64,000 nucleotides of DNA, taken from contig JAWPMV010000001.1 in NCBI GenBank assembly GCA_033391075.1, positions 2,356,001-2,420,000 on the forward strand, in the 5' to 3' direction. Each line of letters starts with the position of its first letter. Position 1 is the stretch's first letter. Under the pieces are notes generated by a model. That model made no database searches, was not told the DNA's origin, and saw only the letters and a program-made list of their open reading frames with translations. Below are positions 1 through 64,000 of the stretch, piece by piece. Both the position numbers and the translations under genes were made by a program. The stretch is from Bacteroidia bacterium. Lineage in GTDB: Bacteria; Bacteroidota; Bacteroidia; J057.

Positions 1-359
1 AACTTTCCCCTGCCTTAGACAGATCTACCTCAACATATCCTGTAGAAGTGGAGGTTCTGAATGTGAGTGAAGAGGTAAAATCAGGAATGGCAGCCAATGT
101 CAATTTCTCTTTTGGTGCCAAGGAAGAAAAATCCCTGATGATTCCAGCAAAGTCAGTCGGAGAAGATAGTAAAGGTCGTTTTGTCTTTTTGGTGAATGAT
201 GGAGAAGCCTCAGCGACTGTCCAGAAGCAGCATATTAAAATTGGCCCCTTGCATAGCGGCGGATTTGAAGTCCTGGAAGGATTGGAAGCAGGGCAAAAAA
301 TTGCAGTAGCAGGATTACAAACCCTGCTTGATGGACAGGAAGTAAAATTATCCCATTAA
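1..359 (+). CDS. RND efflux periplasmic adaptor (HlyD/MFP family), C-terminal part
   Basis: This is the 3' end of a gene that enters from the left edge. The frame starting at base 3 is open from the window start to the stop at 357-359, so the GTG at 48 is internal and not a start. The visible ~119 residues match the beta-barrel and membrane-proximal domains of membrane fusion proteins: a stretch like 'MIPAKSV' followed by 'VFLVNDGEA' and a final 'EGLEAGQKIAVAGLQTLLDGQEV', the usual C-terminal adaptor signature. Adaptors of this family link an inner-membrane RND pump to an outer-membrane channel in the periplasm. It lies 19 bp upstream of an RND pump on the same strand, so the two are almost certainly one operon. 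Substrate cannot be inferred. Confidence 0.9.
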   Translation, partial: LSPALDRSTSTYPVEVEVLNVSEEVKSGMAANVNFSFGAKEEKSLMIPAKSVGEDSKGRFVFLVNDGEASATVQKQHIKIGPLHSGGFEVLEGLEAGQKIAVAGLQTLLDGQEVKLSH

Positions 360-378
360 TCACCAAAGCCAGAAATAC

Positions 379-3300
379 ATGAACCTTGCAAAATTTTCGA
401 TAGAGAAAAACAGGATCACCTTTATGGTCCTGGCGACGGTGATCATCCTGGGAATATCAATGTATAATTCTCTTTCCCGGGACAGCATGCCCCCTTATAC
501 AGTACGTGTGGCAACTGTAGTAACTCAATTTCCAGGAGCCAGTCCAGAACGGGTTGAGCAATTGGTTACAGACCGATTGGAGAAAGTTGCTCAGGAATTG
601 CCTGAACTTAAGGAAGTAAATAGTACTTCCCGAACAGGGCTTTCGGTTGTATCCGTTATCCTCAAGGATGAAGTCGGGCCGGAAGAATTACAAGCTGTTT
701 GGGACAGATTAAGAAGGAAACTGAATGCCCTCAAAGGCTTACCCTCCAATGTAAAGCCTCGCTTGAATGATGATGGAGTAGGGGAAGTCTATGGAATTCT
801 TCTGGGCCTCTATAGTTCAGAAGTCTCCTATGCAGACATGAAGGAATATGCGGATGATTTGCTAGATGACCTGGTTAGTTTGCCGGATGCTGCCAAAGTA
901 GTAATTGGAGGCGCTCAGGAAGAACGGGTGTTTGTCGAGTTTGACAATGCGGTTTTGAAAGAATATGGTTTGACCTCTCAGATGCTGCAGGGAATTATTG
1001 GTTCTCTCAATATTTTAAGCTCAGGAGGCCAGGTCAATTTAGAGGACGAAAGAATCATCCTTGAACCTACGGGTAATTTCAATGATTTGGCAGACCTGGA
1101 AAATACCCTGATTCCGGTTGGGAATTCTGGTCAGTTGATCAGTCTGAAAGACATCACCAACATCCGCAAAGGATATATTGATCCTCCGGATCAATTGATA
1201 CGCGTAAACGGACAGAATGCCTTGAGTCTTTATGTCAACCTCAAGGATGGAGCCAATGTAATCAAGCTCGGAGAGGATGTAGATAAAGTAGTAGAACGTT
1301 GGGAGGGGAAATTGCCCATCGGTTTGGAACTTACTCGTCTGGCCTCTTTGGATACCTATATCGACTTTAAAATCAATGATTTCATCAATAACCTCATTCA
1401 GTCGATTCTTATCGTGCTTGCAGTTATGCTCATCTTTCTGGGAGTCCGAACCGGTAGTATCATCGCCAGTTTGATTCCTACCGTAACGATAGCGACTCTG
1501 ATGTTGATGGGAATCATCAATATGGGATTGAATCAGGTTACCCTGGCCGCTTTGATTATGGCACTGGGGATGATGGTGGATAATGCCATAGTGGTTGCGG
1601 AGACCGTCATGGTGAAGATGGAGAATGGAATCAAGGCAAAGGATGCGGCCATTCAGGCTTGTTCTGAGCTTTTTACTCCTCTCTTGATTTCTACGCTTAC
1701 CACTTCTGCAGCTTTTCTTGCCTTTTATCTGGCAGAAACGACAATGGGTGATATCGTAGGGCCCATCTTTGTTGTAATCTCATTGGCATTGCTTTCTTCC
1801 TGGTTTATTGCCCTGACCGTAATTACTCTCTTTTGTTACCTTTTCCTGAAGGTAAAACCGAAAGGGGAATCAAAGCCGGGCCTCGTTGATCGGGTGATTA
1901 CCAGCTTGAAAAGTTATTACCAGAAACTGATAATGGTAGCGCTTAGAGCAAAATACCTGGTGCTATTTTTAATTCTGGGAGCATTTATGCTTTCTCTCTA
2001 TGGTTTCACCAAAATCGAATTCCTGTTTTTCCCGGATAGTGATCGAAATATGATTACGGTGGACATCAATTTGCCGCTGGGTACAAGAATTGAAAGTACG
2101 CGACAATTGATCCTGGAGCTTGAAGAGTATATGGAAGATTCATTGCGGGTAGGGGAAAATAGAGTCCATGGACTCAGGGATTGGTCTAGCTATATCGGAA
2201 AAGGTCCGGAATCCTATGACCTTGGATACACCCCTGATGAAGCCAATTCCAGTTATGCACATATGCTGGTCAACACCTCTTCTGCGGAATACAACATTGA
2301 GATGATCAGTAAAATTGATGCTTTTTGTTTCAATCATTTCCCAAATGCAGACATCAAAGTATCAGCTCTTGCTGCAGGTGGAGGAGGAACTCCCATTGAG
2401 ATCAAGATATCCGGGGATGAGCCAGATAAATTGACAGAGATAGCGGAAAGTGTAAAACTGAAATTGAGCAGTGTATCGGGAACCAAGAATGTTAAAGATG
2501 ACTGGGGCCCAAAGAGCAAAAAGTTTGTAGTCAATATTGATCAGAATCGGGCACAGGCAGCTGGGATCAGTAGCCAGGATATCGCTACTTCCTTACAAAC
2601 CGTTTTGGATGGATTTCAGACCGGAGAATTTCGGGAAGATGATAAGTCCATTCCCATTATCATGCGGGGACAGGGATCACAACAGCAAAGTTTGGAAAGT
2701 TTGGAAACCCTCAATGTTTATGGTCAAAGTAGTGGGCGAAATGTCCCCCTCATTCAGGTGGCCGACATCATTCCGGAATGGCAATATGCCAAGATCAAAC
2801 GTTCGGATCTGGAACGCACGATCAATATTTCCTCTGAGCTACGTGCAGATGGAAATGCAGCGGCCATCACAAATGTAATCACACCCTGGTTGGAGGCTGA
2901 GCAAGCCAATTGGGACGAAGGATATGAGTATAAGCTGGGAGGTGATGCAGAGAACACTGCTGAAAACATGGGAGCTGTAATAAAATACCTCCCGATCTCA
3001 GGCTTCATCATTGTCCTGCTGCTAATTATTCAATTCAACTCCTTTCGGAAAATGGCTTTGGTGGTTTCTACCATTCCTTTGGGAGTAATAGGAGTAGTGA
3101 TTGGTTTGTTGATCTTTCAAAAGCCCTTTGGTTTTATGCCATTTCTGGGAGTTATCTCTCTGGCGGGAATTGTGATTAATAATGCCATCGTACTGATAGA
3201 TCGAATAGAAATTGAACAGAGAGAATTCAAACGATCGATTCATGACTCTGTAATTGTCGCATGTCTGCAACGCTTCCGTCCCATTTTGCTAGCAACTTTT

Positions 3301-3492
3301 ACCACCGTACTCGGATTGATTCCCTTGTACATCAGCGGAGGAGCTATGTGGGAAGGAATGGCAATTTCAATTATGATTGGACTACTTTTCGGAACTATAA
3401 TAACCCTGCTGTTTATTCCTTCATTCTATAGCATACTGTTTCGCGTAAGCTATAAGGAGTACAGCTTCAATGAAGAATTACTCGATGTCTGA
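379..3492 (+). CDS. RND-family efflux transporter, inner-membrane subunit (AcrB/MexF-like)
   Basis: A 1037-residue protein of the full length expected for RND pumps. It has an N-terminal membrane helix (about residues 12-30), a large periplasmic loop starting with the typical 'FPGASPERVEQLVTDRLE', a six-helix bundle from about 335, a second periplasmic loop, and a second helix bundle from about 870. The proton-relay region in the fourth helix reads G-M-M-V-D-N-A-I-V-V with D401 present and N402 in place of the second Asp seen in AcrB (DD). This single-Asp form occurs in some RND branches. It would export hydrophobic or amphipathic compounds by proton antiport together with the upstream adaptor. 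No outer-membrane channel gene is downstream; it may lie to the left of the window. The substrate is unknown. Confidence 0.95.
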   Translation: MNLAKFSIEKNRITFMVLATVIILGISMYNSLSRDSMPPYTVRVATVVTQFPGASPERVEQLVTDRLEKVAQELPELKEVNSTSRTGLSVVSVILKDEVGPEELQAVWDRLRRKLNALKGLPSNVKPRLNDDGVGEVYGILLGLYSSEVSYADMKEYADDLLDDLVSLPDAAKVVIGGAQEERVFVEFDNAVLKEYGLTSQMLQGIIGSLNILSSGGQVNLEDERIILEPTGNFNDLADLENTLIPVGNSGQLISLKDITNIRKGYIDPPDQLIRVNGQNALSLYVNLKDGANVIKLGEDVDKVVERWEGKLPIGLELTRLASLDTYIDFKINDFINNLIQSILIVLAVMLIFLGVRTGSIIASLIPTVTIATLMLMGIINMGLNQVTLAALIMALGMMVDNAIVVAETVMVKMENGIKAKDAAIQACSELFTPLLISTLTTSAAFLAFYLAETTMGDIVGPIFVVISLALLSSWFIALTVITLFCYLFLKVKPKGESKPGLVDRVITSLKSYYQKLIMVALRAKYLVLFLILGAFMLSLYGFTKIEFLFFPDSDRNMITVDINLPLGTRIESTRQLILELEEYMEDSLRVGENRVHGLRDWSSYIGKGPESYDLGYTPDEANSSYAHMLVNTSSAEYNIEMISKIDAFCFNHFPNADIKVSALAAGGGGTPIEIKISGDEPDKLTEIAESVKLKLSSVSGTKNVKDDWGPKSKKFVVNIDQNRAQAAGISSQDIATSLQTVLDGFQTGEFREDDKSIPIIMRGQGSQQQSLESLETLNVYGQSSGRNVPLIQVADIIPEWQYAKIKRSDLERTINISSELRADGNAAAITNVITPWLEAEQANWDEGYEYKLGGDAENTAENMGAVIKYLPISGFIIVLLLIIQFNSFRKMALVVSTIPLGVIGVVIGLLIFQKPFGFMPFLGVISLAGIVINNAIVLIDRIEIEQREFKRSIHDSVIVACLQRFRPILLATFTTVLGLIPLYISGGAMWEGMAISIMIGLLFGTIITLLFIPSFYSILFRVSYKEYSFNEELLDV

Positions 3493-4180
3493 GAATAGTT
3501 TATATGAGCGCTTGTATTCGCATCGCTTTGAATTATTTTTTGTCAGTCAGTTAAGTATTTTATTTGGATCTCTGGTGGTACCACTGGAGATCCATATAAA
3601 TTACCTTTCCCCCATTTTATTTTTATTCAACCTCTTATGCGGGGTATTACTCATTTCCAAAAACAGAAAGCTCTTTAGAATCTTTGTGGTTTTATTTGGG
3701 ATGGGAATTCTTGTTACGGGTGGAAATCCATTATTGGGCCCGAAATTTTTTGAAGAAACCAAGTTTACAGAGTTTTCGATTTACTTCATATTCTATTTCA
3801 TAGTCACTATCCAGATCATCAAGCAGGTCTGGAATACGGTGGAGGTAGACAAAAATGTGATCATGGGTCTGATGTGTGGCTATATTTCATTGGGATTGCT
3901 TGCCTTTTTTCTCTTTTTCAGCATTGAACTGGCAAATCCCGGCTCCTTCAAGGGCATCAATATGTATAATGAAAGTGGAATGGCAAAAGCAGATTCCCTG
4001 TTGTACTATAGCTATATCACCCTCTTAACTATCGGATATGGAGAAATATTCCCCATTTCGCCCGTAGCACAAAAGGCTGCCATCCTGATCGGATTAGTAG
4101 GACAATTTTACTTTGTAATTATTACAGCAGTGGTGGTGGAGAAATATATCCGCCACATTCATGAGAATAAGGAGGAATAA
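3470..4180 (+). CDS. Potassium-channel-like membrane protein (two-TM pore domain, TIGYGE filter)
   Basis: A 236-residue hydrophobic protein with about six predicted membrane segments. Near the C-terminus a pore loop carries T187-I-G-Y-G-E192, matching the potassium channel selectivity filter consensus T-x-G-Y-G-D/E, followed by a final membrane helix ('IGLVGQFYFVIITAVVVEKYI'). The first part has four further hydrophobic segments without the arginine ladder of a voltage sensor. The start at 3470 overlaps the RND pump gene by 23 bp; an alternative ATG at 3485 would overlap by 8 bp. Either way translation is likely coupled to the pump. Family knowledge supports K+ conduction; the physiological link to efflux is inference from position only. 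It is convergent with the next gene, with one base between the stops. Confidence 0.85.
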   Translation: MKNYSMSENSLYERLYSHRFELFFVSQLSILFGSLVVPLEIHINYLSPILFLFNLLCGVLLISKNRKLFRIFVVLFGMGILVTGGNPLLGPKFFEETKFTEFSIYFIFYFIVTIQIIKQVWNTVEVDKNVIMGLMCGYISLGLLAFFLFFSIELANPGSFKGINMYNESGMAKADSLLYYSYITLLTIGYGEIFPISPVAQKAAILIGLVGQFYFVIITAVVVEKYIRHIHENKEE

Positions 4181-4181
4181 G

Positions 4182-5225
4182 CTAAAAACTCTCCCACCAT
4201 TTGTTCCGATCATCCTTGGTATAATCCAGCAATTCACCAATTTGAGGGTGGTGAATTTTCAAACCTGATTTGTCTGCTTCAGATACAAACCTTGTAATCG
4301 GATCGGTCCAGCTATGTAGAGCCAGGGCAAAACCTCCCCAATGAACAGGCATGGCTTTTTTTACTTTTGCGTCCAGGGCAGCCTGAACACTTTCTTCGGG
4401 ATACATATGGATTTGGTGCCAGTTTTCATTGTATTGGCCGCATTCCATCCAGGCAAAATCAAAGGGACCAAGTTTTTCGCCTACTTCCAGAAAATGCTTA
4501 CCATAACCCCCATCTCCACTAAAATATAGATTTTCCTCAGGGGTTCTAAATACCCAACCTCCCCAGAGAGATTTAGCACGATCCGTTAAGCCTCTACCTG
4601 AGAAATGTCGACTAGGGGTAAATGTGATTCTGATTTCCTGGAAGTTTTCGGCATCCCACCAGTCAAATTCCTTGATGTTTTCTTTAGGAATGCCCCATTC
4701 CACCAAATGTCTTCCTACTCCCAAAGCGACAAAATACTGCTTTACTTTTCCCTTGAGTTTTTTGATGCTGGCGTAATCCAGATGATCATAGTGATCATGA
4801 GTTATCAAGACCAAATCTATTTCCGGTAACTCCTCTATAAGTGCCAGACTTTCTTTAGAAAACCGCTGGGTTTTAAAGGGAGCAATAGGAGAAGCATTAT
4901 CCCCCAACATTGGATCAATGAGGATATTGTAATTCATGATCTTCATCAACAATGCGGAATGTCCATACCAAATGGCTTTTGAAGTTGAAGAAGTTTGAAG
5001 AAAATCTTCTTTCTGAAATGCTTGTATCGGGAGAGCAGCTGCTGGTTCGCGATTTTCTTTCTCAAAGAATTGCTTGCGAAGAAATTCAGGGAGATTCGAC
5101 CAACTGAATTCCATGGTGGTTTCCTCCAGATTGAGAAATTTCTTTCCGTCCCATTGGGGGGATTGGGCATAAAGCGCTCTTTGTGCTTTGCTCGGGCTTG
5201 CGCCAAATTGCTTGAGATATTCCAT
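4182..5225 (-). CDS. MBL-fold metal-dependent hydrolase (NAPE-PLD/UlaG-like)
   Basis: A 347-residue cytoplasmic protein with a metallo-beta-lactamase fold of the Lactamase_B_2 type. The metal site is intact: H143-D-H145-Y-D147-H148, H207 (SRHFSGRG), D238 (FSGDGG) and H295 (PVHWGG). This H-x-H-x-D-H plus SRH pattern and the overall length resemble bacterial relatives of N-acyl-phosphatidylethanolamine phospholipase D and UlaG. The N-terminal ~80 residues ('SPQWDGKKFLNLEE') are also typical of the NAPE-PLD-like group. A phosphodiesterase or lactonase role is possible; the substrate is not determinable here. It stands alone on the minus strand with no signal peptide. Confidence 0.9.
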   Translation of the reverse strand: MEYLKQFGASPSKAQRALYAQSPQWDGKKFLNLEETTMEFSWSNLPEFLRKQFFEKENREPAAALPIQAFQKEDFLQTSSTSKAIWYGHSALLMKIMNYNILIDPMLGDNASPIAPFKTQRFSKESLALIEELPEIDLVLITHDHYDHLDYASIKKLKGKVKQYFVALGVGRHLVEWGIPKENIKEFDWWDAENFQEIRITFTPSRHFSGRGLTDRAKSLWGGWVFRTPEENLYFSGDGGYGKHFLEVGEKLGPFDFAWMECGQYNENWHQIHMYPEESVQAALDAKVKKAMPVHWGGFALALHSWTDPITRFVSEADKSGLKIHHPQIGELLDYTKDDRNKWWESF

Positions 5226-5516
5226 AAGAAAAATTCGAATTTCTGAGGCAAGTTAAAATCGCCGGACCTTTCTCTTGTATCGATTTTACTTGTACTTGAA
5301 TATATTTTCCGGCTGTCTAACTGAAATGCTATAAAACAGGAAGAATTTTGATCAAATATAGATTCTTGCAAAATTTTCTCTCTTAAAACATAGAGATTTT
5401 AGCATGATATCGATTTTGAAAGGGAAATGGTCTATAAATAATCCGATTACCAAAAGAATTTTCTATATTTTGGCTTAGCTATGTTTATTTAACACTACCA
5501 AATTCACCTTAACATT

Positions 5517-5978
5517 ATGGCTACGTTTAATCTGAAGGTTAACGGAAAAGAACATCAGGTAGAAGTTGCGCCCGATACCCCGGTTCTGTGGGTATTAAGA
5601 GATCATCTACAACTGGTGGGAACCAAATTCGGTTGTGGTATGGCTCAATGTGGAGCTTGTACTATACATGTAGACGGAAATGCAATGCGTTCATGTTCCG
5701 TTCCGGTTCAATCTGTTGCCGATAAGTCTCTGACTACAATTGAAGGTCTTTCCGATAAGGGAGATCATCCTTTACAAGAAGCATGGATCGAGCATGATGT
5801 ACCGCAGTGTGGCTATTGCCAGGCGGGACAAATCATGAATGCTGCAGCTTTTCTCAAGGAAAACCCCAATCCAACTGATGAAGAAATTGCAACTGCGATG
5901 AATGGAAACATTTGCCGTTGCGGAACTTATCTACGAATCAAGGCTGCTATAAAAACTGCTGCCAAAAATATGAGCTAA
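5517..5978 (+). CDS. (2Fe-2S)-binding subunit of molybdenum hydroxylase (isoquinoline 1-oxidoreductase alpha / CoxS type)
   Basis: A 153-residue protein with two [2Fe-2S] sites in the order seen in xanthine dehydrogenase-family small subunits. The N-terminal plant-ferredoxin-like site uses C40, C45, C48 and C60. The C-terminal helical site uses C98, C101, C133 and C135 ('QCGYC' and 'CRCG'). It transfers electrons from the molybdenum cofactor to an external acceptor. It lies 31 bp before the molybdopterin-binding subunit, so the two form a two-gene operon. No FAD subunit (CoxM) is nearby, which is typical of the IorAB-like two-subunit enzymes that use a membrane or cytochrome acceptor rather than NAD. 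Confidence 0.95.
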
Positions 5979-6009
5979 ATCCTCCGCTTTCTTTATCATT
6001 TTCATCAAC

Positions 6010-8220
6010 ATGACATTAGTAAAAACATCAGTAAACCGTAGATCCTTTTTAAAGGCTTCCGCTATGGCTAGTGGCGGAATGGTGCTCGGATTTAGTTGGT
6101 TAGCTTCCTGCGCGCCTACCCCTGAGCAAATAAAAAGCCCTCCTAAAGAGTGGTTCAATATAAATGGCTTTTTGAAGGTGGGAGATAATGGTATGGTTAC
6201 CATTATGTCTCCAAATCCAGAAATTGGCCAAAATGTAAAAACCTCCATGCCTATGATCATAGCCGAAGAGCTGGATGTAGACTGGAGAGATGTAGTTGTA
6301 AAACAAGCAGGCCTGGATAAGGTCAATTTCAGTCGTCAGCTGGCTGGTGGTAGTCAATCTATCCGTCAAGGCTGGCAAAGCCTCCGTATGGCAGGTGCTA
6401 CTGCAAGACGGATGCTGATGGAAGCAGCTGCTCAACAAATGCAAGTACCAGTTGCTGAATTGAGTACAAATGCAGGCACAATTTCCCATGAAAAAAGTGG
6501 AAAGTCTGTAGGATACGGAGAAGTAGCTTCCCTGGCAGGGACTATGACCGTTCCGGAAGAAATAGAACTTAAAGATCCTAAGGATTTCAAAATTATCGGA
6601 ACCAGCCGCAAAAATGTGGATGGGAAAGATATCGTAACGGGCAAGCCTTTGTATGGCTTAGATGTCCAGCGGGATGGAATGAAAATCGCAATGATTGCTC
6701 ATCCTCCGGCATTTGGATTGAAATTGAAATCTTTCGATGCCAGCAAAGCCAAAGCAATGCCCGGTATCCTGGATGTATTTGAAATAAATACTGCCCCTGA
6801 AGACCGACAATGGTCCGACACCAATGCATTTACAAACTTAGTTGCTGTAGTTGGTAATTCGACCTGGGAAGTAATGAAGGCCAAACGGGCCCTTGAGATT
6901 GAATGGGAAGAAGATTCTAAATTAGAGAGCAGTATCAATCATGAGGAAACCCTTAGCAACTTTGTCGAAAGCGGTAAAGCCAAAGCAAGCCGTAAGGACG
7001 GAAATCCTGCAGCTGCATTTGCCAATGCTGCTAAAGTGGTAGAACGTACGTTCAGTGCTCCTTTTCTGGCGCATAATACCATGGAGCCGATGAATTTCTT
7101 CGCCCATGTAACTACAGATAAAGCAGAACTGGAAGGTCCTATTCAGACCCCGGAGTTTATGAGCAAATCGGTGGCTTCTTTACTGGGTATTCCTGAGGAA
7201 AATATTTCCATCATGATGACCCGGATGGGAGGTGGATTTGGACGGAGGTTGTACGGACATTTTGGTCTGGAAGCTGCTGCCATATCTCAGAAAGTAAATG
7301 CACCCGTAAAGCTGGTATATACCCGTGAGGATGATATGACTCAGGGAACATATAGACCGGCTTATAAGGTTAGCTATAAGGCTGGATTAGATGAGAATAA
7401 TAATTTGGTTGCCTTTCAAGTGAGAGGAGCCGGAACGCATGGTAGTCCTCTTTTTGCCAATCGTTATCCTGCGGGAGCTGTCGATAATTATATGGTAGAG
7501 GAATTTGCCAAAGATTCTAATATCTCTACGGGGGCATGGCGTGCTCCTCGCTCCAATTTTATTGCTTGTGCAGAACAATCCTTCCTGGATGAAGTAGCTG
7601 AAGCTGCCGGTAAAGATCCTATTGAATTCCGTTTGGAGCTATTTGATAGAGCGATCAAGAACCCGGTAGGTGAAAAGAATGATTATGATGCGGAAAGATA
7701 TGCCGGAGTATTGAAACTGCTTAAGGAGAAATCCGGCTGGGGCAAAGAAACACCTGGTGTACATAGAGGAGTATCAGCCTATTTCTGCCATAATTCTTAT
7801 GTAGCACAGGTTGTAGATGTAGTGATGGAAGATGGGCAGCCGAAAGTCCAAAAAGTTTGGTGTGCGGTTGATTGTGGAATCGTGGTGAATCCGGATGCTG
7901 CTCTGAACCAAATCGAAGGAGGTATAGTTGATGGAATCGGTCATGCGATGTATAGCGGACTTTCCTTTACAGATGGGAAATCCGATCAAAGCAATTTTGA
8001 TAAGTACCGTTTGATTCGACATCGCGAGGCTCCAACAGAGATAGAGACCTTCTTTGTAGATAATGGTATCGATCCTACCGGATTGGGTGAACCATCTTTG
8101 CCACCCGTTGCTGCGGCATTAGCCAATGCCTTGTACAAAGCGGATGGAGAAAGGCGTGCTCAGCAACCCTTTATGAATGAAGAATTGAGAAACCGTTACA
8201 AATTGAACGTAACGGGTTGA
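6010..8220 (+). CDS. Tat-exported molybdopterin-binding aldehyde/xanthine oxidase-family subunit (IorB-like)
   Basis: A 736-residue catalytic subunit of a molybdenum hydroxylase. The N-terminus holds a twin-arginine motif N-R10-R11-S-F-L-K followed by a hydrophobic stretch that ends in 'WLASC' with Cys34, so the protein is probably exported folded and may be lipidated. The body has the family's 'MTRMGGGFGRR' glycine-rich cofactor loop and a C-terminal 'GLGEPSLPP' with E694 at the position of the catalytic Glu. With the preceding 2Fe-2S subunit it would form a periplasmic IorAB-type oxidoreductase hydroxylating an aldehyde or N-heterocycle. Molybdenum cofactor maturation genes are not in the window. 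A hairpin terminator follows 18 bp after the stop. Confidence 0.95.
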   Translation: MTLVKTSVNRRSFLKASAMASGGMVLGFSWLASCAPTPEQIKSPPKEWFNINGFLKVGDNGMVTIMSPNPEIGQNVKTSMPMIIAEELDVDWRDVVVKQAGLDKVNFSRQLAGGSQSIRQGWQSLRMAGATARRMLMEAAAQQMQVPVAELSTNAGTISHEKSGKSVGYGEVASLAGTMTVPEEIELKDPKDFKIIGTSRKNVDGKDIVTGKPLYGLDVQRDGMKIAMIAHPPAFGLKLKSFDASKAKAMPGILDVFEINTAPEDRQWSDTNAFTNLVAVVGNSTWEVMKAKRALEIEWEEDSKLESSINHEETLSNFVESGKAKASRKDGNPAAAFANAAKVVERTFSAPFLAHNTMEPMNFFAHVTTDKAELEGPIQTPEFMSKSVASLLGIPEENISIMMTRMGGGFGRRLYGHFGLEAAAISQKVNAPVKLVYTREDDMTQGTYRPAYKVSYKAGLDENNNLVAFQVRGAGTHGSPLFANRYPAGAVDNYMVEEFAKDSNISTGAWRAPRSNFIACAEQSFLDEVAEAAGKDPIEFRLELFDRAIKNPVGEKNDYDAERYAGVLKLLKEKSGWGKETPGVHRGVSAYFCHNSYVAQVVDVVMEDGQPKVQKVWCAVDCGIVVNPDAALNQIEGGIVDGIGHAMYSGLSFTDGKSDQSNFDKYRLIRHREAPTEIETFFVDNGIDPTGLGEPSLPPVAAALANALYKADGERRAQQPFMNEELRNRYKLNVTG

Positions 8221-8237
8221 TCCTGATACAAATTATC

Positions 8238-8270
8238 AAAGCCCGGCAATATTGCTGGGCTTTGTTTTTT
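8238..8270 (+). terminator. Rho-independent terminator after the molybdenum hydroxylase operon
   Basis: A hairpin with arms 8238-8248 and 8253-8263 (one G-T pair, four-base loop) is followed by a run of T residues at 8265-8270. It separates the oxidoreductase genes from the next gene, which therefore should have its own promoter. Confidence 0.85.
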
Positions 8271-8327
8271 ATTCGATAAAAGAAGGGAAGCGTAATCTTT
8301 TCTTTCTGTTTACATTCCTCAAAAGCT

Positions 8328-9194
8328 ATGTCTACTACAAATCACCGAAGAAATTTTCTTCGGAAATTCCCATTTGCTTCTCCCTCAAAAGATAAAAGCA
8401 TTAAACAGGTAGTCGCTGCCTGGCCCTTCATCAATGCGGGTGAAAAGTGGTCTCCGGAAGTGTTTGTGAAGCATGTGAAAAATCTCGGAGTATCCGGGGT
8501 TGAATTGCTGGATATTGAACACTGGAATTTACTCAAAACCCATGATTTGGTCTGTGCCGCTACTAAATCTCACGGTTTTGTAAGAGGGATGAATAATAAG
8601 GGACATCATCCCGAATGTTTTCAGGCCCTTGAGAAATCTATCAAGGCAAGTTCAGCTGCTGGCTTTCCCAATGTCATGACCTTTACAGGAATGGCAGATA
8701 CTTCTCAGGAAAAAAACGGCAGCAAAGTCAGTCCAGAAGAAGGGATGAAAAACTGTATAGAGGGGTATAAAAAAATGGCAAGTCTGGCTGAGAAAGCAGA
8801 TGTATGCATGATTTTGGAACCCCTCAACTCCAAAGTCACAGAGAACATGAAAGGGCATCCCGGATATCAGGGAGATCATGTGTCTTTTTGTATGGAGATC
8901 ATCAAGGCTGTTGCTTCCCCATCCCTGAAACTTTTATTTGATGTGTACCATATCCAAATCATGGATGGAGATATAATTAGTCAGATTAGAAAACATATAG
9001 AGTATATCGGGCATGTCCAGATTGCAGGTGTTCCCGGAAGGGGAGAGGTAGGCTATCAGCAGGAAGTCAATTATGCGGCAGTTATGAGAGCCTTGCTGGA
9101 GGAAGGATATTCGGGTTATGTCGGTCATGAGTGGATTCCAACAGCTGATCCTCTGAAAGGCCTTAAGGAAGGCATTGGAATTTGCGATGTCTAA
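8328..9194 (+). CDS. Sugar phosphate isomerase/epimerase, hydroxypyruvate-isomerase-like (TIM barrel)
   Basis: A 288-residue xylose-isomerase-like TIM barrel. The family's acidic and His ligands appear in order: 'ILEPLN' (first catalytic Glu), 'LLFDVYHIQIMDGD' (Asp/His), 'GHVQIAG' (His), and 'GYVGHEWIPT' (second catalytic Glu). This arrangement is closest to hydroxypyruvate isomerase (Hyi). The first residues contain H-R-R-N-F-L-R-K, which resembles a Tat motif, but no hydrophobic core follows, so the protein should be cytoplasmic unless this start is wrong. It overlaps the 5' extension of the downstream sulfatase frame and is presumably co-transcribed with it. Substrate unknown. Confidence 0.88.
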   Translation: MSTTNHRRNFLRKFPFASPSKDKSIKQVVAAWPFINAGEKWSPEVFVKHVKNLGVSGVELLDIEHWNLLKTHDLVCAATKSHGFVRGMNNKGHHPECFQALEKSIKASSAAGFPNVMTFTGMADTSQEKNGSKVSPEEGMKNCIEGYKKMASLAEKADVCMILEPLNSKVTENMKGHPGYQGDHVSFCMEIIKAVASPSLKLLFDVYHIQIMDGDIISQIRKHIEYIGHVQIAGVPGRGEVGYQQEVNYAAVMRALLEEGYSGYVGHEWIPTADPLKGLKEGIGICDV

Positions 9195-9237
9195 CTTCCC
9201 TCTTTATTTTGTTACTCCTCATAAATTGCTTGTAAAC

Positions 9238-10794
9238 ATGCTACTACGAACTTTATTAATATGCCTCCTGGCTGCCTTCCTTTCTTCCTGTATTTCGAAA
9301 AAGGAAGCAGACAAGGAAATAGACAAGAAGCCTCCCAACATTCTTTTTATTCTGACAGATGATGTCGGTTGGTCGGAAATAGGTTTCAATAGTGAAACAA
9401 AGAAATACACCCCCAATATCGACAAGCTCCGGACAGAAAGTCTGAGTCTGACGCAATTTTATGTGCATTCGGTATGTGCGCCCAGTAGAGCTGCCTTTCT
9501 TACTGGTAGGTATCCATTCAGGACCTGGTCAGATTGGCGGTCGGAGGACTTTGGGAAACCCAGCTATTTGGAAAAGCTTGAACTCACTTTGGCCACTAAT
9601 GAAGATGGGGATGAAACCCGTCGGATTCATGGCCTTGATACAGAAGAAAGAACCATAGCAGAAGCCCTAAAAGAAGTAGGCTATACAACTGCAATTACCG
9701 GAAAATGGCATGCAGGAGAATGGTTGCCTGAACATCTGCCAATGGGTCAGGGCTTTGATCATCAGTATGGGCATTACGCCTGGGGCATAGATTATACCAA
9801 TTTTAGTATACCCCATAATTCGCCTGCCAGATATGCGGTTTATGATTGGCATAGAAATCAGCAGCCTGTCTATGAAGAGGGCTATAGCACAGATCTGATT
9901 GCTGAAGAAGTAGTCAATCTTTTATCCCGCCATAAAAACGAGCATGGAGAGAAGCCTTTCTTTTATTATGTACCCTTCAATGCAATTCATGGTCCTTTTG
10001 AGGAAATCCCCCGATATGTGGAGGAATATGGAAAACGATATGCTGCATTGAAAATCCTCGATGAAGCAGTAGGTTCAATCAATGCGGCTCTGGAAGAGCA
10101 AGGCCTTAGTGAAAATACATTGCTGGTTTTCGCCAATGATAATGGCGGGATTCGCGATACGATGAATGCTCCCTATCGCGGAACCAAAAACACCAATTAT
10201 GAAGGGGGGGTACGTGTGCCCTGTTTGATGCGTTGGCCGGGCAAAATCAAGCCCAATAGCAGTAATGCCGGACTCATGCACATTACAGACTTATTTAGCA
10301 CCTTCGCCAGCATTGGAGGAGCCAGCCTGGAGCAAACTCGACCTCTTGATGGAAAAGATATGAGTGAAGTAATTCTGGTGGGAAAAGAAAGCCCTCGGGA
10401 AGAGATCATTTTTGATGTTTCCGGATGTGTACGCTTTCCTGCCATTCGCAAAGGCAAATATAAATTGACCGGAGAGGAGTTATTCGATCTTGAAGCTGAT
10501 CCTTTCGAAAAAATGGATATAGCTGCTCAGTTTCCGGATATAGTAAAGGAGCTTAAAGAAAGAGTAGATGCTTTTGGGAAAGAAAGGCCTCCCATGCCTG
10601 ATATGAATTTGCTGATGTCGCCTGCTTTGCCCTGGGTATATGGGCAAATGGAAAATGAGCAAGTGCCAGATTGGCTCATAAAGCATATGGAAGCTATCCG
10701 TGCCAAACAACCTAAAACATGGGCCGAAGGAGAAACTCCCTGGCCTCAAGCTCCCAAGGATGGGAAGATCATTTATAAAGGAGATGGAAGATAG
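9238..10794 (+). CDS. Sulfatase (type I, formylglycine-dependent) lipoprotein
   Basis: A 518-residue secreted sulfatase. The frame opens earlier (9175), but the ATG at 9238 gives a clean lipoprotein signal peptide 'MLLRTLLICLLAAFLSSC' with Cys18, so I chose it. The metal-binding 'ILTDDVGW' (D41, D42) and the active-site C80-A-P-S-R motif, whose Cys is converted to formylglycine, are intact, followed by 'TGRYP' and 'TGKWH'. Family members hydrolyse sulfate esters of sugars or steroids. It sits between a TIM-barrel isomerase and a non-haem iron oxygenase, which suggests catabolism of a sulfated organic compound. No sulfatase-maturing enzyme is in this window. Expected location is the periplasm or outer-membrane surface. 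Confidence 0.95.
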   Translation: MLLRTLLICLLAAFLSSCISKKEADKEIDKKPPNILFILTDDVGWSEIGFNSETKKYTPNIDKLRTESLSLTQFYVHSVCAPSRAAFLTGRYPFRTWSDWRSEDFGKPSYLEKLELTLATNEDGDETRRIHGLDTEERTIAEALKEVGYTTAITGKWHAGEWLPEHLPMGQGFDHQYGHYAWGIDYTNFSIPHNSPARYAVYDWHRNQQPVYEEGYSTDLIAEEVVNLLSRHKNEHGEKPFFYYVPFNAIHGPFEEIPRYVEEYGKRYAALKILDEAVGSINAALEEQGLSENTLLVFANDNGGIRDTMNAPYRGTKNTNYEGGVRVPCLMRWPGKIKPNSSNAGLMHITDLFSTFASIGGASLEQTRPLDGKDMSEVILVGKESPREEIIFDVSGCVRFPAIRKGKYKLTGEELFDLEADPFEKMDIAAQFPDIVKELKERVDAFGKERPPMPDMNLLMSPALPWVYGQMENEQVPDWLIKHMEAIRAKQPKTWAEGETPWPQAPKDGKIIYKGDGR

Positions 10795-10820
10795 CTAGCA
10801 CCAGGATTAATTTAAGAATT

Positions 10821-11726
10821 ATGGAAATCCAGAGAGATCTTTCTTTACATCATGAACTCATATCTGATCTTTTCCCTAAAATTTCAGCTAAAAAAGCCTG
10901 GGAAAAATATAGACTCAGTGATTCTCAAATTGAGTTTTTCGAGGAATTTGGTTACCTGCCAAATATCAAACTCTTAGAAGAAAAGCAGGTCGACAGGCTA
11001 AAGGAAGAATTGGCAGAACTCAGAGAGCCTTCACACCCCGGGCATGATCTTTTTTATGAGTTTCATAGCAATGAATCCGAAGATCCGAATTCTGTCCTCT
11101 TCCATTCTCTCGGGCACTGGCGCATAAGTGCTGCTTTTCATGATGTTTTGTGGAATCCGCGTTTTGTAGTGGCTGCCAGCCAGTTGCTGGGAAGTCGGGC
11201 GGTAAGATTCTGGCATGATCAACTCTTTTGCAAACCGGCCTATCATGGAGGAGTGGTTGCCTGGCATCAGGATTATAGTTATTGGACACGGACAGGACCT
11301 ATGCAACATTTGACTTGCTGGGTGGCTCTTGACCATGCAAACTCAGATAATGGCTGCCTCAATTATATTCCTGGAAGTCATAGATGGGAATTATTAGATC
11401 GGACCCGTTTAGCCGGAGACATGGATGCTTTGGAGAGATCTCTTACAGAAGAACAAAAAGCCCAATTTGGAAAAAAAGTTGCTATTGAGATGCCTGCGGG
11501 TTGTGGCACTTTTCATCATCCCTTGATGGTACATGGATCTTTCGAAAATAAATCCCCACGTTCCCGGCAGGCATTTGTCCTCAATGTGTTTGCAGATGGA
11601 ACCACTTCTAAGTCAAATGAAGAATTGCTGGCTGGAGTTCCAGTTATTCAGAAAGGGAATAAAATGGAGGGGCAATTTTTCCCTTTACTCTATAATCCTC
11701 CCGCAGATGTCAGTAGCATGAAATAA
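10821..11726 (+). CDS. Phytanoyl-CoA dioxygenase (PhyH) family non-haem Fe(II)/2-oxoglutarate oxygenase
   Basis: A 301-residue double-stranded beta-helix oxygenase. The iron facial triad is visible as H149-x-D151 ('WHQDYSYW') and H238 ('MVHGSFEN'), with R248/R250 downstream in 'SPRSRQAF' as the likely 2-oxoglutarate salt bridge. Bacterial PhyH proteins hydroxylate very diverse small molecules, so the fatty-acid name should not be taken literally. It starts 26 bp after the sulfatase and lies in the same direction. That supports a joint pathway with the isomerase and sulfatase. Confidence 0.92.
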   Translation: MEIQRDLSLHHELISDLFPKISAKKAWEKYRLSDSQIEFFEEFGYLPNIKLLEEKQVDRLKEELAELREPSHPGHDLFYEFHSNESEDPNSVLFHSLGHWRISAAFHDVLWNPRFVVAASQLLGSRAVRFWHDQLFCKPAYHGGVVAWHQDYSYWTRTGPMQHLTCWVALDHANSDNGCLNYIPGSHRWELLDRTRLAGDMDALERSLTEEQKAQFGKKVAIEMPAGCGTFHHPLMVHGSFENKSPRSRQAFVLNVFADGTTSKSNEELLAGVPVIQKGNKMEGQFFPLLYNPPADVSSMK

Positions 11727-11763
11727 GTTACTTTTTTGTATCCTTACTATTCAATATCTGATT

Positions 11764-12297
11764 ATGACTTCTGAGCAAAGAACCCAATACCTCAAATATT
11801 TAAACGAAAGTTCGACATCTGTTTTGCAAGCCCTCGAAGCAATCCCTGCAGAGCTATTTACAAAGAAACCCAGCCCGGATAACTGGTCTGCAGCCGACGT
11901 CATGGAGCATTTGCTCAAAGTAGAATCTTTAATCATAGATAATTTAGCTAAGATTGGTCCGGATCCTATCAATTCTGCAATGGTGGTGACACTTTCTGAT
12001 GAGGAGGTACTGAAAAAAGCCTCAGATATCGAAGAAAGGTCTCAGGCAAGGGAAGGTTCCCTTCCGTCTGGATTGTTCAAAAAGAAAGAAGAAGCTATCG
12101 AAGCTTTTAAAGAAAGACGCAGCCAAAGCCAGAAATTTATTGAAGAAACTGATGCAAATCTTGCCTCCTTTAGTTTCCCACATCCCCGTATGGGCCTCAT
12201 GAGTGGAGGCAATTGGCTAGTGTTTGTTTCAGGTCATAGTCTGAAGCATGTCCCCCAATTGGAATCGATTTATAGAGAGTTGCTCGAAGGGAAATAA
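11764..12297 (+). CDS. DinB-like four-helix-bundle protein
   Basis: A 177-residue protein resembling the DinB/YfiT superfamily. It has an N-terminal helix with 'LEAIPAELFTKKPSPDNWSAADVMEHLLKVE', which holds the characteristic N-W-S-x-x-D/E-x-x-x-H-L motif (first metal-site His), and a C-terminal 'SGHSLKHVPQLESI' that supplies the H-x-x-x-H motif. Such proteins bind a divalent metal and include thiol-transferases and damage-inducible proteins. The specific reaction is unknown. It follows the oxygenase gene by 37 bp and may be the last gene of that operon. Confidence 0.8.
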   Translation: MTSEQRTQYLKYLNESSTSVLQALEAIPAELFTKKPSPDNWSAADVMEHLLKVESLIIDNLAKIGPDPINSAMVVTLSDEEVLKKASDIEERSQAREGSLPSGLFKKKEEAIEAFKERRSQSQKFIEETDANLASFSFPHPRMGLMSGGNWLVFVSGHSLKHVPQLESIYRELLEGK

Positions 12298-12360
12298 AGG
12301 AAAAGATATACACATCCACCTAAAATAGGACTTCGAAGAAATTTTCTTTTGTGGAGCACA

Positions 12361-12391
12361 AAAATAAGCCATCGCAGATTCCTGCGATGGC
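12361..12391 (-). terminator. Terminator for the minus-strand lipoprotein gene
   Basis: A perfect 9-bp stem (12368-12376 with 12383-12391, six-base loop) is followed on the minus strand by a T-rich tail (12361-12367 on the plus strand is A-rich). It lies 24 bp downstream of the stop of the minus-strand gene at 12416, between two convergent genes. Confidence 0.75.
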
Positions 12392-12415
12392 CCATAATTA
12401 AATGTTCTACCTGTC

Positions 12416-14647
12416 CTAATTTCCTAAGAGATTCCCGAGGACACCATCTCCCAATTCTGAGAAACTGAAGGGATTCATTTTGTCGATGAATTTCCTGTTG
12501 CCATCCATGATCAGGAAGTAGCGGTATTTTCCACTATTGTGGTTCTTTACATAACCTGCTCCTCCTATACTTGGGATAGATTTCACCCCATTGAGTAAAT
12601 CATTCTTTAGCTGATTCAATTCCTCTTCACTAGGCAGATGATCCTTGATTTGCCTGGCTTCGAATACCAAATCACTTGCTGGTTGAATGTATTTCACATT
12701 ATCAGCGGCTTTTAAAAGCAATGCTTTTTGAGATGCATCAATGACTGTGCGCGTAAATTTTACTTTTTGGGTACGACTCGATCCTACTGCGCACGGTAAA
12801 TGTTTAAGCGTCGCTTTTACGGTAAAGCTTTTGTCTACACTCAAAACATCCAGAGCAGCTAAATCCCGTAATGCTTTTTCCAGTTGAATACGTGTCTGGG
12901 CATCATCTTGCAGCTCAACAGCAGCCTTCAATCGATCCAGGACCTGTATATATGGAGCTGCTTTCGAATCAATATAGTTGTATATCGTGGAGTAAATACT
13001 GGTCGTACAAAGCTTATACTTAGTTCCCAGGGCACTTTTAATTTCTTGCTTGGCTCGATCTTTCCCTGCCTGAACCCCTTTGTTGATCTCACTCTTTGCA
13101 ACATTTACGATTCCCGGTAGTTTAGCTCTCAATCCTCTCAGGCTTACCTCTACTCTAAGGTTTTCCAGAGCGTTATCCAGTCTTTGTCTCGCTGCCAGGA
13201 TTTCCTGAAATCCAGAGTCAATTTTATGATTTATGAATCCGTCCAATCCATTTAACAGATCATTGGGAGGAATAGCTGTCATATGGGTTTCGTCTTTCAG
13301 AAACAAAGCCTCTGCTCCCCATCTTTCTGAACTTTGCTGAACAAAGCCTGCCATTTGGAACGTATCTGTGCGGGCTGAAATTTTACCAGCAGCCTGGATG
13401 ATTTTATTGGGAACTTCAATGCCTATATTTCCTTCCATCGTGATATCGAAATCTCCTGATTCCTTTACAAAACCTGAGGTTCTCAACTGTCCCAGAGGCT
13501 TGAGGGGAAGGAATTTTGGCCACCAACTCAGATCCGGTGCGAGTAATCCATTTACAAAGGCTTGTGCCTGTAGGCCACTATAGGTATCTGCCTGTACAGA
13601 GAATGCAGCACTGGCTTCGCCCATAGGAATTTCAAAGGTCACAAAACTTGCAACGGAAAGTGCCAGCTTGAGGCTTCCATTTAATCCTGCCTGATATTCC
13701 GCTCCCAGGCGACTTCCCAGCGGATCAGACGAAAGTAATTCACCATTGAATCCTACATTCTGAATGAAGACTACATCTTCTGCTTCAAGTACTTTAAATA
13801 TCGGCAATGAAAAAGTGCCCTTCCTTACGGTATTTCCTTCAAAACTACTTATTACACCATTGATCGGCTGGAGTGCTTCGTATTTGATTTTTCCTTTAGC
13901 TGAAGCACCTACGCCAAATCCGCCCAGTGCATCATGTTTGGCAGAAAAATAGAAGAAGGGGTCTGAATAATCCGCGACATGTACAATTTCTCCTCCTACG
14001 GGTGCTTTTATGACAAAAGGCTTGGTTGCATTGGGGTCATCATTGGTACAAACATTCATTTCCAAATTTGCAGCAATTCTGAATACGAAATAGCTTTTCG
14101 ATGCATCCAAAGGAAATCCCAGATAAAATTCCTCATTGATGTAGCGACCGGTATAGTATCCCAAATTGAATTGGAGCGGATCCTTGATTTCCATACAGGG
14201 ATCAGGAGAAGGAATTTTTGCAGTACCTGTGATGTTGTCCAGGCTACCATCCGGTTTGAAGGTGACATTCAAGTCTGCATCCGTAAAATTAATGGCCTGT
14301 TCTCCTTCACCTACTTCCAGTTCTCCTTTTACGGTAAATCCATCCGTAGTTTCTACGACCTCACCGCTTCCTGTTACATTGTCCCTGCTTACGCCCTGGC
14401 CATCTGAAGGACCTTCAATGGTACAATTACACACATCGGGGCGGGCACAAGGATCTGCACAATTTGGGCTGTCTATGTCCGGGATCACATCATCTTTATT
14501 GCAACTTTGCAGCAAAAGGCCTGATGCCAGGAGCATCCCAATTATCATAAGCTTTCCGGAAAATGTGAATGCTTGTTGCAAGCTCTGAACAAATGCATAG
14601 CTTGAGCTAAGGGAATTTGTGTTGTGAATCTTCGGTCTGATTTTCAT
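12416..14647 (-). CDS. Large secreted lipoprotein of unknown function
   Basis: A 743-residue protein I do not recognise. After a long basic N-region, a hydrophobic stretch ends in the lipobox 'LLLQSC' with C49, and the mature protein begins with an Asp- and Cys-rich segment ('CNKDDVIPDIDSPNCADPCARPDVC'-like, seven Cys within about 40 residues of the lipidation site). The middle (about 60-430) is beta-rich with many G-x-V and F-x-V alternations. About 465-650 is predicted helical with charged heptads ('ILAARQRLDNALENLRVE'). The C-terminus has a 'KYRYFLIMDGNRKFIDKMN' stretch. An alternative start at 14548 would keep the lipobox but lose the basic N-region. It neighbours a LytTR regulator on the same strand, 215 bp downstream of it, which may be relevant to control. 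Confidence 0.75.
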   Translation of the reverse strand: MKIRPKIHNTNSLSSSYAFVQSLQQAFTFSGKLMIIGMLLASGLLLQSCNKDDVIPDIDSPNCADPCARPDVCNCTIEGPSDGQGVSRDNVTGSGEVVETTDGFTVKGELEVGEGEQAINFTDADLNVTFKPDGSLDNITGTAKIPSPDPCMEIKDPLQFNLGYYTGRYINEEFYLGFPLDASKSYFVFRIAANLEMNVCTNDDPNATKPFVIKAPVGGEIVHVADYSDPFFYFSAKHDALGGFGVGASAKGKIKYEALQPINGVISSFEGNTVRKGTFSLPIFKVLEAEDVVFIQNVGFNGELLSSDPLGSRLGAEYQAGLNGSLKLALSVASFVTFEIPMGEASAAFSVQADTYSGLQAQAFVNGLLAPDLSWWPKFLPLKPLGQLRTSGFVKESGDFDITMEGNIGIEVPNKIIQAAGKISARTDTFQMAGFVQQSSERWGAEALFLKDETHMTAIPPNDLLNGLDGFINHKIDSGFQEILAARQRLDNALENLRVEVSLRGLRAKLPGIVNVAKSEINKGVQAGKDRAKQEIKSALGTKYKLCTTSIYSTIYNYIDSKAAPYIQVLDRLKAAVELQDDAQTRIQLEKALRDLAALDVLSVDKSFTVKATLKHLPCAVGSSRTQKVKFTRTVIDASQKALLLKAADNVKYIQPASDLVFEARQIKDHLPSEEELNQLKNDLLNGVKSIPSIGGAGYVKNHNSGKYRYFLIMDGNRKFIDKMNPFSFSELGDGVLGNLLGN

Positions 14648-14862
14648 AATACTGTGTTTTAATCCAAATTATTAGAAAGTAGAAACCTGTTTCATGGAAT
14701 GTATTTTGGTGTAAAGGAAAGCTTGAACATAAGCTTCCTCTCAAGCACTAAGGTCTATGCTTTGACTTGCAAATCTTTGTTCAAACTAGATTTTGGTAGG
14801 ATCTACTGGTTGTTGGTAGATATGGCTGGAATTGTGTAAAGAGCAGGAAGGGGATTTTAGGC

Positions 14863-15657
14863 CTATCCGATTAGTTTTCGAGCCTTTAATCGATTCCTGC
14901 CTTCTCGTGAGACAGGAATTGTCTCTCCATTAGAAAGGGATAATTGACCACCTCCTGCTTGTTTTCCTGTTCGGAAAAAGCCAGGTTTAATGTATTGAGC
15001 AATGCAGGCAGGGTTGACGATATGACGATTATGGCAGCGAACAAACTGGTAGAGATCCAGCATTTCCTCCGCTTCTTTTAAACTCCTGGAAACCGCTTTA
15101 TAGACCTTTTGGTCAATCATGTGCCAATTGGAAAGGTTGTTGTCAGACTCAACCCTGACGATATCCTGAACGGAAATAAAATCACTTCCCTGCATGGTGG
15201 GGATAGAAATTTTGGGTTGACTCAAGTATTGGAATAGGTTACTAATCCCTTCAGGCTTGGCCTGATTTGTTGACTTTCCCTCGATAATCTTTACTGCCTT
15301 TTCTACTGCCGAAATGAGTTGGAGATCTGTGGGAGGTTTGAGTAAATAATGGCAGGCATTGACTTCAAAAGCCCTTATGGCAAATTCTTCATAGCCCGTT
15401 ACGAAAATTATCTCGGGAACTTCTTTTAAACTGTTAAAGACTTCTTTCGCCAATTCCAGCCCATTCAATTGAGGCATTTGGACATCTGTAAATAGCAAAT
15501 CTGGACTTAATTCCTTGATAAGTTGCAAGCCTTCTATAGGATCACTGCTGCTTGCAATTATTTCTACCTGGGGGCAGCGATTCTGGAGTTGATCTGAAAG
15601 GGATTTCAGATGCTGAGGATTGTCATCGATCAGTATGCTTCTCAGGGAAATGGCCAT
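14863..15657 (-). CDS. LytTR-family response regulator
   Basis: A 264-residue two-domain regulator. The receiver domain (1-120) has the acidic pair D11/D12, phospho-acceptor D58 in 'LLFTDVQMPQLNG', and K107 in 'HYLLKPP'. A linker leads to a C-terminal LytTR DNA-binding domain (about 155-264) with 'VESDNNLSNWHM', 'FVRCHNRHIVNPACI' and 'LSNGETIPVSREGRNRLK'. LytTR regulators bind paired direct repeats upstream of target genes. It is transcribed away from a LytS-like histidine kinase, with 91 bp between the two starts, so they very likely form one two-component system sharing a divergent control region. Confidence 0.95.
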   Translation of the reverse strand: MAISLRSILIDDNPQHLKSLSDQLQNRCPQVEIIASSSDPIEGLQLIKELSPDLLFTDVQMPQLNGLELAKEVFNSLKEVPEIIFVTGYEEFAIRAFEVNACHYLLKPPTDLQLISAVEKAVKIIEGKSTNQAKPEGISNLFQYLSQPKISIPTMQGSDFISVQDIVRVESDNNLSNWHMIDQKVYKAVSRSLKEAEEMLDLYQFVRCHNRHIVNPACIAQYIKPGFFRTGKQAGGGQLSLSNGETIPVSREGRNRLKARKLIG

Positions 15658-15748
15658 GTAGATTGCTTTGTCCGACGAAAATTGATAATTTATCAGAAGC
15701 GACTTTATGATTTTCGTAATATAAACCTTTATCAGGCAGCTTCAAGTT

Positions 15749-17047
15749 TTGCAGGCTTCAAATTACTCATCTGATAAGCAAATCTCCTTGCCGCTAAGCA
15801 TGAAGTCTGGCCTCAGGCATCTCTTCTTCTGGGTTGCCTATTTATTTTATGATACCATTTCCACGGGTTCCATCCTCGACGATTTTCAATTGGCATTTTC
15901 CCGCTCCTTTATCCATGGAATCTTCCTGGCAGCTATGGTATACCTCAATCTCTGGGTACTATATCCAGTCTATTTTAAGTCCAGAAAAATTCCTCAATAC
16001 ATTTTGTATTCTATTCTTCTGGCCAGTTTTGCATTTATCCTCCGAACTCAGATAGATGTCTACATGAGTGTACTTACTTTCGATAAAGAGCGAAAGAGTG
16101 CTATTTATGATCCGACTGCAAAAATTCTGGAAAACCTTATTGAGGTAGAATTGTATCCCGCCCATACTTACCAGCTGGATAGTTTGCTTGTCCTTAGGGG
16201 AAATTTGGAAAATAAACAGCAGATAAACGAAGCCATTGTTGCTAGAAAAGATAAGGTAGTTCGTGATTGTCTGGAGGCTAAACCTTATGAAAGGATTTGG
16301 GAATACGGAAGTTTCTACCTCATAGGCATGTTTCTCGGAACAGGAATTGTCTACGCCATATTTAGCACTTTGAAATTGGTCCAGGACAGCTACCTGCGTT
16401 TCGAACATCAGCAGAATTATCTGCGTGCGGAAAACTTGCGATTAAGAACCCAGCTGAATCAGCATTTCTTATTCAACGCTCTTGCAAGCATTCATCATCG
16501 ATTTCAATCTATAGATGATAAGGAAGGAAGAGAAATGACCCAGGATTTGAAATGGATGATACAGTATGCGATTGAAAAATGTGAGAAAAGTGAATTTGTT
16601 TCACTGCATGATGAACTCTCTATGGCAGAAAAGTATATGGGCTTTCATAGCCATTTAGCCGGTAAGATCCATTTCCCTGCCAAAGAAGATGCAACCCAAG
16701 ACTTGGCACTTATGCCTATGTTGATCAATCCCATTCTAGAGAACGCCCTCAAACATGGGAATCTCTATAAGGAGGATAGTTTTATTCGCTTTGAAATAGA
16801 CAAAAAAGACGAATTTCTATATCTGGTATTGAAAAATAGCTTTGAAGAAAACCGAAGCAGCTTCTCTTTTCCTTCACGGACCGGTTTTGGTATAGGGCTG
16901 AAAAACCTGAAAAATCGATTGAAACTATTCTACCAGGAAGAAGGCGATTTCGAATTGACTTATGGGAAAGATGAGACAGAAATGATTTTCACAGTTAACA
17001 TCAAAGTACCCCTACTTAAGATGGAGTCGCAGGAACAGGACAGCTAG
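15749..17047 (+). CDS. LytS/YehU-type sensor histidine kinase
   Basis: A 432-residue membrane kinase. Four hydrophobic segments lie at about 23-40, 53-73, 82-98 and 189-209, with an extracytoplasmic loop of about 90 residues between the third and fourth. The His_kinase domain motif 'QLNQHFLFNALASIHH' places the phospho-acceptor at H239. The ATPase has an N-box 'LINPILENALKHG' and a G-box 'TGFGIGLKNLKNRL'. The divergent neighbour is a LytTR response regulator and the likely partner. No periplasmic sensory domain is recognisable, so the stimulus is unknown. The gene ends three bases before the convergent START-domain gene. Confidence 0.95.
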   Translation: MQASNYSSDKQISLPLSMKSGLRHLFFWVAYLFYDTISTGSILDDFQLAFSRSFIHGIFLAAMVYLNLWVLYPVYFKSRKIPQYILYSILLASFAFILRTQIDVYMSVLTFDKERKSAIYDPTAKILENLIEVELYPAHTYQLDSLLVLRGNLENKQQINEAIVARKDKVVRDCLEAKPYERIWEYGSFYLIGMFLGTGIVYAIFSTLKLVQDSYLRFEHQQNYLRAENLRLRTQLNQHFLFNALASIHHRFQSIDDKEGREMTQDLKWMIQYAIEKCEKSEFVSLHDELSMAEKYMGFHSHLAGKIHFPAKEDATQDLALMPMLINPILENALKHGNLYKEDSFIRFEIDKKDEFLYLVLKNSFEENRSSFSFPSRTGFGIGLKNLKNRLKLFYQEEGDFELTYGKDETEMIFTVNIKVPLLKMESQEQDS

Positions 17048-17050
17048 CAG

Positions 17051-17704
17051 TCAATTGCCTTTTATCTCTTTAATAAAATCCAATTTACGGCTGGCATATT
17101 TTTCTTCTTTTACCAATGCTTTGAACTTAGCTATGGTTTTGAGTGGCCCATAATCCAGGCCCCAATTGACCAACCAGGCGGGAATCGATCCTGCTGGATC
17201 CAGAGAGAGAAAATACTCTGCTTCGATCCATCCATTTTTTTGGGGGGTGAATTTCCAGCTGGAGAGGGCATTTTGTATTCGAACGTAGTCCTCTGAATCT
17301 GGTAAAAAATTGGGTAAAGCTTTGCATTCTGAATGGGTAATGAGGCTGTTCTTTTCCTGATAGGTTCGACAGCTAAAAATGAGCTCTCTGTCGGTAAAGA
17401 GAAAAGGCATGGAAGTTCGATTCACGAAAACAAAGTTTGAATTCGTATTGCCCTGCAACACTTCGGCCTCTTCACACCGAAATACCCAATTGGGCATTTC
17501 TGCTATATCATTTACCACACTTACAGCAGCCGAAAGCTTGCATTCGATCAGAGTTGTAATTTTTAATTCCTTGATATCACTCGTCGGACTATCTCTGTAG
17601 TAAACCTGAATGTCATCTTTGTCTTTTTTTAGCTCCCAATTTTCCTGGGCAGGTAGCAAAAGACTAAAAGAGAAGGCCAGAATAAAAAGACTGAGTACTT
17701 TCAT
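17051..17704 (-). CDS. Secreted START/SRPBCC-domain protein
   Basis: A 217-residue protein with a signal peptide ('MKVLSLFILAFSFSLLLPAQ') and a START-like lipid-binding domain over most of the mature part. Typical elements are 'WELKKDKDDIQVYYRD' at the beginning, 'IAEMPNWVFRCEEAEVL', 'TDRELIFSCR' and a C-terminal helix 'WGLDYGPLKTIAKFKAL'. START domains hold a lipid or sterol in a hydrophobic pocket. Secreted bacterial versions of this size are common in Bacteroidota but their ligands are unknown. It is convergent with the kinase gene and not evidently part of that system. Confidence 0.85.
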   Translation of the reverse strand: MKVLSLFILAFSFSLLLPAQENWELKKDKDDIQVYYRDSPTSDIKELKITTLIECKLSAAVSVVNDIAEMPNWVFRCEEAEVLQGNTNSNFVFVNRTSMPFLFTDRELIFSCRTYQEKNSLITHSECKALPNFLPDSEDYVRIQNALSSWKFTPQKNGWIEAEYFLSLDPAGSIPAWLVNWGLDYGPLKTIAKFKALVKEEKYASRKLDFIKEIKGN

Positions 17705-17814
17705 AGGGCTGAATTGTATTGCTATTACCTACTATTGCTAAGAGGCTAATCTCTTATCAATCTTAATAAATACTATCTTTAATCAAAATCTACCAACAGC
17801 ACCCCAATCTATCG

Positions 17815-18354
17815 ATGAGTAATTTCAAGGATATACTGCTGCATGATCCGGAAGCCCGAGTGAAATCCTACAAAAAAGGAAGTATCCTGCATGAGAAAGG
17901 GGAAATTACCAATAGGGCTTTTTACGTAAACAAGGGATTGCTGAGAAGTTATATCATTGATAGCAAGGGAAAAGAACATATTTTCATGTTTGCCTCTGAA
18001 GGATGGATCATTGCAGATATTGAATCACAGGAATTTGAACTGGCTTCGGATTTATACATAGATTGTCTGGAAGATTCCGAACTGGTGGTTTTTGATCGCA
18101 CTCGTCTATTTTCTTCCGGAGCAAAAACGGAAACGTTCGAAGAGCATTTCAAACTTCTGTACCGACGAATGGGAGTGCTGCAAAGAAGGGTGCTCATGCT
18201 CATGAGTGCGCCAGCTCCGGACAGGTATAAGTATTTCTTGGATGCCTACCCCAATCTCCCTAATCGTATCCCTCAACATATGATTGCCGCTTATTTGGGT
18301 ATAACCCCTCAGGCATTAAGTACCATAAGAAAAAAGCTTAGTCAGGCTGAATAG
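17815..18354 (+). CDS. Crp/Fnr-family transcriptional regulator
   Basis: A 179-residue protein with a cyclic-nucleotide-binding-like beta-roll (about 10-110: 'YKKGSILHEKGEITNRAFYVNKGLLRSY') and a C-terminal winged-helix with 'RIPQHMIAAYLGITPQALSTIRKK'. The cAMP-contact signature R-x-S/T is absent. This is usual for the short Bacteroidota Crp/Fnr proteins, which often respond to redox or stress. There are no Fnr-type N-terminal cysteines. It precedes by 102 bp a ferredoxin-like gene on the same strand, which it might control. Confidence 0.92.
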   Translation: MSNFKDILLHDPEARVKSYKKGSILHEKGEITNRAFYVNKGLLRSYIIDSKGKEHIFMFASEGWIIADIESQEFELASDLYIDCLEDSELVVFDRTRLFSSGAKTETFEEHFKLLYRRMGVLQRRVLMLMSAPAPDRYKYFLDAYPNLPNRIPQHMIAAYLGITPQALSTIRKKLSQAE

Positions 18355-18456
18355 TAGCTGGAACGTTTGGATTTATTAATCTAGATGAATGCATGCCGCT
18401 AAATTGAGTATTAACTAGTACTCAGAATTTATCTGTATTATCAATATGTATTTCTT

Positions 18457-18672
18457 ATGGTTAAAGAATATTCAAATGGTGAGATAACCATTAAATGGCA
18501 AGCAAAGAAATGCCAGCATGCAGGCATTTGTGTACGAACTTTACCTAAGGTGTATAAGCCCAAAACTAAGCCCTGGATAAGTCCGGAAAATGCTTCAACT
18601 GAAGAACTAATCAATCAAATCAACCAATGTCCCTCAGGGGCTTTAAGCTATTATAAAAATGATGGAGAATAA
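18457..18672 (+). CDS. Divergent 4Fe-4S mono-cluster protein (Fer4_19 type)
   Basis: A 71-residue protein with the pattern of the divergent mono-cluster ferredoxin family: 'KKCQHAGICVRTLPKVY' (C19, C25), 'KPWISPENAS', and 'QCPSGALSYY' (C58). In the family the fourth ligand may be a His. Such small proteins occur alone or fused to CDGSH-type or acetyltransferase domains, and an electron-carrier role is assumed. Its end overlaps the next gene by 14 bp, implying translational coupling. Confidence 0.85.
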   Translation: MVKEYSNGEITIKWQAKKCQHAGICVRTLPKVYKPKTKPWISPENASTEELINQINQCPSGALSYYKNDGE

Positions 18673-19585
18673 AAGCCTTGCAACCAAATGGCCAAAACTG
18701 GATTTCGCCCAGATGCAGGATACCCTGGAAACTTTGCATCAGTGGCTACAGATTGTTGGAAAAATTCGTTTGAAAACGATGCCCTGGCAGAATCATAGCT
18801 GGCATACATCCTTGTACATTAGCCCCAAAGGATATTCAACCCAGGGAATCCCATATCAGGGCGGTGTTTTTCAAATCGATTTTGATTTCAGGCAGCATAA
18901 ATTGATTATTTCCTGCTCAAATACGGAGGATGAAAGCATAGATTTATATCCCAGGACGGTAGCGGATTTCCACAAAGAATTATTTGAGAAACTAGCCGCT
19001 ATGGGGATAGAAGTAAAAATTCATCCCAGCCCAAATGAGATGGAGCCTGCCATTCCTTTTGCCGAAAACACCCTCAACAAATCCTATGATCCCGCACAGG
19101 CTGAAGCCCTTTGGAAAGCTATGCTCAAAGCCAATGGCGTATTCAATCGCTTCAGAAGTGAATTTATCGGCAAGGCGAGTCCGGTACATTTATTCTGGGG
19201 TGCCTTTGATCTGGCAGTGACTCGATTCTCCGGTAATCCTGCTCCCTTACATCCGGGAGGCATGCCCAATATGTCTCTGGAAGTCATGCAGGAAGCCTAT
19301 TCGCAGGAAGTAAGTAGTGCTGGTTTCTGGCCGGGTTCCAAAGACGCTCCTTTTCCTGTTTTTTATGCCTATGCATATCCCAGCGGTGAAAACTTTGGGA
19401 AACAGCAAGTGCTACCGAAGGAAGCCTTTTATAGTGAGGATATGGGCGAATTTTTCCTGAAATATGAGGATGTACAAAAAGCTGCAGATCCAGAAACCTA
19501 TTTGTACGATTTTCTGCAATCTACCTATGAAGCAGCAGCTTTAACTTCAAGTTGGGATCGAGTTAAGTTGGAAAAACAAGCATAA
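18659..19585 (+). CDS. DUF5996-family protein
   Basis: A 308-residue cytoplasmic protein matching the DUF5996 family by its N-terminus 'KWPKLDFAQMQDTLETLHQW', then 'VGKIRLKTMPWQNHSWHTSLYISPKGYST', 'HLFWGAFDLAVTRFSG' and 'FWPGSKDAPFPVFYAYAYP'. No catalytic residues are established for this family. The two starts ATG-ATG at 18659 and 18662 both overlap the ferredoxin-like gene. Function unknown; its coupling to a Fe-S protein and a Crp/Fnr regulator suggests a redox-related context. Confidence 0.85.
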   Translation: MMENKSLATKWPKLDFAQMQDTLETLHQWLQIVGKIRLKTMPWQNHSWHTSLYISPKGYSTQGIPYQGGVFQIDFDFRQHKLIISCSNTEDESIDLYPRTVADFHKELFEKLAAMGIEVKIHPSPNEMEPAIPFAENTLNKSYDPAQAEALWKAMLKANGVFNRFRSEFIGKASPVHLFWGAFDLAVTRFSGNPAPLHPGGMPNMSLEVMQEAYSQEVSSAGFWPGSKDAPFPVFYAYAYPSGENFGKQQVLPKEAFYSEDMGEFFLKYEDVQKAADPETYLYDFLQSTYEAAALTSSWDRVKLEKQA

Positions 19586-19598
19586 AGTACCCTCTTGA

Positions 19599-19630
19599 TC
19601 CCCCTCTCATGCTTTGACAAGAGAGGGGGA
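19599..19630. terminator. GC-rich hairpin between convergent genes
   Basis: A 10-bp perfect stem (19599-19608 with 19621-19630, 12-base loop) lies between the convergent DUF5996 and amidohydrolase genes. It lacks a clear T-run on either side, so termination is plausible but not certain. Confidence 0.45.
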
Positions 19631-19661
19631 AATTGATGAGTACATTTCTTTTGCCGCTTCT

Positions 19662-21365
19662 TTATTTACCTTCATATTTGACGCTTCCACCTACGATAGT
19701 GTAGACGATTTCAGTTTCAGGAATATCTTCCAAAGGAATCGTCATAATGTCCTGGGATAGCACTGTGATATCGGCCAGTTTCCCTACTTCCAGGCTGCCT
19801 TTAATATCCTCTTCAAAGGCTGCATATGCATTATCAAGGGTGTAGGATTTCAAGGCTTGTTCCCGTGTCATTCTTTGCTCAGGAGCGAAGATAGAACCAT
19901 CTCCGAGTACTCGACTCACCGAACAATGAAAGCTTGCAATCGGATCTATATCTTCTACGGGAGGGTCCGTTCCATTCATTACTCTTATGCCACCGTCTAT
20001 CATACTTCGCCAGAGATAGCCTCTTTCTTTCGTCCTACTTTCCCCTAAACGAGAAGCAACCCAGGGACCATCAGAACAAGCAAATACTCCTTGAATGCCC
20101 GCTATAACTTCCAATTCTTCGAACCGCTTGAGATCATCAGGGTGGATGACCTGTGCATGTTCGATCCGCCAACGCCAATCAGATTGATCTGCATGCTCCT
20201 TGAAGTTTGCTTCATAGATATCCAGCAATTCCCGGGTAGCTCGATCTCCTATGCCTTGAATAGCCATTTGGTAATCATGTTTGACCGCCAATTCTGCTGA
20301 ACGTTTGATCTCATCTATGGGCGTTACATTGAAACCTGAAGAGTGAGGAAGATCCACATAGGGTTCCAGTAACCAAGCTCCATGTGTTCCCAGGGCACCA
20401 TCCAGAACTTTTTCTCCTATGCAGCGATTGGTGAGATAGTTGTTTCCAAAGCCGATCATGCGAAATTCCGCTAGCTTGTCAGCCATAATTTCTGCCGGAT
20501 CATGAATGGCCATATACAAACGGACGGGCAAATTTCCTTCAGCAGCCATAGTTCTTAAAAGGGCTACTTCTTCAAAAGAGGAACCCATATCCTGAAAGCT
20601 TGTGATCCCGTTTTCCAGGGCTTCCTGAGCAGCAAGGGCTACCTGCTGCCTATGCTCCTTTTCAACTTCCTCGGGAGAGCGACTTTTTTGGTAGGCATTG
20701 TAAACATCATCAATAAATTGGGCCGCTGATTCTCGCAGCATCCCTAAAGCTTTTCCCTCTTCATCCCGAACAATTTCTCCTCCCTCAGGATTTGGTGTTT
20801 CTTCCGTAATCCCAGCCATTTCCATCGCTTTTGCATTGATAAATTCTCCATGACCACTTGTATGAGAAAGCATAACTGGATTATTAGGACTGATTTTGCT
20901 CAAGCTATGATGATAGGGAAGTCCTTCAAAGGAAGGAACAGGCTTTTGCTCCCATTTCTCCTGATGCCATCCCCAACCCAATATCCAGTCTCCCTCATCT
21001 ACTTCCTGGACCTTTTTTGCTACCATGTCTACTATCTCCTCCCAGGATTTTGCATAGCGTAAATCCAAAGCCATAAGCGTTTGTCCCAATCTCATATAAT
21101 GCCCATGCCCTTCAATCAGTCCAGGAATTGCCAATTGTCCCTGAAGATCAATCATGCGGGTATCCGGACCTTTGTAGGCGCTTAGGTCCGACAAACTTCC
21201 TAGTGCAATAATTTTATCTTCGGCTGTGGCAATAGCTTCAACTTGAGGATGGGCGGAATCGACTGTAAGAATCTTCCCATTGAAAAGAATCAAGTCAGCA
21301 GTTTCTTTTTTTTCACAGCCAGATAAAAGGAGAAAGAAGAGGAGGGATAGTAGCAAGTTTTTCAT
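19662..21365 (-). CDS. Amidohydrolase lipoprotein (YtcJ-like, Amidohydro_3)
   Basis: A 567-residue protein from the ATG at 21365, chosen because it opens a short lipoprotein signal 'MKNLLLSLLFFLLLSGC'; an upstream ATG at 21380 adds five residues. The amidohydrolase barrel has the metal motif 'IEGHGHYMRLG' (H-x-H), a further 'LSHTSGHGEFIN', 'AIQGIGDRATRELLDIYE', 'RIEHAQVIHPDDLKRF' and the late Asp in 'NGTDPPVEDIDP'. Members of the YtcJ group hydrolyse amide or ester bonds of diverse N-acyl substrates. Lipidation places it in the periplasm or on the outer membrane. It is a single-gene unit. Confidence 0.92.
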   Translation of the reverse strand: MKNLLLSLLFFLLLSGCEKKETADLILFNGKILTVDSAHPQVEAIATAEDKIIALGSLSDLSAYKGPDTRMIDLQGQLAIPGLIEGHGHYMRLGQTLMALDLRYAKSWEEIVDMVAKKVQEVDEGDWILGWGWHQEKWEQKPVPSFEGLPYHHSLSKISPNNPVMLSHTSGHGEFINAKAMEMAGITEETPNPEGGEIVRDEEGKALGMLRESAAQFIDDVYNAYQKSRSPEEVEKEHRQQVALAAQEALENGITSFQDMGSSFEEVALLRTMAAEGNLPVRLYMAIHDPAEIMADKLAEFRMIGFGNNYLTNRCIGEKVLDGALGTHGAWLLEPYVDLPHSSGFNVTPIDEIKRSAELAVKHDYQMAIQGIGDRATRELLDIYEANFKEHADQSDWRWRIEHAQVIHPDDLKRFEELEVIAGIQGVFACSDGPWVASRLGESRTKERGYLWRSMIDGGIRVMNGTDPPVEDIDPIASFHCSVSRVLGDGSIFAPEQRMTREQALKSYTLDNAYAAFEEDIKGSLEVGKLADITVLSQDIMTIPLEDIPETEIVYTIVGGSVKYEGK

Positions 21366-21517
21366 TTGGTTTTTTATCAAATATAGGAAAAGGGATGAAT
21401 CATCTTTAATCTGCCAATTTTGATATGCATTGTTATGGATAAAAAAATGGATGTAATTTTGCGTCAGGGACTCGATACTTGAGACGTATTTTTGGGTCCA
21501 AAATTAGCAACTTCAGA

Positions 21518-22231
21518 ATGAAAGAAATTAAGCTAGCTTCCACGATCATGCTTGCCAGAGATCAGGGGAATTCGATAGAGGTACTTTTGTTAAAAAGGAA
21601 TAAAGCGTTGGCTTTTGCCGGAGGGCTATGGGTCTTCCCCGGAGGAAAAATCGAGGAGGAAGAGAGGAATAGGAGTATGGATGACTTAGCAGCTGCGAAG
21701 TTGGCAGCAATTCGGGAAACCAAAGAAGAGACGCATTTGGATATTGAGTTGGAGGATTTGATTTTCTTTAGTCATTGGACTACGCCTGTAATAGAGCCAA
21801 GAAGATATGCCACCTGGTTCTTTTTTGGAAAGGTGGAGGAAAGTGATGGCGAAGTGATCATTGATGACAGTGAGATAAAGGATCACCTCTGGATCAATCC
21901 GGAAGCTGCTTTAGCTAAAGTTAGAGCCAGAGAGCTGGCCATGATGCCTCCGACTTTGATGAGCTTGCAATTGATCCGAAAGTGTAAAAGTGTGGCAGAA
22001 GTTCAGGCAAAATTGGAGAAAGAAGAGGTTGTTTATACCCTGCCAGTCTTGCAAAGAGTAGGCGCTACTATGGTTTGTATGTATGAAGGAGATGCTGGCT
22101 ATGAAACGGGGGAAGCAGAAACAGCAGGTGCCCGGCATAGACTTTTACTGGATATGAAAGCGGGTAGTTATCAGTTTGAATTTGAAAATTGTCCCGGTGT
22201 CCTACCAGTTAATGGAGGTATGCATCTCTAA
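21518..22231 (+). CDS. Nudix hydrolase
   Basis: A 237-residue protein. The frame also runs from a TTG at 21479, but the ATG at 21518 begins directly before the conserved first strand ('KEIKLASTIMLARD'). The Nudix box is spread as 'GGKIEEEERN...' then 'AAIRETKEETHLDIEL', with the R-E-x-x-E-E core intact and a longer-than-usual spacing that is characteristic of NUDT19-like or CoA-type Nudix proteins. Nudix enzymes cleave nucleoside-diphosphate-linked compounds. The next gene starts 14 bp after its stop, so the two are probably co-translated. Confidence 0.9.
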   Translation: MKEIKLASTIMLARDQGNSIEVLLLKRNKALAFAGGLWVFPGGKIEEEERNRSMDDLAAAKLAAIRETKEETHLDIELEDLIFFSHWTTPVIEPRRYATWFFFGKVEESDGEVIIDDSEIKDHLWINPEAALAKVRARELAMMPPTLMSLQLIRKCKSVAEVQAKLEKEEVVYTLPVLQRVGATMVCMYEGDAGYETGEAETAGARHRLLLDMKAGSYQFEFENCPGVLPVNGGMHL

Positions 22232-22245
22232 CTTATTCTACAAAG

Positions 22246-23226
22246 ATGCCTAAGAAAGCAAAACCTATCCGTATAGAATTAGCGCTCGGTATCATGTTCC
22301 AACATGTAAATTGCTACCTCATGCCGGGGGATGCGCTAAGCCTGATTGATTGCGGTCTTTATACCCAGGAGAATTGGTTCCTTCTTCAGGAGGAATTGAA
22401 ACAGCATGGATATCAAATCTCCGATTTGGAGCAAGTGATCATCACCCATGAACATAGAGATCATATCGGGATGCTACCGGAAATTATGGCCAATTCAGGC
22501 GCAGAGATTCTCGCACCCAAAGCCATAAAGGCTTGGTTCGAAAAACCGATTGATATGAATAGAGAGGAGGTGCGCTTTAACAAAAGGCTGCTTGCTAAAC
22601 TGGGTTTTCCAGAGGAAGTCTTAAGTAATGCGCATAAATTTTTTGATCAAAGAGAAATCTCTCGACCTATCGAAGAAGTATCTCGTATTCAGTATTTTGA
22701 GGAAGGTGATCGCCTTCAATTAGGCAATACAGAGTGGGAGATTTTACATACTCCGGGACATAGTCCAACTCAATATATCTTTCTGGAAGAGGGAGCCGAA
22801 CGAGTTTTTGGAAGTGATATGCTATTGCCCATAGCACCTATGCCTATCCCTGTAGAGGGCAAAGGAGAAGATGATCCGGAATCGGGTGCTTTGGCAAGTT
22901 TGTTAAAGTCTTATGAAAGAATAAAGGCATTTGATATAGGGGAAGTATTTCCAGGACACGGGCCAATCTTCTCAGGGGCCAATGGCACAATAGATCGTCA
23001 ATTGGCGCGGATTCAGATGCGAAAAGAAGAGTGCTATGAGGCTATAAAGTCTGGCTTTACTACTCCTTATCAGATCAATCGAAAAATGTATCCTTACCAA
23101 GAAACTCCTCCCGATTTTAGTGGACTATATATGGTGCTGGGATATCTCCAATTGCTTCAACTGGAAGGGCGGATCAGGAAAATAGAGGAAGAAAAAGGGG
23201 AGTTGTCTTTTAGCTCTATTCCCTAG
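22246..23226 (+). CDS. MBL-fold hydrolase (LACTB2/glyoxalase II-like)
   Basis: A 326-residue metallo-beta-lactamase-fold protein with the complete motif T-H68-E-H70-R-D72-H73, then 'LHTPGHSPTQY' (His), 'VFGSDMLLP' (Asp) and 'VFPGHGPI' (His). A C-terminal helical region ('RIQMRKEECYEAIKSGFTTPYQINRKMYP') resembles the extra domain of LACTB2-like proteins. It is linked to the Nudix gene by a 14-bp spacer. The stop overlaps the convergent DUF4249 gene by 11 bp. Substrate unknown. Confidence 0.92.
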   Translation: MPKKAKPIRIELALGIMFQHVNCYLMPGDALSLIDCGLYTQENWFLLQEELKQHGYQISDLEQVIITHEHRDHIGMLPEIMANSGAEILAPKAIKAWFEKPIDMNREEVRFNKRLLAKLGFPEEVLSNAHKFFDQREISRPIEEVSRIQYFEEGDRLQLGNTEWEILHTPGHSPTQYIFLEEGAERVFGSDMLLPIAPMPIPVEGKGEDDPESGALASLLKSYERIKAFDIGEVFPGHGPIFSGANGTIDRQLARIQMRKEECYEAIKSGFTTPYQINRKMYPYQETPPDFSGLYMVLGYLQLLQLEGRIRKIEEEKGELSFSSIP

Positions 23227-24055
23227 CCAATTCAAAAAATCGCTCCTGGCTATTGAAGGCCGAAAAAACTCCCAAGGCATTTGAAATATTAGAAGGAGGT
23301 TCATTCAAGTCCCGTGAGTCCTGCTCTCGGTTTTCATAGAGATCAGCATATTCCTGATTGATGTGATAAACCTTTACTGAGTATCTCCCAAAAGATTCGA
23401 GGGTACCTCCCAAAAAACTCAAAGATGAATCATCTGTGGGTTCTGAAACAAAACGAAAACGAGCCAAAGCCTCGACTACCTGGCCAGGGAAAATAGGATC
23501 CAGACTATCACTTACACTTTCCACTACCATAAAATAAAGATCCCCATTGGGATTGTCCCAGCTGGCTTCAATGGAAGAATTTCTCAGGAAATTTCCTATA
23601 AATGCAACGATGGAGTCCCTACCTGCAGAAAAGGGTAAAGTCGGGACAAAAAGGGTGTCATCAGAAATTTCCAGACCGCTGGTTGGGCTAGGTACCTGGG
23701 TCTCTGCTTCTGCCAATATCCCATCGTATTCCACCTCTAATTGAAATACATCTCCGGTTTCTACCTGCAAATCGCTATCTGGATAATGGTAATAACCTTC
23801 CTCTCCCGAAGCAATCAAAGCATAACTTTCCCCCTGCTTTATGAGCCTTACTTCCGCATCATTTATGGGCAGAGAATTATCCTCATCCAGGGATAAGGGG
23901 AAAGTGGTTTTTATCCGAATATCATCTATGGGTTCTCCGGCATATAAAAAGGCTTCCACCACAAATTGATTGGCTGCAATATTATTCAGGTTTTCTTCTT
24001 CGCAGGAAAGGAAGAGAAAAGCTGAAATAAGGATATATATTGAAGAGTATTTCAT
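23216..24055 (-). CDS. DUF4249-family lipoprotein
   Basis: A 279-residue lipoprotein from the ATG at 24055 ('MKYSSIYILISAFLFLSC', Cys18); upstream in-frame ATGs exist but give a worse signal peptide and would overlap the receptor gene. The mature protein begins with 'NQFVVEAFLYAGEPIDDIRI' and 'LPINDAEVRLIKQGESYALI', the pattern of DUF4249 proteins, which are generally encoded next to a TonB-dependent receptor as here. It is probably the surface partner of the receptor, 25 bp downstream of it. Confidence 0.88.
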   Translation of the reverse strand: MKYSSIYILISAFLFLSCEEENLNNIAANQFVVEAFLYAGEPIDDIRIKTTFPLSLDEDNSLPINDAEVRLIKQGESYALIASGEEGYYHYPDSDLQVETGDVFQLEVEYDGILAEAETQVPSPTSGLEISDDTLFVPTLPFSAGRDSIVAFIGNFLRNSSIEASWDNPNGDLYFMVVESVSDSLDPIFPGQVVEALARFRFVSEPTDDSSLSFLGGTLESFGRYSVKVYHINQEYADLYENREQDSRDLNEPPSNISNALGVFSAFNSQERFFELARE

Positions 24056-24080
24056 ATACATGATCTTAGGTTGAGAAAGC

Positions 24081-26456
24081 TTAGAATCGAACATCTGCAG
24101 ATAGAATAATGGTTAAGCCCAAATATCTGATCTCAGAAATAACGGGTGGTGTTTGGGTGAAATCATACTCCCGATACCAGACATTTTCCCGATTGTAGAA
24201 ATTGAATACAGATAAGCCAAAATCCATATCAAATCGACCCAGTTCATAAAGGTAATGCGTAGACAGATCGAGGCGATGATAGGCGGGCAAGCGTGATCCA
24301 TTCTTAGCACCTACGCTGATATAATTAAACGTTCTGCCATCCAGGAGATCGATGGAATATTGCCCGGCAGGTTCGGTGAAAGGTTTCCCCGAGGCAAAGA
24401 CAAAGGTGCCAGCAAAGCGCCAATCTTCATATTCATAAGAATGAACGGTTTTGAATTCATGTCTTTGATCATGAAGGGCTGAAAATTCGAAGCCATTATT
24501 TAGTCCGGGAAAGGTATTCCGAACCCTTGCCAGGGTATAACTTACCCAGCCGGTATATGCGCCTCTTTTCTTTTGGAGTAAAAACTCCATTCCTTCTGCA
24601 AATCCATTCCCGAGAAAAAAGAGTCGATCCCGGTCGATGTCTGCTCTCTGAAAACGCAGGGAAAACTCGGCCAGATTTGTGAGGTTTTTTCTATAAGCTT
24701 CTACATCAAAAATGAAATCATCGGTTTCATAAGAGGCTCCGATTACAAAATGTTCGGCACTGCTTACTTTCACCAAATCATCATCTGCCAATAACCAAAA
24801 ATCCCGGGAACCTTCCGTTACATTCTCATTGACAATTCTGTTTACAAATTGAAAATGCTTGCCATAAGCTCCTTTCAGGCGAATTTGATCGCTGAGCTTG
24901 TACTCGAAAGAGAAACGGGGAGCCCAGTAAATCTCATTGCTGATGTTGTAATAGGTGCCTCGAATACCAGCATTGATAGATAATTTGGGAGAGGGCTTCC
25001 AAATATCCGATACATATAATGCTGCATAACGGCCTTCTTGTTCAAGATCCAGGATGCTTAAGGTGTCATCTCGAACAAATTCATAATCTACTTTTGCCTC
25101 AGTAAGTAAACTTCCAAATTCCAGTTTATGTCTGGCGTTTAGTTGAACTTCATTGTCCAGGCGAAAACTAAGGTCTTTCACCTCATTGTCTTCAAAGGTT
25201 CTGATTTTTCGGTCTACCACAACCGTGTCATTTTCCGGGATAGAAGCTAAAATACCCAGATCTCGATTGTATTTGCTGAAGTAGTTGGAGGAGGCGAAGA
25301 GCAGATTTGAGTACCATTTGGGATTCCATTGCCGGGACCACTTTCCGCTAAAACCTCTATTTCCCCAGTCACTTTGCTCATCCAAATCCAGATCAATTAA
25401 AATGGTCGGATTTTCTCCTCTTTCAATGGTAATATCATTGGACTCTATCAAATGGTCCGCACCTGAATAAAACGAAAATGCCAGGACATCTTTTTTCGTA
25501 GGATTGATGCTCAATTTGCTATTGAGGTCAAAGAAGTAAAACTCCGGTTCTATAGTAGTTACTTCCAATCCATCTATGTTTGGTAGATTTTCTGTTTGGG
25601 TAAAGACATCAAAAATCTCTTTATACAATTCGTTCTGAATAATGTCCGTATAAGATCTTCTTCCGTGTAAAGAGAAAGTAGCTTTTTTGAACAGAGGGAT
25701 TTGAATTCCTGCTTTAGCATTTAGCAGATTGACCCCAAAGTTTCCATGCAGTTTATTGGGGTCTCCAGTTTTACCCGTAAGATCAACGACACTTGATAAG
25801 CGGCCACCATATTTTGCCGGAAAGGCTCCTTTATACAGCTGAACATCCTTTATGGCTTCGGCATTGAAGGCTGAAAAGAATCCAAAAAAGTGATCGACAT
25901 TATAAACCGTCATGCCATCCAGAAGGACCAGGTTCTGATCCGGCGTCCCTCCTCTGACATACAGGCCAGAGGAACTTTCATTGCTTCCGCTTACTCCCGG
26001 GAGCAACTGCAATGATCGAAAAATATCTACTTCTCCTATGTTTGGGAATAGGGCTAATTGTGCAGGCGAGACTTGAATGGTGCTGATCCCATCCGATGCA
26101 TTCATCACTTTATAAGACTGGGCAGTCAGAACAACTTCTTCCAATTCAAAATTAAAGTTAAGCTCAATTTCCAGATCTTTGATATCATCATTGCCTGCTT
26201 CTATCCCCACTTCCATACTTGCATATCCTACATAGGATATTTTCAGGATAAGGGCTTGCTCCGGAACATTGAGTAGAGAGAAATAGCCATCGACATTTGA
26301 AGAACTCCCTTGCTTTGTCCCCTTGATAATGATGTCGGCAAACGGCAGGCGTTCCTGGCTATCCTTTCCCAGGATTATTCCAGATATGTTTCTCTGGGCA
26401 GATAGAAGATATGGTAATAGCAGTAAAAACTGTAAGAGTAGTATTCGGAAATACAT
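24081..26456 (-). CDS. TonB-dependent receptor with carboxypeptidase-like regulatory domain
   Basis: A 791-residue outer-membrane receptor. A signal peptide (1-20) is followed by a CarboxypepD_reg-like beta-sandwich (about 22-105, 'RLPFADIIIKGTKQGSSSNVDGYF'), a plug domain ('IQVSPAQLALFPNIGEVDIFRSLQLLPGV', 'YVRGGTPDQNLVLLDGMTVYN'), and a barrel ending in the aromatic strand 'ILSADVRF'. It is not the SusC type: it is shorter (SusC is about 1000 residues) and has DUF4249 rather than SusD as partner. The substrate is unknown; peptides or metal chelates are more likely than glycans for this subgroup. Operon with the DUF4249 gene. Confidence 0.93.
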   Translation of the reverse strand: MYFRILLLQFLLLLPYLLSAQRNISGIILGKDSQERLPFADIIIKGTKQGSSSNVDGYFSLLNVPEQALILKISYVGYASMEVGIEAGNDDIKDLEIELNFNFELEEVVLTAQSYKVMNASDGISTIQVSPAQLALFPNIGEVDIFRSLQLLPGVSGSNESSSGLYVRGGTPDQNLVLLDGMTVYNVDHFFGFFSAFNAEAIKDVQLYKGAFPAKYGGRLSSVVDLTGKTGDPNKLHGNFGVNLLNAKAGIQIPLFKKATFSLHGRRSYTDIIQNELYKEIFDVFTQTENLPNIDGLEVTTIEPEFYFFDLNSKLSINPTKKDVLAFSFYSGADHLIESNDITIERGENPTILIDLDLDEQSDWGNRGFSGKWSRQWNPKWYSNLLFASSNYFSKYNRDLGILASIPENDTVVVDRKIRTFEDNEVKDLSFRLDNEVQLNARHKLEFGSLLTEAKVDYEFVRDDTLSILDLEQEGRYAALYVSDIWKPSPKLSINAGIRGTYYNISNEIYWAPRFSFEYKLSDQIRLKGAYGKHFQFVNRIVNENVTEGSRDFWLLADDDLVKVSSAEHFVIGASYETDDFIFDVEAYRKNLTNLAEFSLRFQRADIDRDRLFFLGNGFAEGMEFLLQKKRGAYTGWVSYTLARVRNTFPGLNNGFEFSALHDQRHEFKTVHSYEYEDWRFAGTFVFASGKPFTEPAGQYSIDLLDGRTFNYISVGAKNGSRLPAYHRLDLSTHYLYELGRFDMDFGLSVFNFYNRENVWYREYDFTQTPPVISEIRYLGLTIILSADVRF

Positions 26457-26676
26457 GCTTTCGAGTATTAGGTATGCAGCAGTTTTAATATATTCTAAAA
26501 TGCTTAAAATGCCATTTGCTCAGGAAAATAAATGGAACCTTTCTGAGTTTATCTGAAAGTTGAAGCAATTCAAAGGTTTTCCCACCCAAAGGGTATTTTG
26601 AGTAGGAAATTAGTATTGAAAGTTCAATCCATTTTAAGCTAAGTAGTCATATGGTACTATATGATTCTTGCCTTAG

Positions 26677-26709
26677 TTGATTTATCCCTAGCTTGAAATT
26701 TATCATTTG
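26677..26709 (+). promoter_or_regulatory. Candidate Bacteroidota-type promoter of the GH81 gene
   Basis: A TTG at 26677-26679 and the element TATCATTTG at 26701-26709 are separated by 21 bases and lie 16 bases before the start codon. This resembles the Bacteroidota -33 TTG / -7 TAnnTTTG consensus, but the -7 element has one extra base. Weak evidence only. Confidence 0.25.
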
Positions 26710-26724
26710 CCCTAATTCTCCCAC

Positions 26725-29700
26725 ATGAAATTCAAGCTAGTTTATACCTCCTTATTTTTGTCCCTGATACTTATTTCACTTGAATCCTCAGGACAAGTTA
26801 TACCCATTGGTGAGGGCAGTTATACCCTCAATTTTCCCGGGACAGATGCGGCCGGTAGAAATAGTTTTCCTTCGGGAACTCCTTATACTACAGGAATAGC
26901 TGCTACAAAACCGGTGCCTACCAATGACTGGTGGTCTCATAAAGTAAAAAATAGCCACTCCGCCAATCTGTTCAATTACCCCTTTACCATGAAAACTGTC
27001 AATAGTGGATTGGTTACGACTTATATCCCCTGGGGAGTTATAGATGATATTGAGCCAGTAACTATAGGGGTAAGTGGATTGCAAGCTGCTGCTGCAAATG
27101 TTTCAGATTTTTCTGATTGGACAGTGAGTATGGATTGGAAGGACGGGAGCCATCATTTCCAGGCAACTTCCGGCATAGGAATGCCTTTCATTTATTTCAA
27201 CAAGGATTCCTCAGATATAGCGGAAGTAAAAGTGAGAGAAGGAACGGTTACAGTTCTAAATGAAATACTAATCATAGAAAATCTGCGAAATGGAGCTGAC
27301 TTTGCCGTTTATGCTCCACAGGGAAGTATTTGGACCCAAAATGGGAATAGCTATACTTCCAGCCTGAACGGAAATAACTATTGGTCCCTGGCTTTTCTTC
27401 CTCAACAAGGAGCTAATCTTCAGGCTTCTGCAACTGCCTTTCAACAATATGCTTATGTCTTCCCCACAGATACGAAAGTATCCTGGAATTATGATGAGGC
27501 AAGTGCCCTCCTTACAACAGATTTTCTGATTGAAACGGAAGTAAAGGAAGGCACGGATTCCAGTATGCTGATTGGATTACTTCCACATCAATGGGCGAAT
27601 CTTGCTCCTTCTGCTCCCTCATTTACATCCATTAGTTATCCGACTGTAAGAGGAGAATTAAAGATGATGGAGGCTAATGGATTTCAGGTGGAAAATAGCT
27701 TCCACGGAATACTGCCCACTTTGCCCTACCTGGATTACTATAGTCAGGGCTTTAGTCCTGCTGATTTACATAGCAAAATAAAACTGCTGGAAAATGATCA
27801 GTTGAATAGCTGGACCGACTCCTATAATGAAGGCCAGGAAATGAATCGCTTGATCCAGACCGCGAGAATAGCAGAATTGAGTGGAGATAGCATTGCCTTG
27901 CAGAAATTATTGACGACCGTAAAAAACCGATTGGAAGATTGGTTGGAGGTGAATGGAAGTGAAGTGGCATTCCTGTTTTATTATAATCAAACCTGGTCAG
28001 CCCTTTTGGGATATCCAGCCGGTCATGGACAAGATGGCAATATCAATGATCACCATTTCCACTGGGGATATTTTATCCATGCAGCGGCCTTTTTGGAGCA
28101 ATATCAGCCGGGTTGGGCAGCAGATTGGGGAGATATGATCAATCTGCTGGTAAGAGATGCAGCAAGCAGTGATCGTGATGATGATCTGTTCCCCTTTCTC
28201 CGGAACTTTAGTCCTTATGGAGGACATTGCTGGGCAAATGGTTTTGCCAGCTTTCCACAAGGCAATGATCAGGAGTCTACTTCAGAAAGTATGCAGTTCA
28301 ATTCTTCCCTCATCCATTGGGGAGAAGTAACAGGCAATGACTCTATCAGAGATCTGGGGATTTACTTATATACTACTGAGCAATCGGCAATTGAAGAATA
28401 TTGGTTTGATGTAAACGAAAGAAATTTCTCTTCTAATCATCCGTATAGCCTGGTTTCAAGGGTTTGGGGCAATAGTTACGACAATGGTACTTTTTGGACC
28501 AATGATATTGCCGCCTCCTACGGCATAGAACTCTATCCCATTCATGGAGGTTCTCTATATTTGGGACAAGACACGAATTATGTGCGGAAACTCTGGACGG
28601 AAATTGAGCAAAATACCGGCATTCTCAATAATGTCCCCAATGTCAATCTTTGGCATGATATCATGTGGGAATACCTGGCATTTATCGATCCACAAAAAGC
28701 CATCGATTTGTATGACAGTTATCCCGATAGAGGCCTAAAATTCGGAGTTTCTGATGCACAAACCTATCACTGGCTTCATAGCATGAATGTGCTGGGAAAT
28801 GTAGATGTCTCTTTAAGAGCTGATCATCCCCTGGCGGCTGCTTTCAACAAGAATGGAAACATTATTTATGTGGGACAGAATTATGGAACAGACAGCCTGA
28901 ACGTCAATTTTTCAGATGGTTATAATTTGATGGTTCCTCCCAGAAGTATGGCGACTAGTCTGGACATATCTTTGAAAGGGGAAATCAGTTCAAGTTTCTC
29001 GGCTGCTTATCCGGGCGGTAGTGTAGACTTAAGTGTGGAGGTTTTCGGCGGAACAGCGACTAAAGTAGCCTTCTATGATGGGGAGACTTATTTGGGAGAA
29101 GTAAATCAGGCCCCGTATGTCTTGACAGCTGACAATCTTACCCTCGGAAGGCATCAATTTTATGCCCGAATCTTTGAAGCTAACTTCTTTAACATCAGCA
29201 ATAGTGTGAGTGTAATTGTAGGAGAACAGAAGCCTTATGGTGGGGAAAATATTGCTATTCCGGGCTCATTTCAAGCGGCTCACTATGATGTCTTTGAAGG
29301 AGGTGTTGGAGAAGGAATAGCTTATCAGGATGCAAATGTTGTTAACGAAGGAAACTTTCGGCTGGACGAGTATGTGGATGCTGAGACAAATGCTGCTGAG
29401 GGGGATGTTGTAGGTTGGATTAGAGGAGGAGAGTGGCTGGAATATACGGTGGAAGTTCAGCAAGCCGGGTATTATGATTTAAGTTTTCGCTATGCTTGCG
29501 GGAATAATGCAGGAGGAGGACCTTTTCGGATGGAATCTGATGGCCAGATTGTGAAATCAGGCATAGGCGTTACCTATACCGGCGGATGGAATAGCTGGAG
29601 AACCAAAACCTTAGCAAATGTTCCGCTGAAAAGCGGCGAACAAGTATTGAGGCTCTATTTTGATCAGGGAGAATTGAATTTGGGGGAATTTGACTTCAGC

Positions 29701-30831
29701 TATGAATCTCCTCTGACCTATAGCCAGGCAGTTGCAAAAGCGGGCCCTAATCAAATCATTGTATTGCCACAAGACTCGGCCTTTCTGGATGGAAGTGCCA
29801 GTTTTGATCCGGATGGAAATAATTTGACTTATCAATGGACACAGCTTTATGGTCCCTCCATTCTTTCCTTTGATAATTCTCAGTCAGCTCAAACAAGAAT
29901 AGATTCTCTCATTGAAGGGATATATTTGATAAAATTGAGGGTAGATAATGGTAGCTATTCGGATGAAGACGAAGTGTATATTATTTCAAGCTTATCGGAT
30001 AATGTGCCTCCTACGGTTTCGATTAAGTCTCCTCTCAATAATTCCACTTTTATAGAAGGAGATCTCATCAGTATTTCAGCAATAGCCACTGACCTGAATG
30101 ACAGCATCCAGTCTGTAAAATTCTTTGTTGATGGAGCAGAAATAGGGACAGATAGTCAATATCCTTATGAATATGATTGGACTTCGATCCCAGGCAATTA
30201 TAGCTTGTCAGCCGTTGCCTTTGACCATAATAATGCCTCCGATACTTCAGAAACGGTAGTTGTTGAATTTACAGAAGCTCCTTCCTGTAATGGGACTTCC
30301 TGGGATGGGGATTTTAGTTATGAATTTTCTGATGATCCAGAAAATCCTACCCTGACTTTTATCCCATCGGGAGCGGGAGTTGGTGACCCGACTTGTATCC
30401 TGTATTATGGAACAGATCCCAATGGCCTGCCGGGCTATGGGGTTACACCTAATGTGCCTTTTCGCCTAAATGCAGCGGAAGGAAGTCTGATTTATTTCTA
30501 TTACACTTATTCCTTTCCGGGGGCAGTTGAAAAAAATAATTCGGCCAATAAGGATAGCTATGTGGTAGGAAGTTGTAGAAGCGTTTCTGCAAAAGACTTT
30601 CAGGAGCTGGAATTGACCTATTATCCAAATCCGGTGGATGATGTACTGAATATAGAACTGCCTGAGGGAGAGAATGAGGTTATGGTCTATGATGTTAGTG
30701 GAAGCTTGTTGGATAAATCCAGGATCAGGGGAAGTCTCTATTCTTTTGATATGAGCGCTTATGCTAAGGGTATTTATTTTGTCAGAGTTATAAATAAGGA
30801 TCGTCTGGCTACCCTTAAAGTGATAAAGTAG
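26725..30831 (+). CDS. T9SS-secreted GH81 endo-1,3-beta-glucanase with CBM6 and Ig/PKD-like modules
   Basis: A 1368-residue multimodular enzyme. Signal peptide 1-23; GH81 catalytic region about 30-740 with 'PVPTNDWWSHKV' near the N-terminus, 'DHHFHWGYF' (D442) and 'ESTSES' (E517, E521), the acidic residues typical of GH81 active sites. An Ig-like module follows (about 752-835), then CBM6 (about 837-989, 'IRGGEWLEYTVEV'), a PKD/REJ-like module (about 1000-1087, 'DGSASFDPDGNNLTYQWTQ'), a second Ig-like module (about 1095-1182), and a T9SS type A sorting domain (about 1293-1368: 'YYPNPVDDVLNIEL' to 'KGIYFVRV'). It cleaves beta-1,3-glucans such as laminarin or callose outside the cell. Secretion uses Sec then T9SS. 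It heads a same-strand group of four secreted proteins. Confidence 0.95.
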   Translation: MKFKLVYTSLFLSLILISLESSGQVIPIGEGSYTLNFPGTDAAGRNSFPSGTPYTTGIAATKPVPTNDWWSHKVKNSHSANLFNYPFTMKTVNSGLVTTYIPWGVIDDIEPVTIGVSGLQAAAANVSDFSDWTVSMDWKDGSHHFQATSGIGMPFIYFNKDSSDIAEVKVREGTVTVLNEILIIENLRNGADFAVYAPQGSIWTQNGNSYTSSLNGNNYWSLAFLPQQGANLQASATAFQQYAYVFPTDTKVSWNYDEASALLTTDFLIETEVKEGTDSSMLIGLLPHQWANLAPSAPSFTSISYPTVRGELKMMEANGFQVENSFHGILPTLPYLDYYSQGFSPADLHSKIKLLENDQLNSWTDSYNEGQEMNRLIQTARIAELSGDSIALQKLLTTVKNRLEDWLEVNGSEVAFLFYYNQTWSALLGYPAGHGQDGNINDHHFHWGYFIHAAAFLEQYQPGWAADWGDMINLLVRDAASSDRDDDLFPFLRNFSPYGGHCWANGFASFPQGNDQESTSESMQFNSSLIHWGEVTGNDSIRDLGIYLYTTEQSAIEEYWFDVNERNFSSNHPYSLVSRVWGNSYDNGTFWTNDIAASYGIELYPIHGGSLYLGQDTNYVRKLWTEIEQNTGILNNVPNVNLWHDIMWEYLAFIDPQKAIDLYDSYPDRGLKFGVSDAQTYHWLHSMNVLGNVDVSLRADHPLAAAFNKNGNIIYVGQNYGTDSLNVNFSDGYNLMVPPRSMATSLDISLKGEISSSFSAAYPGGSVDLSVEVFGGTATKVAFYDGETYLGEVNQAPYVLTADNLTLGRHQFYARIFEANFFNISNSVSVIVGEQKPYGGENIAIPGSFQAAHYDVFEGGVGEGIAYQDANVVNEGNFRLDEYVDAETNAAEGDVVGWIRGGEWLEYTVEVQQAGYYDLSFRYACGNNAGGGPFRMESDGQIVKSGIGVTYTGGWNSWRTKTLANVPLKSGEQVLRLYFDQGELNLGEFDFSYESPLTYSQAVAKAGPNQIIVLPQDSAFLDGSASFDPDGNNLTYQWTQLYGPSILSFDNSQSAQTRIDSLIEGIYLIKLRVDNGSYSDEDEVYIISSLSDNVPPTVSIKSPLNNSTFIEGDLISISAIATDLNDSIQSVKFFVDGAEIGTDSQYPYEYDWTSIPGNYSLSAVAFDHNNASDTSETVVVEFTEAPSCNGTSWDGDFSYEFSDDPENPTLTFIPSGAGVGDPTCILYYGTDPNGLPGYGVTPNVPFRLNAAEGSLIYFYYTYSFPGAVEKNNSANKDSYVVGSCRSVSAKDFQELELTYYPNPVDDVLNIELPEGENEVMVYDVSGSLLDKSRIRGSLYSFDMSAYAKGIYFVRVINKDRLATLKVIK

Positions 30832-30901
30832 CAGATTTACAAAAATCAGCATGAAGCTTTAATTTCCCCTGAATGAGTACAAAAGTGCCCTTTAGCCCTT
30901 A

Positions 30902-30939
30902 TTAGTATAATAGGATGTTTTATTCCATTTTTATACTAA
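30902..30939 (+). promoter_or_regulatory. Inverted repeat upstream of the CotH gene
   Basis: Two 9-base arms (30902-30910 and 30931-30939) are exact reverse complements separated by 20 bases, 16 bases before the TTG start. There is no T-run after the second arm (an A-run follows), so it looks more like an operator or an mRNA structure than a terminator for the GH81 gene. Confidence 0.35.
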
Positions 30940-30955
30940 AAAAAATTAGCGCGCT

Positions 30956-33325
30956 TTGAAGAACCTACTGCTTTTATTCATACTTATCGTCTCTATCAGC
31001 TATCAAAGTAAGGCCCAGGATTTACCTGCTGCCTGGAAGTTATCCGAGGATGGCCGAAGGTTGATCGCTGGAGGTGAGAATCAGGGGGGCTTTTTTAGCC
31101 CTGATCAAATTCAGGAAGTGCAACTTTCATTTGCTCAGGCGAATTGGTGGAATTTGTTAGAAGCAAATTATGATAGTGGAACAGATTTGCTGGCAACTTG
31201 CTGGATAAATGGGGTTCAATATGATAGTGTAGGGGTACGCTTTAAAGGTGCCACTTCATACCGAAGAAATAATACAGATAAGAAATCATTTAATATTACC
31301 CTGGATTACATCATAGATGGCCAGGACATAGAGGGGTATAATACCTTCAACCTCAATTGTGGCTGGGATGATAATTCCTCTATGAAAGAGGTATTGTATA
31401 ATACTTTAGGCTACCGATATTATATGGGCCTGAAGTCAAATTATGCGAATCTGAGTATCAATGGTCAATATTGGGGCCCTTATCAAAGTGTTCAGCAATT
31501 TGACTCGGATTATATCAAAGAATGGTACCTAAGCAATAATGGTACAATCTGGCGAGCGGAGAGAACTGCAGGTACTACAGGCGGTGGAGGTGGGGGAGGA
31601 CGCCCAAATTTTGGAGCTGGCCGATCCAGCCTCAATTATAATGGGCCTGATAGTAGCGATTATAATACAGATTACACCCTCAAACGCACGGAGCAAGCTG
31701 ATCCCTGGGCAGGACTGATAGCTGCCTGTGATGTGTTGAATAATGAGCCCTTGATAAGCCTGGAAGAGGAATTATCCAAAGTTCTGGACATAGACAAAAC
31801 ATGTTGGTACCTCGCACATGAGGTTATCTTTTCTGATGATGATAGTTATATCAATAAAGGGGGGAGTGATTATTATGTCTATTTTGAAGCCGAGACGGGC
31901 CGGATCATTCCCATGGAATATGATGGCAATAGTGTCTTGGGAGCTAATAATTTGAATTGGGATCTTTTTTATCGGGAAAACGAAACTGACTTCCCTCTCA
32001 TGAATCGTTTCTTGTCTATCCCTTCTATTCGGCAGCGCTACCTCGCTCATGTTCGATCGATACTTGAAGATTATTTTACTTCTAGCTATGCTGATCCTTT
32101 GATAGATGATTGGGCAGCTATGATTGACTCTTCCGTTCAGGCAGATCCAAAAAAGTTTTATACGTATTCAGAATATCAATCTGCTTTAAACTCCCTGAAA
32201 CAAAGTATTGTGACAAGGAGAAATTTTCTTCTCAATGATGCTGAATTGACCAATATAAATCCTCTTTCTATTGACCAAGTCAGCTATTCTGTAAATGGAC
32301 AAAATTGGCAGGCTCCGACTTCAACTGAGGAAGTGGATGTTCAATCCCTGATATCCGGAAGTAGTGGAGTTTCTTCTGTCTGGCTTTACTATGGAGAAAG
32401 CCTTAGCGGTTCCTTTGAGAAAATTGAGATGTTTGATGATGGATTGCACAATGATGGTGCAGCAGCTGACGGTCAGTATGGAGCCAGCATACCGCCGATG
32501 AGTTTGGGAACCTATGTTCGCTTTTATGTAGAAGCCATAGCAAATGATGCAGCCTCTACGAAGAGCTACGAACCCAAAGGGGCCGAACATGATGTATATA
32601 TATATCAAGTACTCACAGAATCTGCCACAGACAAGCCTATCGTGATCAATGAGCTCATGGCTCAAAATGATGCAGCGGTTGCGGACTCAGCCGGAGATTA
32701 TGATGATTGGCTGGAACTCTATAATACAAGCGGAACGTCTGTGGATTTAAGTGGCTGGAGTTTGAGTGATGATATAAATGAATTGGACAAATATGTGTTT
32801 CCATCCGGAAGCATACTGGATGCCGATAGTTATTTAGTCATTTGGGCAGATGAGGATTTGGATCAAGGAGACTTTCATGCCGATTTTAAACTTTCTGCAG
32901 ATGGAGAAAGCCTGTACCTTTCCAATAATATGCAGGAATTGGTGGATGTGGTAAATTTCCCTTCAACAAATGCTGATATGGCCTATGCGCGCCTACCCAA
33001 TGGCAGTGGCCCCTTTATTTTTCAAGCACATACAATCGGGCAATTCAATGGCTCTGCGAATAGTGCTACTGATTTGGATCCTGAGCTAGACTTCAAGCTT
33101 TATCCCAATCCAGCCTCAGATTTTATTAGGCTTGAGTTTGAAGTCGGAAATGAAAAGTTGTATACCCTGAAAATCTATAGCATTAGTGGGAAAGTGCTTT
33201 ATGAAAGTCATGATCTTTTATCAGCAGACATAATCATAGGGCTTTCTGGTTTTGCTCAGGGGATTTATGTGATTCAAGTAGAGCTTGAGGACAGATTGTT
33301 CTCCAAAAAATTCATAAAACAATGA
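30956..33325 (+). CDS. T9SS-secreted CotH-kinase-like protein with lamin-tail domain
   Basis: A 789-residue protein. The only sensible start is a TTG at 30956, which directly opens the signal peptide 'MKNLLLLFILIVSISYQSKAQ'. The CotH domain (about 60-430) shows 'VGVRFKGATSYRRN', 'KKSFNITLDY', 'YLAHEVIFSDDDSYINKGGSDYYVYFEAETG' and 'IIPMEYDGNSV', matching the order of CotH family motifs. A seven-glycine run follows 'TAGTT' near residue 213. A lamin-tail domain covers about 560-700 ('IVINELMAQND', 'WLELYNTSGTSVDLSGWSLSDD'), and a T9SS type A sorting domain about 712-789. CotH of spores is an atypical protein kinase; the role of secreted Bacteroidota versions is unknown. It lies 124 bp after the GH81 gene. 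Confidence 0.9.
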   Translation: MKNLLLLFILIVSISYQSKAQDLPAAWKLSEDGRRLIAGGENQGGFFSPDQIQEVQLSFAQANWWNLLEANYDSGTDLLATCWINGVQYDSVGVRFKGATSYRRNNTDKKSFNITLDYIIDGQDIEGYNTFNLNCGWDDNSSMKEVLYNTLGYRYYMGLKSNYANLSINGQYWGPYQSVQQFDSDYIKEWYLSNNGTIWRAERTAGTTGGGGGGGRPNFGAGRSSLNYNGPDSSDYNTDYTLKRTEQADPWAGLIAACDVLNNEPLISLEEELSKVLDIDKTCWYLAHEVIFSDDDSYINKGGSDYYVYFEAETGRIIPMEYDGNSVLGANNLNWDLFYRENETDFPLMNRFLSIPSIRQRYLAHVRSILEDYFTSSYADPLIDDWAAMIDSSVQADPKKFYTYSEYQSALNSLKQSIVTRRNFLLNDAELTNINPLSIDQVSYSVNGQNWQAPTSTEEVDVQSLISGSSGVSSVWLYYGESLSGSFEKIEMFDDGLHNDGAAADGQYGASIPPMSLGTYVRFYVEAIANDAASTKSYEPKGAEHDVYIYQVLTESATDKPIVINELMAQNDAAVADSAGDYDDWLELYNTSGTSVDLSGWSLSDDINELDKYVFPSGSILDADSYLVIWADEDLDQGDFHADFKLSADGESLYLSNNMQELVDVVNFPSTNADMAYARLPNGSGPFIFQAHTIGQFNGSANSATDLDPELDFKLYPNPASDFIRLEFEVGNEKLYTLKIYSISGKVLYESHDLLSADIIIGLSGFAQGIYVIQVELEDRLFSKKFIKQ

Positions 33326-33552
33326 GAAGCTAAATGAAAACCCATCTGGATTTTACTGGAATTATTTCCGGGATTCAGAGTTGATTTTTGTGTTGAAATT
33401 TAGATTGTGAATTTTTAGCAAGGGAAAGAAACAGAAGAATCGATATAAGTGAATGGATAATCAGCTTGGCAGTTGCAGCTGGCCGCATGACCTTACCGAA
33501 AAATTTCTTAACATGAAGGTCAAAATCACATCACTTATAAAAGCGGTTTCCC

Positions 33553-35130
33553 ATGAAAAAATTCATAGCCCTCCTCTGTTTTGTATTTGTTTGTAATTCG
33601 AGTTGGGCACAACGGGAGATTTCCCTATATGAAGGAAAGGCTCCCGGATCTGAAGATTGGACCTGGTCCGAGCAAGTCAGTACCCAAAATCCTTTCTATA
33701 CAAAGTTGGTCTATAATGTTGCAGAGCCAACAATCACGGCCTATCTGCCTCCATACTATCTTGCTACAGGAACAGCAGTAATAATAGCTCCCGGAGGAGC
33801 ATTTCATGTATTAAGTATTGAGAGCGAAGGCCATGAAGTTGCTAAATGGTTAAATAGTAAAGGAATTGCAGCATTTGTTTTAAAATACAGGTTAACAAGG
33901 AGTCTCACTGATAAACCTGTGGAGGAATTGGCGCCCTTGATGTCAGATTTCAAAAAACTCGATGAGAAAAATGCTCCGACAGTTAAACTGGCTCTTGCAG
34001 ATGGATTAACTGCTATAAAATACGTTCGGGAACATGCCAAAGAATTTGATGTTAATCCCGACAAAATCGGTTTTATGGGCTTTTCTGCAGGTGCCACCCT
34101 TTGTATGTCTGTTGCCTACAATGCAAATGAAGAAAATCGCCCCAATTTTATAGCGCCTATATATCCTTATGAAAATGCCATCATTGGATCTGAAGTGCCT
34201 AATGCAAAGACTCCCATCTTTGTGGCAGTTGCTGGTGATGATCAATTAAAACTTATGCCGCACAGCCTGAATATTTACCAAAAATGGTTTGAAAAGGGGC
34301 AGCCAGCTGAATTGCATGTGTATGAGAAAGGAGGCCATGGATTTGGAATGAGGAAACAAAATCTTCCTACTGATAGCTGGCACGATCGATTCTGGGAGTG
34401 GTTGCAACTACATGGGTACCATAAAAAACTTTATCCCAATAAATATGAAAAACTCTATGGGCAAGAGGCAGTGGCCCAGGGGAAAATTGATCAAGTAAAG
34501 CAGATGCAAAATGATTATGCCCAATTGGCAAGGTATAAAGAAGCAAACTCAGCAATCCTTCCACGTAAAAATGGCGAAGAGCGGGTCGTGTTTTTAGGAA
34601 ATTCTATTACAGAGGCCTGGGCCAGAGATGTCCCGGAATTTTTTGAAAAACATCCTTTTATTGGGCGCGGCATTAGCGGTCAAACCTCTACCCAATTGCT
34701 GCTGCGTTTTCGTCAGGATGTGGTCGAATTGCAACCCAATCTCGTCGTGCTTCATATAGGAACCAATGATGTTGCTGAAAATACGGGACCCTATGACCCT
34801 GAATTCACCATGAGTAATATTATCTCTATGGTAGAAATCGCCCGGGCAAACGGGATCAAAGTCCTGCTGGCTTCAGTTTTGCCAGCTACCAAATTTGAAT
34901 GGAAGCGGGCTTTAGGAGATCGTTCGACTATGATCCTGGATTTGAATGATCGGATAAAATCCTATGCAAACAAAGAAGAGATCCCTTATGTAGATTATCA
35001 TTCGGCCATGAAAAATGAGCAAAATGGGATGGATCCCGACATTGCAGCCGATGGAGTCCACCCTTCTTTGAAAGGATATGGCATCATGAAAAGCCTGGTC
35101 TTGCCGATAATAAATACGCATCTAAAATAA
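33553..35130 (+). CDS. Secreted bifunctional esterase: alpha/beta-hydrolase fused to SGNH/GDSL hydrolase
   Basis: A 525-residue protein with a signal peptide (1-19, ends 'SSWAQ') and two esterase domains. The first (about 20-290) is an alpha/beta-hydrolase of the BD-FAE/acetyl-xylan-esterase kind: 'VIIAPGGAFHVLSIESEGHEVAKWLN' gives the oxyanion loop, nucleophile S178 is in 'GFSAGA', and 'EKGGHGFGM' holds the catalytic His. The second (about 340-525) is an SGNH hydrolase: block I 'GNSIT' (S351), block III 'GTNDV', block V D500-G-V-H503. Both triads appear intact. Such enzymes de-esterify plant or algal polysaccharides, consistent with the adjacent glucanase. There is no T9SS sorting domain, so it should stay periplasmic. 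Confidence 0.92.
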   Translation: MKKFIALLCFVFVCNSSWAQREISLYEGKAPGSEDWTWSEQVSTQNPFYTKLVYNVAEPTITAYLPPYYLATGTAVIIAPGGAFHVLSIESEGHEVAKWLNSKGIAAFVLKYRLTRSLTDKPVEELAPLMSDFKKLDEKNAPTVKLALADGLTAIKYVREHAKEFDVNPDKIGFMGFSAGATLCMSVAYNANEENRPNFIAPIYPYENAIIGSEVPNAKTPIFVAVAGDDQLKLMPHSLNIYQKWFEKGQPAELHVYEKGGHGFGMRKQNLPTDSWHDRFWEWLQLHGYHKKLYPNKYEKLYGQEAVAQGKIDQVKQMQNDYAQLARYKEANSAILPRKNGEERVVFLGNSITEAWARDVPEFFEKHPFIGRGISGQTSTQLLLRFRQDVVELQPNLVVLHIGTNDVAENTGPYDPEFTMSNIISMVEIARANGIKVLLASVLPATKFEWKRALGDRSTMILDLNDRIKSYANKEEIPYVDYHSAMKNEQNGMDPDIAADGVHPSLKGYGIMKSLVLPIINTHLK

Positions 35131-35169
35131 ATGGTTCACATCCATAGGTTTTTGATTGAATTTTGACAT

Positions 35170-36624
35170 ATGAAATTGAATACTTCAATATTTATGAAAA
35201 CGATCGTCGTACTGCTACTGGCAATTCTTTTCCAAATACAAACTCTTTGCGCACAAGAAATACAAAAGCAAAGAGTAATCATCCTAACTGATATTGAAGC
35301 CGATCCAGATGATACACAATCATTGGTTCGACTCCTGTTATATGCCAATCAAATCGAGATTAAAGGCCTGATAGCTACGACTTCCTGCTGGCTGACTTCA
35401 AGCATTCATCCCGAATCCATTGAGAAAATTCTTCATGAATATGGTGAGGTCCAGCCTAATTTGCTTCTGCATGAAAAAGGCTATCCGGAGGAAAAAGAAT
35501 TGCTGTCCCTTGTCAAGAAAGGCCTTCCCAAATACGGGATGAACGGAGTGGGAGAAGGGATGGATTCAGAGGGCTCTGATTGGATAATAACAGAACTCGA
35601 AAAAGAGGATGAACGTCCTTTGTGGATTTCTGTTTGGGGAGGGGTAAATACCCTCGCACAGGCTCTTTACAAAATCGAAAAAACGAAATCTCTCAAAGAA
35701 GCCAATCGCCTCATCTCCAAACTGCGTGTCTATACCATTTCTGATCAGGATGATAGTGGCCTATGGATCAGGAACACATATCCTAAGCTTTTTTATATCG
35801 TCAGTCCAGGCGATCATTATGGGAGTGCTACCTGGACGGGAATAAATTCGGTCATAAGAGGAATTGATAACAGAAAGATTGCTAATTCCTGGATTGCTCA
35901 GAATATCCAACAGAATCACGGGCCATTAGGGGCCCTTTATCCCGATGTAGCCTGGGGAGTGGAAGGAGACACACCTGCTTTCTTATCCTTAATCAACAAT
36001 GGCCTGAATAGTCCAGAGCATCCTGAATGGGGGGGATGGGGAGGCCGATATGAATTGTATAAGCCTGAATTTGATCCGACTAAAAAGGGAGGCTCCATTG
36101 TCGAAATAGGTTCGGAAACCCGAGCCATTTGGACGAATGCTATTGATAGTTATAGTCCTTATATCCACAGAGAATACGGAAGGACTGTGGGAAGAGATAC
36201 TACAAATTTCGAGGGTTATAAAGAGACTTTGTGGCGTTGGAGGGATGATTTTCAGCTGGATTTTGCTGCACGCATGGATTGGTGCACAAAAAGCTATGAA
36301 GAAGCCAATCATCCACCTGTACCTCTTTTATCTCATCCTGAAGAATTCAGTGTCAAATCCGGGGAGAGCTTTTTCCTGAGCGCTTTTGATTCTCATGATC
36401 CGGATGGGGACAATCTGAGTTTTCTTTGGTTTCATTATCCAGAAGCGGGCTCCTACAAAAGAGAAATTAAGATGGGAGCCGAGAATGTGCATGGGGTTCA
36501 TGTAACGGCACCAAAAGTGGAGAAGGAAGAGACTGCCCATTTTATCCTGAAAGTAAGCGATAAAGGGAGTCCGTCTATAACAAGATATAAGCGAGTGATT
36601 GTAACAATCACAGCTGGGTCATGA
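35170..36624 (+). CDS. Secreted Sde182-type (DUF1593) nucleoside-hydrolase-like protein
   Basis: A 484-residue protein with a signal peptide; the ATG at 35170 or the ATG at 35194 ('MKTIVVLLLAILFQIQTLCAQ') could be used. The N-terminal domain has the nucleoside-hydrolase Asp cluster D41-I-E-A-D45-P-D47-D48, 'IKGLIATTSCWL', and 'PLWISVWGGVNTLAQAL'. A C-terminal beta-sandwich (about 385-484, 'FDSHDPDGDNLSFLWFHYPEAGSY') matches the second domain of Sde182 from Saccharophagus, described as cellulose-binding. The natural substrate of this family is not established. It lies 39 bp after the esterase gene and is probably in the same transcript. Confidence 0.9.
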   Translation: MKLNTSIFMKTIVVLLLAILFQIQTLCAQEIQKQRVIILTDIEADPDDTQSLVRLLLYANQIEIKGLIATTSCWLTSSIHPESIEKILHEYGEVQPNLLLHEKGYPEEKELLSLVKKGLPKYGMNGVGEGMDSEGSDWIITELEKEDERPLWISVWGGVNTLAQALYKIEKTKSLKEANRLISKLRVYTISDQDDSGLWIRNTYPKLFYIVSPGDHYGSATWTGINSVIRGIDNRKIANSWIAQNIQQNHGPLGALYPDVAWGVEGDTPAFLSLINNGLNSPEHPEWGGWGGRYELYKPEFDPTKKGGSIVEIGSETRAIWTNAIDSYSPYIHREYGRTVGRDTTNFEGYKETLWRWRDDFQLDFAARMDWCTKSYEEANHPPVPLLSHPEEFSVKSGESFFLSAFDSHDPDGDNLSFLWFHYPEAGSYKREIKMGAENVHGVHVTAPKVEKEETAHFILKVSDKGSPSITRYKRVIVTITAGS

Positions 36625-36717
36625 TTTTCTTGCTAGGGATTAGAAAAATAAAGTGCCCTGCAAACCAAATAAAGAAATTAGGGAATAGCTCTGATAATTA
36701 CCTACGTATTAAAAGCA

Positions 36718-36750
36718 ATATCCCTTCATACAAATGGTATGAAGGGATAT
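36718..36750 (-). terminator. Terminator after tRNA-Arg
   Basis: A 14-bp perfect stem (36718-36731 with 36737-36750, five-base loop) sits 13 bases downstream of the tRNA on the minus strand and is followed there by a T-rich stretch (36711-36717). It may also stop transcription coming from the esterase/Sde182 genes. Confidence 0.7.
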
Positions 36751-36763
36751 AAATCTTTGCTAG

Positions 36764-36837
36764 TACACTGGGAAGGATTCGAACCCTCAACCTCCTGATC
36801 CGTAGTCAGGTGCTCTATCCAGTTGAGCTACCAGTGC
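36764..36837 (-). tRNA. tRNA-Arg (anticodon ACG)
   Basis: A complete cloverleaf reads on the minus strand over 74 nt. The acceptor stem pairs bases 36831-36837 with 36765-36771. The D-arm contains 'AGCTCAACTGGATAGAGC', the anticodon stem is CCTGA/TCAGG around the seven-base loop CTACGGA (anticodon ACG), and the T-arm is GGGTTCGAATCC-like. The discriminator base is A at 36764 and CCA is not encoded. It reads the CGN arginine codons after A34-to-inosine editing. Confidence 0.96.
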
Positions 36838-36910
36838 ATGAAAAAGCTTCGCTTTTTCGTATAGGGATGCAAATATAATAGAGATTTTTTAAAATCTAAA
36901 TTTTTCGCAA

Positions 36911-37891
36911 TTAAATCTCAACGTGTCTCAAAATAAGGTCCACACAGTCTACGGTAGTTACCTCATCCGCCTCTGCTTCATAATTCAAAATGATGCGATG
37001 ATTCAATACATCACTTGCGATTGACTTTACGTCTTCTGGCAATACGTAGTTTCTTCCTTCAAGGAAGGCATGCGCACGTGCGCCCAGATTCAAGGCCAAA
37101 CTCGCACGAGGTGAGGCTCCATATTCGATATACTCAGACATCCGCTGCATGCCATAGTCTTGTGGCTGGCGCGTTGCCATGATGATGTCTATGATATAAT
37201 CTTCGATCTTTTCAGAAACCTGAATCTCATCGATGATTTCCCTTATTTCCAGAATGTCTTTCTGACTCAAAACCGGATGCACTTCAACCGTATGTTTGGT
37301 CTTAGCCATTCTCCGCATGATGGTCTTTTCCTCTGCCTTGGTAGGATAGGAAACGAAGACTTTCATCATGAAACGGTCTACCTGGGCTTCAGGCAATGGA
37401 TAGGTTCCTTCTTGATCTATGGGGTTTTGAGTGGCCAATACCAAAAAAGGTTCATCCAAATCGAAGGTAGAATCTCCAATGGTTACCTGTTGTTCCTGCA
37501 TGGCTTCTAAAAGTGCAGATTGTACTTTGGCTGGAGAGCGGTTGATCTCATCTGCCAGGACGATATTGGAAAAAATGGGTCCTTGTTTTACTTCAAAAGA
37601 ACCACTCTTCTGATTGTAGATAAGCGTACCAATCAAGTCCGCAGGTAAAAGATCCGGGGTAAACTGGATACGGGTAAAATCCATTTGCAAGGCTTTGGCA
37701 AGTGTACTTACTGTCAGCGTCTTTGCCAGACCCGGAACTCCCTCAAGTAATATATGTCCATTGGTAAACAAACCAATCAGTAGACGGTGGACCATCTTGT
37801 ATTGGCCTACCACTACTTTATCCAGTTCCTGAACCAAGAGATTGACTTTTTCTAACTTGTCTGCAAGCATGGGCGCAGTTGAGCTTTGCAT
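36911..37891 (-). CDS. MoxR-family AAA+ ATPase
   Basis: A 326-residue cytoplasmic ATPase of usual MoxR length. Walker A is G51-V-P-G-L-A-K57-T58 and Walker B is 'VLADEINRSP' (D114, E115), followed by 'KVQSALLEAMQE', sensor-1 'LVLATQNPIDQEGTYPLPEAQVDRF' and a C-terminal lid with 'YGASPRASLAL'. MoxR proteins act as chaperones for maturation of enzyme complexes or with VWA-domain proteins in envelope stress. The usual partners (DUF58, BatA-like VWA proteins) are not adjacent here: a tRNA lies downstream and an unknown lipoprotein diverges upstream. Confidence 0.95.
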   Translation of the reverse strand: MQSSTAPMLADKLEKVNLLVQELDKVVVGQYKMVHRLLIGLFTNGHILLEGVPGLAKTLTVSTLAKALQMDFTRIQFTPDLLPADLIGTLIYNQKSGSFEVKQGPIFSNIVLADEINRSPAKVQSALLEAMQEQQVTIGDSTFDLDEPFLVLATQNPIDQEGTYPLPEAQVDRFMMKVFVSYPTKAEEKTIMRRMAKTKHTVEVHPVLSQKDILEIREIIDEIQVSEKIEDYIIDIIMATRQPQDYGMQRMSEYIEYGASPRASLALNLGARAHAFLEGRNYVLPEDVKSIASDVLNHRIILNYEAEADEVTTVDCVDLILRHVEI

Positions 37892-38093
37892 ATGGTTTCT
37901 AAGGAGATTATTTGTTTGTGTTAAAGATGGACTAAGCCGGTTTTAAACTCACTTTAAACTGAGGCTAAATTACATATCATTTGGCACATTTGTTACTACT
38001 TTGTTTCTGCTGGTCTAATTTCTCCATAAACGGTTTATTATACCTCCTAAAAGCAATTGGCAGAGTGTTTGTTTTAATGTACATTTGAAATTG

Positions 38094-38690
38094 ATGCAGA
38101 AACCTGGTGCCTATATAATTACCTTGCTAACGATTGGAATAAGCCTCTTATTTCAATCGGGCTGCGCCGATCGCATTCCTCCCAAGAGTGAACTTTTCTA
38201 TAGCGTCTTCCTGGATGATTCCAGTACCTTTCGACATACTTTTTTAGGAGAAGCTATAAAAGAAGTCATGAAGCATGAAGAAGGGATGCGGCCGATTCAT
38301 CAGGATGCTTTTGGCTTGAAATATGAGCTTGAACTTTCTCCTGATTGTAGAATGATGATTCACTATTTGCCGCAAAGCATGAAAAGTGGAGGAGCCGAAT
38401 CCCGTAGAATTGCATCGATTGTGGCTAATGTCAATTTGAATTCAGAGGTTGAAACTGCAAGACTATACAATGAGATTGAAGAGCATTTTAATCTTTTGTA
38501 TGGAAGAGAAAATTTGACTGGGAAATACGGAAATTACATCTGGAATTGCAGCAAAAATTATATCAGCAGCATGGAAGTTCGATTGAGTCTGGGAAATGAC
38601 CAGAAAAATATCCTGATGAACTTTGTTGATACCCAAAGCGGGCAAATCATCGATAGCCTGGAAAACAAGAACCTCATGGTGAATCCCTAA
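38094..38690 (+). CDS. Small lipoprotein of unknown function
   Basis: A 198-residue protein not recognised. The ATG at 38094 is preferred over the TTG at 38085. The N-terminus 'MQKPGAYIITLLTIGISLLFQSGC' is a lipoprotein signal. The mature part is a single domain with charged beta strands and one helix ('VETARLYNEIEEHFNLLYG'). The gene diverges from moxR, 202 bp between starts, and precedes the cobalamin adenosyltransferase by 96 bp. It is probably an outer-membrane or periplasmic lipoprotein. Confidence 0.7.
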   Translation: MQKPGAYIITLLTIGISLLFQSGCADRIPPKSELFYSVFLDDSSTFRHTFLGEAIKEVMKHEEGMRPIHQDAFGLKYELELSPDCRMMIHYLPQSMKSGGAESRRIASIVANVNLNSEVETARLYNEIEEHFNLLYGRENLTGKYGNYIWNCSKNYISSMEVRLSLGNDQKNILMNFVDTQSGQIIDSLENKNLMVNP

Positions 38691-38786
38691 GGAGATTCCT
38701 CTTATCAAAGCAAACAAGTATCGGACTTCTTAGTTCCATTTATTTATACCAAACAATAGCTATCCTTCAGTTTTAGGAAGAAAAGC

Positions 38787-39329
38787 ATGAAAATCTATAC
38801 GAAAAAAGGCGATAAGGGAAAGACTTCACTCTTGGGAGGCACACGTGTTCCGAAATACGATCTGTGTATTGAAGCCTATGGAACCGTGGATGAACTCAAT
38901 TCCTATATGGGGCTAATTGGGGATCAGGAATTGGCCCTGGAGCATATCGGAATCATCCGAAATATACAGGACCGTTTGTTCCGACTCGGTTCTATTCTGG
39001 CCGCTGATCCGGAGAAAAATAAATTTAAGCTTCCTTCTATTGAGGAAGGGGATATAGAGATTCTGGAAAAATCAATGGATGTAATGACCAAAGATTTGCC
39101 GGAATTGAAAAATTTTATCCTGCCCGGAGGACATATGGCTAATTCTTTGGCTCATGTTGCAAGATGTATTTGCAGGAGAGCTGAAAGAAGGGTGGTAGAA
39201 CTTAGCGAGCAAAGTGAGATTGATCCTTTAATCCTCATGTACCTTAACCGCCTTTCAGACTGGTTATTTGTCCTGAGTAGAAGCCTAAGTGCAGAAGCCG
39301 GTGCTGCTGAGGTCATTTGGAATGCCTAA
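38787..39329 (+). CDS. PduO-type corrinoid adenosyltransferase (ATR)
   Basis: A 180-residue protein with all signature elements of the PduO-type ATP:cob(I)alamin adenosyltransferases: N-terminal 'KIYTKKGDKGKTSLLGGTRV' forming the ATP loop, 'EAYGTVDELNSYMGL', and the C-terminal helix 'CRRAERRVVEL' with 'LMYLNRLSDWLFVLSR'. It converts cob(I)alamin to adenosylcobalamin. No B12-dependent enzyme or cobalamin riboswitch is visible in the window. The MlaD-like gene begins 9 bp downstream. Confidence 0.95.
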   Translation: MKIYTKKGDKGKTSLLGGTRVPKYDLCIEAYGTVDELNSYMGLIGDQELALEHIGIIRNIQDRLFRLGSILAADPEKNKFKLPSIEEGDIEILEKSMDVMTKDLPELKNFILPGGHMANSLAHVARCICRRAERRVVELSEQSEIDPLILMYLNRLSDWLFVLSRSLSAEAGAAEVIWNA

Positions 39330-39338
39330 TTTGGCAGC

Positions 39339-40298
39339 ATGAAAAGAGAAGTTAAAATTGGTTTGACCCTGATTTCAGCCCTGGCGATGTTTTATCTGGC
39401 ATTGACCTGGCTGAACAGAACCCAATTATTCGCTCCGGAAGAAAAGAGCTATTTTCTACATGTTGATAATGTCAATGGATTGCTGGAAGGCGATCCTGTA
39501 CTGATCCGAGGATATACTTCGGGCAGGGTATTGAACATTCTTCCCAAATCTGATAAGGTCGAAGTACAAATTTCCCTGGATTCTCAAATCAAACTCTTTG
39601 AGGATGCTGTGGGTGAAATTCAGATTAAGGAGATCATGGGGGGAAAGCAAATCGCCATTCAAACGGGTAAAGAAGGTCAGGTTCTCACAGATGGGGCAAC
39701 TATTCCCGGACGTATATCCATGGATTTTAGTTCGAGTTTCTCCCGTTTTGGTAAATTGATGGAAGGGGTGGATGCTGAAAGAATGAGAGATGTCCTGCTG
39801 AAAGTTGATCGCCTGCTCACAGGCTTTGAAGAGCGTTTAGAAGGAGTTAGTAGCGAAAGGATAGACAATGCCTTCAGTCAAACAGAATTGGCTCTTAGCA
39901 GGCTGAATCGGACCCTGGCAGATATGAATGCTCAGCTGGATTTTCGAGATATAGATACCTTAATGGAAGGCTTGAAAACGGGAGTTGAGCAGGGAAATGA
40001 ACTGCTAAGCCAGGCAAGTGAAATGACGCAAAGGATAGAAGATGAAAGTTTACCCAAAATCGAGCAAAGCTTGAATGATTTGCCCGAACTGATGGAGGGG
40101 GTGCAACATAGCCTGAATCAGGTCAATGATCTAATGGGTAAACTCAATAATGAAAATTCTATTGTTGGCAGAATATTGACGGATGAAGAGTTAAGCAGGC
40201 AATTGGATACCACTTTATTCAACCTGAATAAGACCCTGGAGCAAATCCATTCCAAGCGTGTGATCGTAGGATTGAAGCGAAAGAAGAAAGATTTGTAG
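39339..40298 (+). CDS. MlaD/MCE-domain protein (lipid transport)
   Basis: A 319-residue protein with one N-terminal membrane helix (about 8-24), an MCE domain (about 36-115: 'YFLHVDNVNGLLEGDPVLIRGY', 'IQIKEIMGGKQIAI'), and a long helical tail (about 130-305) with heptad repeats that would form a coiled coil or tunnel in the periplasm. MCE proteins form hexameric rings carrying phospholipids between the membranes with an MlaE/MlaF transporter; those genes are not adjacent. It follows the adenosyltransferase by 9 bp and ends before a strong terminator. Confidence 0.9.
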   Translation: MKREVKIGLTLISALAMFYLALTWLNRTQLFAPEEKSYFLHVDNVNGLLEGDPVLIRGYTSGRVLNILPKSDKVEVQISLDSQIKLFEDAVGEIQIKEIMGGKQIAIQTGKEGQVLTDGATIPGRISMDFSSSFSRFGKLMEGVDAERMRDVLLKVDRLLTGFEERLEGVSSERIDNAFSQTELALSRLNRTLADMNAQLDFRDIDTLMEGLKTGVEQGNELLSQASEMTQRIEDESLPKIEQSLNDLPELMEGVQHSLNQVNDLMGKLNNENSIVGRILTDEELSRQLDTTLFNLNKTLEQIHSKRVIVGLKRKKKDL

Positions 40299-40453
40299 GG
40301 GGACATAAACCACAACTGTCAGCCTGACTACAGTGGAAGAGTCTACAATACTTGCCCCAGGCCTCGGCAATTATCATTTTGAAGAAGTTATTGGACTCCT
40401 AATTAAGGTCCCTCGACGGAGCTTGGCATGACAAAGATTTTGTTGTTAAACAT

Positions 40454-40488
40454 AAAAAAAGCCCTCAAAATGCTTGAGGGCTTTTTTT
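40454..40488. terminator. Bidirectional terminator
   Basis: An 8-bp stem (40461-40468 with 40474-40481) is flanked by seven A residues on the left and seven T residues on the right. It can end transcription from the MlaD-like gene and from the convergent PP2C-like gene (stop at 40504). Confidence 0.93.
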
Positions 40489-40503
40489 AATTCTATTTTC
40501 TCT

Positions 40504-42588
40504 TTACTGCAATTCTTCCAAACGCTTGAAAGCATCCAGATAATTGAGTTCAGCAGCGCGATTGAGGCTCTGCCTTGCAGTAATTGTATCTCTTGGATTA
40601 TTTCTCAGGAGAAGTAGGTGAGCATAGAGGTAATGTCCTGCAGGCCAATTCTTTAAGGCAGCTTTTTGTGCAAACTTCAAAGCTTTGGTATTGTCCACAT
40701 CTACTCCAAGTCCCATATGATATACATAAGCGAGAAGGTAAGCCCCGGAGCCATCCAATACCGTAGCTGCTTGCTCAAGTTGTATAGCACTTTGGCGATA
40801 TAAGTAATCAGAATCCTGAGATTTGGCCTGGCTGTAAAAACGCTTTCCGTCTGAAAGGGCCTTACGCATACGGCTTTCATCTTCCGGACTTAAATTGGTG
40901 GAGTTGATTCCCGATGTAGGTGCCAAGCGCTTGCTTGAATTATCCTCGCCAGATCTACTGGTCCCTTGATTTTTAGGTTGAGTCTGTGTTTTGGGAGGGG
41001 TCTTTTTTACCTCTTTCTTAGGTTCAGCAGTCTTCTTATTGGCATCCGGATTCAAATCAAGGCCTCTGGAATTCTGGGCAATTTGATTAGGATCTCCTGC
41101 GGTTCTTCCTAAGGCAAGGTTACAGCTTCCAGATCTTCGGAGAGATTGGGTATAAATGCTGTTTCCCTGATCCAGAATTTTGCTGTCTGTATAGGTAAAT
41201 GCCTTATTGAAATAAGCCAGTACTTTATTGCAATCTCTATCATCTGCATCGAAAAGCTCATTTCCCAACATCAAATATGCGAGTGCCAGGCTATCCTGAG
41301 GGATAGCTGGTTCAGCAGCTTCCCCTCTTTTGATCTTCGCTTTTTCATAATTGTCCAGCGCCAATTGATAGTTTTTCAATCGCATGGCTTCATGGGCCCA
41401 CTCAAGGTATTCTTCCGGCGTGCTTTCCAGAGATGCCAGATCAAATCTTCGCTCTACGCCAGAATTTCTGGCAATCAGGGTTCTGATCTCTGTTTTTCGC
41501 TTATTGGCTTCTGCGATCATACTTGCAGCCTCAGATCGGGTCATACTATTACTGGCAATTTCCCGATCGATGTGGTTCAAGGCTGAATCAATTTGATCGA
41601 GAGCATTATGGTAATTTTTCTGGCTAATGAGCTGCTCGGCATTGGCCATATATTTCTCGTACTTATTCTCTCGGTTTCCAACCCAAAGAGCTACAAGAAC
41701 CCATACAAATGCTACTGCAAGCACACCTATCACTACATTCGTCCAGAAATTGCCATTGCCTTTTTCTTCATATATATTTTCTGAAGCTGTCATAGTAGCA
41801 GCAGCCATTTCTTTTACTGGTTCAGTCTTGGCATCTACCGCATGTAAGGCCTCTCCAGCTTCTGTTACTACCATATTTCCCACGACATTATCCACCTGAA
41901 TGAGGTAGCAGGAATAATTGTCTTTGGTAAATCCTTCGCTCAGGCTATTTATTTCCCCAGCGATAAACTCAGGCTCAGGCTTATTTTTGGCGCTGAACAT
42001 AGCCGAAAGGGTAGTGCTACCTACTTGTTCGGCGATCCCTTTGGAACCCAAAAAGAAATAATCTTTTTCTGAGATATCATCATAGGAGATGTTCACACAA
42101 TTGATCGTAGCAGGTTTATGTGAGCCTTCAATAAACTCATCATCTTCTGCCCCAGGCCCTGAATTATTGGACCCAATCAATTCGGACTTTCCATGACTAT
42201 AATAATAAGCTTGTGAATCACCTACCCAGGCAAGACATACTTCACTTTTCCCAAAATGTAAGAGGGAAAGGGTAGCCTTCATTTGCTTTTTATCTTCGTG
42301 ATCCTCCTTATAAGCTGTCAATGCAGCTTCAGCTTTCATGAGAGCTGCTTCCAGATAGGCTTTTTGTGTGTTTTCAACCGGAGGTGTACTTGCATAGAAT
42401 TTAGCGAAAGAAAGGCCAATAAGCTTAGAGGCATTTTCTCCTGCATTGGGTCCTCCTTCTCCGTCGCATACAATGAACAACTCCTCTTCTACAGATGCCT
42501 TATCCTTAGTGGGCCAGATGAAATCCTCATTGAGAGATTTTCCACCGGCTTCATGCAAGGCTACCGGACGTTTAATTTGGATTTTCAT
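40504..42588 (-). CDS. Membrane-anchored PP2C-like protein with TPR and Sel1 repeats
   Basis: A 694-residue protein with an unusual architecture. An N-terminal PP2C-type phosphatase domain (1-240) has 'NEDF' (E21, D22), 'VCDGEGGPNAGENAS' (D42), 'AWVGDSQAYYY' (D124) and 'TKDNYSCYLI' (D223). In the motif that normally reads C-S-D-G a lysine occupies the metal-binding Asp position ('FFLGSKGIAEQVG', K183). A single membrane helix lies at about 281-303, then TPR-like helices (about 305-500), a Lys/Pro/Gln/Thr-rich linker (about 525-585), and Sel1-like repeats (about 610-694, 'YLLAYVYHMGLGVDVDN'). It may be a Ser/Thr phosphatase acting with the helical scaffold, or a pseudo-phosphatase. Charges around the membrane helix do not settle topology. 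Confidence 0.88.
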   Translation of the reverse strand: MKIQIKRPVALHEAGGKSLNEDFIWPTKDKASVEEELFIVCDGEGGPNAGENASKLIGLSFAKFYASTPPVENTQKAYLEAALMKAEAALTAYKEDHEDKKQMKATLSLLHFGKSEVCLAWVGDSQAYYYSHGKSELIGSNNSGPGAEDDEFIEGSHKPATINCVNISYDDISEKDYFFLGSKGIAEQVGSTTLSAMFSAKNKPEPEFIAGEINSLSEGFTKDNYSCYLIQVDNVVGNMVVTEAGEALHAVDAKTEPVKEMAAATMTASENIYEEKGNGNFWTNVVIGVLAVAFVWVLVALWVGNRENKYEKYMANAEQLISQKNYHNALDQIDSALNHIDREIASNSMTRSEAASMIAEANKRKTEIRTLIARNSGVERRFDLASLESTPEEYLEWAHEAMRLKNYQLALDNYEKAKIKRGEAAEPAIPQDSLALAYLMLGNELFDADDRDCNKVLAYFNKAFTYTDSKILDQGNSIYTQSLRRSGSCNLALGRTAGDPNQIAQNSRGLDLNPDANKKTAEPKKEVKKTPPKTQTQPKNQGTSRSGEDNSSKRLAPTSGINSTNLSPEDESRMRKALSDGKRFYSQAKSQDSDYLYRQSAIQLEQAATVLDGSGAYLLAYVYHMGLGVDVDNTKALKFAQKAALKNWPAGHYLYAHLLLLRNNPRDTITARQSLNRAAELNYLDAFKRLEELQ

Positions 42589-43110
42589 TTATATTCTGCT
42601 TGTAATGTTGTGGTGCTAAATATAAGCCAAAATAATGAATATTTCACGGATTTGAGGATTTTCCGATCTTAATTTCCAGAATTATTAAGGTAATTTCAAT
42701 GCTTGCAAAATCTTTATAAGACTGAACAGCATTGGAATATTTCATCTTTATGTCAAGCAATATCGAAAGAGTTAATGGGCCCTAATGCTATCAGAATTCG
42801 CCAAAAGAAACTATAGCCAATTTACTCAATCCAGAGAAAAGCCCCGGACTATTTACCACTGTCGTTTCGAGAGTTTAAACTATATTTAGAGGTAAACAAT
42901 CCACTTTTTAAATAAAGGAGTCTGGTGCTCAAAACAATTTAGAAATGTAGGGCTTTGTTTTTGCGGATAAATAATCACAAATATAGTCTCTCGGGTATTG
43001 ATGCTTTAAGCTATATTTCAATATTTTATTGTATTTATTATAACAACTTTTTCAAGTAAGACTAACCTTGCCCAATTCCCCGCAAATTTATTTCCAGGCT
43101 AATCAGCTAA
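42589..43110. other. AT-rich intergenic region without a gene
   Basis: About 520 bases with frequent stops in all frames. I see no tRNA, no strong hairpin and no convincing promoter. Its right end (43082-43099) encodes 'ANLFPG' in a frame different from the following T9SS remnant, compatible with a degraded gene end. Confidence 0.5.
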
Positions 43111-43338
43111 GTGACCCGGATGGGGACAATATTTTATCTGACATTTCCGGATATAGATAGGTGGGATAAAGAACTTCGGATAATCGATATATCTGGACAG
43201 GAAGTTATCTCAGATAAAATTCCTGTACAAAGCCAGGAAATGATGATTAATACCCAAGAATTAGCAGAGGGGATTTATTTTGTCCGGATTGAAATGGGAC
43301 TCAAACTTGGAACACATAAAATAGTTGTTCGCCATTAA
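43082..43338 (+). pseudogene. Remnant of a T9SS type A sorting domain
   Basis: The frame 43111-43338 encodes 75 residues of a T9SS type A sorting domain without the rest of a protein: 'GTIFYLTFPDIDRWDK', 'LRIIDISGQEVI', 'INTQELAEGIYFVRIE', ending 'THKIVVRH'. The frame's first codon is GTG directly after an in-frame stop, and no signal peptide precedes it. A possible start of the same domain ('ANLFPG', 43082-43099) is in another frame. A sorting domain alone cannot be secreted, so this is most likely the 3' end of a decayed secreted-protein gene; its terminator is still present at 43366. Coding could instead be a misread short ORF, but the domain match is clear. Confidence 0.6.
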
Positions 43339-43365
43339 ACTCCCTTTGCATTTAGTATAAAATAG

Positions 43366-43402
43366 ACCAGCCTCATCCCTAAAGATGAGGCTGGTTTTTT
43401 TT
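43366..43402 (+). terminator. Strong terminator after the T9SS remnant
   Basis: A perfect 12-bp stem (43366-43377 with 43384-43395, six-base loop) followed by T residues to 43402. It lies 28 bp after the remnant's stop and could also serve the convergent small gene ending at 43436. Confidence 0.93.
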
Positions 43403-43435
43403 AGAATGCTTGTTGTTATTCCTAAAATTTCTTCC

Positions 43436-43624
43436 CTAGGGAAGATCTTCTATGGAATTGATCTTGTTCCGAAAGTAGGTGAGGGACTTACTTCTGGTAT
43501 TGTCTCTTAGGTTGGGAAACTCAACCAGAATTTGTTGTACCTCAGATTCATTGAGCAGGCGACTTTTACCGGTATAGTTATTATGCACCGCCCAGCTTTC
43601 TGCAAATTTTCTGATATAGTACAT
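43436..43624 (-). CDS. Small protein of unknown function
   Basis: A 62-residue frame starting at an ATG, with protein-like composition: 'YYIRKFAESWAVHNNYTGKSRLLNESEVQQILVEFP' followed by a charged helix. The sequence suggests a compact cytoplasmic fold with a W-A-V-H-N core and a helix 'LNESEVQQILVEF'. It is not a shadow of a larger gene, and it lies between a terminator and a 400-bp non-coding region. I do not know its function; coding status is likely but unproven. Confidence 0.55.
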   Translation of the reverse strand: MYYIRKFAESWAVHNNYTGKSRLLNESEVQQILVEFPNLRDNTRSKSLTYFRNKINSIEDLP

Positions 43625-44031
43625 GCCTTAATGATTTAGTATAAAACAAATAAAACGAATTCCTCTGAGCTGAGTTACAAAGGAAAGTTGAAATTTCTAA
43701 CATCAGACAAATTTTATAGAAACATGAGTCAGAAAATGCAGTAAGGAATTGTCAAGTAAAAAAGTGAATATATAGAAGCTTTGCGATTAGGGGGAATGCG
43801 CATATGGTCATAAAAGCTTGATTAACAGTAGGGGCAAAGGATCGAATTAAATTATTTGACTATTCCGAAAAGTGGAAAAGATTGAATAATTGGTGAAGAA
43901 ATAATTATGGATAAAAGGTAAGATGTAAGAAATTGGACTAAAAAAACAAGGAAAATCCTGCAGTCTAAACTCGCAGGATTTTCCTTTTACCAAAAACGAA
44001 TGCCCCGTTAAAATTGGGAGTCGGCCCTTGG
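43625..44031. other. Intergenic region; only a terminator seen
   Basis: About 400 AT-rich bases. Apart from the hairpin at 43950-43984 I see nothing that supports a gene or RNA. It should contain the promoter of the small minus-strand gene ending at 43436. Confidence 0.5.
43943..43984 (-). terminator. Terminator of the SPOR gene(s)
   Basis: A 12-bp stem (43950-43961 with 43973-43984, 11-base loop) lies about 50 bp downstream of the minus-strand SPOR gene. On that strand it is followed by a run of T residues (A-run at 43941-43946 on the plus strand). Confidence 0.8.
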
Positions 44032-45033
44032 CTATTGAGCCAGAATCCAGCCGTTTTTCAGGACACCGTTTTGTTTAAGTTGTTTATTTCTCTCTGAGGC
44101 AGCTGCTCTGCTCGTAGCGCGGAATACAGATACCCGATAGTTTCCTCCATCTTTCTTTGGCCAGAGGATTTCAGCATTGATGCCTTTACGGGCCATGCTT
44201 TCTTTGAAATCACCGGCTTGTTCAAAATTATTGAAACTTCCTCCAATGATGTAATAGTTTCCTACAGGAATGGCCTGGCCCAGATCTTTGATCTCAGGTG
44301 AAGAAGCACTGATGACCTTGGCAGCATCATTGGAACGGCTTACCATAGCAGGACTTGCTCCTGCAAAAGCTCCATTTTCTGAAGTGAATATCCAATTGGA
44401 AGTTCCCCTACGCTTGAGAAGGGCACTATAGGTTTGTGCCATCTTCTTGGTGCTGGAGGGTAGAACAGATACCTTATAACTTCCTCCTTCTTTTTCGGGG
44501 AAAAGTATTTCAGCATCAAATCCATCTTCAATCTTTTTCAAGCGGGCTCTATCAGCCTGCTCATAGGTTTGGAAGCTTCCTGTTATGACATAATAAGTTG
44601 GGAGCCCATTTCTATAGGCAGCAGAGTTTTCACTTAGCCTTTGCGTGGCGCCTGATCCTCTCATAACTGCAGAGGGTACTGTCGGTCTGGCCATAGAAAG
44701 AATCCAGCCTCCATCCATTCCTTTTCGCTTAAAAGAAGTGGATACCTGACTTACTTCAGAGCGATTGTTGGAGCGATAAACAGATACGCGATATCTGGAA
44801 GATCTGTCGCGGGAATCAGGGAGAAGGAGCTCTGCCGGGCGATTATATTTCGCTTCTATCTTAACTTTGCCAGATAGTGCGGACTCATAGCTGTTGAAAC
44901 TACCCACAACCAGGTAATAAGAACTCCCATTCTGGGCAAATAGGCCACTCACTGGCAAAAAAGCCAGGAGACAGCTAACAATAAAAATGCGGTAAATTTG
45001 CTTCCCTACGAACATGCTTAACGGTACATTCAT
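44032..45033 (-). CDS. Secreted protein with three SPOR domains
   Basis: A 333-residue protein with a signal peptide ending at 'SGLFAQ' (start at 45033 or ATG at 45015) and three tandem SPOR domains: about 37-115 ('YYLVVGSFNSYESAL'), 146-220 ('YYVITGSFQTYEQAD') and 257-333 ('YYIIGGSFNNFEQAG'). Each ends in a 'GW/NWI' strand. SPOR domains bind glycan strands that lack stem peptides, which concentrate at the division site. The mature protein has no other domain, so it is probably a peptidoglycan-bound periplasmic factor. The upstream gene on the same strand also carries a SPOR domain, 110 bp away. Confidence 0.93.
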   Translation of the reverse strand: MNVPLSMFVGKQIYRIFIVSCLLAFLPVSGLFAQNGSSYYLVVGSFNSYESALSGKVKIEAKYNRPAELLLPDSRDRSSRYRVSVYRSNNRSEVSQVSTSFKRKGMDGGWILSMARPTVPSAVMRGSGATQRLSENSAAYRNGLPTYYVITGSFQTYEQADRARLKKIEDGFDAEILFPEKEGGSYKVSVLPSSTKKMAQTYSALLKRRGTSNWIFTSENGAFAGASPAMVSRSNDAAKVISASSPEIKDLGQAIPVGNYYIIGGSFNNFEQAGDFKESMARKGINAEILWPKKDGGNYRVSVFRATSRAAASERNKQLKQNGVLKNGWILAQ

Positions 45034-45143
45034 GGTAATAAATGTTATTTAATAGATTGTCAATATCTATCATGTACTTTCGGAGGGAGCCTATGCTCAA
45101 TGTCATGTTTCGGTGCATGACATTGTAAATATACGCTATTTTT

Positions 45144-46355
45144 TTAATTCTGTTTTTTATCCTCAAAAATCCAGGTGGATTTTTTTCCTTTTGCCTTCAA
45201 CTTGTTGGCAAAACTCTCTACATCCGAGCGAGTAAAGCTTTTATAAACAGATACTCTATGCGTCAAAGATGAACCTGCAGCTGGAAATAATACAATGGCA
45301 TCATAGCCTTGGGTTTTCCATTTTGACACGGCTTTGTTGGCTGAATTAAGAGATTTAAAACTCCCAACAATCAAATGGTATTGGGTGGCTTCAGTATCTT
45401 CATCAGCGCTTCTGCTAAGCCTTGCATTGGCGTCCGCAGGGATGTCATCCTGACCACGGCTTCTTCCGAGGGATGGATTATCAGTTGCGGGTCCTTCTGC
45501 AAGCAAATCTTCAATTGCAGGAACAACTTCTTCTTCCTGAGGGCTTGATTTCTTCTCAGGAATTTCACGGCTTGTAGATGTTGCTGGTTCAGTTTGAGTT
45601 GAACCGGCATCTTCAACTTCTTGAGCAGGAATCTGCTCCGCTTCTGTAATTAATAACTCTTCTTCTGTATCTGATCTTTTTTCAGCCGGACGACGAGCGG
45701 CAAGTCGATCTTCAACGCTTTCAGGAGCATTGAACCGAACTTTCACACCCTGGCTTAGGCTGGAACGGTGAACAGTTATAGGACTTTCACTAATAATGAA
45801 GGCACAAAGTGCAGTAAGAAGAGCAACGAGCAAGATAGACTTTAGTCCAGTTAAACTGAGAATTTTTTTGGACTCAGGACGGTCTGGTTTCTTCATGTCT
45901 GTGTTTTTGCGATAAGTCGCGATTTCAGTAGTGGGTTCTTTAATGTTGATTGGACTCAGGCCAAAGTAATCTTCAGATAAATTATTTGATTTATTTTCGT
46001 AGTGTTCAAATGTTAATATATGATTATCGCCTTTCTTTAACAAGCCAATTTCCGCGATTTCAAACTTTCCCTTCTGCCGTAGCTCATGCAGGATAACTTG
46101 CCTGATCTGTGTACTGATTTGCTCCGCGACTTCCTCCTCTAATTTAATCTTATCAGTAAAATAAGTTGATAATAATATAGTGGGATCAATTTCCGTGCTA
46201 AACTCAATATCTGTTCCAGGAGGATGCAAATGAAGACCAGATTCATCAATCCAGGAGCCTCGATTTATCTTGCGAAAAGTTCCTATATCAGGGATTGAAA
46301 ATGCAGACAATTCCTGAAAGGCGCCTCTGAGATATATGTCGATATTAATATTCAT
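45144..46355 (-). CDS. Membrane protein with CCDC81-like HU domain and C-terminal SPOR domain
   Basis: A 403-residue protein. The N-terminal cytoplasmic part (1-120: 'FSIPDIGTFRKINRGSWIDESG', 'VILHELRQKGKFEIAEIGLLKKGDN') matches the bacterial CCDC81-like HU domain, which is related to the HU DNA-bending fold. One membrane helix lies at about 170-190 ('LKSILLVALLTALCAFII'). An acidic/Pro-rich periplasmic linker (about 210-320) leads to a SPOR domain (about 325-403, 'YHLIVGSFKSLNSANK'). This layout puts an HU-like domain in the cytoplasm and a septal peptidoglycan sensor in the periplasm. DNA binding by the HU-like part is not established. Confidence 0.92.
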   Translation of the reverse strand: MNINIDIYLRGAFQELSAFSIPDIGTFRKINRGSWIDESGLHLHPPGTDIEFSTEIDPTILLSTYFTDKIKLEEEVAEQISTQIRQVILHELRQKGKFEIAEIGLLKKGDNHILTFEHYENKSNNLSEDYFGLSPINIKEPTTEIATYRKNTDMKKPDRPESKKILSLTGLKSILLVALLTALCAFIISESPITVHRSSLSQGVKVRFNAPESVEDRLAARRPAEKRSDTEEELLITEAEQIPAQEVEDAGSTQTEPATSTSREIPEKKSSPQEEEVVPAIEDLLAEGPATDNPSLGRSRGQDDIPADANARLSRSADEDTEATQYHLIVGSFKSLNSANKAVSKWKTQGYDAIVLFPAAGSSLTHRVSVYKSFTRSDVESFANKLKAKGKKSTWIFEDKKQN

Positions 46356-46387
46356 AAGAGCAAAGGAAATTATCTAGAAAGAACGAA

Positions 46388-46424
46388 GAGATCCCGATAA
46401 TATTATCAGGATCTCAGTTTTTTT
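46388..46424. terminator. Hairpin between outer-membrane barrel and HU/SPOR genes
   Basis: A stem of 7 bp plus 4 bp with one C-A mismatch (46388-46399 with 46404-46415) is followed on the plus strand by a run of T residues (46418-46425). Both flanking genes are on the minus strand, where the tail is only moderately T-rich. It probably separates the TPR/barrel operon from the SPOR genes. Confidence 0.55.
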
Positions 46425-46491
46425 TGAAAAATCGAATGTCTCGGAAAATTGAAAGCTTTCTCTTCTTATGTTATTCGATTTTTTCATCTTT

Positions 46492-48147
46492 TTATAATGA
46501 CAGGGTGATACCCCCTCTAAAGTCTAATTGTCTCTCAGGATAATTATGCCAACGTTGGTAATTACTATTGAGTAAATTATACAAGTTTAAAAATACTGAG
46601 AAATTTTCATTTATTCTATAATCCGCACCAAAACTTATATCAACAAACAATCCATCACGTAATATTTCTCCAGTATCTGACAGTGCCATAGGTCGAGAAC
46701 CATAGGTTGTCAGATTAGCGGTGACACTCAATTGATCCTGATAAAGGTACTTCGCAAATACATCCAGCCTTAAAGGAGCGGCATTATAATATTTGGGCAA
46801 AGTGTTTGTCGTATAGTTGTTTACGGTTACTGCTGCACCTGCTTTGAAGTCTTCTTCCAGGTCATAATTTACTTCAGCATGGAAACCGAATACGGTTACC
46901 AAAGAATCATAAACCACATCAAAAGTTGAGCCTTGTGCTGTGTTTACATATATGGGTTGGTCGGTAATTCTTTTGTAATAAATTCGACCAGAAAAATCAA
47001 TTTCCCGGGCGATATTCCCCTTGATTCCACCATAAACATTCAATCTTTCTATGCTGGGCCTTAGGTTGATCAACCTTTGCATATAAGGATTTTGGTAGAT
47101 CATATCATAGTAGGTGTTGTTGGTCATACCACTCAGATAACCTGCCTGGATGGCAAATCCATCTGGTACAATCTCATAGCTGACCTCTGCTACGATACCC
47201 GCAAAACCTACCGAACTTGTGTCAGCATTATTGTTGAAAAAGTTCAATTGAGGACCAATGCGTAGTTGGAGTTGATCGCCTTGTAAGGAGAAGTAGGGGA
47301 GGGCATCCAAAAAGATTCGGGCCTGATTGAGGTCCTCCGTCTTTCCGGTCATGAATTCAATATTGGTTTCTATACCTATTTTGGCTTTTTCTCCCAGAAA
47401 ATATCCGGCATTGGGAGATAAATTCAGAATCAGATCCCGATTCCCATTATTTCCGTTAAAGAATTTTAGATTTGTTCCAATATCATAATCATAGACCGCT
47501 CTGGGGTCATAATTACTCACCACATTTCCTCCAATCTTTACTCGTGTAAATCCATTTCTTAAGGCATCCTCTCTTAATTCCTCTGTTGCAAAATCAGCCG
47601 TATCAGCATAATTGAAATAGGAGGTATTGTAAATATGGACTCCTCCATTTACGGTAGCGGCATCCGAAATGTACTTCAGTTTTGCATTTGCCTCATTCCG
47701 CCTGAATTTCCGCAGCGGTATTTGGGCATCTTTGTGTGCTGAAATATGGGTGAAATCAAAGCCATAGTCGACATTTTGATCTCGTCCATTATTGAGGTAG
47801 AGTTTGGCATAAGGGGTTACAAATCTTCCCAATCCCAGTTTCAGGTAATTGTTGAGCAATTGTTCCTTGCGTGTTCTGGGGAGTGGTTTGATCTGAGGAG
47901 GTGCAGGCTCAAAATCCGTCTGGATATAGAAATCCCTGGAAAAATAATTTTGAGGACCTGACTGGCCTTTTTTGATCTCCTGATAAGGAGGCGCTACAAA
48001 AGGCTTATTGCTGTCTTTTACATCTTCAACCCTTTCGTTTTCCAGGGTAAGGGTATCCTTACCGGCCAGAGGATCAGGTTGAGCGATCATTTGGTTGAGT
48101 CCTATGCAGCTGAATAGGATGAATATGCTAAGAATTCGAAAATTCAT
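46492..48147 (-). CDS. Outer-membrane beta-barrel protein (porin-like, TonB-receptor C-terminal type)
   Basis: A 551-residue protein with a signal peptide (1-23, 'CIGLNQMIAQ') and a barrel made of alternating aromatic/polar strands, ending in 'LDFRGGITLSL'. No plug domain or TonB box is visible, so it is not a full TonB-dependent receptor, although strands near the end ('FSVFLNLYNLLNSNYQRWHNYPE') are like those of receptor barrels. An N-terminal periplasmic segment (24-90) is rich in Pro ('PAPPQIKPLPRTRKEQLL'). It starts 37 bp after the TPR gene, so the two form an operon and probably one envelope complex. Function unknown. Confidence 0.85.
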   Translation of the reverse strand: MNFRILSIFILFSCIGLNQMIAQPDPLAGKDTLTLENERVEDVKDSNKPFVAPPYQEIKKGQSGPQNYFSRDFYIQTDFEPAPPQIKPLPRTRKEQLLNNYLKLGLGRFVTPYAKLYLNNGRDQNVDYGFDFTHISAHKDAQIPLRKFRRNEANAKLKYISDAATVNGGVHIYNTSYFNYADTADFATEELREDALRNGFTRVKIGGNVVSNYDPRAVYDYDIGTNLKFFNGNNGNRDLILNLSPNAGYFLGEKAKIGIETNIEFMTGKTEDLNQARIFLDALPYFSLQGDQLQLRIGPQLNFFNNNADTSSVGFAGIVAEVSYEIVPDGFAIQAGYLSGMTNNTYYDMIYQNPYMQRLINLRPSIERLNVYGGIKGNIAREIDFSGRIYYKRITDQPIYVNTAQGSTFDVVYDSLVTVFGFHAEVNYDLEEDFKAGAAVTVNNYTTNTLPKYYNAAPLRLDVFAKYLYQDQLSVTANLTTYGSRPMALSDTGEILRDGLFVDISFGADYRINENFSVFLNLYNLLNSNYQRWHNYPERQLDFRGGITLSL

Positions 48148-48184
48148 AATTCTGGTTTTGATAGATTAAGGCTTGGGTAGAGGA

Positions 48185-51100
48185 TTAATTATTATTGTTG
48201 TTGCCACCGAGGTCTTCAACACCCCCTGAATCAAGGGCATTCTCTTCAGCCTCAATCTTATCCAATCGATCCTGGGCTGCTTTTTGTATATCGGGGAATC
48301 TATCCTCTGCGATCAAGCTTTCCAGGGTTCCTTTTGCCTGGAAGGTATTTCCAAGAGCCATATAAGCGTCAGCCGCAACCAAAAAGGTTCTGGCTTTCCA
48401 TTCATTAAAGCTCGGATAGTTATTTTTCATATAGATGGCAGACTCTGTTACCTGGGTAAACTTGTCATCTGCATCCTGAAAGAATCGTTCTGCATCAGAA
48501 TTGCCCTGGCGATCCAGAGATTCGGCTCTCCTATAAAATGCCTCACCCTGATCCAGCATAATTTTGGTAATCATGAACTGAGACTCTGCACCAAAGGCAT
48601 TTTTAAATTCTCCTTCTATATCAGTGAAAGTATCCAGAGCTGCATTCATTTGCCCATCGAGATACTGGCTATTCCCTATGCCTACCAAAGCTTTGGTGCG
48701 TGAATAGGCGGATGCTTCCTGATTTTGGGCAATGCTGCGAAAAATATTGATGGCAAGACCGTAATCTTCCATGGCACTATAATTCTTGGCAATACCAAAT
48801 TGAGCAGTTACCCGATTCTGAACTTCATCTGCAACGGTTTCCAATTCCTGGTAAAGGGCCAAACTGCTTTGGTAATCTCTCTGATTGAAGCGAATCTCTC
48901 CGGCTTCCTGTAGCGCCAGGATAGTGAAATCATTCTTGGAAGGAGTTTCGTAGACTCGCTGATAATCATTGAGTGCTTTGTTGAATTCTCCTAGTTCCCG
49001 ATAACATCTTGCTCTAAATAAGAATGATTCATAATAATTAGGACCATTTTTATAATCCTTTATGTAGGTAGAAAACTGTTCAATGGCAGAACGATAATTC
49101 TGGGCAAAGAATCGGTCCTGACCTGTATTGAATACCAGGCCAGCGAGGTTTTCACTTACATCCGGATTGCTATTTCTGTAATCTCTGAGTATACGGTCGA
49201 ATTCCCTTTCAGAAAGGAGGGCAGAAAGGTTGTCCAAAGCGACCTGGGCATTGTCCTGATCCTGCGGATAGTCGGTTACGACTCTTTTGAAATAGCGGAT
49301 TGCCGCTTTTTCATCTCCAGAATTGTAAGAAGCCAGTGCCAATCTGTTATAGGCTGGAGCTGCCAAAGGACTTTTTGGATATTCATCAACCAGTTTCTTG
49401 GAATAATAGGCGGCTTTGTTATTGTCTTCCAGCCAGGTTCCATAGATTTCAGAGATTCTGTCCAAGGCATCATCTCTATAACTGGACTTGCGGAAACTCC
49501 TGATCAATCTGTCAAATTGTCCCACGGAACCCTGATAATTGTTTTGGCGGTAAAAGGATTCTCCCATTTGGTACATCGCATAATCCGCCCCTTTGTATTT
49601 AAAGTCTACTACGCGATTGTAATAGGTATTGGACTCTCTGTATTGTTTCAAAAGAAAAAGGCAGTCACCTGAACGAAGGAAGGCATCAACTACCTGGTCT
49701 TTCTTTCCATTACGTCCCGCATTGCTGATATAATCTTTAAATCCCTGGAGAGCGTTTCTATAATTTTTCTCTTTGAACCAGGTCCAGGCTACCCCATAAT
49801 AGGCCTCTGCATAAAACTCATTCCTGTTTACATTTCTGGTTCTCAGAAAATCTCTAAAGGTATTGCGAGCTCCGGAGAAATCTCCCTGGCGGAACTGAGT
49901 TTCAGCCAGCCAATATTTAGCACTCAGGCTCATATCGGGATCGACATTATTGCTTATAGCTTTGCTAAAATACCTCCCCGCTTTTGGGAAATCCGGTCTT
50001 TCATATAGCTCAAGCCCATAAAAGTAAGTTACCGTTTGATAGGCCTTTTGGGCTCTGTCTGTTCTGGGGGGATAGTTCTCAAAATATTGAATAGATCGAG
50101 GGTAATCCCGGGTATATAAATAGGCTTCACCTATCATGGCTCGAGCCTCATTGGTATTTTCTGATCGGGGAAAATCCTGCGTCAGTCGAGTCAGGGATTG
50201 CAAGGCTTCCTGATAGTCTTCTGTTGCAAAACTCACTTTTGCCGATTGGAACAAAGCATCTTCTACAATTTCCGGATTGGCATAAGAGGTTTCCTGAGAA
50301 GCTCTTTGGAAGGCAAATTTGGCGCTAGCCTCATCTTTGGGATTCTTTTTCAGAAAACAGAATCCGAGATAATAAGAAGCGACTTGCTCCAGCGAATCCT
50401 TGGAGCCGAGGGCTCTTTCAAAATGTGGAACAGCCTCTGTAAATAAACTTTGTTTGTACTCACTATATCCAAAACGGAAATAGTCAGTTTTATTCATCCG
50501 ACCTCTACTTTTTGTATAGCGTCCGAAATATTCTGAGGTCCTTCGGTAGTCTTTTCTTTCAAAAGAGGCATTTGCTACTACATAGAGGACCTGTACGTCC
50601 TTATTGGAAATCCTTCCCCGGATGAGCTCATCAGCCAAAACAAAGAGTTCGTCGTATCTCTTTAATTTTAGCAGAGAATTTGCCAGATATACGCGGGTTT
50701 CCTGTGCATATTTTTTTGAAGATTTGAGTTCGTCAAAAGCGATAACTGCTTCTTCCCAGTTTCTTTCTTTGTACAAGATTACCGAAGCATAGTAGTTGGC
50801 ATCTTCCTGGTATTTGCCGGGTTTTCTTGCAGCCATTTGAAAGAAGCGAGTTGCATCTCTATTTCTTCCATCCATGAAATAGCTGTATCCCAACATAAAT
50901 ACTACCTCATCAAATCTTTCTTGATCGAGGCTACCACTTTGGTAGGCCTCAATTAGAGGCGAGATTGATGCCCCGTAATTTCTTCTTTCGTAGTAGAATT
51001 TTCCGAGGTAATAGCGCATCACACTGGATTTGGTGTTTGCGCCATAGGTGCGTAGGTAATTGGTCATTAAGACCTCTGCATCTTCTCTTTCGAGATGATA

Positions 51101-51346
51101 TGCGCCGAGTGCCTGCATGTATTTTGCATTGGCGTGGAGGTCATTATAGCTTGCATTACGAATGTCTTCCTCAGCATTCAGGAAGGCTTCTACTTTTTTC
51201 TGGGCTGCTCCATATTTCCCTTTGTCAAAGAGTTCAACTGCATCATCATAGAGCGGTTGAAAAGGGTAAAAAGGAGAGAGTTGTGCCTCTGCCAGACCTA
51301 CTGAAATCAGCAGAATAAAAATGCATACGGCATGTGGTAATCTCAT
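48185..51346 (-). CDS. Large periplasmic tetratricopeptide-repeat protein
   Basis: A 1053-residue protein with a signal peptide (1-21) and TPR-like repeats over almost its whole length, about two dozen helical hairpins ('GKYGAAQKKVEAFL', 'QGDFSGARNTFRDFL', 'GDEKAAIRYFKRVVTDYPQ'). It ends in a Gly/Asn-rich tail. No lipobox is present, so it is soluble in the periplasm or surface-bound rather than a lipoprotein like PorW/SprE. Such large TPR proteins scaffold envelope complexes. Its operon partner is the downstream outer-membrane barrel. The next gene upstream (ribBA) is separated by 316 bp. Confidence 0.9.
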   Translation of the reverse strand: MRLPHAVCIFILLISVGLAEAQLSPFYPFQPLYDDAVELFDKGKYGAAQKKVEAFLNAEEDIRNASYNDLHANAKYMQALGAYHLEREDAEVLMTNYLRTYGANTKSSVMRYYLGKFYYERRNYGASISPLIEAYQSGSLDQERFDEVVFMLGYSYFMDGRNRDATRFFQMAARKPGKYQEDANYYASVILYKERNWEEAVIAFDELKSSKKYAQETRVYLANSLLKLKRYDELFVLADELIRGRISNKDVQVLYVVANASFERKDYRRTSEYFGRYTKSRGRMNKTDYFRFGYSEYKQSLFTEAVPHFERALGSKDSLEQVASYYLGFCFLKKNPKDEASAKFAFQRASQETSYANPEIVEDALFQSAKVSFATEDYQEALQSLTRLTQDFPRSENTNEARAMIGEAYLYTRDYPRSIQYFENYPPRTDRAQKAYQTVTYFYGLELYERPDFPKAGRYFSKAISNNVDPDMSLSAKYWLAETQFRQGDFSGARNTFRDFLRTRNVNRNEFYAEAYYGVAWTWFKEKNYRNALQGFKDYISNAGRNGKKDQVVDAFLRSGDCLFLLKQYRESNTYYNRVVDFKYKGADYAMYQMGESFYRQNNYQGSVGQFDRLIRSFRKSSYRDDALDRISEIYGTWLEDNNKAAYYSKKLVDEYPKSPLAAPAYNRLALASYNSGDEKAAIRYFKRVVTDYPQDQDNAQVALDNLSALLSEREFDRILRDYRNSNPDVSENLAGLVFNTGQDRFFAQNYRSAIEQFSTYIKDYKNGPNYYESFLFRARCYRELGEFNKALNDYQRVYETPSKNDFTILALQEAGEIRFNQRDYQSSLALYQELETVADEVQNRVTAQFGIAKNYSAMEDYGLAINIFRSIAQNQEASAYSRTKALVGIGNSQYLDGQMNAALDTFTDIEGEFKNAFGAESQFMITKIMLDQGEAFYRRAESLDRQGNSDAERFFQDADDKFTQVTESAIYMKNNYPSFNEWKARTFLVAADAYMALGNTFQAKGTLESLIAEDRFPDIQKAAQDRLDKIEAEENALDSGGVEDLGGNNNNN

Positions 51347-51662
51347 GTTCTAAGAAACGTTTTTGAGTGTGGAATTAACGGATTAGTAGCAAAAGGGTGT
51401 AATTTATCAAGCTTAAGATTCTAGACAAAATTACGACCGGATCAAAATTAAATTACGGATGCTTCACCATTACGTTTATTTCGAGGGGAATTCAGGATCG
51501 TTTAAAAAGACAAGGAAATGTACAAAAGGTTGATTCGGTCCCCAATTTTTTTCGGTGAAGGGCACAAAGGTAGTGCCAACAAGCCGATATGAATCGGCAT
51601 TGGTCAAATAATATTCGCATTTATGAAATATAAAATGCGAATGCTTGAAATTTTCTTGAAAA
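51347..51662. other. Intergenic region with hairpins
   Basis: 316 bases between ribBA and the TPR gene. It holds the possible ribBA terminator (51613-51642) and a 6-bp hairpin (51583-51588 with 51593-51598). The TPR gene promoter should lie between about 51350 and 51550. No coding frame is supported. Confidence 0.5.
51613..51642 (-). terminator. Possible terminator of ribBA
   Basis: A 10-bp perfect stem (51613-51622 with 51633-51642, 10-base loop) begins 20 bp after the ribBA stop. On the minus strand the tail is A/T-rich but has no long T-run, so it may be weak. Confidence 0.55.
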
Positions 51663-52883
51663 CTATCCTTCCTGATTCAGGATATCATGCCCCATTTTAA
51701 GCTTTTTCGTCCACAAATAGGCTTCATTATGCTTATTTGGACTAATCTCAATAGGGACGTTGTCTACAATCTCTAATCCATAGCCCATCAAACCAGCTCT
51801 TTTGGTTGGATTATTAGTCATGAGCTTGAGTTTGCGTACCCCTAGATTACGAAGAATCTGGGCTCCCACTCCATAATCTCTTTGATCACTTTTGAATCCC
51901 AGCTCAAGATTGGCTTCAACGGTATCCCTGCCCATTTCCTGAAGTTTATAGGCTTTCAATTTATTTACAAGTCCAATCCCTCTTCCTTCCTGTTGCATAT
52001 AGAGAACTACGCCTTTTCCTTCTCTGTCTACCATTTCCAGAGCTTTTGCAAGCTGAGGGCCGCAATCACAGCGACAGGAACCAAAAATATCTCCGGTGAC
52101 ACAGGATGAATGTACACGGGTCAAAACGGGTTCGTGCTCTTCCCATTCACCTTTTACCATTGCCAGATGAATCTCGCCTGTATCTAATTGTTTAAAAGCG
52201 ACCATTTCAAAGTCCCCGAACTCTGTGGGCATCTTCACATCAATCTCACGCTTTATTAGAGATTCTGTTTCCAATCTATACGTGATCAGATCTTCAATGG
52301 TAATCAATTTAAGGTCAAATTTATCCGCAATAACTCTCAACTCCGGTAAGCGAGCCATACTCCCATCTTCATTCATGATCTCAACTATTACTGCGGCAGG
52401 CTCAAATCCACATATGCGAGAAAGGTCAACACCCGCTTCCGTATGACCTGCTCTTCTCAAAACTCCACCATCTTTAGCTTTCAATGGAAAGATATGGCCG
52501 GGTTTGGCAAAATCTTCTTTCTTGCTTTCGGGATTTAAAAGGGCCTGAACGGTTCGGGATCTATCTGCAGCTGAGATGCCTGTAGTTCCCCCATTTTTTA
52601 AATAGTCTACAGAGACTGTAAAGGCCGTCTGATGCGGGTCTGTATTTTTACCAACCATCATATCCAGGCCAAGGTCTTCGCATCTCTTTTCCTCCAGGGG
52701 AACACAGATCAAACCTCTGCCATGGGTTGCCATGAAATTGATCACCTGAGGGGTTGCAAATCGAGCCGAAATAACAAAGTCGCCTTCATTCTCCCGATTC
52801 TGATCATCAACCACAATGACCATTTTGCCATTTCTGAAATCTTCAATGGCTTCTCTTATAGTGTCTATTTTTATTTCCTGCAT
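51663..52883 (-). CDS. ribBA: Bifunctional 3,4-dihydroxy-2-butanone-4-phosphate synthase / GTP cyclohydrolase II
   Basis: A 406-residue fusion enzyme of riboflavin biosynthesis. The N-terminal DHBP synthase domain (1-205) has '[14 protein letters not shown]', '[11 protein letters not shown]' and '[13 protein letters not shown]'. The C-terminal GTP cyclohydrolase II domain (about 208-400) has the zinc site '[18 protein letters not shown]' and the catalytic '[18 protein letters not shown]', then '[19 protein letters not shown]'. All expected motifs are complete, so both activities should be present. It is monocistronic here, with no FMN riboswitch recognisable upstream. It is cytoplasmic and makes two committed precursors of riboflavin. 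Confidence 0.97.
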
Positions 52884-53250
52884 ATGTGATTCAGCTTAGC
52901 CAAAATTACACAATAATTTGCCTATTCTTATATAATGCGTTTAAGTAATGAATGTTTCAAAAATCTTCCTTTTTAAGGAAAAATCTCGACCATTTTCCCA
53001 TTTTTCAATCAGGGCAATCTTTTTTCAAAACCTCTGCCTTTTTATCCGATCGAATACAATTCCCTCATAGCAAGAGAATGGGCCACTTTTTTCTCAAAAA
53101 GTGCCTTTTAGGAGGACATATGGAGCTTTTTCTATGTTAAACAATATTTGTTTTTTGTTGAGAAAAAATGCAATATCGAGTACTAGGAGTATTCCATTGC
53201 CTTGGTAGAATGGAAAATGTTTAACAAATGGTCGTTCTAATTGCGAACTC
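52884..53250. other. Divergent intergenic region between ribBA and the ArsR gene
   Basis: About 370 AT-rich bases that should hold promoters of both genes. One notable structure is an 8-bp hairpin (53084-53091 with 53096-53103, four-base loop) about 150 bp before the ArsR start. No FMN riboswitch core and no open frame with support are seen. Confidence 0.5.
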
Positions 53251-53556
53251 ATGACAACAATTGGTACACAATTTAATAAAGCAATACTTGAGAAGACGGC
53301 CAGTAGCCTCAAAGCCATTGCTCACCCCATTCGTCTGGCTATGATTGATCTGTTAAAAGACGGTCGCAGGATGAATGTTACTCAAATCTATATGGCGCTT
53401 GATCTGGAGCAAGCAGTTGCTTCCCAGCATTTGAGCATTTTGAAAGACCGTGGGATACTTGCTTCAAAAAGGCAGGGTAAGCACTCTTATTATTTTATAA
53501 GACATGCTGCTATCTCAGAGGTTATAGGATTGGTCATGGACGTTATTGAAGACTGA
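53251..53556 (+). CDS. ArsR/SmtB-family winged-helix regulator
   Basis: A 101-residue regulator with 'KAIAHPIRLAMIDLLKDGRRMNVTQIYMALDLEQAVASQHLSILKDRGIL' forming helices and the recognition helix of the ArsR winged helix, followed by the wing 'SKRQGKHSYYFI'. No cysteine or histidine cluster typical of metal-sensing members is present, so it likely responds to another signal such as redox or an organic ligand. Its 3' end overlaps the convergent WbqC gene by 14 bp. Its target may be itself. Confidence 0.92.
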   Translation: MTTIGTQFNKAILEKTASSLKAIAHPIRLAMIDLLKDGRRMNVTQIYMALDLEQAVASQHLSILKDRGILASKRQGKHSYYFIRHAAISEVIGLVMDVIED

Positions 53557-54163
53557 TCATTCCCTCCTTAATGATTCTTTGGCTTTCCGGGCCTTCATTG
53601 AATAGCAAATCCAGGGCTGATAAGCCTGGCTCAAAGCCCTCAAAAACCTGAGGGTAGCTTTTTGCATTATACCAATCCGGACTATCTGAAGGCTGACTGC
53701 CAAAATCCCTTCTTAAATCCTTTTCCCCATAATAATTCTCTTCCTGATACTCATTCGTGTAACTGTAAGCTATACTTAAGTTGAGTTTCTGTAGGAGGAA
53801 ATCCAGACAAGTTTGCTGAAATTCCAAAAGATAAACCGGCTTTGATTGATAAATAGCCTGAAGCTCATCTTCGTAATACAGGAAGTATGGAGAATTTCGG
53901 TATGCACTCAGCAAACTTATCCAGTGTTGCTTTTGCCAGTCTTCCTGATAGGAGATTTTTTTGTCTTTGATAGACATTTTCCTTCCTCGTCTGGCTACCG
54001 GAATGCTTAAGGGAAGTACTCGATTTGCTGAACGGATAAACATCCGGCTTGTATATTGCTGCTTTCTATAGTGCTGCCAGATTTCAATTAAGACCTCTTT
54101 TTTCCCTAAAACAGCCCCAAACCAGGGAATGGGAGGAAAATATGCAGCAGGTAGAACAATCAT
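53543..54163 (-). CDS. WbqC-family protein
   Basis: A 206-residue cytoplasmic protein matching the WbqC family by 'LPAAYFPPIPWFGAVLGKKEVLIEIWQHY', 'YTSRMFIRSANRVLPLSIPV', 'WQKQHWISLLSAYRNSPYFLYYEDEL' and 'YPQVFEGFEPGLSALDLLFNEG'. Family members are found near polysaccharide or aminotransferase genes and their reaction is unsettled. It is encoded opposite the ArsR gene with a 14-bp overlap of the ends, and 101 bp from the divergent GWxTD gene. Confidence 0.9.
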   Translation of the reverse strand: MIVLPAAYFPPIPWFGAVLGKKEVLIEIWQHYRKQQYTSRMFIRSANRVLPLSIPVARRGRKMSIKDKKISYQEDWQKQHWISLLSAYRNSPYFLYYEDELQAIYQSKPVYLLEFQQTCLDFLLQKLNLSIAYSYTNEYQEENYYGEKDLRRDFGSQPSDSPDWYNAKSYPQVFEGFEPGLSALDLLFNEGPESQRIIKEGMISLQ

Positions 54164-54264
54164 TCGATTTGAAATTCGTAGCTATGTTAGATGCCTGGCA
54201 AATAAAGCAAGGGCAAAATAAGCTATAATTATTCAGATTTGCTGTAAATTAGCCTTTGCACAAA

Positions 54265-55734
54265 ATGAAAGATCAGAGGATTCGCTACATGCCCAAATAC
54301 ATCCTGCTCCTATTTCTTGCTCTTCCCAGTCAATTCTTTGCCCAGAATTCCGGCAAGATCAATTTCTATATGGACATCTGTCGATTTCGAGAGATTACCC
54401 GTGCAGGAAACCTGGTGGAACTCTACTTTTCCATTGATGGCAATTCAATTGTCAACAAAAAGGGGCCAGATGGGAATTTTCATGCTAATGTTGATTTGTC
54501 CTATTTCTTGCAAAAGGTAAATGGAAGAGATTCTATACCTGTAGGCGGAGATAATGTGAATATGGATTGGCCGGATGGAAGGTGGCCGGAAGATACCTCT
54601 CAAAGTACGCTCGCGAACTCTCTTTATCTTACCCTGCCAAAGAGACTCAAGCCCGGAGAATATGTTTTGAGGGGTTTTGCGGAAGATAAAAATTCCAGTA
54701 AACGCTCCTATCAAATGTCCACCTATAGTTTTGAAGTACCTGAATATCCTTCCCTGGGATTTTCATTTAGTGATATAAAGTGGATATCGGCCCGAACCAG
54801 TGGAAGAGGTTCGGGAAGTGATCGGGGAGGAATCCCACTCATCAATAATGACATTTTTGTGAATCCGGATTCCCTGGTATTCTTTCAGCAGCTTTACAAT
54901 ATGAATACCCTGGTAGGCAATAATAAATTTTTTATCAGATGCCGATTGATGCGTGATGACCAATATCTGATGGGCTATCGAGCGGAGATTCAATCCAGAA
55001 CCCCCTTTCCCTTTAGTATACCCGGTCAAACGCGAAAGGGATCCTCCAATGCTTTCCTCAACCAATTGAATATCCGCAGTCTGAAGACGGGTTATTACTA
55101 TCTGCAGGTTGAGGTACTTGAAAATGAAGACGATAAAATTCCCATCCAGCGATACCGAAAGAAGTTTTTTGTCCATAATTCCCGGATTGACCTTGAATTG
55201 GGAGCTTTTAGTAGAGAGACGGATATCTTTAACGAATATGATGAAGAAGAACTGGATTACTTCCTAAGTACCCTTGTACATACTGCCAATAGTCAGGAAA
55301 AAAACTTCATCAAAGTGCTCAATGACTATGAGCAGAAAAAGAATTACCTCTATAGCTTTTTTGAGAAGAGGCGGAAAGCAGATCAAAGTGTATTGGCCTT
55401 ATGGGAAAAACATTTACTGACCCTTAAATATGTCAATAGCAAATATCCTTCGAAAAGCAGAGAGGGATGGGAAACGGATCGCGGACGTATCACCCTTAAG
55501 TATGGAATTCCCAGCGATATAGAAGTGAGAACCGACGAGAGAAATCTTCTCCCTCATGAGATTTGGAAATACGATCGTCTAGGGGTTCAAACCAATGTCA
55601 TTTTCGTTTTTTATGAAAGTGATTTAACAAGCGGAGAATATTTCCTCTTGCACTCTTCTAAATACGGAGAAAAAAGCAATGCTCAGTGGAGAAGTCTGCT
55701 GAATATTCAGAATGCGACAGGGATTCGGAATTGA
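54265..55734 (+). CDS. Secreted GWxTD-domain protein
   Basis: A 489-residue protein from the ATG at 54265 (the ORF opens at a TTG at 54256; another ATG at 54289 would start directly at 'MPKYILLLFLALPSQFFAQ'). After the signal peptide comes a beta-rich region (about 25-300). A C-terminal domain (about 320-489) carries the family motif G401-W-E-T-D405 in 'REGWETDRGRITLKYGIPSDIEV' (split here), and 'HEIWKYDRLGVQTNVIFVFYE'. GWxTD proteins are widespread in Bacteroidota and related phyla and have no proven function. The gene begins a same-strand group with the acyltransferase, YbaB and glycosyltransferase genes. Confidence 0.9.
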   Translation: MKDQRIRYMPKYILLLFLALPSQFFAQNSGKINFYMDICRFREITRAGNLVELYFSIDGNSIVNKKGPDGNFHANVDLSYFLQKVNGRDSIPVGGDNVNMDWPDGRWPEDTSQSTLANSLYLTLPKRLKPGEYVLRGFAEDKNSSKRSYQMSTYSFEVPEYPSLGFSFSDIKWISARTSGRGSGSDRGGIPLINNDIFVNPDSLVFFQQLYNMNTLVGNNKFFIRCRLMRDDQYLMGYRAEIQSRTPFPFSIPGQTRKGSSNAFLNQLNIRSLKTGYYYLQVEVLENEDDKIPIQRYRKKFFVHNSRIDLELGAFSRETDIFNEYDEEELDYFLSTLVHTANSQEKNFIKVLNDYEQKKNYLYSFFEKRRKADQSVLALWEKHLLTLKYVNSKYPSKSREGWETDRGRITLKYGIPSDIEVRTDERNLLPHEIWKYDRLGVQTNVIFVFYESDLTSGEYFLLHSSKYGEKSNAQWRSLLNIQNATGIRN

Positions 55735-55787
55735 TTCTTTGCTCCTTTTCGTGTACTTTATATTGAACGTGTGTTTAGCATGATTCA

Positions 55788-56747
55788 ATGAGCCTTTATG
55801 CCAGAATACTGTCCGCACTGCTTAGCATTCCTATTTATTTGCTAAGTCTACTACCACTCTTTGTCCTTTATCGAGTGAGTGATTTCATCTTCTTTATTTC
55901 CTTTAATTTCTTCCCCTACAGAAAAAGGGTTTTGCTAAATAATCTCTTGAATTCTTTTCCAGAGAGTGATAAAGCGGAGATTATGGCTTATGCAAAAGAA
56001 TTCTACCGACATTTCTGTGATTTATTTGTCGAATGCTTAAAGGCAATTTCCATTTCATATCCTTCCTTAAAAAAGCGAGTAAAAATTCTGAATGAAGAAG
56101 TGCTGGAGGAAGTCTTAAAAAAGGAAGAAGGCTTGATCTTTATTTCCTCTCATTATGCAAACTATGAATGGAGTTTTTGCAGAGTGGGAATTCTGTTTAA
56201 AGAAAAATTTGTGGGTGAAACTCGACTGAATGGCCTGTATAAGAAATTCAAAAACCGGGTATTTGATAAACTGGTTCGGCTTCATAGACAAAGGTGGGGG
56301 TGGAATTTGATTCCGATTTCGGCCAGTAGTTTTTCCATCTTTCGTCTCCTAAACAAGGGGGAAATCCTTGGATTGCTAATTGATCAAAGCCCTTCTCGAA
56401 GACAAGCCAAATATTTCACTCCTTTCCTCAATCAGCTGACTCCTTTTTCTACCAGTACAGCGAGATTATGCTTTGCAAGTCAGGCACAATTGATTTTTGT
56501 TCATACAGAAAAGCTGGGCCGGGGTAAATATCAAATAACTTTTAAAAAGCTGGATAGGGAAAAATACGAGCAAGATGAAAATGCTGTACAAAGATTGACT
56601 GACGAGATTGCCCGGCTTCTTGAAGAAAAAATTCAGAAAGATCCTCCATATTGGTTGTGGACCCATAAACGGTGGAAACATAAATTCCGTAATTCGGATA
56701 GCTTGTCAGAAAGAGCCCTAAAAGAATTTCATAATCGTTTGTCATAG
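55788..56747 (+). CDS. LpxL-like lysophospholipid/lipid A acyltransferase
   Basis: A 319-residue membrane-associated acyltransferase. An N-terminal hydrophobic helix (about 8-30) anchors it. The family motif H-x4-D/E is H122-Y-A-N-Y-E127 in 'LIFISSHYANYEWSF', followed by 'LLIDQSPSRRQAKYFTPFL' and a C-terminal 'PPYWLWTHKRWKHKF', characteristic of LpxL/HtrB-type enzymes that add secondary acyl chains to lipid A. It is 53 bp after the GWxTD gene and 44 bp before ybaB. Confidence 0.93.
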   Translation: MSLYARILSALLSIPIYLLSLLPLFVLYRVSDFIFFISFNFFPYRKRVLLNNLLNSFPESDKAEIMAYAKEFYRHFCDLFVECLKAISISYPSLKKRVKILNEEVLEEVLKKEEGLIFISSHYANYEWSFCRVGILFKEKFVGETRLNGLYKKFKNRVFDKLVRLHRQRWGWNLIPISASSFSIFRLLNKGEILGLLIDQSPSRRQAKYFTPFLNQLTPFSTSTARLCFASQAQLIFVHTEKLGRGKYQITFKKLDREKYEQDENAVQRLTDEIARLLEEKIQKDPPYWLWTHKRWKHKFRNSDSLSERALKEFHNRLS

Positions 56748-56791
56748 GGCTATTTATGTTCTAAATTCGAAAAAAATAAAAGAAAAAGACC

Positions 56792-57130
56792 ATGTTTAAT
56801 TTGTCGGATATGATGGGGAAATTTCAGGATATGCAAAGTCGCCTGAAAGAAGTGAAGGAAAGATTGGATGATATTACGGTGGAGTCTGAAGCCGGAGGAG
56901 GGATGGTTCGCGTTACCGCAAATGCAAACCGTAAAGTCCTGAAGATTCATATTGATCCGGATGTGATTGATAAAGAGGATCCAGAGATCATGACCGACTT
57001 GATTACTGCAGCCGTAAACAAAGCCCTGGAGAAAGCAGAAGCTCGGGGTAGGGAAGAAATGGAGGCTGCTACAAAAGGAATGCTCCCCAATATTCCGGGT
57101 CTTGATCTGGGTCGTTTTGGATTATCATGA
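56792..57130 (+). CDS. YbaB/EbfC-family nucleoid-associated protein
   Basis: A 112-residue protein with the YbaB/EbfC signature: a helix 'FQDMQSRLKEVKERL', then 'TVESEAGGGMVRVTANANRKVLKIHIDPDV' and a final amphipathic helix 'EEMEAATKGMLP'. It binds DNA as a dimer and is usually near recR or dnaX, which are not in this window. Its last four bases overlap the ATG of the glycosyltransferase gene (ATGA), indicating coupled translation. Confidence 0.95.
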   Translation: MFNLSDMMGKFQDMQSRLKEVKERLDDITVESEAGGGMVRVTANANRKVLKIHIDPDVIDKEDPEIMTDLITAAVNKALEKAEARGREEMEAATKGMLPNIPGLDLGRFGLS

Positions 57131-58149
57131 ATCAAGCCAAAGTCAGCATTGCCATCCTCAACTGGAATGGCAAGTCCTGGTTAGAAAAATTTTTACCCTT
57201 TGTTCAGGAAAGTAGTTATCCCAATCACGAGATCATTGTGATTGACAATGCTTCAACGGACGATAGTATCCCATTTCTTAAGGAGAACTATCCGAATGTA
57301 AAGCGTTTGATTTGGGACAAAAATTATGGCTTCGCCGAGGGCTACAATAAACTGATCGAACATGTCGATGCGCCCTATGTCATTCTCCTGAATAGTGATG
57401 TGGAAGTACCAAAAGGCTGGATCGAGCCCCTGGTCCAACGCATGGAATCTGATAAAGAACTCATTTCCCTTCAGCCCAAGATTCTGGCTCATTATAAAAA
57501 GAGCTTATTTGAATACGCGGGAGCCTGTGGAGGCTATATGGACTATTTTGCCTATCCCTTTTGCAGGGGAAGAATATTTGATACAGTTGAGGAAGATAAA
57601 GGCCAACACGATAGCTTTCAGGAGGTGTTTTGGGCCACGGGAGCCTGTTGTATTCTACGGACTGATTATGTGCGAAAAACAGGCCTCTTTCAAGCAGAAT
57701 TTTTTGCCCATATGGAGGAAATAGATTTTTGCTGGAGGGCGAAAAATTTTGGATACAAAGTCGGCTGTGAGCCCGCTTCCATTGTTTACCATGTCGGGGG
57801 AGGTGCCTTGCCGCCAAGTAGCCCTTTTAAAACCTACCTAAACGTCCGAAATAGTTTGGCGGCTATGTTGCTTAACCTTCCCGCTTCTCAGCTTGTACCT
57901 AAAATTTTCGCACGTTTATGCCTGGATGGGATATGGAGTATAAAGGCAATTCTCGGCGGAGATGTGAAAGGAGTCCTTTCTGTACTGAAAGCCCATTTTC
58001 ATTTTTACCAGAAAATTCCATTCTGGTTAAAACGCAGAAAAGAAATTTATAAAGAATTTAAGCCTATCCAGCAAAGGATTGGCTATCATCCCAAAAGTGT
58101 GATCTGGCAATATTTTATCAGAGGAAAAAAGACATTCGGAAAGCTATAA
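57127..58149 (+). CDS. Glycosyltransferase family 2
   Basis: A 340-residue GT2 (GT-A fold) enzyme with 'SIAILNWNGKSWLEKFLPF', 'IIVIDNASTDDSIPFLKE', the metal-binding acidic 'LLNSDVEVPKGWIEPL', and 'FFAHMEEIDFCWRAKNFGYKVG' (E-x-D-F-C-W-R), typical of rhamnosyl- or glucosyl-transferases adding to cell-envelope glycans. A hydrophobic/amphipathic C-terminal region may associate with the membrane. It starts inside the ybaB stop and ends before a strong bidirectional terminator. Confidence 0.94.
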   Translation: MNQAKVSIAILNWNGKSWLEKFLPFVQESSYPNHEIIVIDNASTDDSIPFLKENYPNVKRLIWDKNYGFAEGYNKLIEHVDAPYVILLNSDVEVPKGWIEPLVQRMESDKELISLQPKILAHYKKSLFEYAGACGGYMDYFAYPFCRGRIFDTVEEDKGQHDSFQEVFWATGACCILRTDYVRKTGLFQAEFFAHMEEIDFCWRAKNFGYKVGCEPASIVYHVGGGALPPSSPFKTYLNVRNSLAAMLLNLPASQLVPKIFARLCLDGIWSIKAILGGDVKGVLSVLKAHFHFYQKIPFWLKRRKEIYKEFKPIQQRIGYHPKSVIWQYFIRGKKTFGKL

Positions 58150-58150
58150 A

Positions 58151-58184
58151 AAAAGGCGCTGTTCGTACAGCGCCTTTTTTATTT
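58151..58184. terminator. Bidirectional terminator between GT2 and topA
   Basis: A perfect 12-bp stem (58151-58162 with 58167-58178) with A-rich left arm, T-rich right arm and a four-base loop. It serves the glycosyltransferase gene and the convergent topoisomerase gene (stop at 58183). Confidence 0.9.
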
Positions 58185-60507
58185 ATTTCTTTTTACTCGC
58201 CCGCTTCTTTTTGGGCTTGTTTTTACTTTCTTCCAGTAAACGTTCGCAATCCTCAAGGGTAAGGTTATCTGCTTCTACATCCTTGGGAATCTTGACATTT
58301 TTGCCATGGATCTTGATGTAAGGGCCCCATCTTCCCTGCAGGATAGCCGCATCATCATTAAATTTCTTAATGACTTTTTTGGCTTCTGCTTCTCTTTTCT
58401 TGAGAATAAGTTCGATGGCTCTGTCCAGTAAGACCGTGTAGGGGTCGTCTCCTTCTTCCAGAGAGGCAAATAAACCACCCAACTGTACATATGGACCAAA
58501 GCGACCAATATTGGCCTTTACAGGCTGTTCTTCGAACTCACCCAAAACTCTTGGGAGTTTAAAAAGTTCAAGGCCTTCTTCAATACTGATGGTTTCAAGT
58601 CGCTGATTGGAGCGAAGCTTTGCATAACGAGGCTTCTCTTCATCGTCCTGACTACCAATCTGGATCATCGGTCCAAATTTGCCGAGTCTGGCGATTACTT
58701 TCCTGCCGCTTTTGGGATCAACTCCCAATTCTCTTTCTCCGCCTGCTCTTTCTGCATTCTTGGCAATATCCTGTGCCAGGGGAGCAAAATCTTTATAGAA
58801 AAGCTCCAGCATTTTCTGCCACTCCTGCTTTCCGTCAGCAATATTGTCAAATTGCTCCTCGACTTTGGCGGTAAATTTATAATCCAGAATTTCAGGGAAG
58901 AACTTCACCAGGAAGTCGTTCACAACAATTCCCAAATCTGTAGGGAAGAGTTTGGATTTGTCAGCTCCAGTCCTTTCCTGGACTACTTCTTCGCTTAAGT
59001 CTCCCTCTTTCAGGATAAATTTATTGAGATCGCGAAGAACTCCTTCACGAGACTCTTTGCTCGCGTATTGCCTACGTTGAATAGTTGAAATGGTCGGAGC
59101 ATAGGTAGAAGGTCTACCGATTCCCAGCTCTTCCAATTTCTTAACCAGGCTGGCCTCTGTATATCTGGGTGCAGGTCTGGAATATCTTTCCAGTGCTTCC
59201 ATTTCAAAAAGACCCAGTTCTTCTCCAATAGAAAGGGGAGGAAGAACCTTGCTGTCTTCATCTTCTACCTCATCTTCCTGATCCTCATCTGTGGATTCCA
59301 TGTAAACTTTTAGGAAGCCATCAAACTTCAAGACCTCTCCGGTGGCAACAAAAATGGCATCATTGCTTGAAACTGTGATATCAACCGTAGTCTTTTCCAA
59401 TTGCGCTTCAGACATTTGAGACGCAAGCGTCCTTTTCCAGATCAATTCATAGAGACGCTGTTCATTGCGCTCCATATCTGAAACTTCGGTGAGGGAAAGA
59501 TCTGTTGGGCGAATAGCTTCGTGAGCTTCCTGTGCCTTTTTGTTTTTATTCTTAAACTGGCGAGGCTTGCTATATTCCTCTCCATAGGATTTGAGAATAA
59601 CTTCTTTTGCCTGCTCCTTGGCTACCTCCGAAAGATTTACCCCATCTGTTCTCATATAGGTGATGCGACCCGCTTCGTAGAGCGTTTGGGCAACTCTCAT
59701 CGTTTGAGCTACAGAAAAGCTCAATTTTCTACTTGCTTCCTGCTGGAGGGTTGAAGTAGTAAAAGGAGCAGAGGGATTTCTCTTGGATGGCTTTTTAACC
59801 AGATTGCTAATGCTATAGCTCGCACCTTTGCAAGATTCCAGAAATGCTTTCGCATCATCAAAGGTCGCTAGTTTTTTAGCAAGAACACCTTTGATTTTGG
59901 TTCCGGAACTCAAGGTAAATACAGCACTCACCTTATAGGTGCTTGTAGGTTTGAAAGCGATGATCTCTCTTTCCCTTTCAACAATGATCCGTACTGCTAC
60001 CGATTGAACACGGCCTGCAGAAAGTCCGGTTTTGATCTTTCTCCAGAGAATAGGGGAAAGTTGAAATCCAACTATTCTATCGAGAATTCGACGGGCTTGC
60101 TGTGCATTTACCAGATCCTGGTTGATCGATCTGGGATTTTCTATAGCTGCTGTAATAGCAGGCTTTGTAATCTCATTGAATACAATGCGATGGGTTGTAT
60201 CAAGATCCAGTTTTAGCGCGTTAGCCAGGTGCCAGGAAATCGCTTCTCCTTCCCGGTCTTCATCCGTTGCTAACCAAACCGTTTCATGTTTCTTGATAAG
60301 GTCCTTTAATTCCTTGATAACAGTTTTCTTATCAGGGATTACCTCGTACTTTGGGGTGAAGCCATTTTCAACGTCAATGGCATCATCTCCCTTAGGCAAG
60401 TCTCTTACGTGTCCGTAACTGGCTTTGACTGTAAACTCTTTGCCAAGATACTTTTCAATGGTTTTTGCTTTTGCCGGTGATTCGACTATCAATAAGTTTT
60501 TGCTCAT
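58183..60507 (-). CDS. topA: DNA topoisomerase I (type IA)
   Basis: A 774-residue enzyme starting at ATG 60507 ('MSKNLLIVESPAKAKTIEKYLG'); an ATG two codons earlier (60513) is possible. The Toprim domain has 'VESPAKA' and 'TDEDREGEAISWHL', the central region 'RRILDRIVGFQLSPILWRKIKTGLSAGRVQS', and the active-site Tyr lies in 'ITYMRTDG' (Y284). Instead of C-terminal zinc fingers it has Toprim_C_rpt repeats ('IARLGKFGPMIQIGSQDDE', 'NIGRFGPYVQLGGLFASL', 'LQGRWGPYIKIHGKNVKIP') and a Lys-rich tail, as in other Bacteroidota. It relaxes negative supercoils. Confidence 0.97.
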   Translation of the reverse strand: MSKNLLIVESPAKAKTIEKYLGKEFTVKASYGHVRDLPKGDDAIDVENGFTPKYEVIPDKKTVIKELKDLIKKHETVWLATDEDREGEAISWHLANALKLDLDTTHRIVFNEITKPAITAAIENPRSINQDLVNAQQARRILDRIVGFQLSPILWRKIKTGLSAGRVQSVAVRIIVEREREIIAFKPTSTYKVSAVFTLSSGTKIKGVLAKKLATFDDAKAFLESCKGASYSISNLVKKPSKRNPSAPFTTSTLQQEASRKLSFSVAQTMRVAQTLYEAGRITYMRTDGVNLSEVAKEQAKEVILKSYGEEYSKPRQFKNKNKKAQEAHEAIRPTDLSLTEVSDMERNEQRLYELIWKRTLASQMSEAQLEKTTVDITVSSNDAIFVATGEVLKFDGFLKVYMESTDEDQEDEVEDEDSKVLPPLSIGEELGLFEMEALERYSRPAPRYTEASLVKKLEELGIGRPSTYAPTISTIQRRQYASKESREGVLRDLNKFILKEGDLSEEVVQERTGADKSKLFPTDLGIVVNDFLVKFFPEILDYKFTAKVEEQFDNIADGKQEWQKMLELFYKDFAPLAQDIAKNAERAGGERELGVDPKSGRKVIARLGKFGPMIQIGSQDDEEKPRYAKLRSNQRLETISIEEGLELFKLPRVLGEFEEQPVKANIGRFGPYVQLGGLFASLEEGDDPYTVLLDRAIELILKKREAEAKKVIKKFNDDAAILQGRWGPYIKIHGKNVKIPKDVEADNLTLEDCERLLEESKNKPKKKRASKKK

Positions 60508-60606
60508 AACCAACTCTGCGGATTCTCTATATTTTGCTGCAATAATAACAATATCTGTGAAAAGAAGATTGTTAATTCTTAAATTTCACCCCGATGAAGC
60601 TTACAA

Positions 60607-61086
60607 ATGGCTCTCTTCGTTAGTAATTTTCAAAATATGTCCAAAAGCGGTGCCAAGTCCATCGAGGTAATTAACGCAAATACCGATGAGTTGTTCAATT
60701 CGGTATTTATTATCCGAACAAAAGTCTTTGTTGATGAATCAAAAGTTGATCAGGAAGACGAATATGATGGTTTCGATCATTTATCCAATCACTACCTGGC
60801 TGTGGTAAATGGAGATCCTGCGGGTGCTGCTCGTTGGAGAGTGACTCAAACTGGAGATCGAATCAGGCTCGAACGGATTGCTGTTCTCAAAGAGTTTCGA
60901 AGAACAGGAGTAGGAAAAGCCCTGGTCGAAAAAATGATTTCAGATGCCCCCAAAGGTCTGGAAGTCTTCGTACATGCTCAATCTACTAATCAGGGATTCT
61001 TCAAAAGTATGGGCTTTTCAAGTAAAGGAGAAGAATTTGAAGAAGCAGGAATTCCTCATTTTGAAATGATTCTATCCAAAATGTGA
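60607..61086 (+). CDS. GNAT-family N-acetyltransferase
   Basis: A 159-residue protein (or 149 from ATG 60637) with a single GNAT domain. The acetyl-CoA pyrophosphate loop reads 'IAVLKEFRRTGVGKALVEKM' (R-R-x-G-x-G), preceded by 'GAARWRVTQTGDRIRLERI' and followed by 'VHAQSTNQGFFKSMGFSSKGEEFEEAGIPHF', the pattern of the ElaA/YjcF-like group with an N-terminal 'IRTKVFVDESKVDQEDEYDG'. The substrate is unknown. It diverges from topA. Confidence 0.93.
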   Translation: MALFVSNFQNMSKSGAKSIEVINANTDELFNSVFIIRTKVFVDESKVDQEDEYDGFDHLSNHYLAVVNGDPAGAARWRVTQTGDRIRLERIAVLKEFRRTGVGKALVEKMISDAPKGLEVFVHAQSTNQGFFKSMGFSSKGEEFEEAGIPHFEMILSKM

Positions 61087-61171
61087 TAGTTGGCAGTTCT
61101 GTATTAGTTAAAATAAAACATATAACTTACCTTTACGTTAGATAAGTCCTATTACTTAACCCAAAGAATAC

Positions 61172-61384
61172 ATGCAGCCGCAGGAATTATTGAAACAGGT
61201 AAAAGAGCTCCACCGAATCATGGGGGAAGCTAAAGTCATTGTTGAGGGTATGCAGGCAAAATTACCAGAACTAGAAGAGCCTGCAATGAGTGCCCAGTGC
61301 AGTGTAATTCGGCATTTTCTCCATCAAACCGAACGTCAGGAAGAGCTCCTGAAGGACATGCTTACAGCTAAAATGGCCAGCTGA
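61172..61384 (+). CDS. Small helical protein of unknown function
   Basis: A 70-residue frame with a clean ATG start and a coiled-coil-like composition ('LLKQVKELHRIMGEAKVIVEGM', 'FLHQTERQEELLKDML'). It lies 7 bp before the start of the helicase gene in the same direction and so is probably co-translated with it. I do not recognise a family. It could be a small partner of the helicase/nuclease, but that is inference. Confidence 0.6.
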   Translation: MQPQELLKQVKELHRIMGEAKVIVEGMQAKLPELEEPAMSAQCSVIRHFLHQTERQEELLKDMLTAKMAS

Positions 61385-61391
61385 AGTATGC

Positions 61392-64000
61392 ATGTTAAGT
61401 CTTTATAAATCCTCCGCCGGCTCAGGGAAAACGCATACCTTGGTACTGGAGTACCTGAAAATAGTGCTGGCAAGACCCGAAATCTACCGCAGTATCCTAG
61501 CTGTCACCTTTACCAATAAGGCGACAGATGAAATGAAAGGAAGAATTATTTCTTCTCTTTCTGATCTTTCTACCCAATCCGATGAAGCCCTGCTGAAAAA
61601 TCCCATGTTTTTGGGCTTGCAGGAATACTTCTCTACTACAGATCAAAAATTAGCTCCTAATTTTTCTATTCGGAAAAATGCACGTAAGGCACTGAGTCTC
61701 ATCCTAAATGATTACTCGAACTTTTCCGTGAGTACCATAGAAAGTTTCTTTCAACGCATCCTTCGTGCCTTTGCCCGGGAACTAAATATTCCTCTGGGCT
61801 ATGATGTAGAAACCAAAAATAGCCTGGTTCTGGATCAACTGGTGGATGGAATTCTCATGGATGTAGGGAAGAAGGAAAAGCTTAGAAAAATTCTGGAAAG
61901 CTTTGTAGATCGAAACCTGGAAGAAGAAAAAACCTGGAACCTGGAAGGTTATATTCGAGAAGTTGGTAGCGAGATTTTTAAGGAAAAATACCAGGCCCTC
62001 GATAATGAAAGAGAAAAGAGTGATCCCGAAGAGGAAAATTACATAGAAAAGACCCTGGACCTGGCGAATAAAATTCGTGCGATAAGAAAAAGGTTTGAAG
62101 GGGGAATGGAAGAATTGGGCAGACAGGGACAAGAGCTTATGCAGTCCCATGGGCTAAGTGTGGAAGATTTTTCCTATGGGAAATCTGGAGTAGCCAACCA
62201 TTTTTTTAAAGTTCAGGATAATAAGCTCTCCGTCAGTAAAAAATATGAACCCACGAAACGAGCTCTCTCAGCCAGAGAGGATATAGAAGCCTGGATCCCC
62301 AAAAAATCAGATAAGCAGGAGCAATTACGAGCTTGTGTCCAGGGAGGTTTACTTGATGTACTGGATAATATGATCATGCTCTTTGAAAATGAGTATGCTA
62401 CCTATAATACAGCCTTACAGGCCTCTATGAGTATCTATTCTTTTGGACTCCTCACAGAGTTGAAAGAAAGACTCACAGCTTACAGAAAAGAAAATGGCCA
62501 ATTGATCATTTCAGATACAGGCCTGCTTTTGCAAAAAGTTATCAAAGATCCCTACCATGCTCCCTTTATTTATGAAAAAGTAGGGACTCGATTTCAGCAT
62601 TTTCTCCTGGACGAATTTCAGGATACCTCCAATATGCAATGGCGGAATATGATGCCTCTTCTGGCAGAAGCTCTGGCATATGACAACTTTAGTATGCTGG
62701 TGGGAGATGCAAAACAATCGATATATAGATGGAGAAATGGCAATATGGACTTGCTCCTGAACAAAGTGGAGAAAGATATTAAATCCATTGTCAATCAGGA
62801 CGTAACTACAGAGAATCTGGATAATAACTGGCGGACAGCTCGGGAGATCGTGGAGTTTAATAACTGGTTATTTCTTTCTGCGGCAGATTATCTGGCCAAA
62901 GACCGGGAAGATCCGGCTTTTGGGCAAATGATGCTGGCAGCTTATGGAGGAGTGACTCAGCATCCCAAAAAAGAAAAATATCCAGGCTATGTCTCCGTGG
63001 AATTTCTGGAAGACTTATCCAAAAGAAGAGATGATCCTGGTCCAAAGTGGGAAGAACAGGCCGAAAGGCGATGCATGGAACTGATTTGGTCTCTGGGGAA
63101 TGAAGGCTTTGAGCCTCATGAGATCACCCTTTTGGTGCGCAATAATATCCACGGCACCCGACTGGCAACTTATCTGCAAAGAGAAAGTGCCAGAGAAGCT
63201 AAACCCATCAAGGTGGTTTCAGCAGACTCCCTCCTGATTGCCAGTGATCCCAAAGTTCAGTTTCTCTATGCCCTGCTTCAATACCTCAATTATGAATCTA
63301 ATGAGGTGAATTCTGCAGCGCTTTCCTATTACTACAACCTGGTAGTAGAAGGAGAAGCTTCTCATCATGCCGTATTCCTCAAATCAGATGAGGAAATCCT
63401 GCCTGAATTTGAGAAGTACAAAAAGGAACTGAGAAGAAAATCCATATACGAATGCATAGAAAGGCTTTGTAACCTTTTCTCTCCCTTATTGGATGCCAAT
63501 GCTTATATCCAGGGTTTCAAGGATGCAGCTTTGAGCTATGCAGCCGAAAATGATCCGGGGATAAGTTCCTTCCTCGAATGGTGGGAGACTGAAAAAAATA
63601 GCCGGGCCATCGCGAGTGCAGCTAGTAGAGATGCGGTCCAGATTATGACCATTCATAAATCTAAAGGCCTGGAATTTCCCATTGTTATCCTTCCTTATGC
63701 AGAATGGGAAATGCCTCCCAAAGCTCGGGGATATTTATGGGTAAACCCCCAAAAAGCTCCTTATCAAAGTTTTGAATTCTTTCCCATGAAGCTTTCGGGT
63801 CAATTGGAAAGCAGTTGGTTCAAGGAAGAGTATCAACAAGAGGAACAAAGTTCTTATTTGGATAATCTGAATTTGCTTTATGTTTCCTTGACTCGTCCCA
63901 AATACAGACTCTATCTTCTGAGTAAGGCTCCTTCCATTGACAAAAGAAGTGGACAGCCCAAAATGCCGACAGACTTCAAGAGTATTTCAAAACTATTATA
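61392..64000 (+). CDS. UvrD/AddA-type superfamily 1 helicase (N-terminal part, cut by window end)
   Basis: The frame from ATG 61392 is open to the last base, 869 codons, and continues beyond the window. SF1 motifs appear in order: Walker A 'YKSSAGSGKTHTL' (K13), Ia 'AVTFTNKATDEMK', II 'LLDEFQDTSN' (D407, E408), III 'VGDAKQSIYRWRNG' (437-450), IV 'NNWRTAREIVEFNNW', V 'TIHKSKGLEFPIV' (753-766) and VI 'LLYVSLTRPK' (828-837). The large insertions between motifs resemble RecB/AddA-like repair helicases. A C-terminal nuclease domain, if present, would be outside. It probably processes double-strand breaks with an AddB-like partner downstream. Confidence 0.93.
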   Translation, partial: MLSLYKSSAGSGKTHTLVLEYLKIVLARPEIYRSILAVTFTNKATDEMKGRIISSLSDLSTQSDEALLKNPMFLGLQEYFSTTDQKLAPNFSIRKNARKALSLILNDYSNFSVSTIESFFQRILRAFARELNIPLGYDVETKNSLVLDQLVDGILMDVGKKEKLRKILESFVDRNLEEEKTWNLEGYIREVGSEIFKEKYQALDNEREKSDPEEENYIEKTLDLANKIRAIRKRFEGGMEELGRQGQELMQSHGLSVEDFSYGKSGVANHFFKVQDNKLSVSKKYEPTKRALSAREDIEAWIPKKSDKQEQLRACVQGGLLDVLDNMIMLFENEYATYNTALQASMSIYSFGLLTELKERLTAYRKENGQLIISDTGLLLQKVIKDPYHAPFIYEKVGTRFQHFLLDEFQDTSNMQWRNMMPLLAEALAYDNFSMLVGDAKQSIYRWRNGNMDLLLNKVEKDIKSIVNQDVTTENLDNNWRTAREIVEFNNWLFLSAADYLAKDREDPAFGQMMLAAYGGVTQHPKKEKYPGYVSVEFLEDLSKRRDDPGPKWEEQAERRCMELIWSLGNEGFEPHEITLLVRNNIHGTRLATYLQRESAREAKPIKVVSADSLLIASDPKVQFLYALLQYLNYESNEVNSAALSYYYNLVVEGEASHHAVFLKSDEEILPEFEKYKKELRRKSIYECIERLCNLFSPLLDANAYIQGFKDAALSYAAENDPGISSFLEWWETEKNSRAIASAASRDAVQIMTIHKSKGLEFPIVILPYAEWEMPPKARGYLWVNPQKAPYQSFEFFPMKLSGQLESSWFKEEYQQEEQSSYLDNLNLLYVSLTRPKYRLYLLSKAPSIDKRSGQPKMPTDFKSISKLL

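Follow-up and report, generated by a model that had tools for sequence, protein, structure and literature searches.

The reverse strand of the window, by which we mean the whole 64,000-nucleotide stretch of DNA analysed, carries a gene for a 694-aa protein with homologues that align along its whole length. An N-terminal PP2C-like domain is joined through a variable linker to a single membrane helix, which is followed by a TPR-like region, a low-complexity linker and a Sel1-like domain. The features of the gene, with residue numbers counted along the protein, are as follows.

40504-42588 (-), whole gene from the open reading frame list: PP2C-like domain, membrane helix, TPR-like region, linker and Sel1-like domain, 694 aa
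41881-42588 (-), PP2C-like domain, residues 1-236, predicted cytoplasmic (Pfam, Foldseek, VIA-align)
42523-42525 (-), D22, motif 1, second-metal (Mn2) residue, kept; invariant in 27 tree rows and 92 background rows
42463-42465 (-), D42, motif 2, ligand of Mn1 and Mn2, kept; invariant in the same 27 and 92 rows
42217-42219 (-), D124, motif 5, third-metal residue, kept here; Asn or Thr in the 4 flapless orthologues that retain Asp183 (residue table)
42130-42177 (-), flap remnant, residues 138-153, 15 residues (alignment; pLDDT below 50 at 142-149)
42040-42042 (-), K183, codon AAA, replacing the motif 8 Asp, a ligand of Mn1 and Mn3 (alignments)
41920-41922 (-), D223, motif 11, Mn1 residue, kept (residue table)
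41677-41745 (-), single membrane helix, residues 282-304 (helix in the model; hydrophobic stretch in homologues)
41098-41667 (-), TPR-like helical region, residues 308-497, predicted periplasmic, including C453 and C489 (structure models)
41122-41232 (-), cysteine pair C453 and C489, kept or lost jointly in flapless proteins
40891-41097 (-), low-complexity linker, residues 498-566 (mostly pLDDT below 50; mean pairwise identity 0.18)
40507-40890 (-), Sel1-like domain, residues 567-694, the best conserved part (Pfam, phmmer, VIA-align; identity 0.42)

The order of these parts had been proposed in a first-pass annotation made from the letters alone, and is borne out by fold searches and structure models. 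Pfam PP2C_2 matches at 27.3 bits (cut-off 24) over residues 19-144, ending ahead of motif 8, which is consistent with an eroded second half of the domain, and the NCBIfam Stp1 profile scores 71.2 bits, under its cut-off of 230. The best Foldseek matches of the domain are PstP (E 2.8e-11) and tPphA, with Stp1 also matched, and VIA-align superposes it on tPphA (5d2u) with Z 25.2 and 2.5 Å over 209 residues. On these models, residues 1-236 adopt the PP2C/PPM beta-sandwich fold, an assignment that is not due to chance. One structure model was built from a 6-sequence alignment (mean pLDDT 74, pTM 0.40), as was a second one (mean pLDDT 75.5). Helix 282-304 is present in the first model, with low confidence from residue 298 on, and a hydrophobic stretch can be seen by eye at its position in the alignment of full-length homologues.

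For the C-terminal half, the Pfam score for Sel1 (28.5 bits) falls slightly short of the cut-off of 30.7, phmmer relates residues 597-686 to the Sel1-type HcpC chain 1ouv (E 3.7e-5), and the C-terminal model superposes on the Sel1 protein 6orc with Z 14.0 and 3.1 Å over 118 residues. The best Foldseek match for this half is likewise a Sel1 protein (E 1.1e-3), with nothing at E 0.001 or below. Taken with the models, residues 567-694 contain Sel1 helical repeats. Residues 308-497 form helices in the models and give no Pfam TPR hit.

The motifs of the PP2C domain read N20-E-D22, V-C-D42-G-E-G-G, G-D124-S, G-S-K183-G and K-D223-N, and its key sites are K17, D22, D42, G43, D124, K183 and D223. That D42, D124 and D223 are retained and that the usual C-S-D-G motif reads G-S-K-G is a direct reading already made in the first-pass annotation, which did not mention K17, the residue that stands in place of the phosphate-site Arg. 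In the structure of SpoIIE, as described in PMC3517971, the first metal is held by the aspartates of motifs 2, 8 and 11, and the second (Mn2) would be held by the motif 1 Asp together with the Asp and Gly of motif 2. According to the same report, the residue corresponding to the motif 8 Asp forms a bridge between metals 1 and 3 in bacterial phosphatases other than SpoIIE; the third metal is bound by the Asp of motif 5 as well and, in the case of PstP, by a serine in the flap (PMC3517971). The motif numbers were matched to residues of the window through the alignments of this analysis. The earlier statement that the motif 8 Asp coordinates the second metal was therefore wrong, since by the account in PMC3517971 this residue is an Mn1 ligand that bridges Mn1 and Mn3; its replacement by K183 means the loss of a ligand for metals 1 and 3 and not of one for the second metal. 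The set of aspartates from motifs 1, 2, 8 and 11 that serves metals 1 and 2 is incomplete, D22, D42 and D223 being present and motif 8 providing K183. The second-metal residues D22, D42 and G43 show no variation in the 27 tree rows or the 92 background rows. K17 is no argument against activity, because the corresponding substitution in tPphA, R13K, leaves about 41% of kcat/Km with pNPP (reported in PMC3375153).

A second loss lies outside what had been observed before. Between motifs 5 and 8 the alignment leaves 15 residues for the flap in the 694-aa protein, where the rows that have a flap show 33-35, and the flap subdomain of the Stp1/PstP type, with its third-metal site, is absent. In the background the stretch measures 33-34 residues in 84 of 85 PP2C domains and 23 in the remaining one. 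Residues required for catalysis are lost in an otherwise conserved PP2C fold, as is typical of a pseudophosphatase.

A family profile built from 11 full-length relatives matches all 13 of the host-family genomes covered, at full length in 11 and as contig-end fragments in 2. The layout, said earlier to have no described counterpart, is hence not confined to this genome. Of 9 genomes from elsewhere in the order, 7 have matches, all of them to part of the protein only; the named relatives are Bacteroidota MAGs (6 loci), and a scan confirmed no viral relatives. The profile PF13672 itself failed to detect the family members of G009 and G007. In a tree of 27 PP2C domains, inferred with the trait columns removed, the 694-aa protein falls within an 8-member flapless clade (support 96/93) and the flap changes once; when the conserved domains are combined, the 8 flapless rows separate from 3 flapped full-length rows with support 99/99. 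The nearest relative (L031), with 54% identity over the PP2C domain, has Asp183 and Asn124; L039, one of the flapped relatives, has the flap and every key residue. The host family also has PP2C paralogues (L040, L041, L042 and L046, from G012, G008, G011 and G012) with a full flap and all key residues, and with a C-terminal part that differs from that of the 694-aa protein; L041 and L046 have a longer linker ahead of a membrane helix and a C-x5-C pair behind it. These four may resemble the ancestral active form.

Residues 124 and 183 of the flapless proteins read D/K (this protein), E/R, D/S, D/A, N/D, T/D, T/D and N/D, so that exactly one of the two positions is acidic in all eight. Lysine is accordingly not fixed at 183, being limited to this genome among the clade members, and homologues with the normal Asp, listed by the first-pass annotation among the findings that would tell against its reading, account for half of the clade (4/8), the others having K, R, S and A. 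There is no sign of a shift in the register of the motif 8 Asp, which the annotation had likewise named as something that would undo its reading: the stretch aligns gap-free, and both G184 and D176 are invariant in the clade. Of the 85 PP2C domains sampled outside the clade, all have Asp183 and 81 have both acids, a combination seen in none of the 8 flapless proteins (Fisher p 5e-9, kinship ignored); these figures come from a background fetched with profiles favouring normal PP2Cs and covering part of the matches, so that strongly degenerate domains may be under-counted. Of the 105 background rows, 13 lacked one or more sites and were left out; five of them show residue 183, with Asp in all five and Asn at 124 in four, and adding these rows, which show both positions, brings the count with both acids to 82 of 90. 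Within the 8 flapless rows the hypergeometric chance of one-acid exclusivity is 0.014, and the number of independent pairs is 1 on supported branches to 3 on all branches, below what a sign test needs. The best trees place 3 changes of Asp183 (27-domain tree) or 2 (conserved domains combined), and the AU test does not reject a loss that happened once (p 0.119 and 0.136), for which reason the claim of several independent losses was dropped. A link between loss of Asp183 and possession of a second PP2C_2 gene was also set aside, with such a gene in 2 of 4 losers and 1 of 4 keepers and no clear pattern.

We regard it as roughly 60% probable that the 694-aa protein acts in this genome as a transmembrane pseudophosphatase or adaptor. 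It would be a bitopic inner-membrane protein with its PP2C-fold domain in the cytoplasm, where the missing motif 8 Asp would deny it a normal Mn1 site and any Mn3 site; with this ligand and the flap, which serves as substrate lid, both gone, the domain is presumably inactive here. One metal is probably retained in the Mn2 site, between D22, D42 and the carbonyl of G43. The role of the domain would then be to bind phosphoproteins, kinases or a partner phosphatase, and the periplasmic arm of TPR-like and Sel1 parts, tethered across the membrane, would bind an envelope protein, giving a transmembrane adaptor or sensor. On this view the protein probably acts in signalling through what it binds and not through catalysis, although the motif 8 Asp is retained in half of the nearest relatives. 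The original suggestion of a pseudo-phosphatase or of altered metal use, which had named the wrong metal, here gains comparative evidence drawn from sequences.

The alternative that fares best, unlikely as it is, holds that the protein is still an enzyme, in which D124 has become a ligand of the first metal to give a rearranged two-metal phosphatase that is slow or specialised. D124 and D223 are both kept here, which makes an unusual metal site possible, and an acid at 124 (Asp or Glu) is found in precisely those four of the eight flapless proteins that lack Asp183, as if compensating. SpoIIE, moreover, has a short flap and no motif 5 Asp and is described as a genuine phosphatase (PMC3517971). 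However, the residues that replace Asp183 (K, R, S and A) are chemically dissimilar and two of them cationic, the motif 8 Asp occurs in every one of the 85 other sampled PP2Cs, and the known PPM phosphatases all require at least M1 and M2, according to PMC12002173. Since the nearest relative has Asp183, catalysis could matter in close relatives, and the PP2C module of some orthologues may still be a two-metal enzyme.

A different possibility, and an improbable one, is neutral decay, with the PP2C domain drifting without a role and the Sel1/TPR-like arm alone of importance. Positions 17, 46, 102, 126, 183 and 223, which change little or not at all across the 19 flapped rows, do vary in the 8 flapless ones, but the frame of the domain is open in all 8 clade members, and D22, D42, G43, G123 and G184 are invariant among them. 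Mean pairwise identity among the 11 full-length proteins is 0.42 for the Sel1 domain, 0.38 for the PP2C domain, 0.20 for the TPR-like region and 0.14-0.18 for the linkers, the linker adjoining the PP2C domain having the value of 0.14, which argues that the PP2C part is still constrained.

The proposed adaptor also depends on its orientation. Past the membrane helix, six of the eight flapless proteins contain two cysteines and no more, located where C453 and C489 stand here, and the other two (L035 and L037) lack both, each having one Cys elsewhere in the C-terminal half. This joint presence or absence suggests a C453-C489 disulfide, which would put the C-terminal half in the periplasm and the PP2C domain in the cytoplasm. 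A cysteine pair of similar spacing is found in L043 and L044; the flapped relatives are less tidy, with four cysteines in L038 and three in L039 in the same half. The reverse topology, with the PP2C domain outside and the Sel1 arm in the cytoplasm, seems very unlikely. There are more positive charges after the membrane helix than before it in this protein, although the flanking charges do not decide topology; against this arrangement stand the location of the paired cysteines in the C-terminal half, the lack of a signal peptide recognisable by eye ahead of the 281-residue N-terminal part, and the expectation that partners of a PP2C domain would be cytoplasmic. A sequencing or assembly error at codon 183, for which nothing speaks except the oddity of the residue, is of negligible probability, because AAA lies two bases from either Asp codon and could not arise from one by a single base error, the frame is open, and three relatives from other genomes also lack the Asp.

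Two pseudophosphatases, TAB1 and PHLPP2, which are animal proteins without a membrane helix, and the soluble protein RssB of E. coli bear comparison with the adaptor proposed here. TAB1 and PHLPP2 are described as having lost the Mn1/Mn3 ligands and as holding a single metal, assigned to M2 (PMC12002173), which is the content we infer for the 694-aa protein. PHLPP2 is joined to a leucine-rich-repeat scaffold, which may be compared with the repeat arm here, but unlike the 694-aa protein it retains the FLAP and binds zinc through Cys (PMC12002173). The M2 zinc ligands given for PHLPP2 (C799, D820, D822 and D1024; PMC12002173) differ from the motif 1/motif 2 set given for Mn2 in PMC3517971, so that the likeness is one of kind rather than residue by residue. 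In RssB a PP2C/PPM domain has been turned into an adaptor. Its homologue in P. aeruginosa is active, while RssB itself, which also carries a receiver domain, owes its inactivity to C-terminal truncation (PMC12143880); in the 694-aa protein the domain is of full length and the active site substituted. SpoIIE, with its short flap and no third-metal site, is like the four flapless orthologues that retain Asp183, and differs from the 694-aa protein in keeping the motif 8 Asp (Asp746) and its activity (PMC3517971). With the Stp1/PstP/tPphA phosphatases of the PPM family the 694-aa protein shares the fold, the motif order and D22, D42, D124 and D223; it departs from them in the Lys at motif 8, the Lys for the phosphate-site Arg, the loss of the flap and the added membrane-tethered arm.

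A survey of bacterial PP2C proteins from 2025 names TPR among the partner domains, and its main text uses neither the word Sel1 nor the word inactive (PMC12088040). In PMC7159879 the terms PP2C and Sel1 each appear a single time. Among the matches listed in a search of literature titles and abstracts, a scope to which most subscription journals do not belong, none describes this protein. Bacterial PP2C pseudophosphatases are already known from RssB (PMC12143880); what is new here is a full-length PP2C domain with a substituted active site, a graded series of orthologues, and a membrane arm with a Sel1 domain.

How the one-acid pattern arose can be pictured as follows. Loss of the flap would have weakened the third metal and left residues 124 and 183, of like charge, opposite one another, a strain from which each lineage would have gained relief by giving up one or the other. 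Where 124 was dropped, a SpoIIE-like two-metal site would result, perhaps still active; where 183 was dropped, as here, metal site 1 would be destroyed and normal catalysis would end, and in this genome K183 would place a cation near D42, D124 and D223. As a tentative extension, and one we think doubtful as it stands, the protein might switch among close relatives between two states, a phosphatase with two metals and a pseudophosphatase with one: after loss of the flap and the third metal exactly one acid survives, with motif 8 kept for catalysis or motif 5 kept for an adaptor, and in two of the cases that keep motif 5 a Lys or Arg would fill the hole left by the metal.

Were such a switch real, the signalling role of the protein would be independent of catalysis. 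Apart from this reading, a single host family offers a natural series of steps by which a metal phosphatase may become an adaptor, in which the flap and third metal are lost first and the first metal afterwards, the second-metal residues stay constant, and the presumed end state resembles the one-metal TAB1 and PHLPP2. The protein also points to a membrane receptor-like use of the PP2C fold in a class where PP2C_2 genes are uncommon (of 395 genomes sampled from the class, 85 have a match).

All 13 host-family genomes covered contain Ser/Thr kinases, so phosphoprotein partners exist in principle, none of them linked to this gene. Among the part of the neighbouring genes that was scanned with Pfam there is no kinase, and an operon link to one was rejected, the scanned neighbours belonging to other families (TRAP transporter, chorismate synthase, M50 protease, PIG-L, lipocalin-like, SPOR, TPR, SLT, BipA, GAF, subtilase, aminotransferase, glyoxalase and others). 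The only RNA gene in the 64-kb window at Rfam gathering scores is a tRNA-Arg. Elsewhere in the same genome (C4:88948-90398), a PP2C with all key residues adjoins a Ser/Thr kinase, and a counterpart of this pair is found in G001.

Upstream of the gene, within a 1.4-kb gap poor in open reading frames, a frame at 43080-43340 (+) resembles by eye a C-terminal sorting tail of type IX secretion, and is apparently the orphan remains of a decayed gene. Further upstream lies a cluster at 44032-51346 (-). One of its proteins has three SPOR stretches and is weakly similar to FtsN, at a score below cut-off, and another SPOR protein is weakly similar to HU-CCDC81; with them are a protein of 551 aa that matches no family and a TPR protein of 1053 aa. 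The genes for the last two are common to 3 other host-family loci and the SPOR genes to 2, and the cluster is possibly an envelope or division module.
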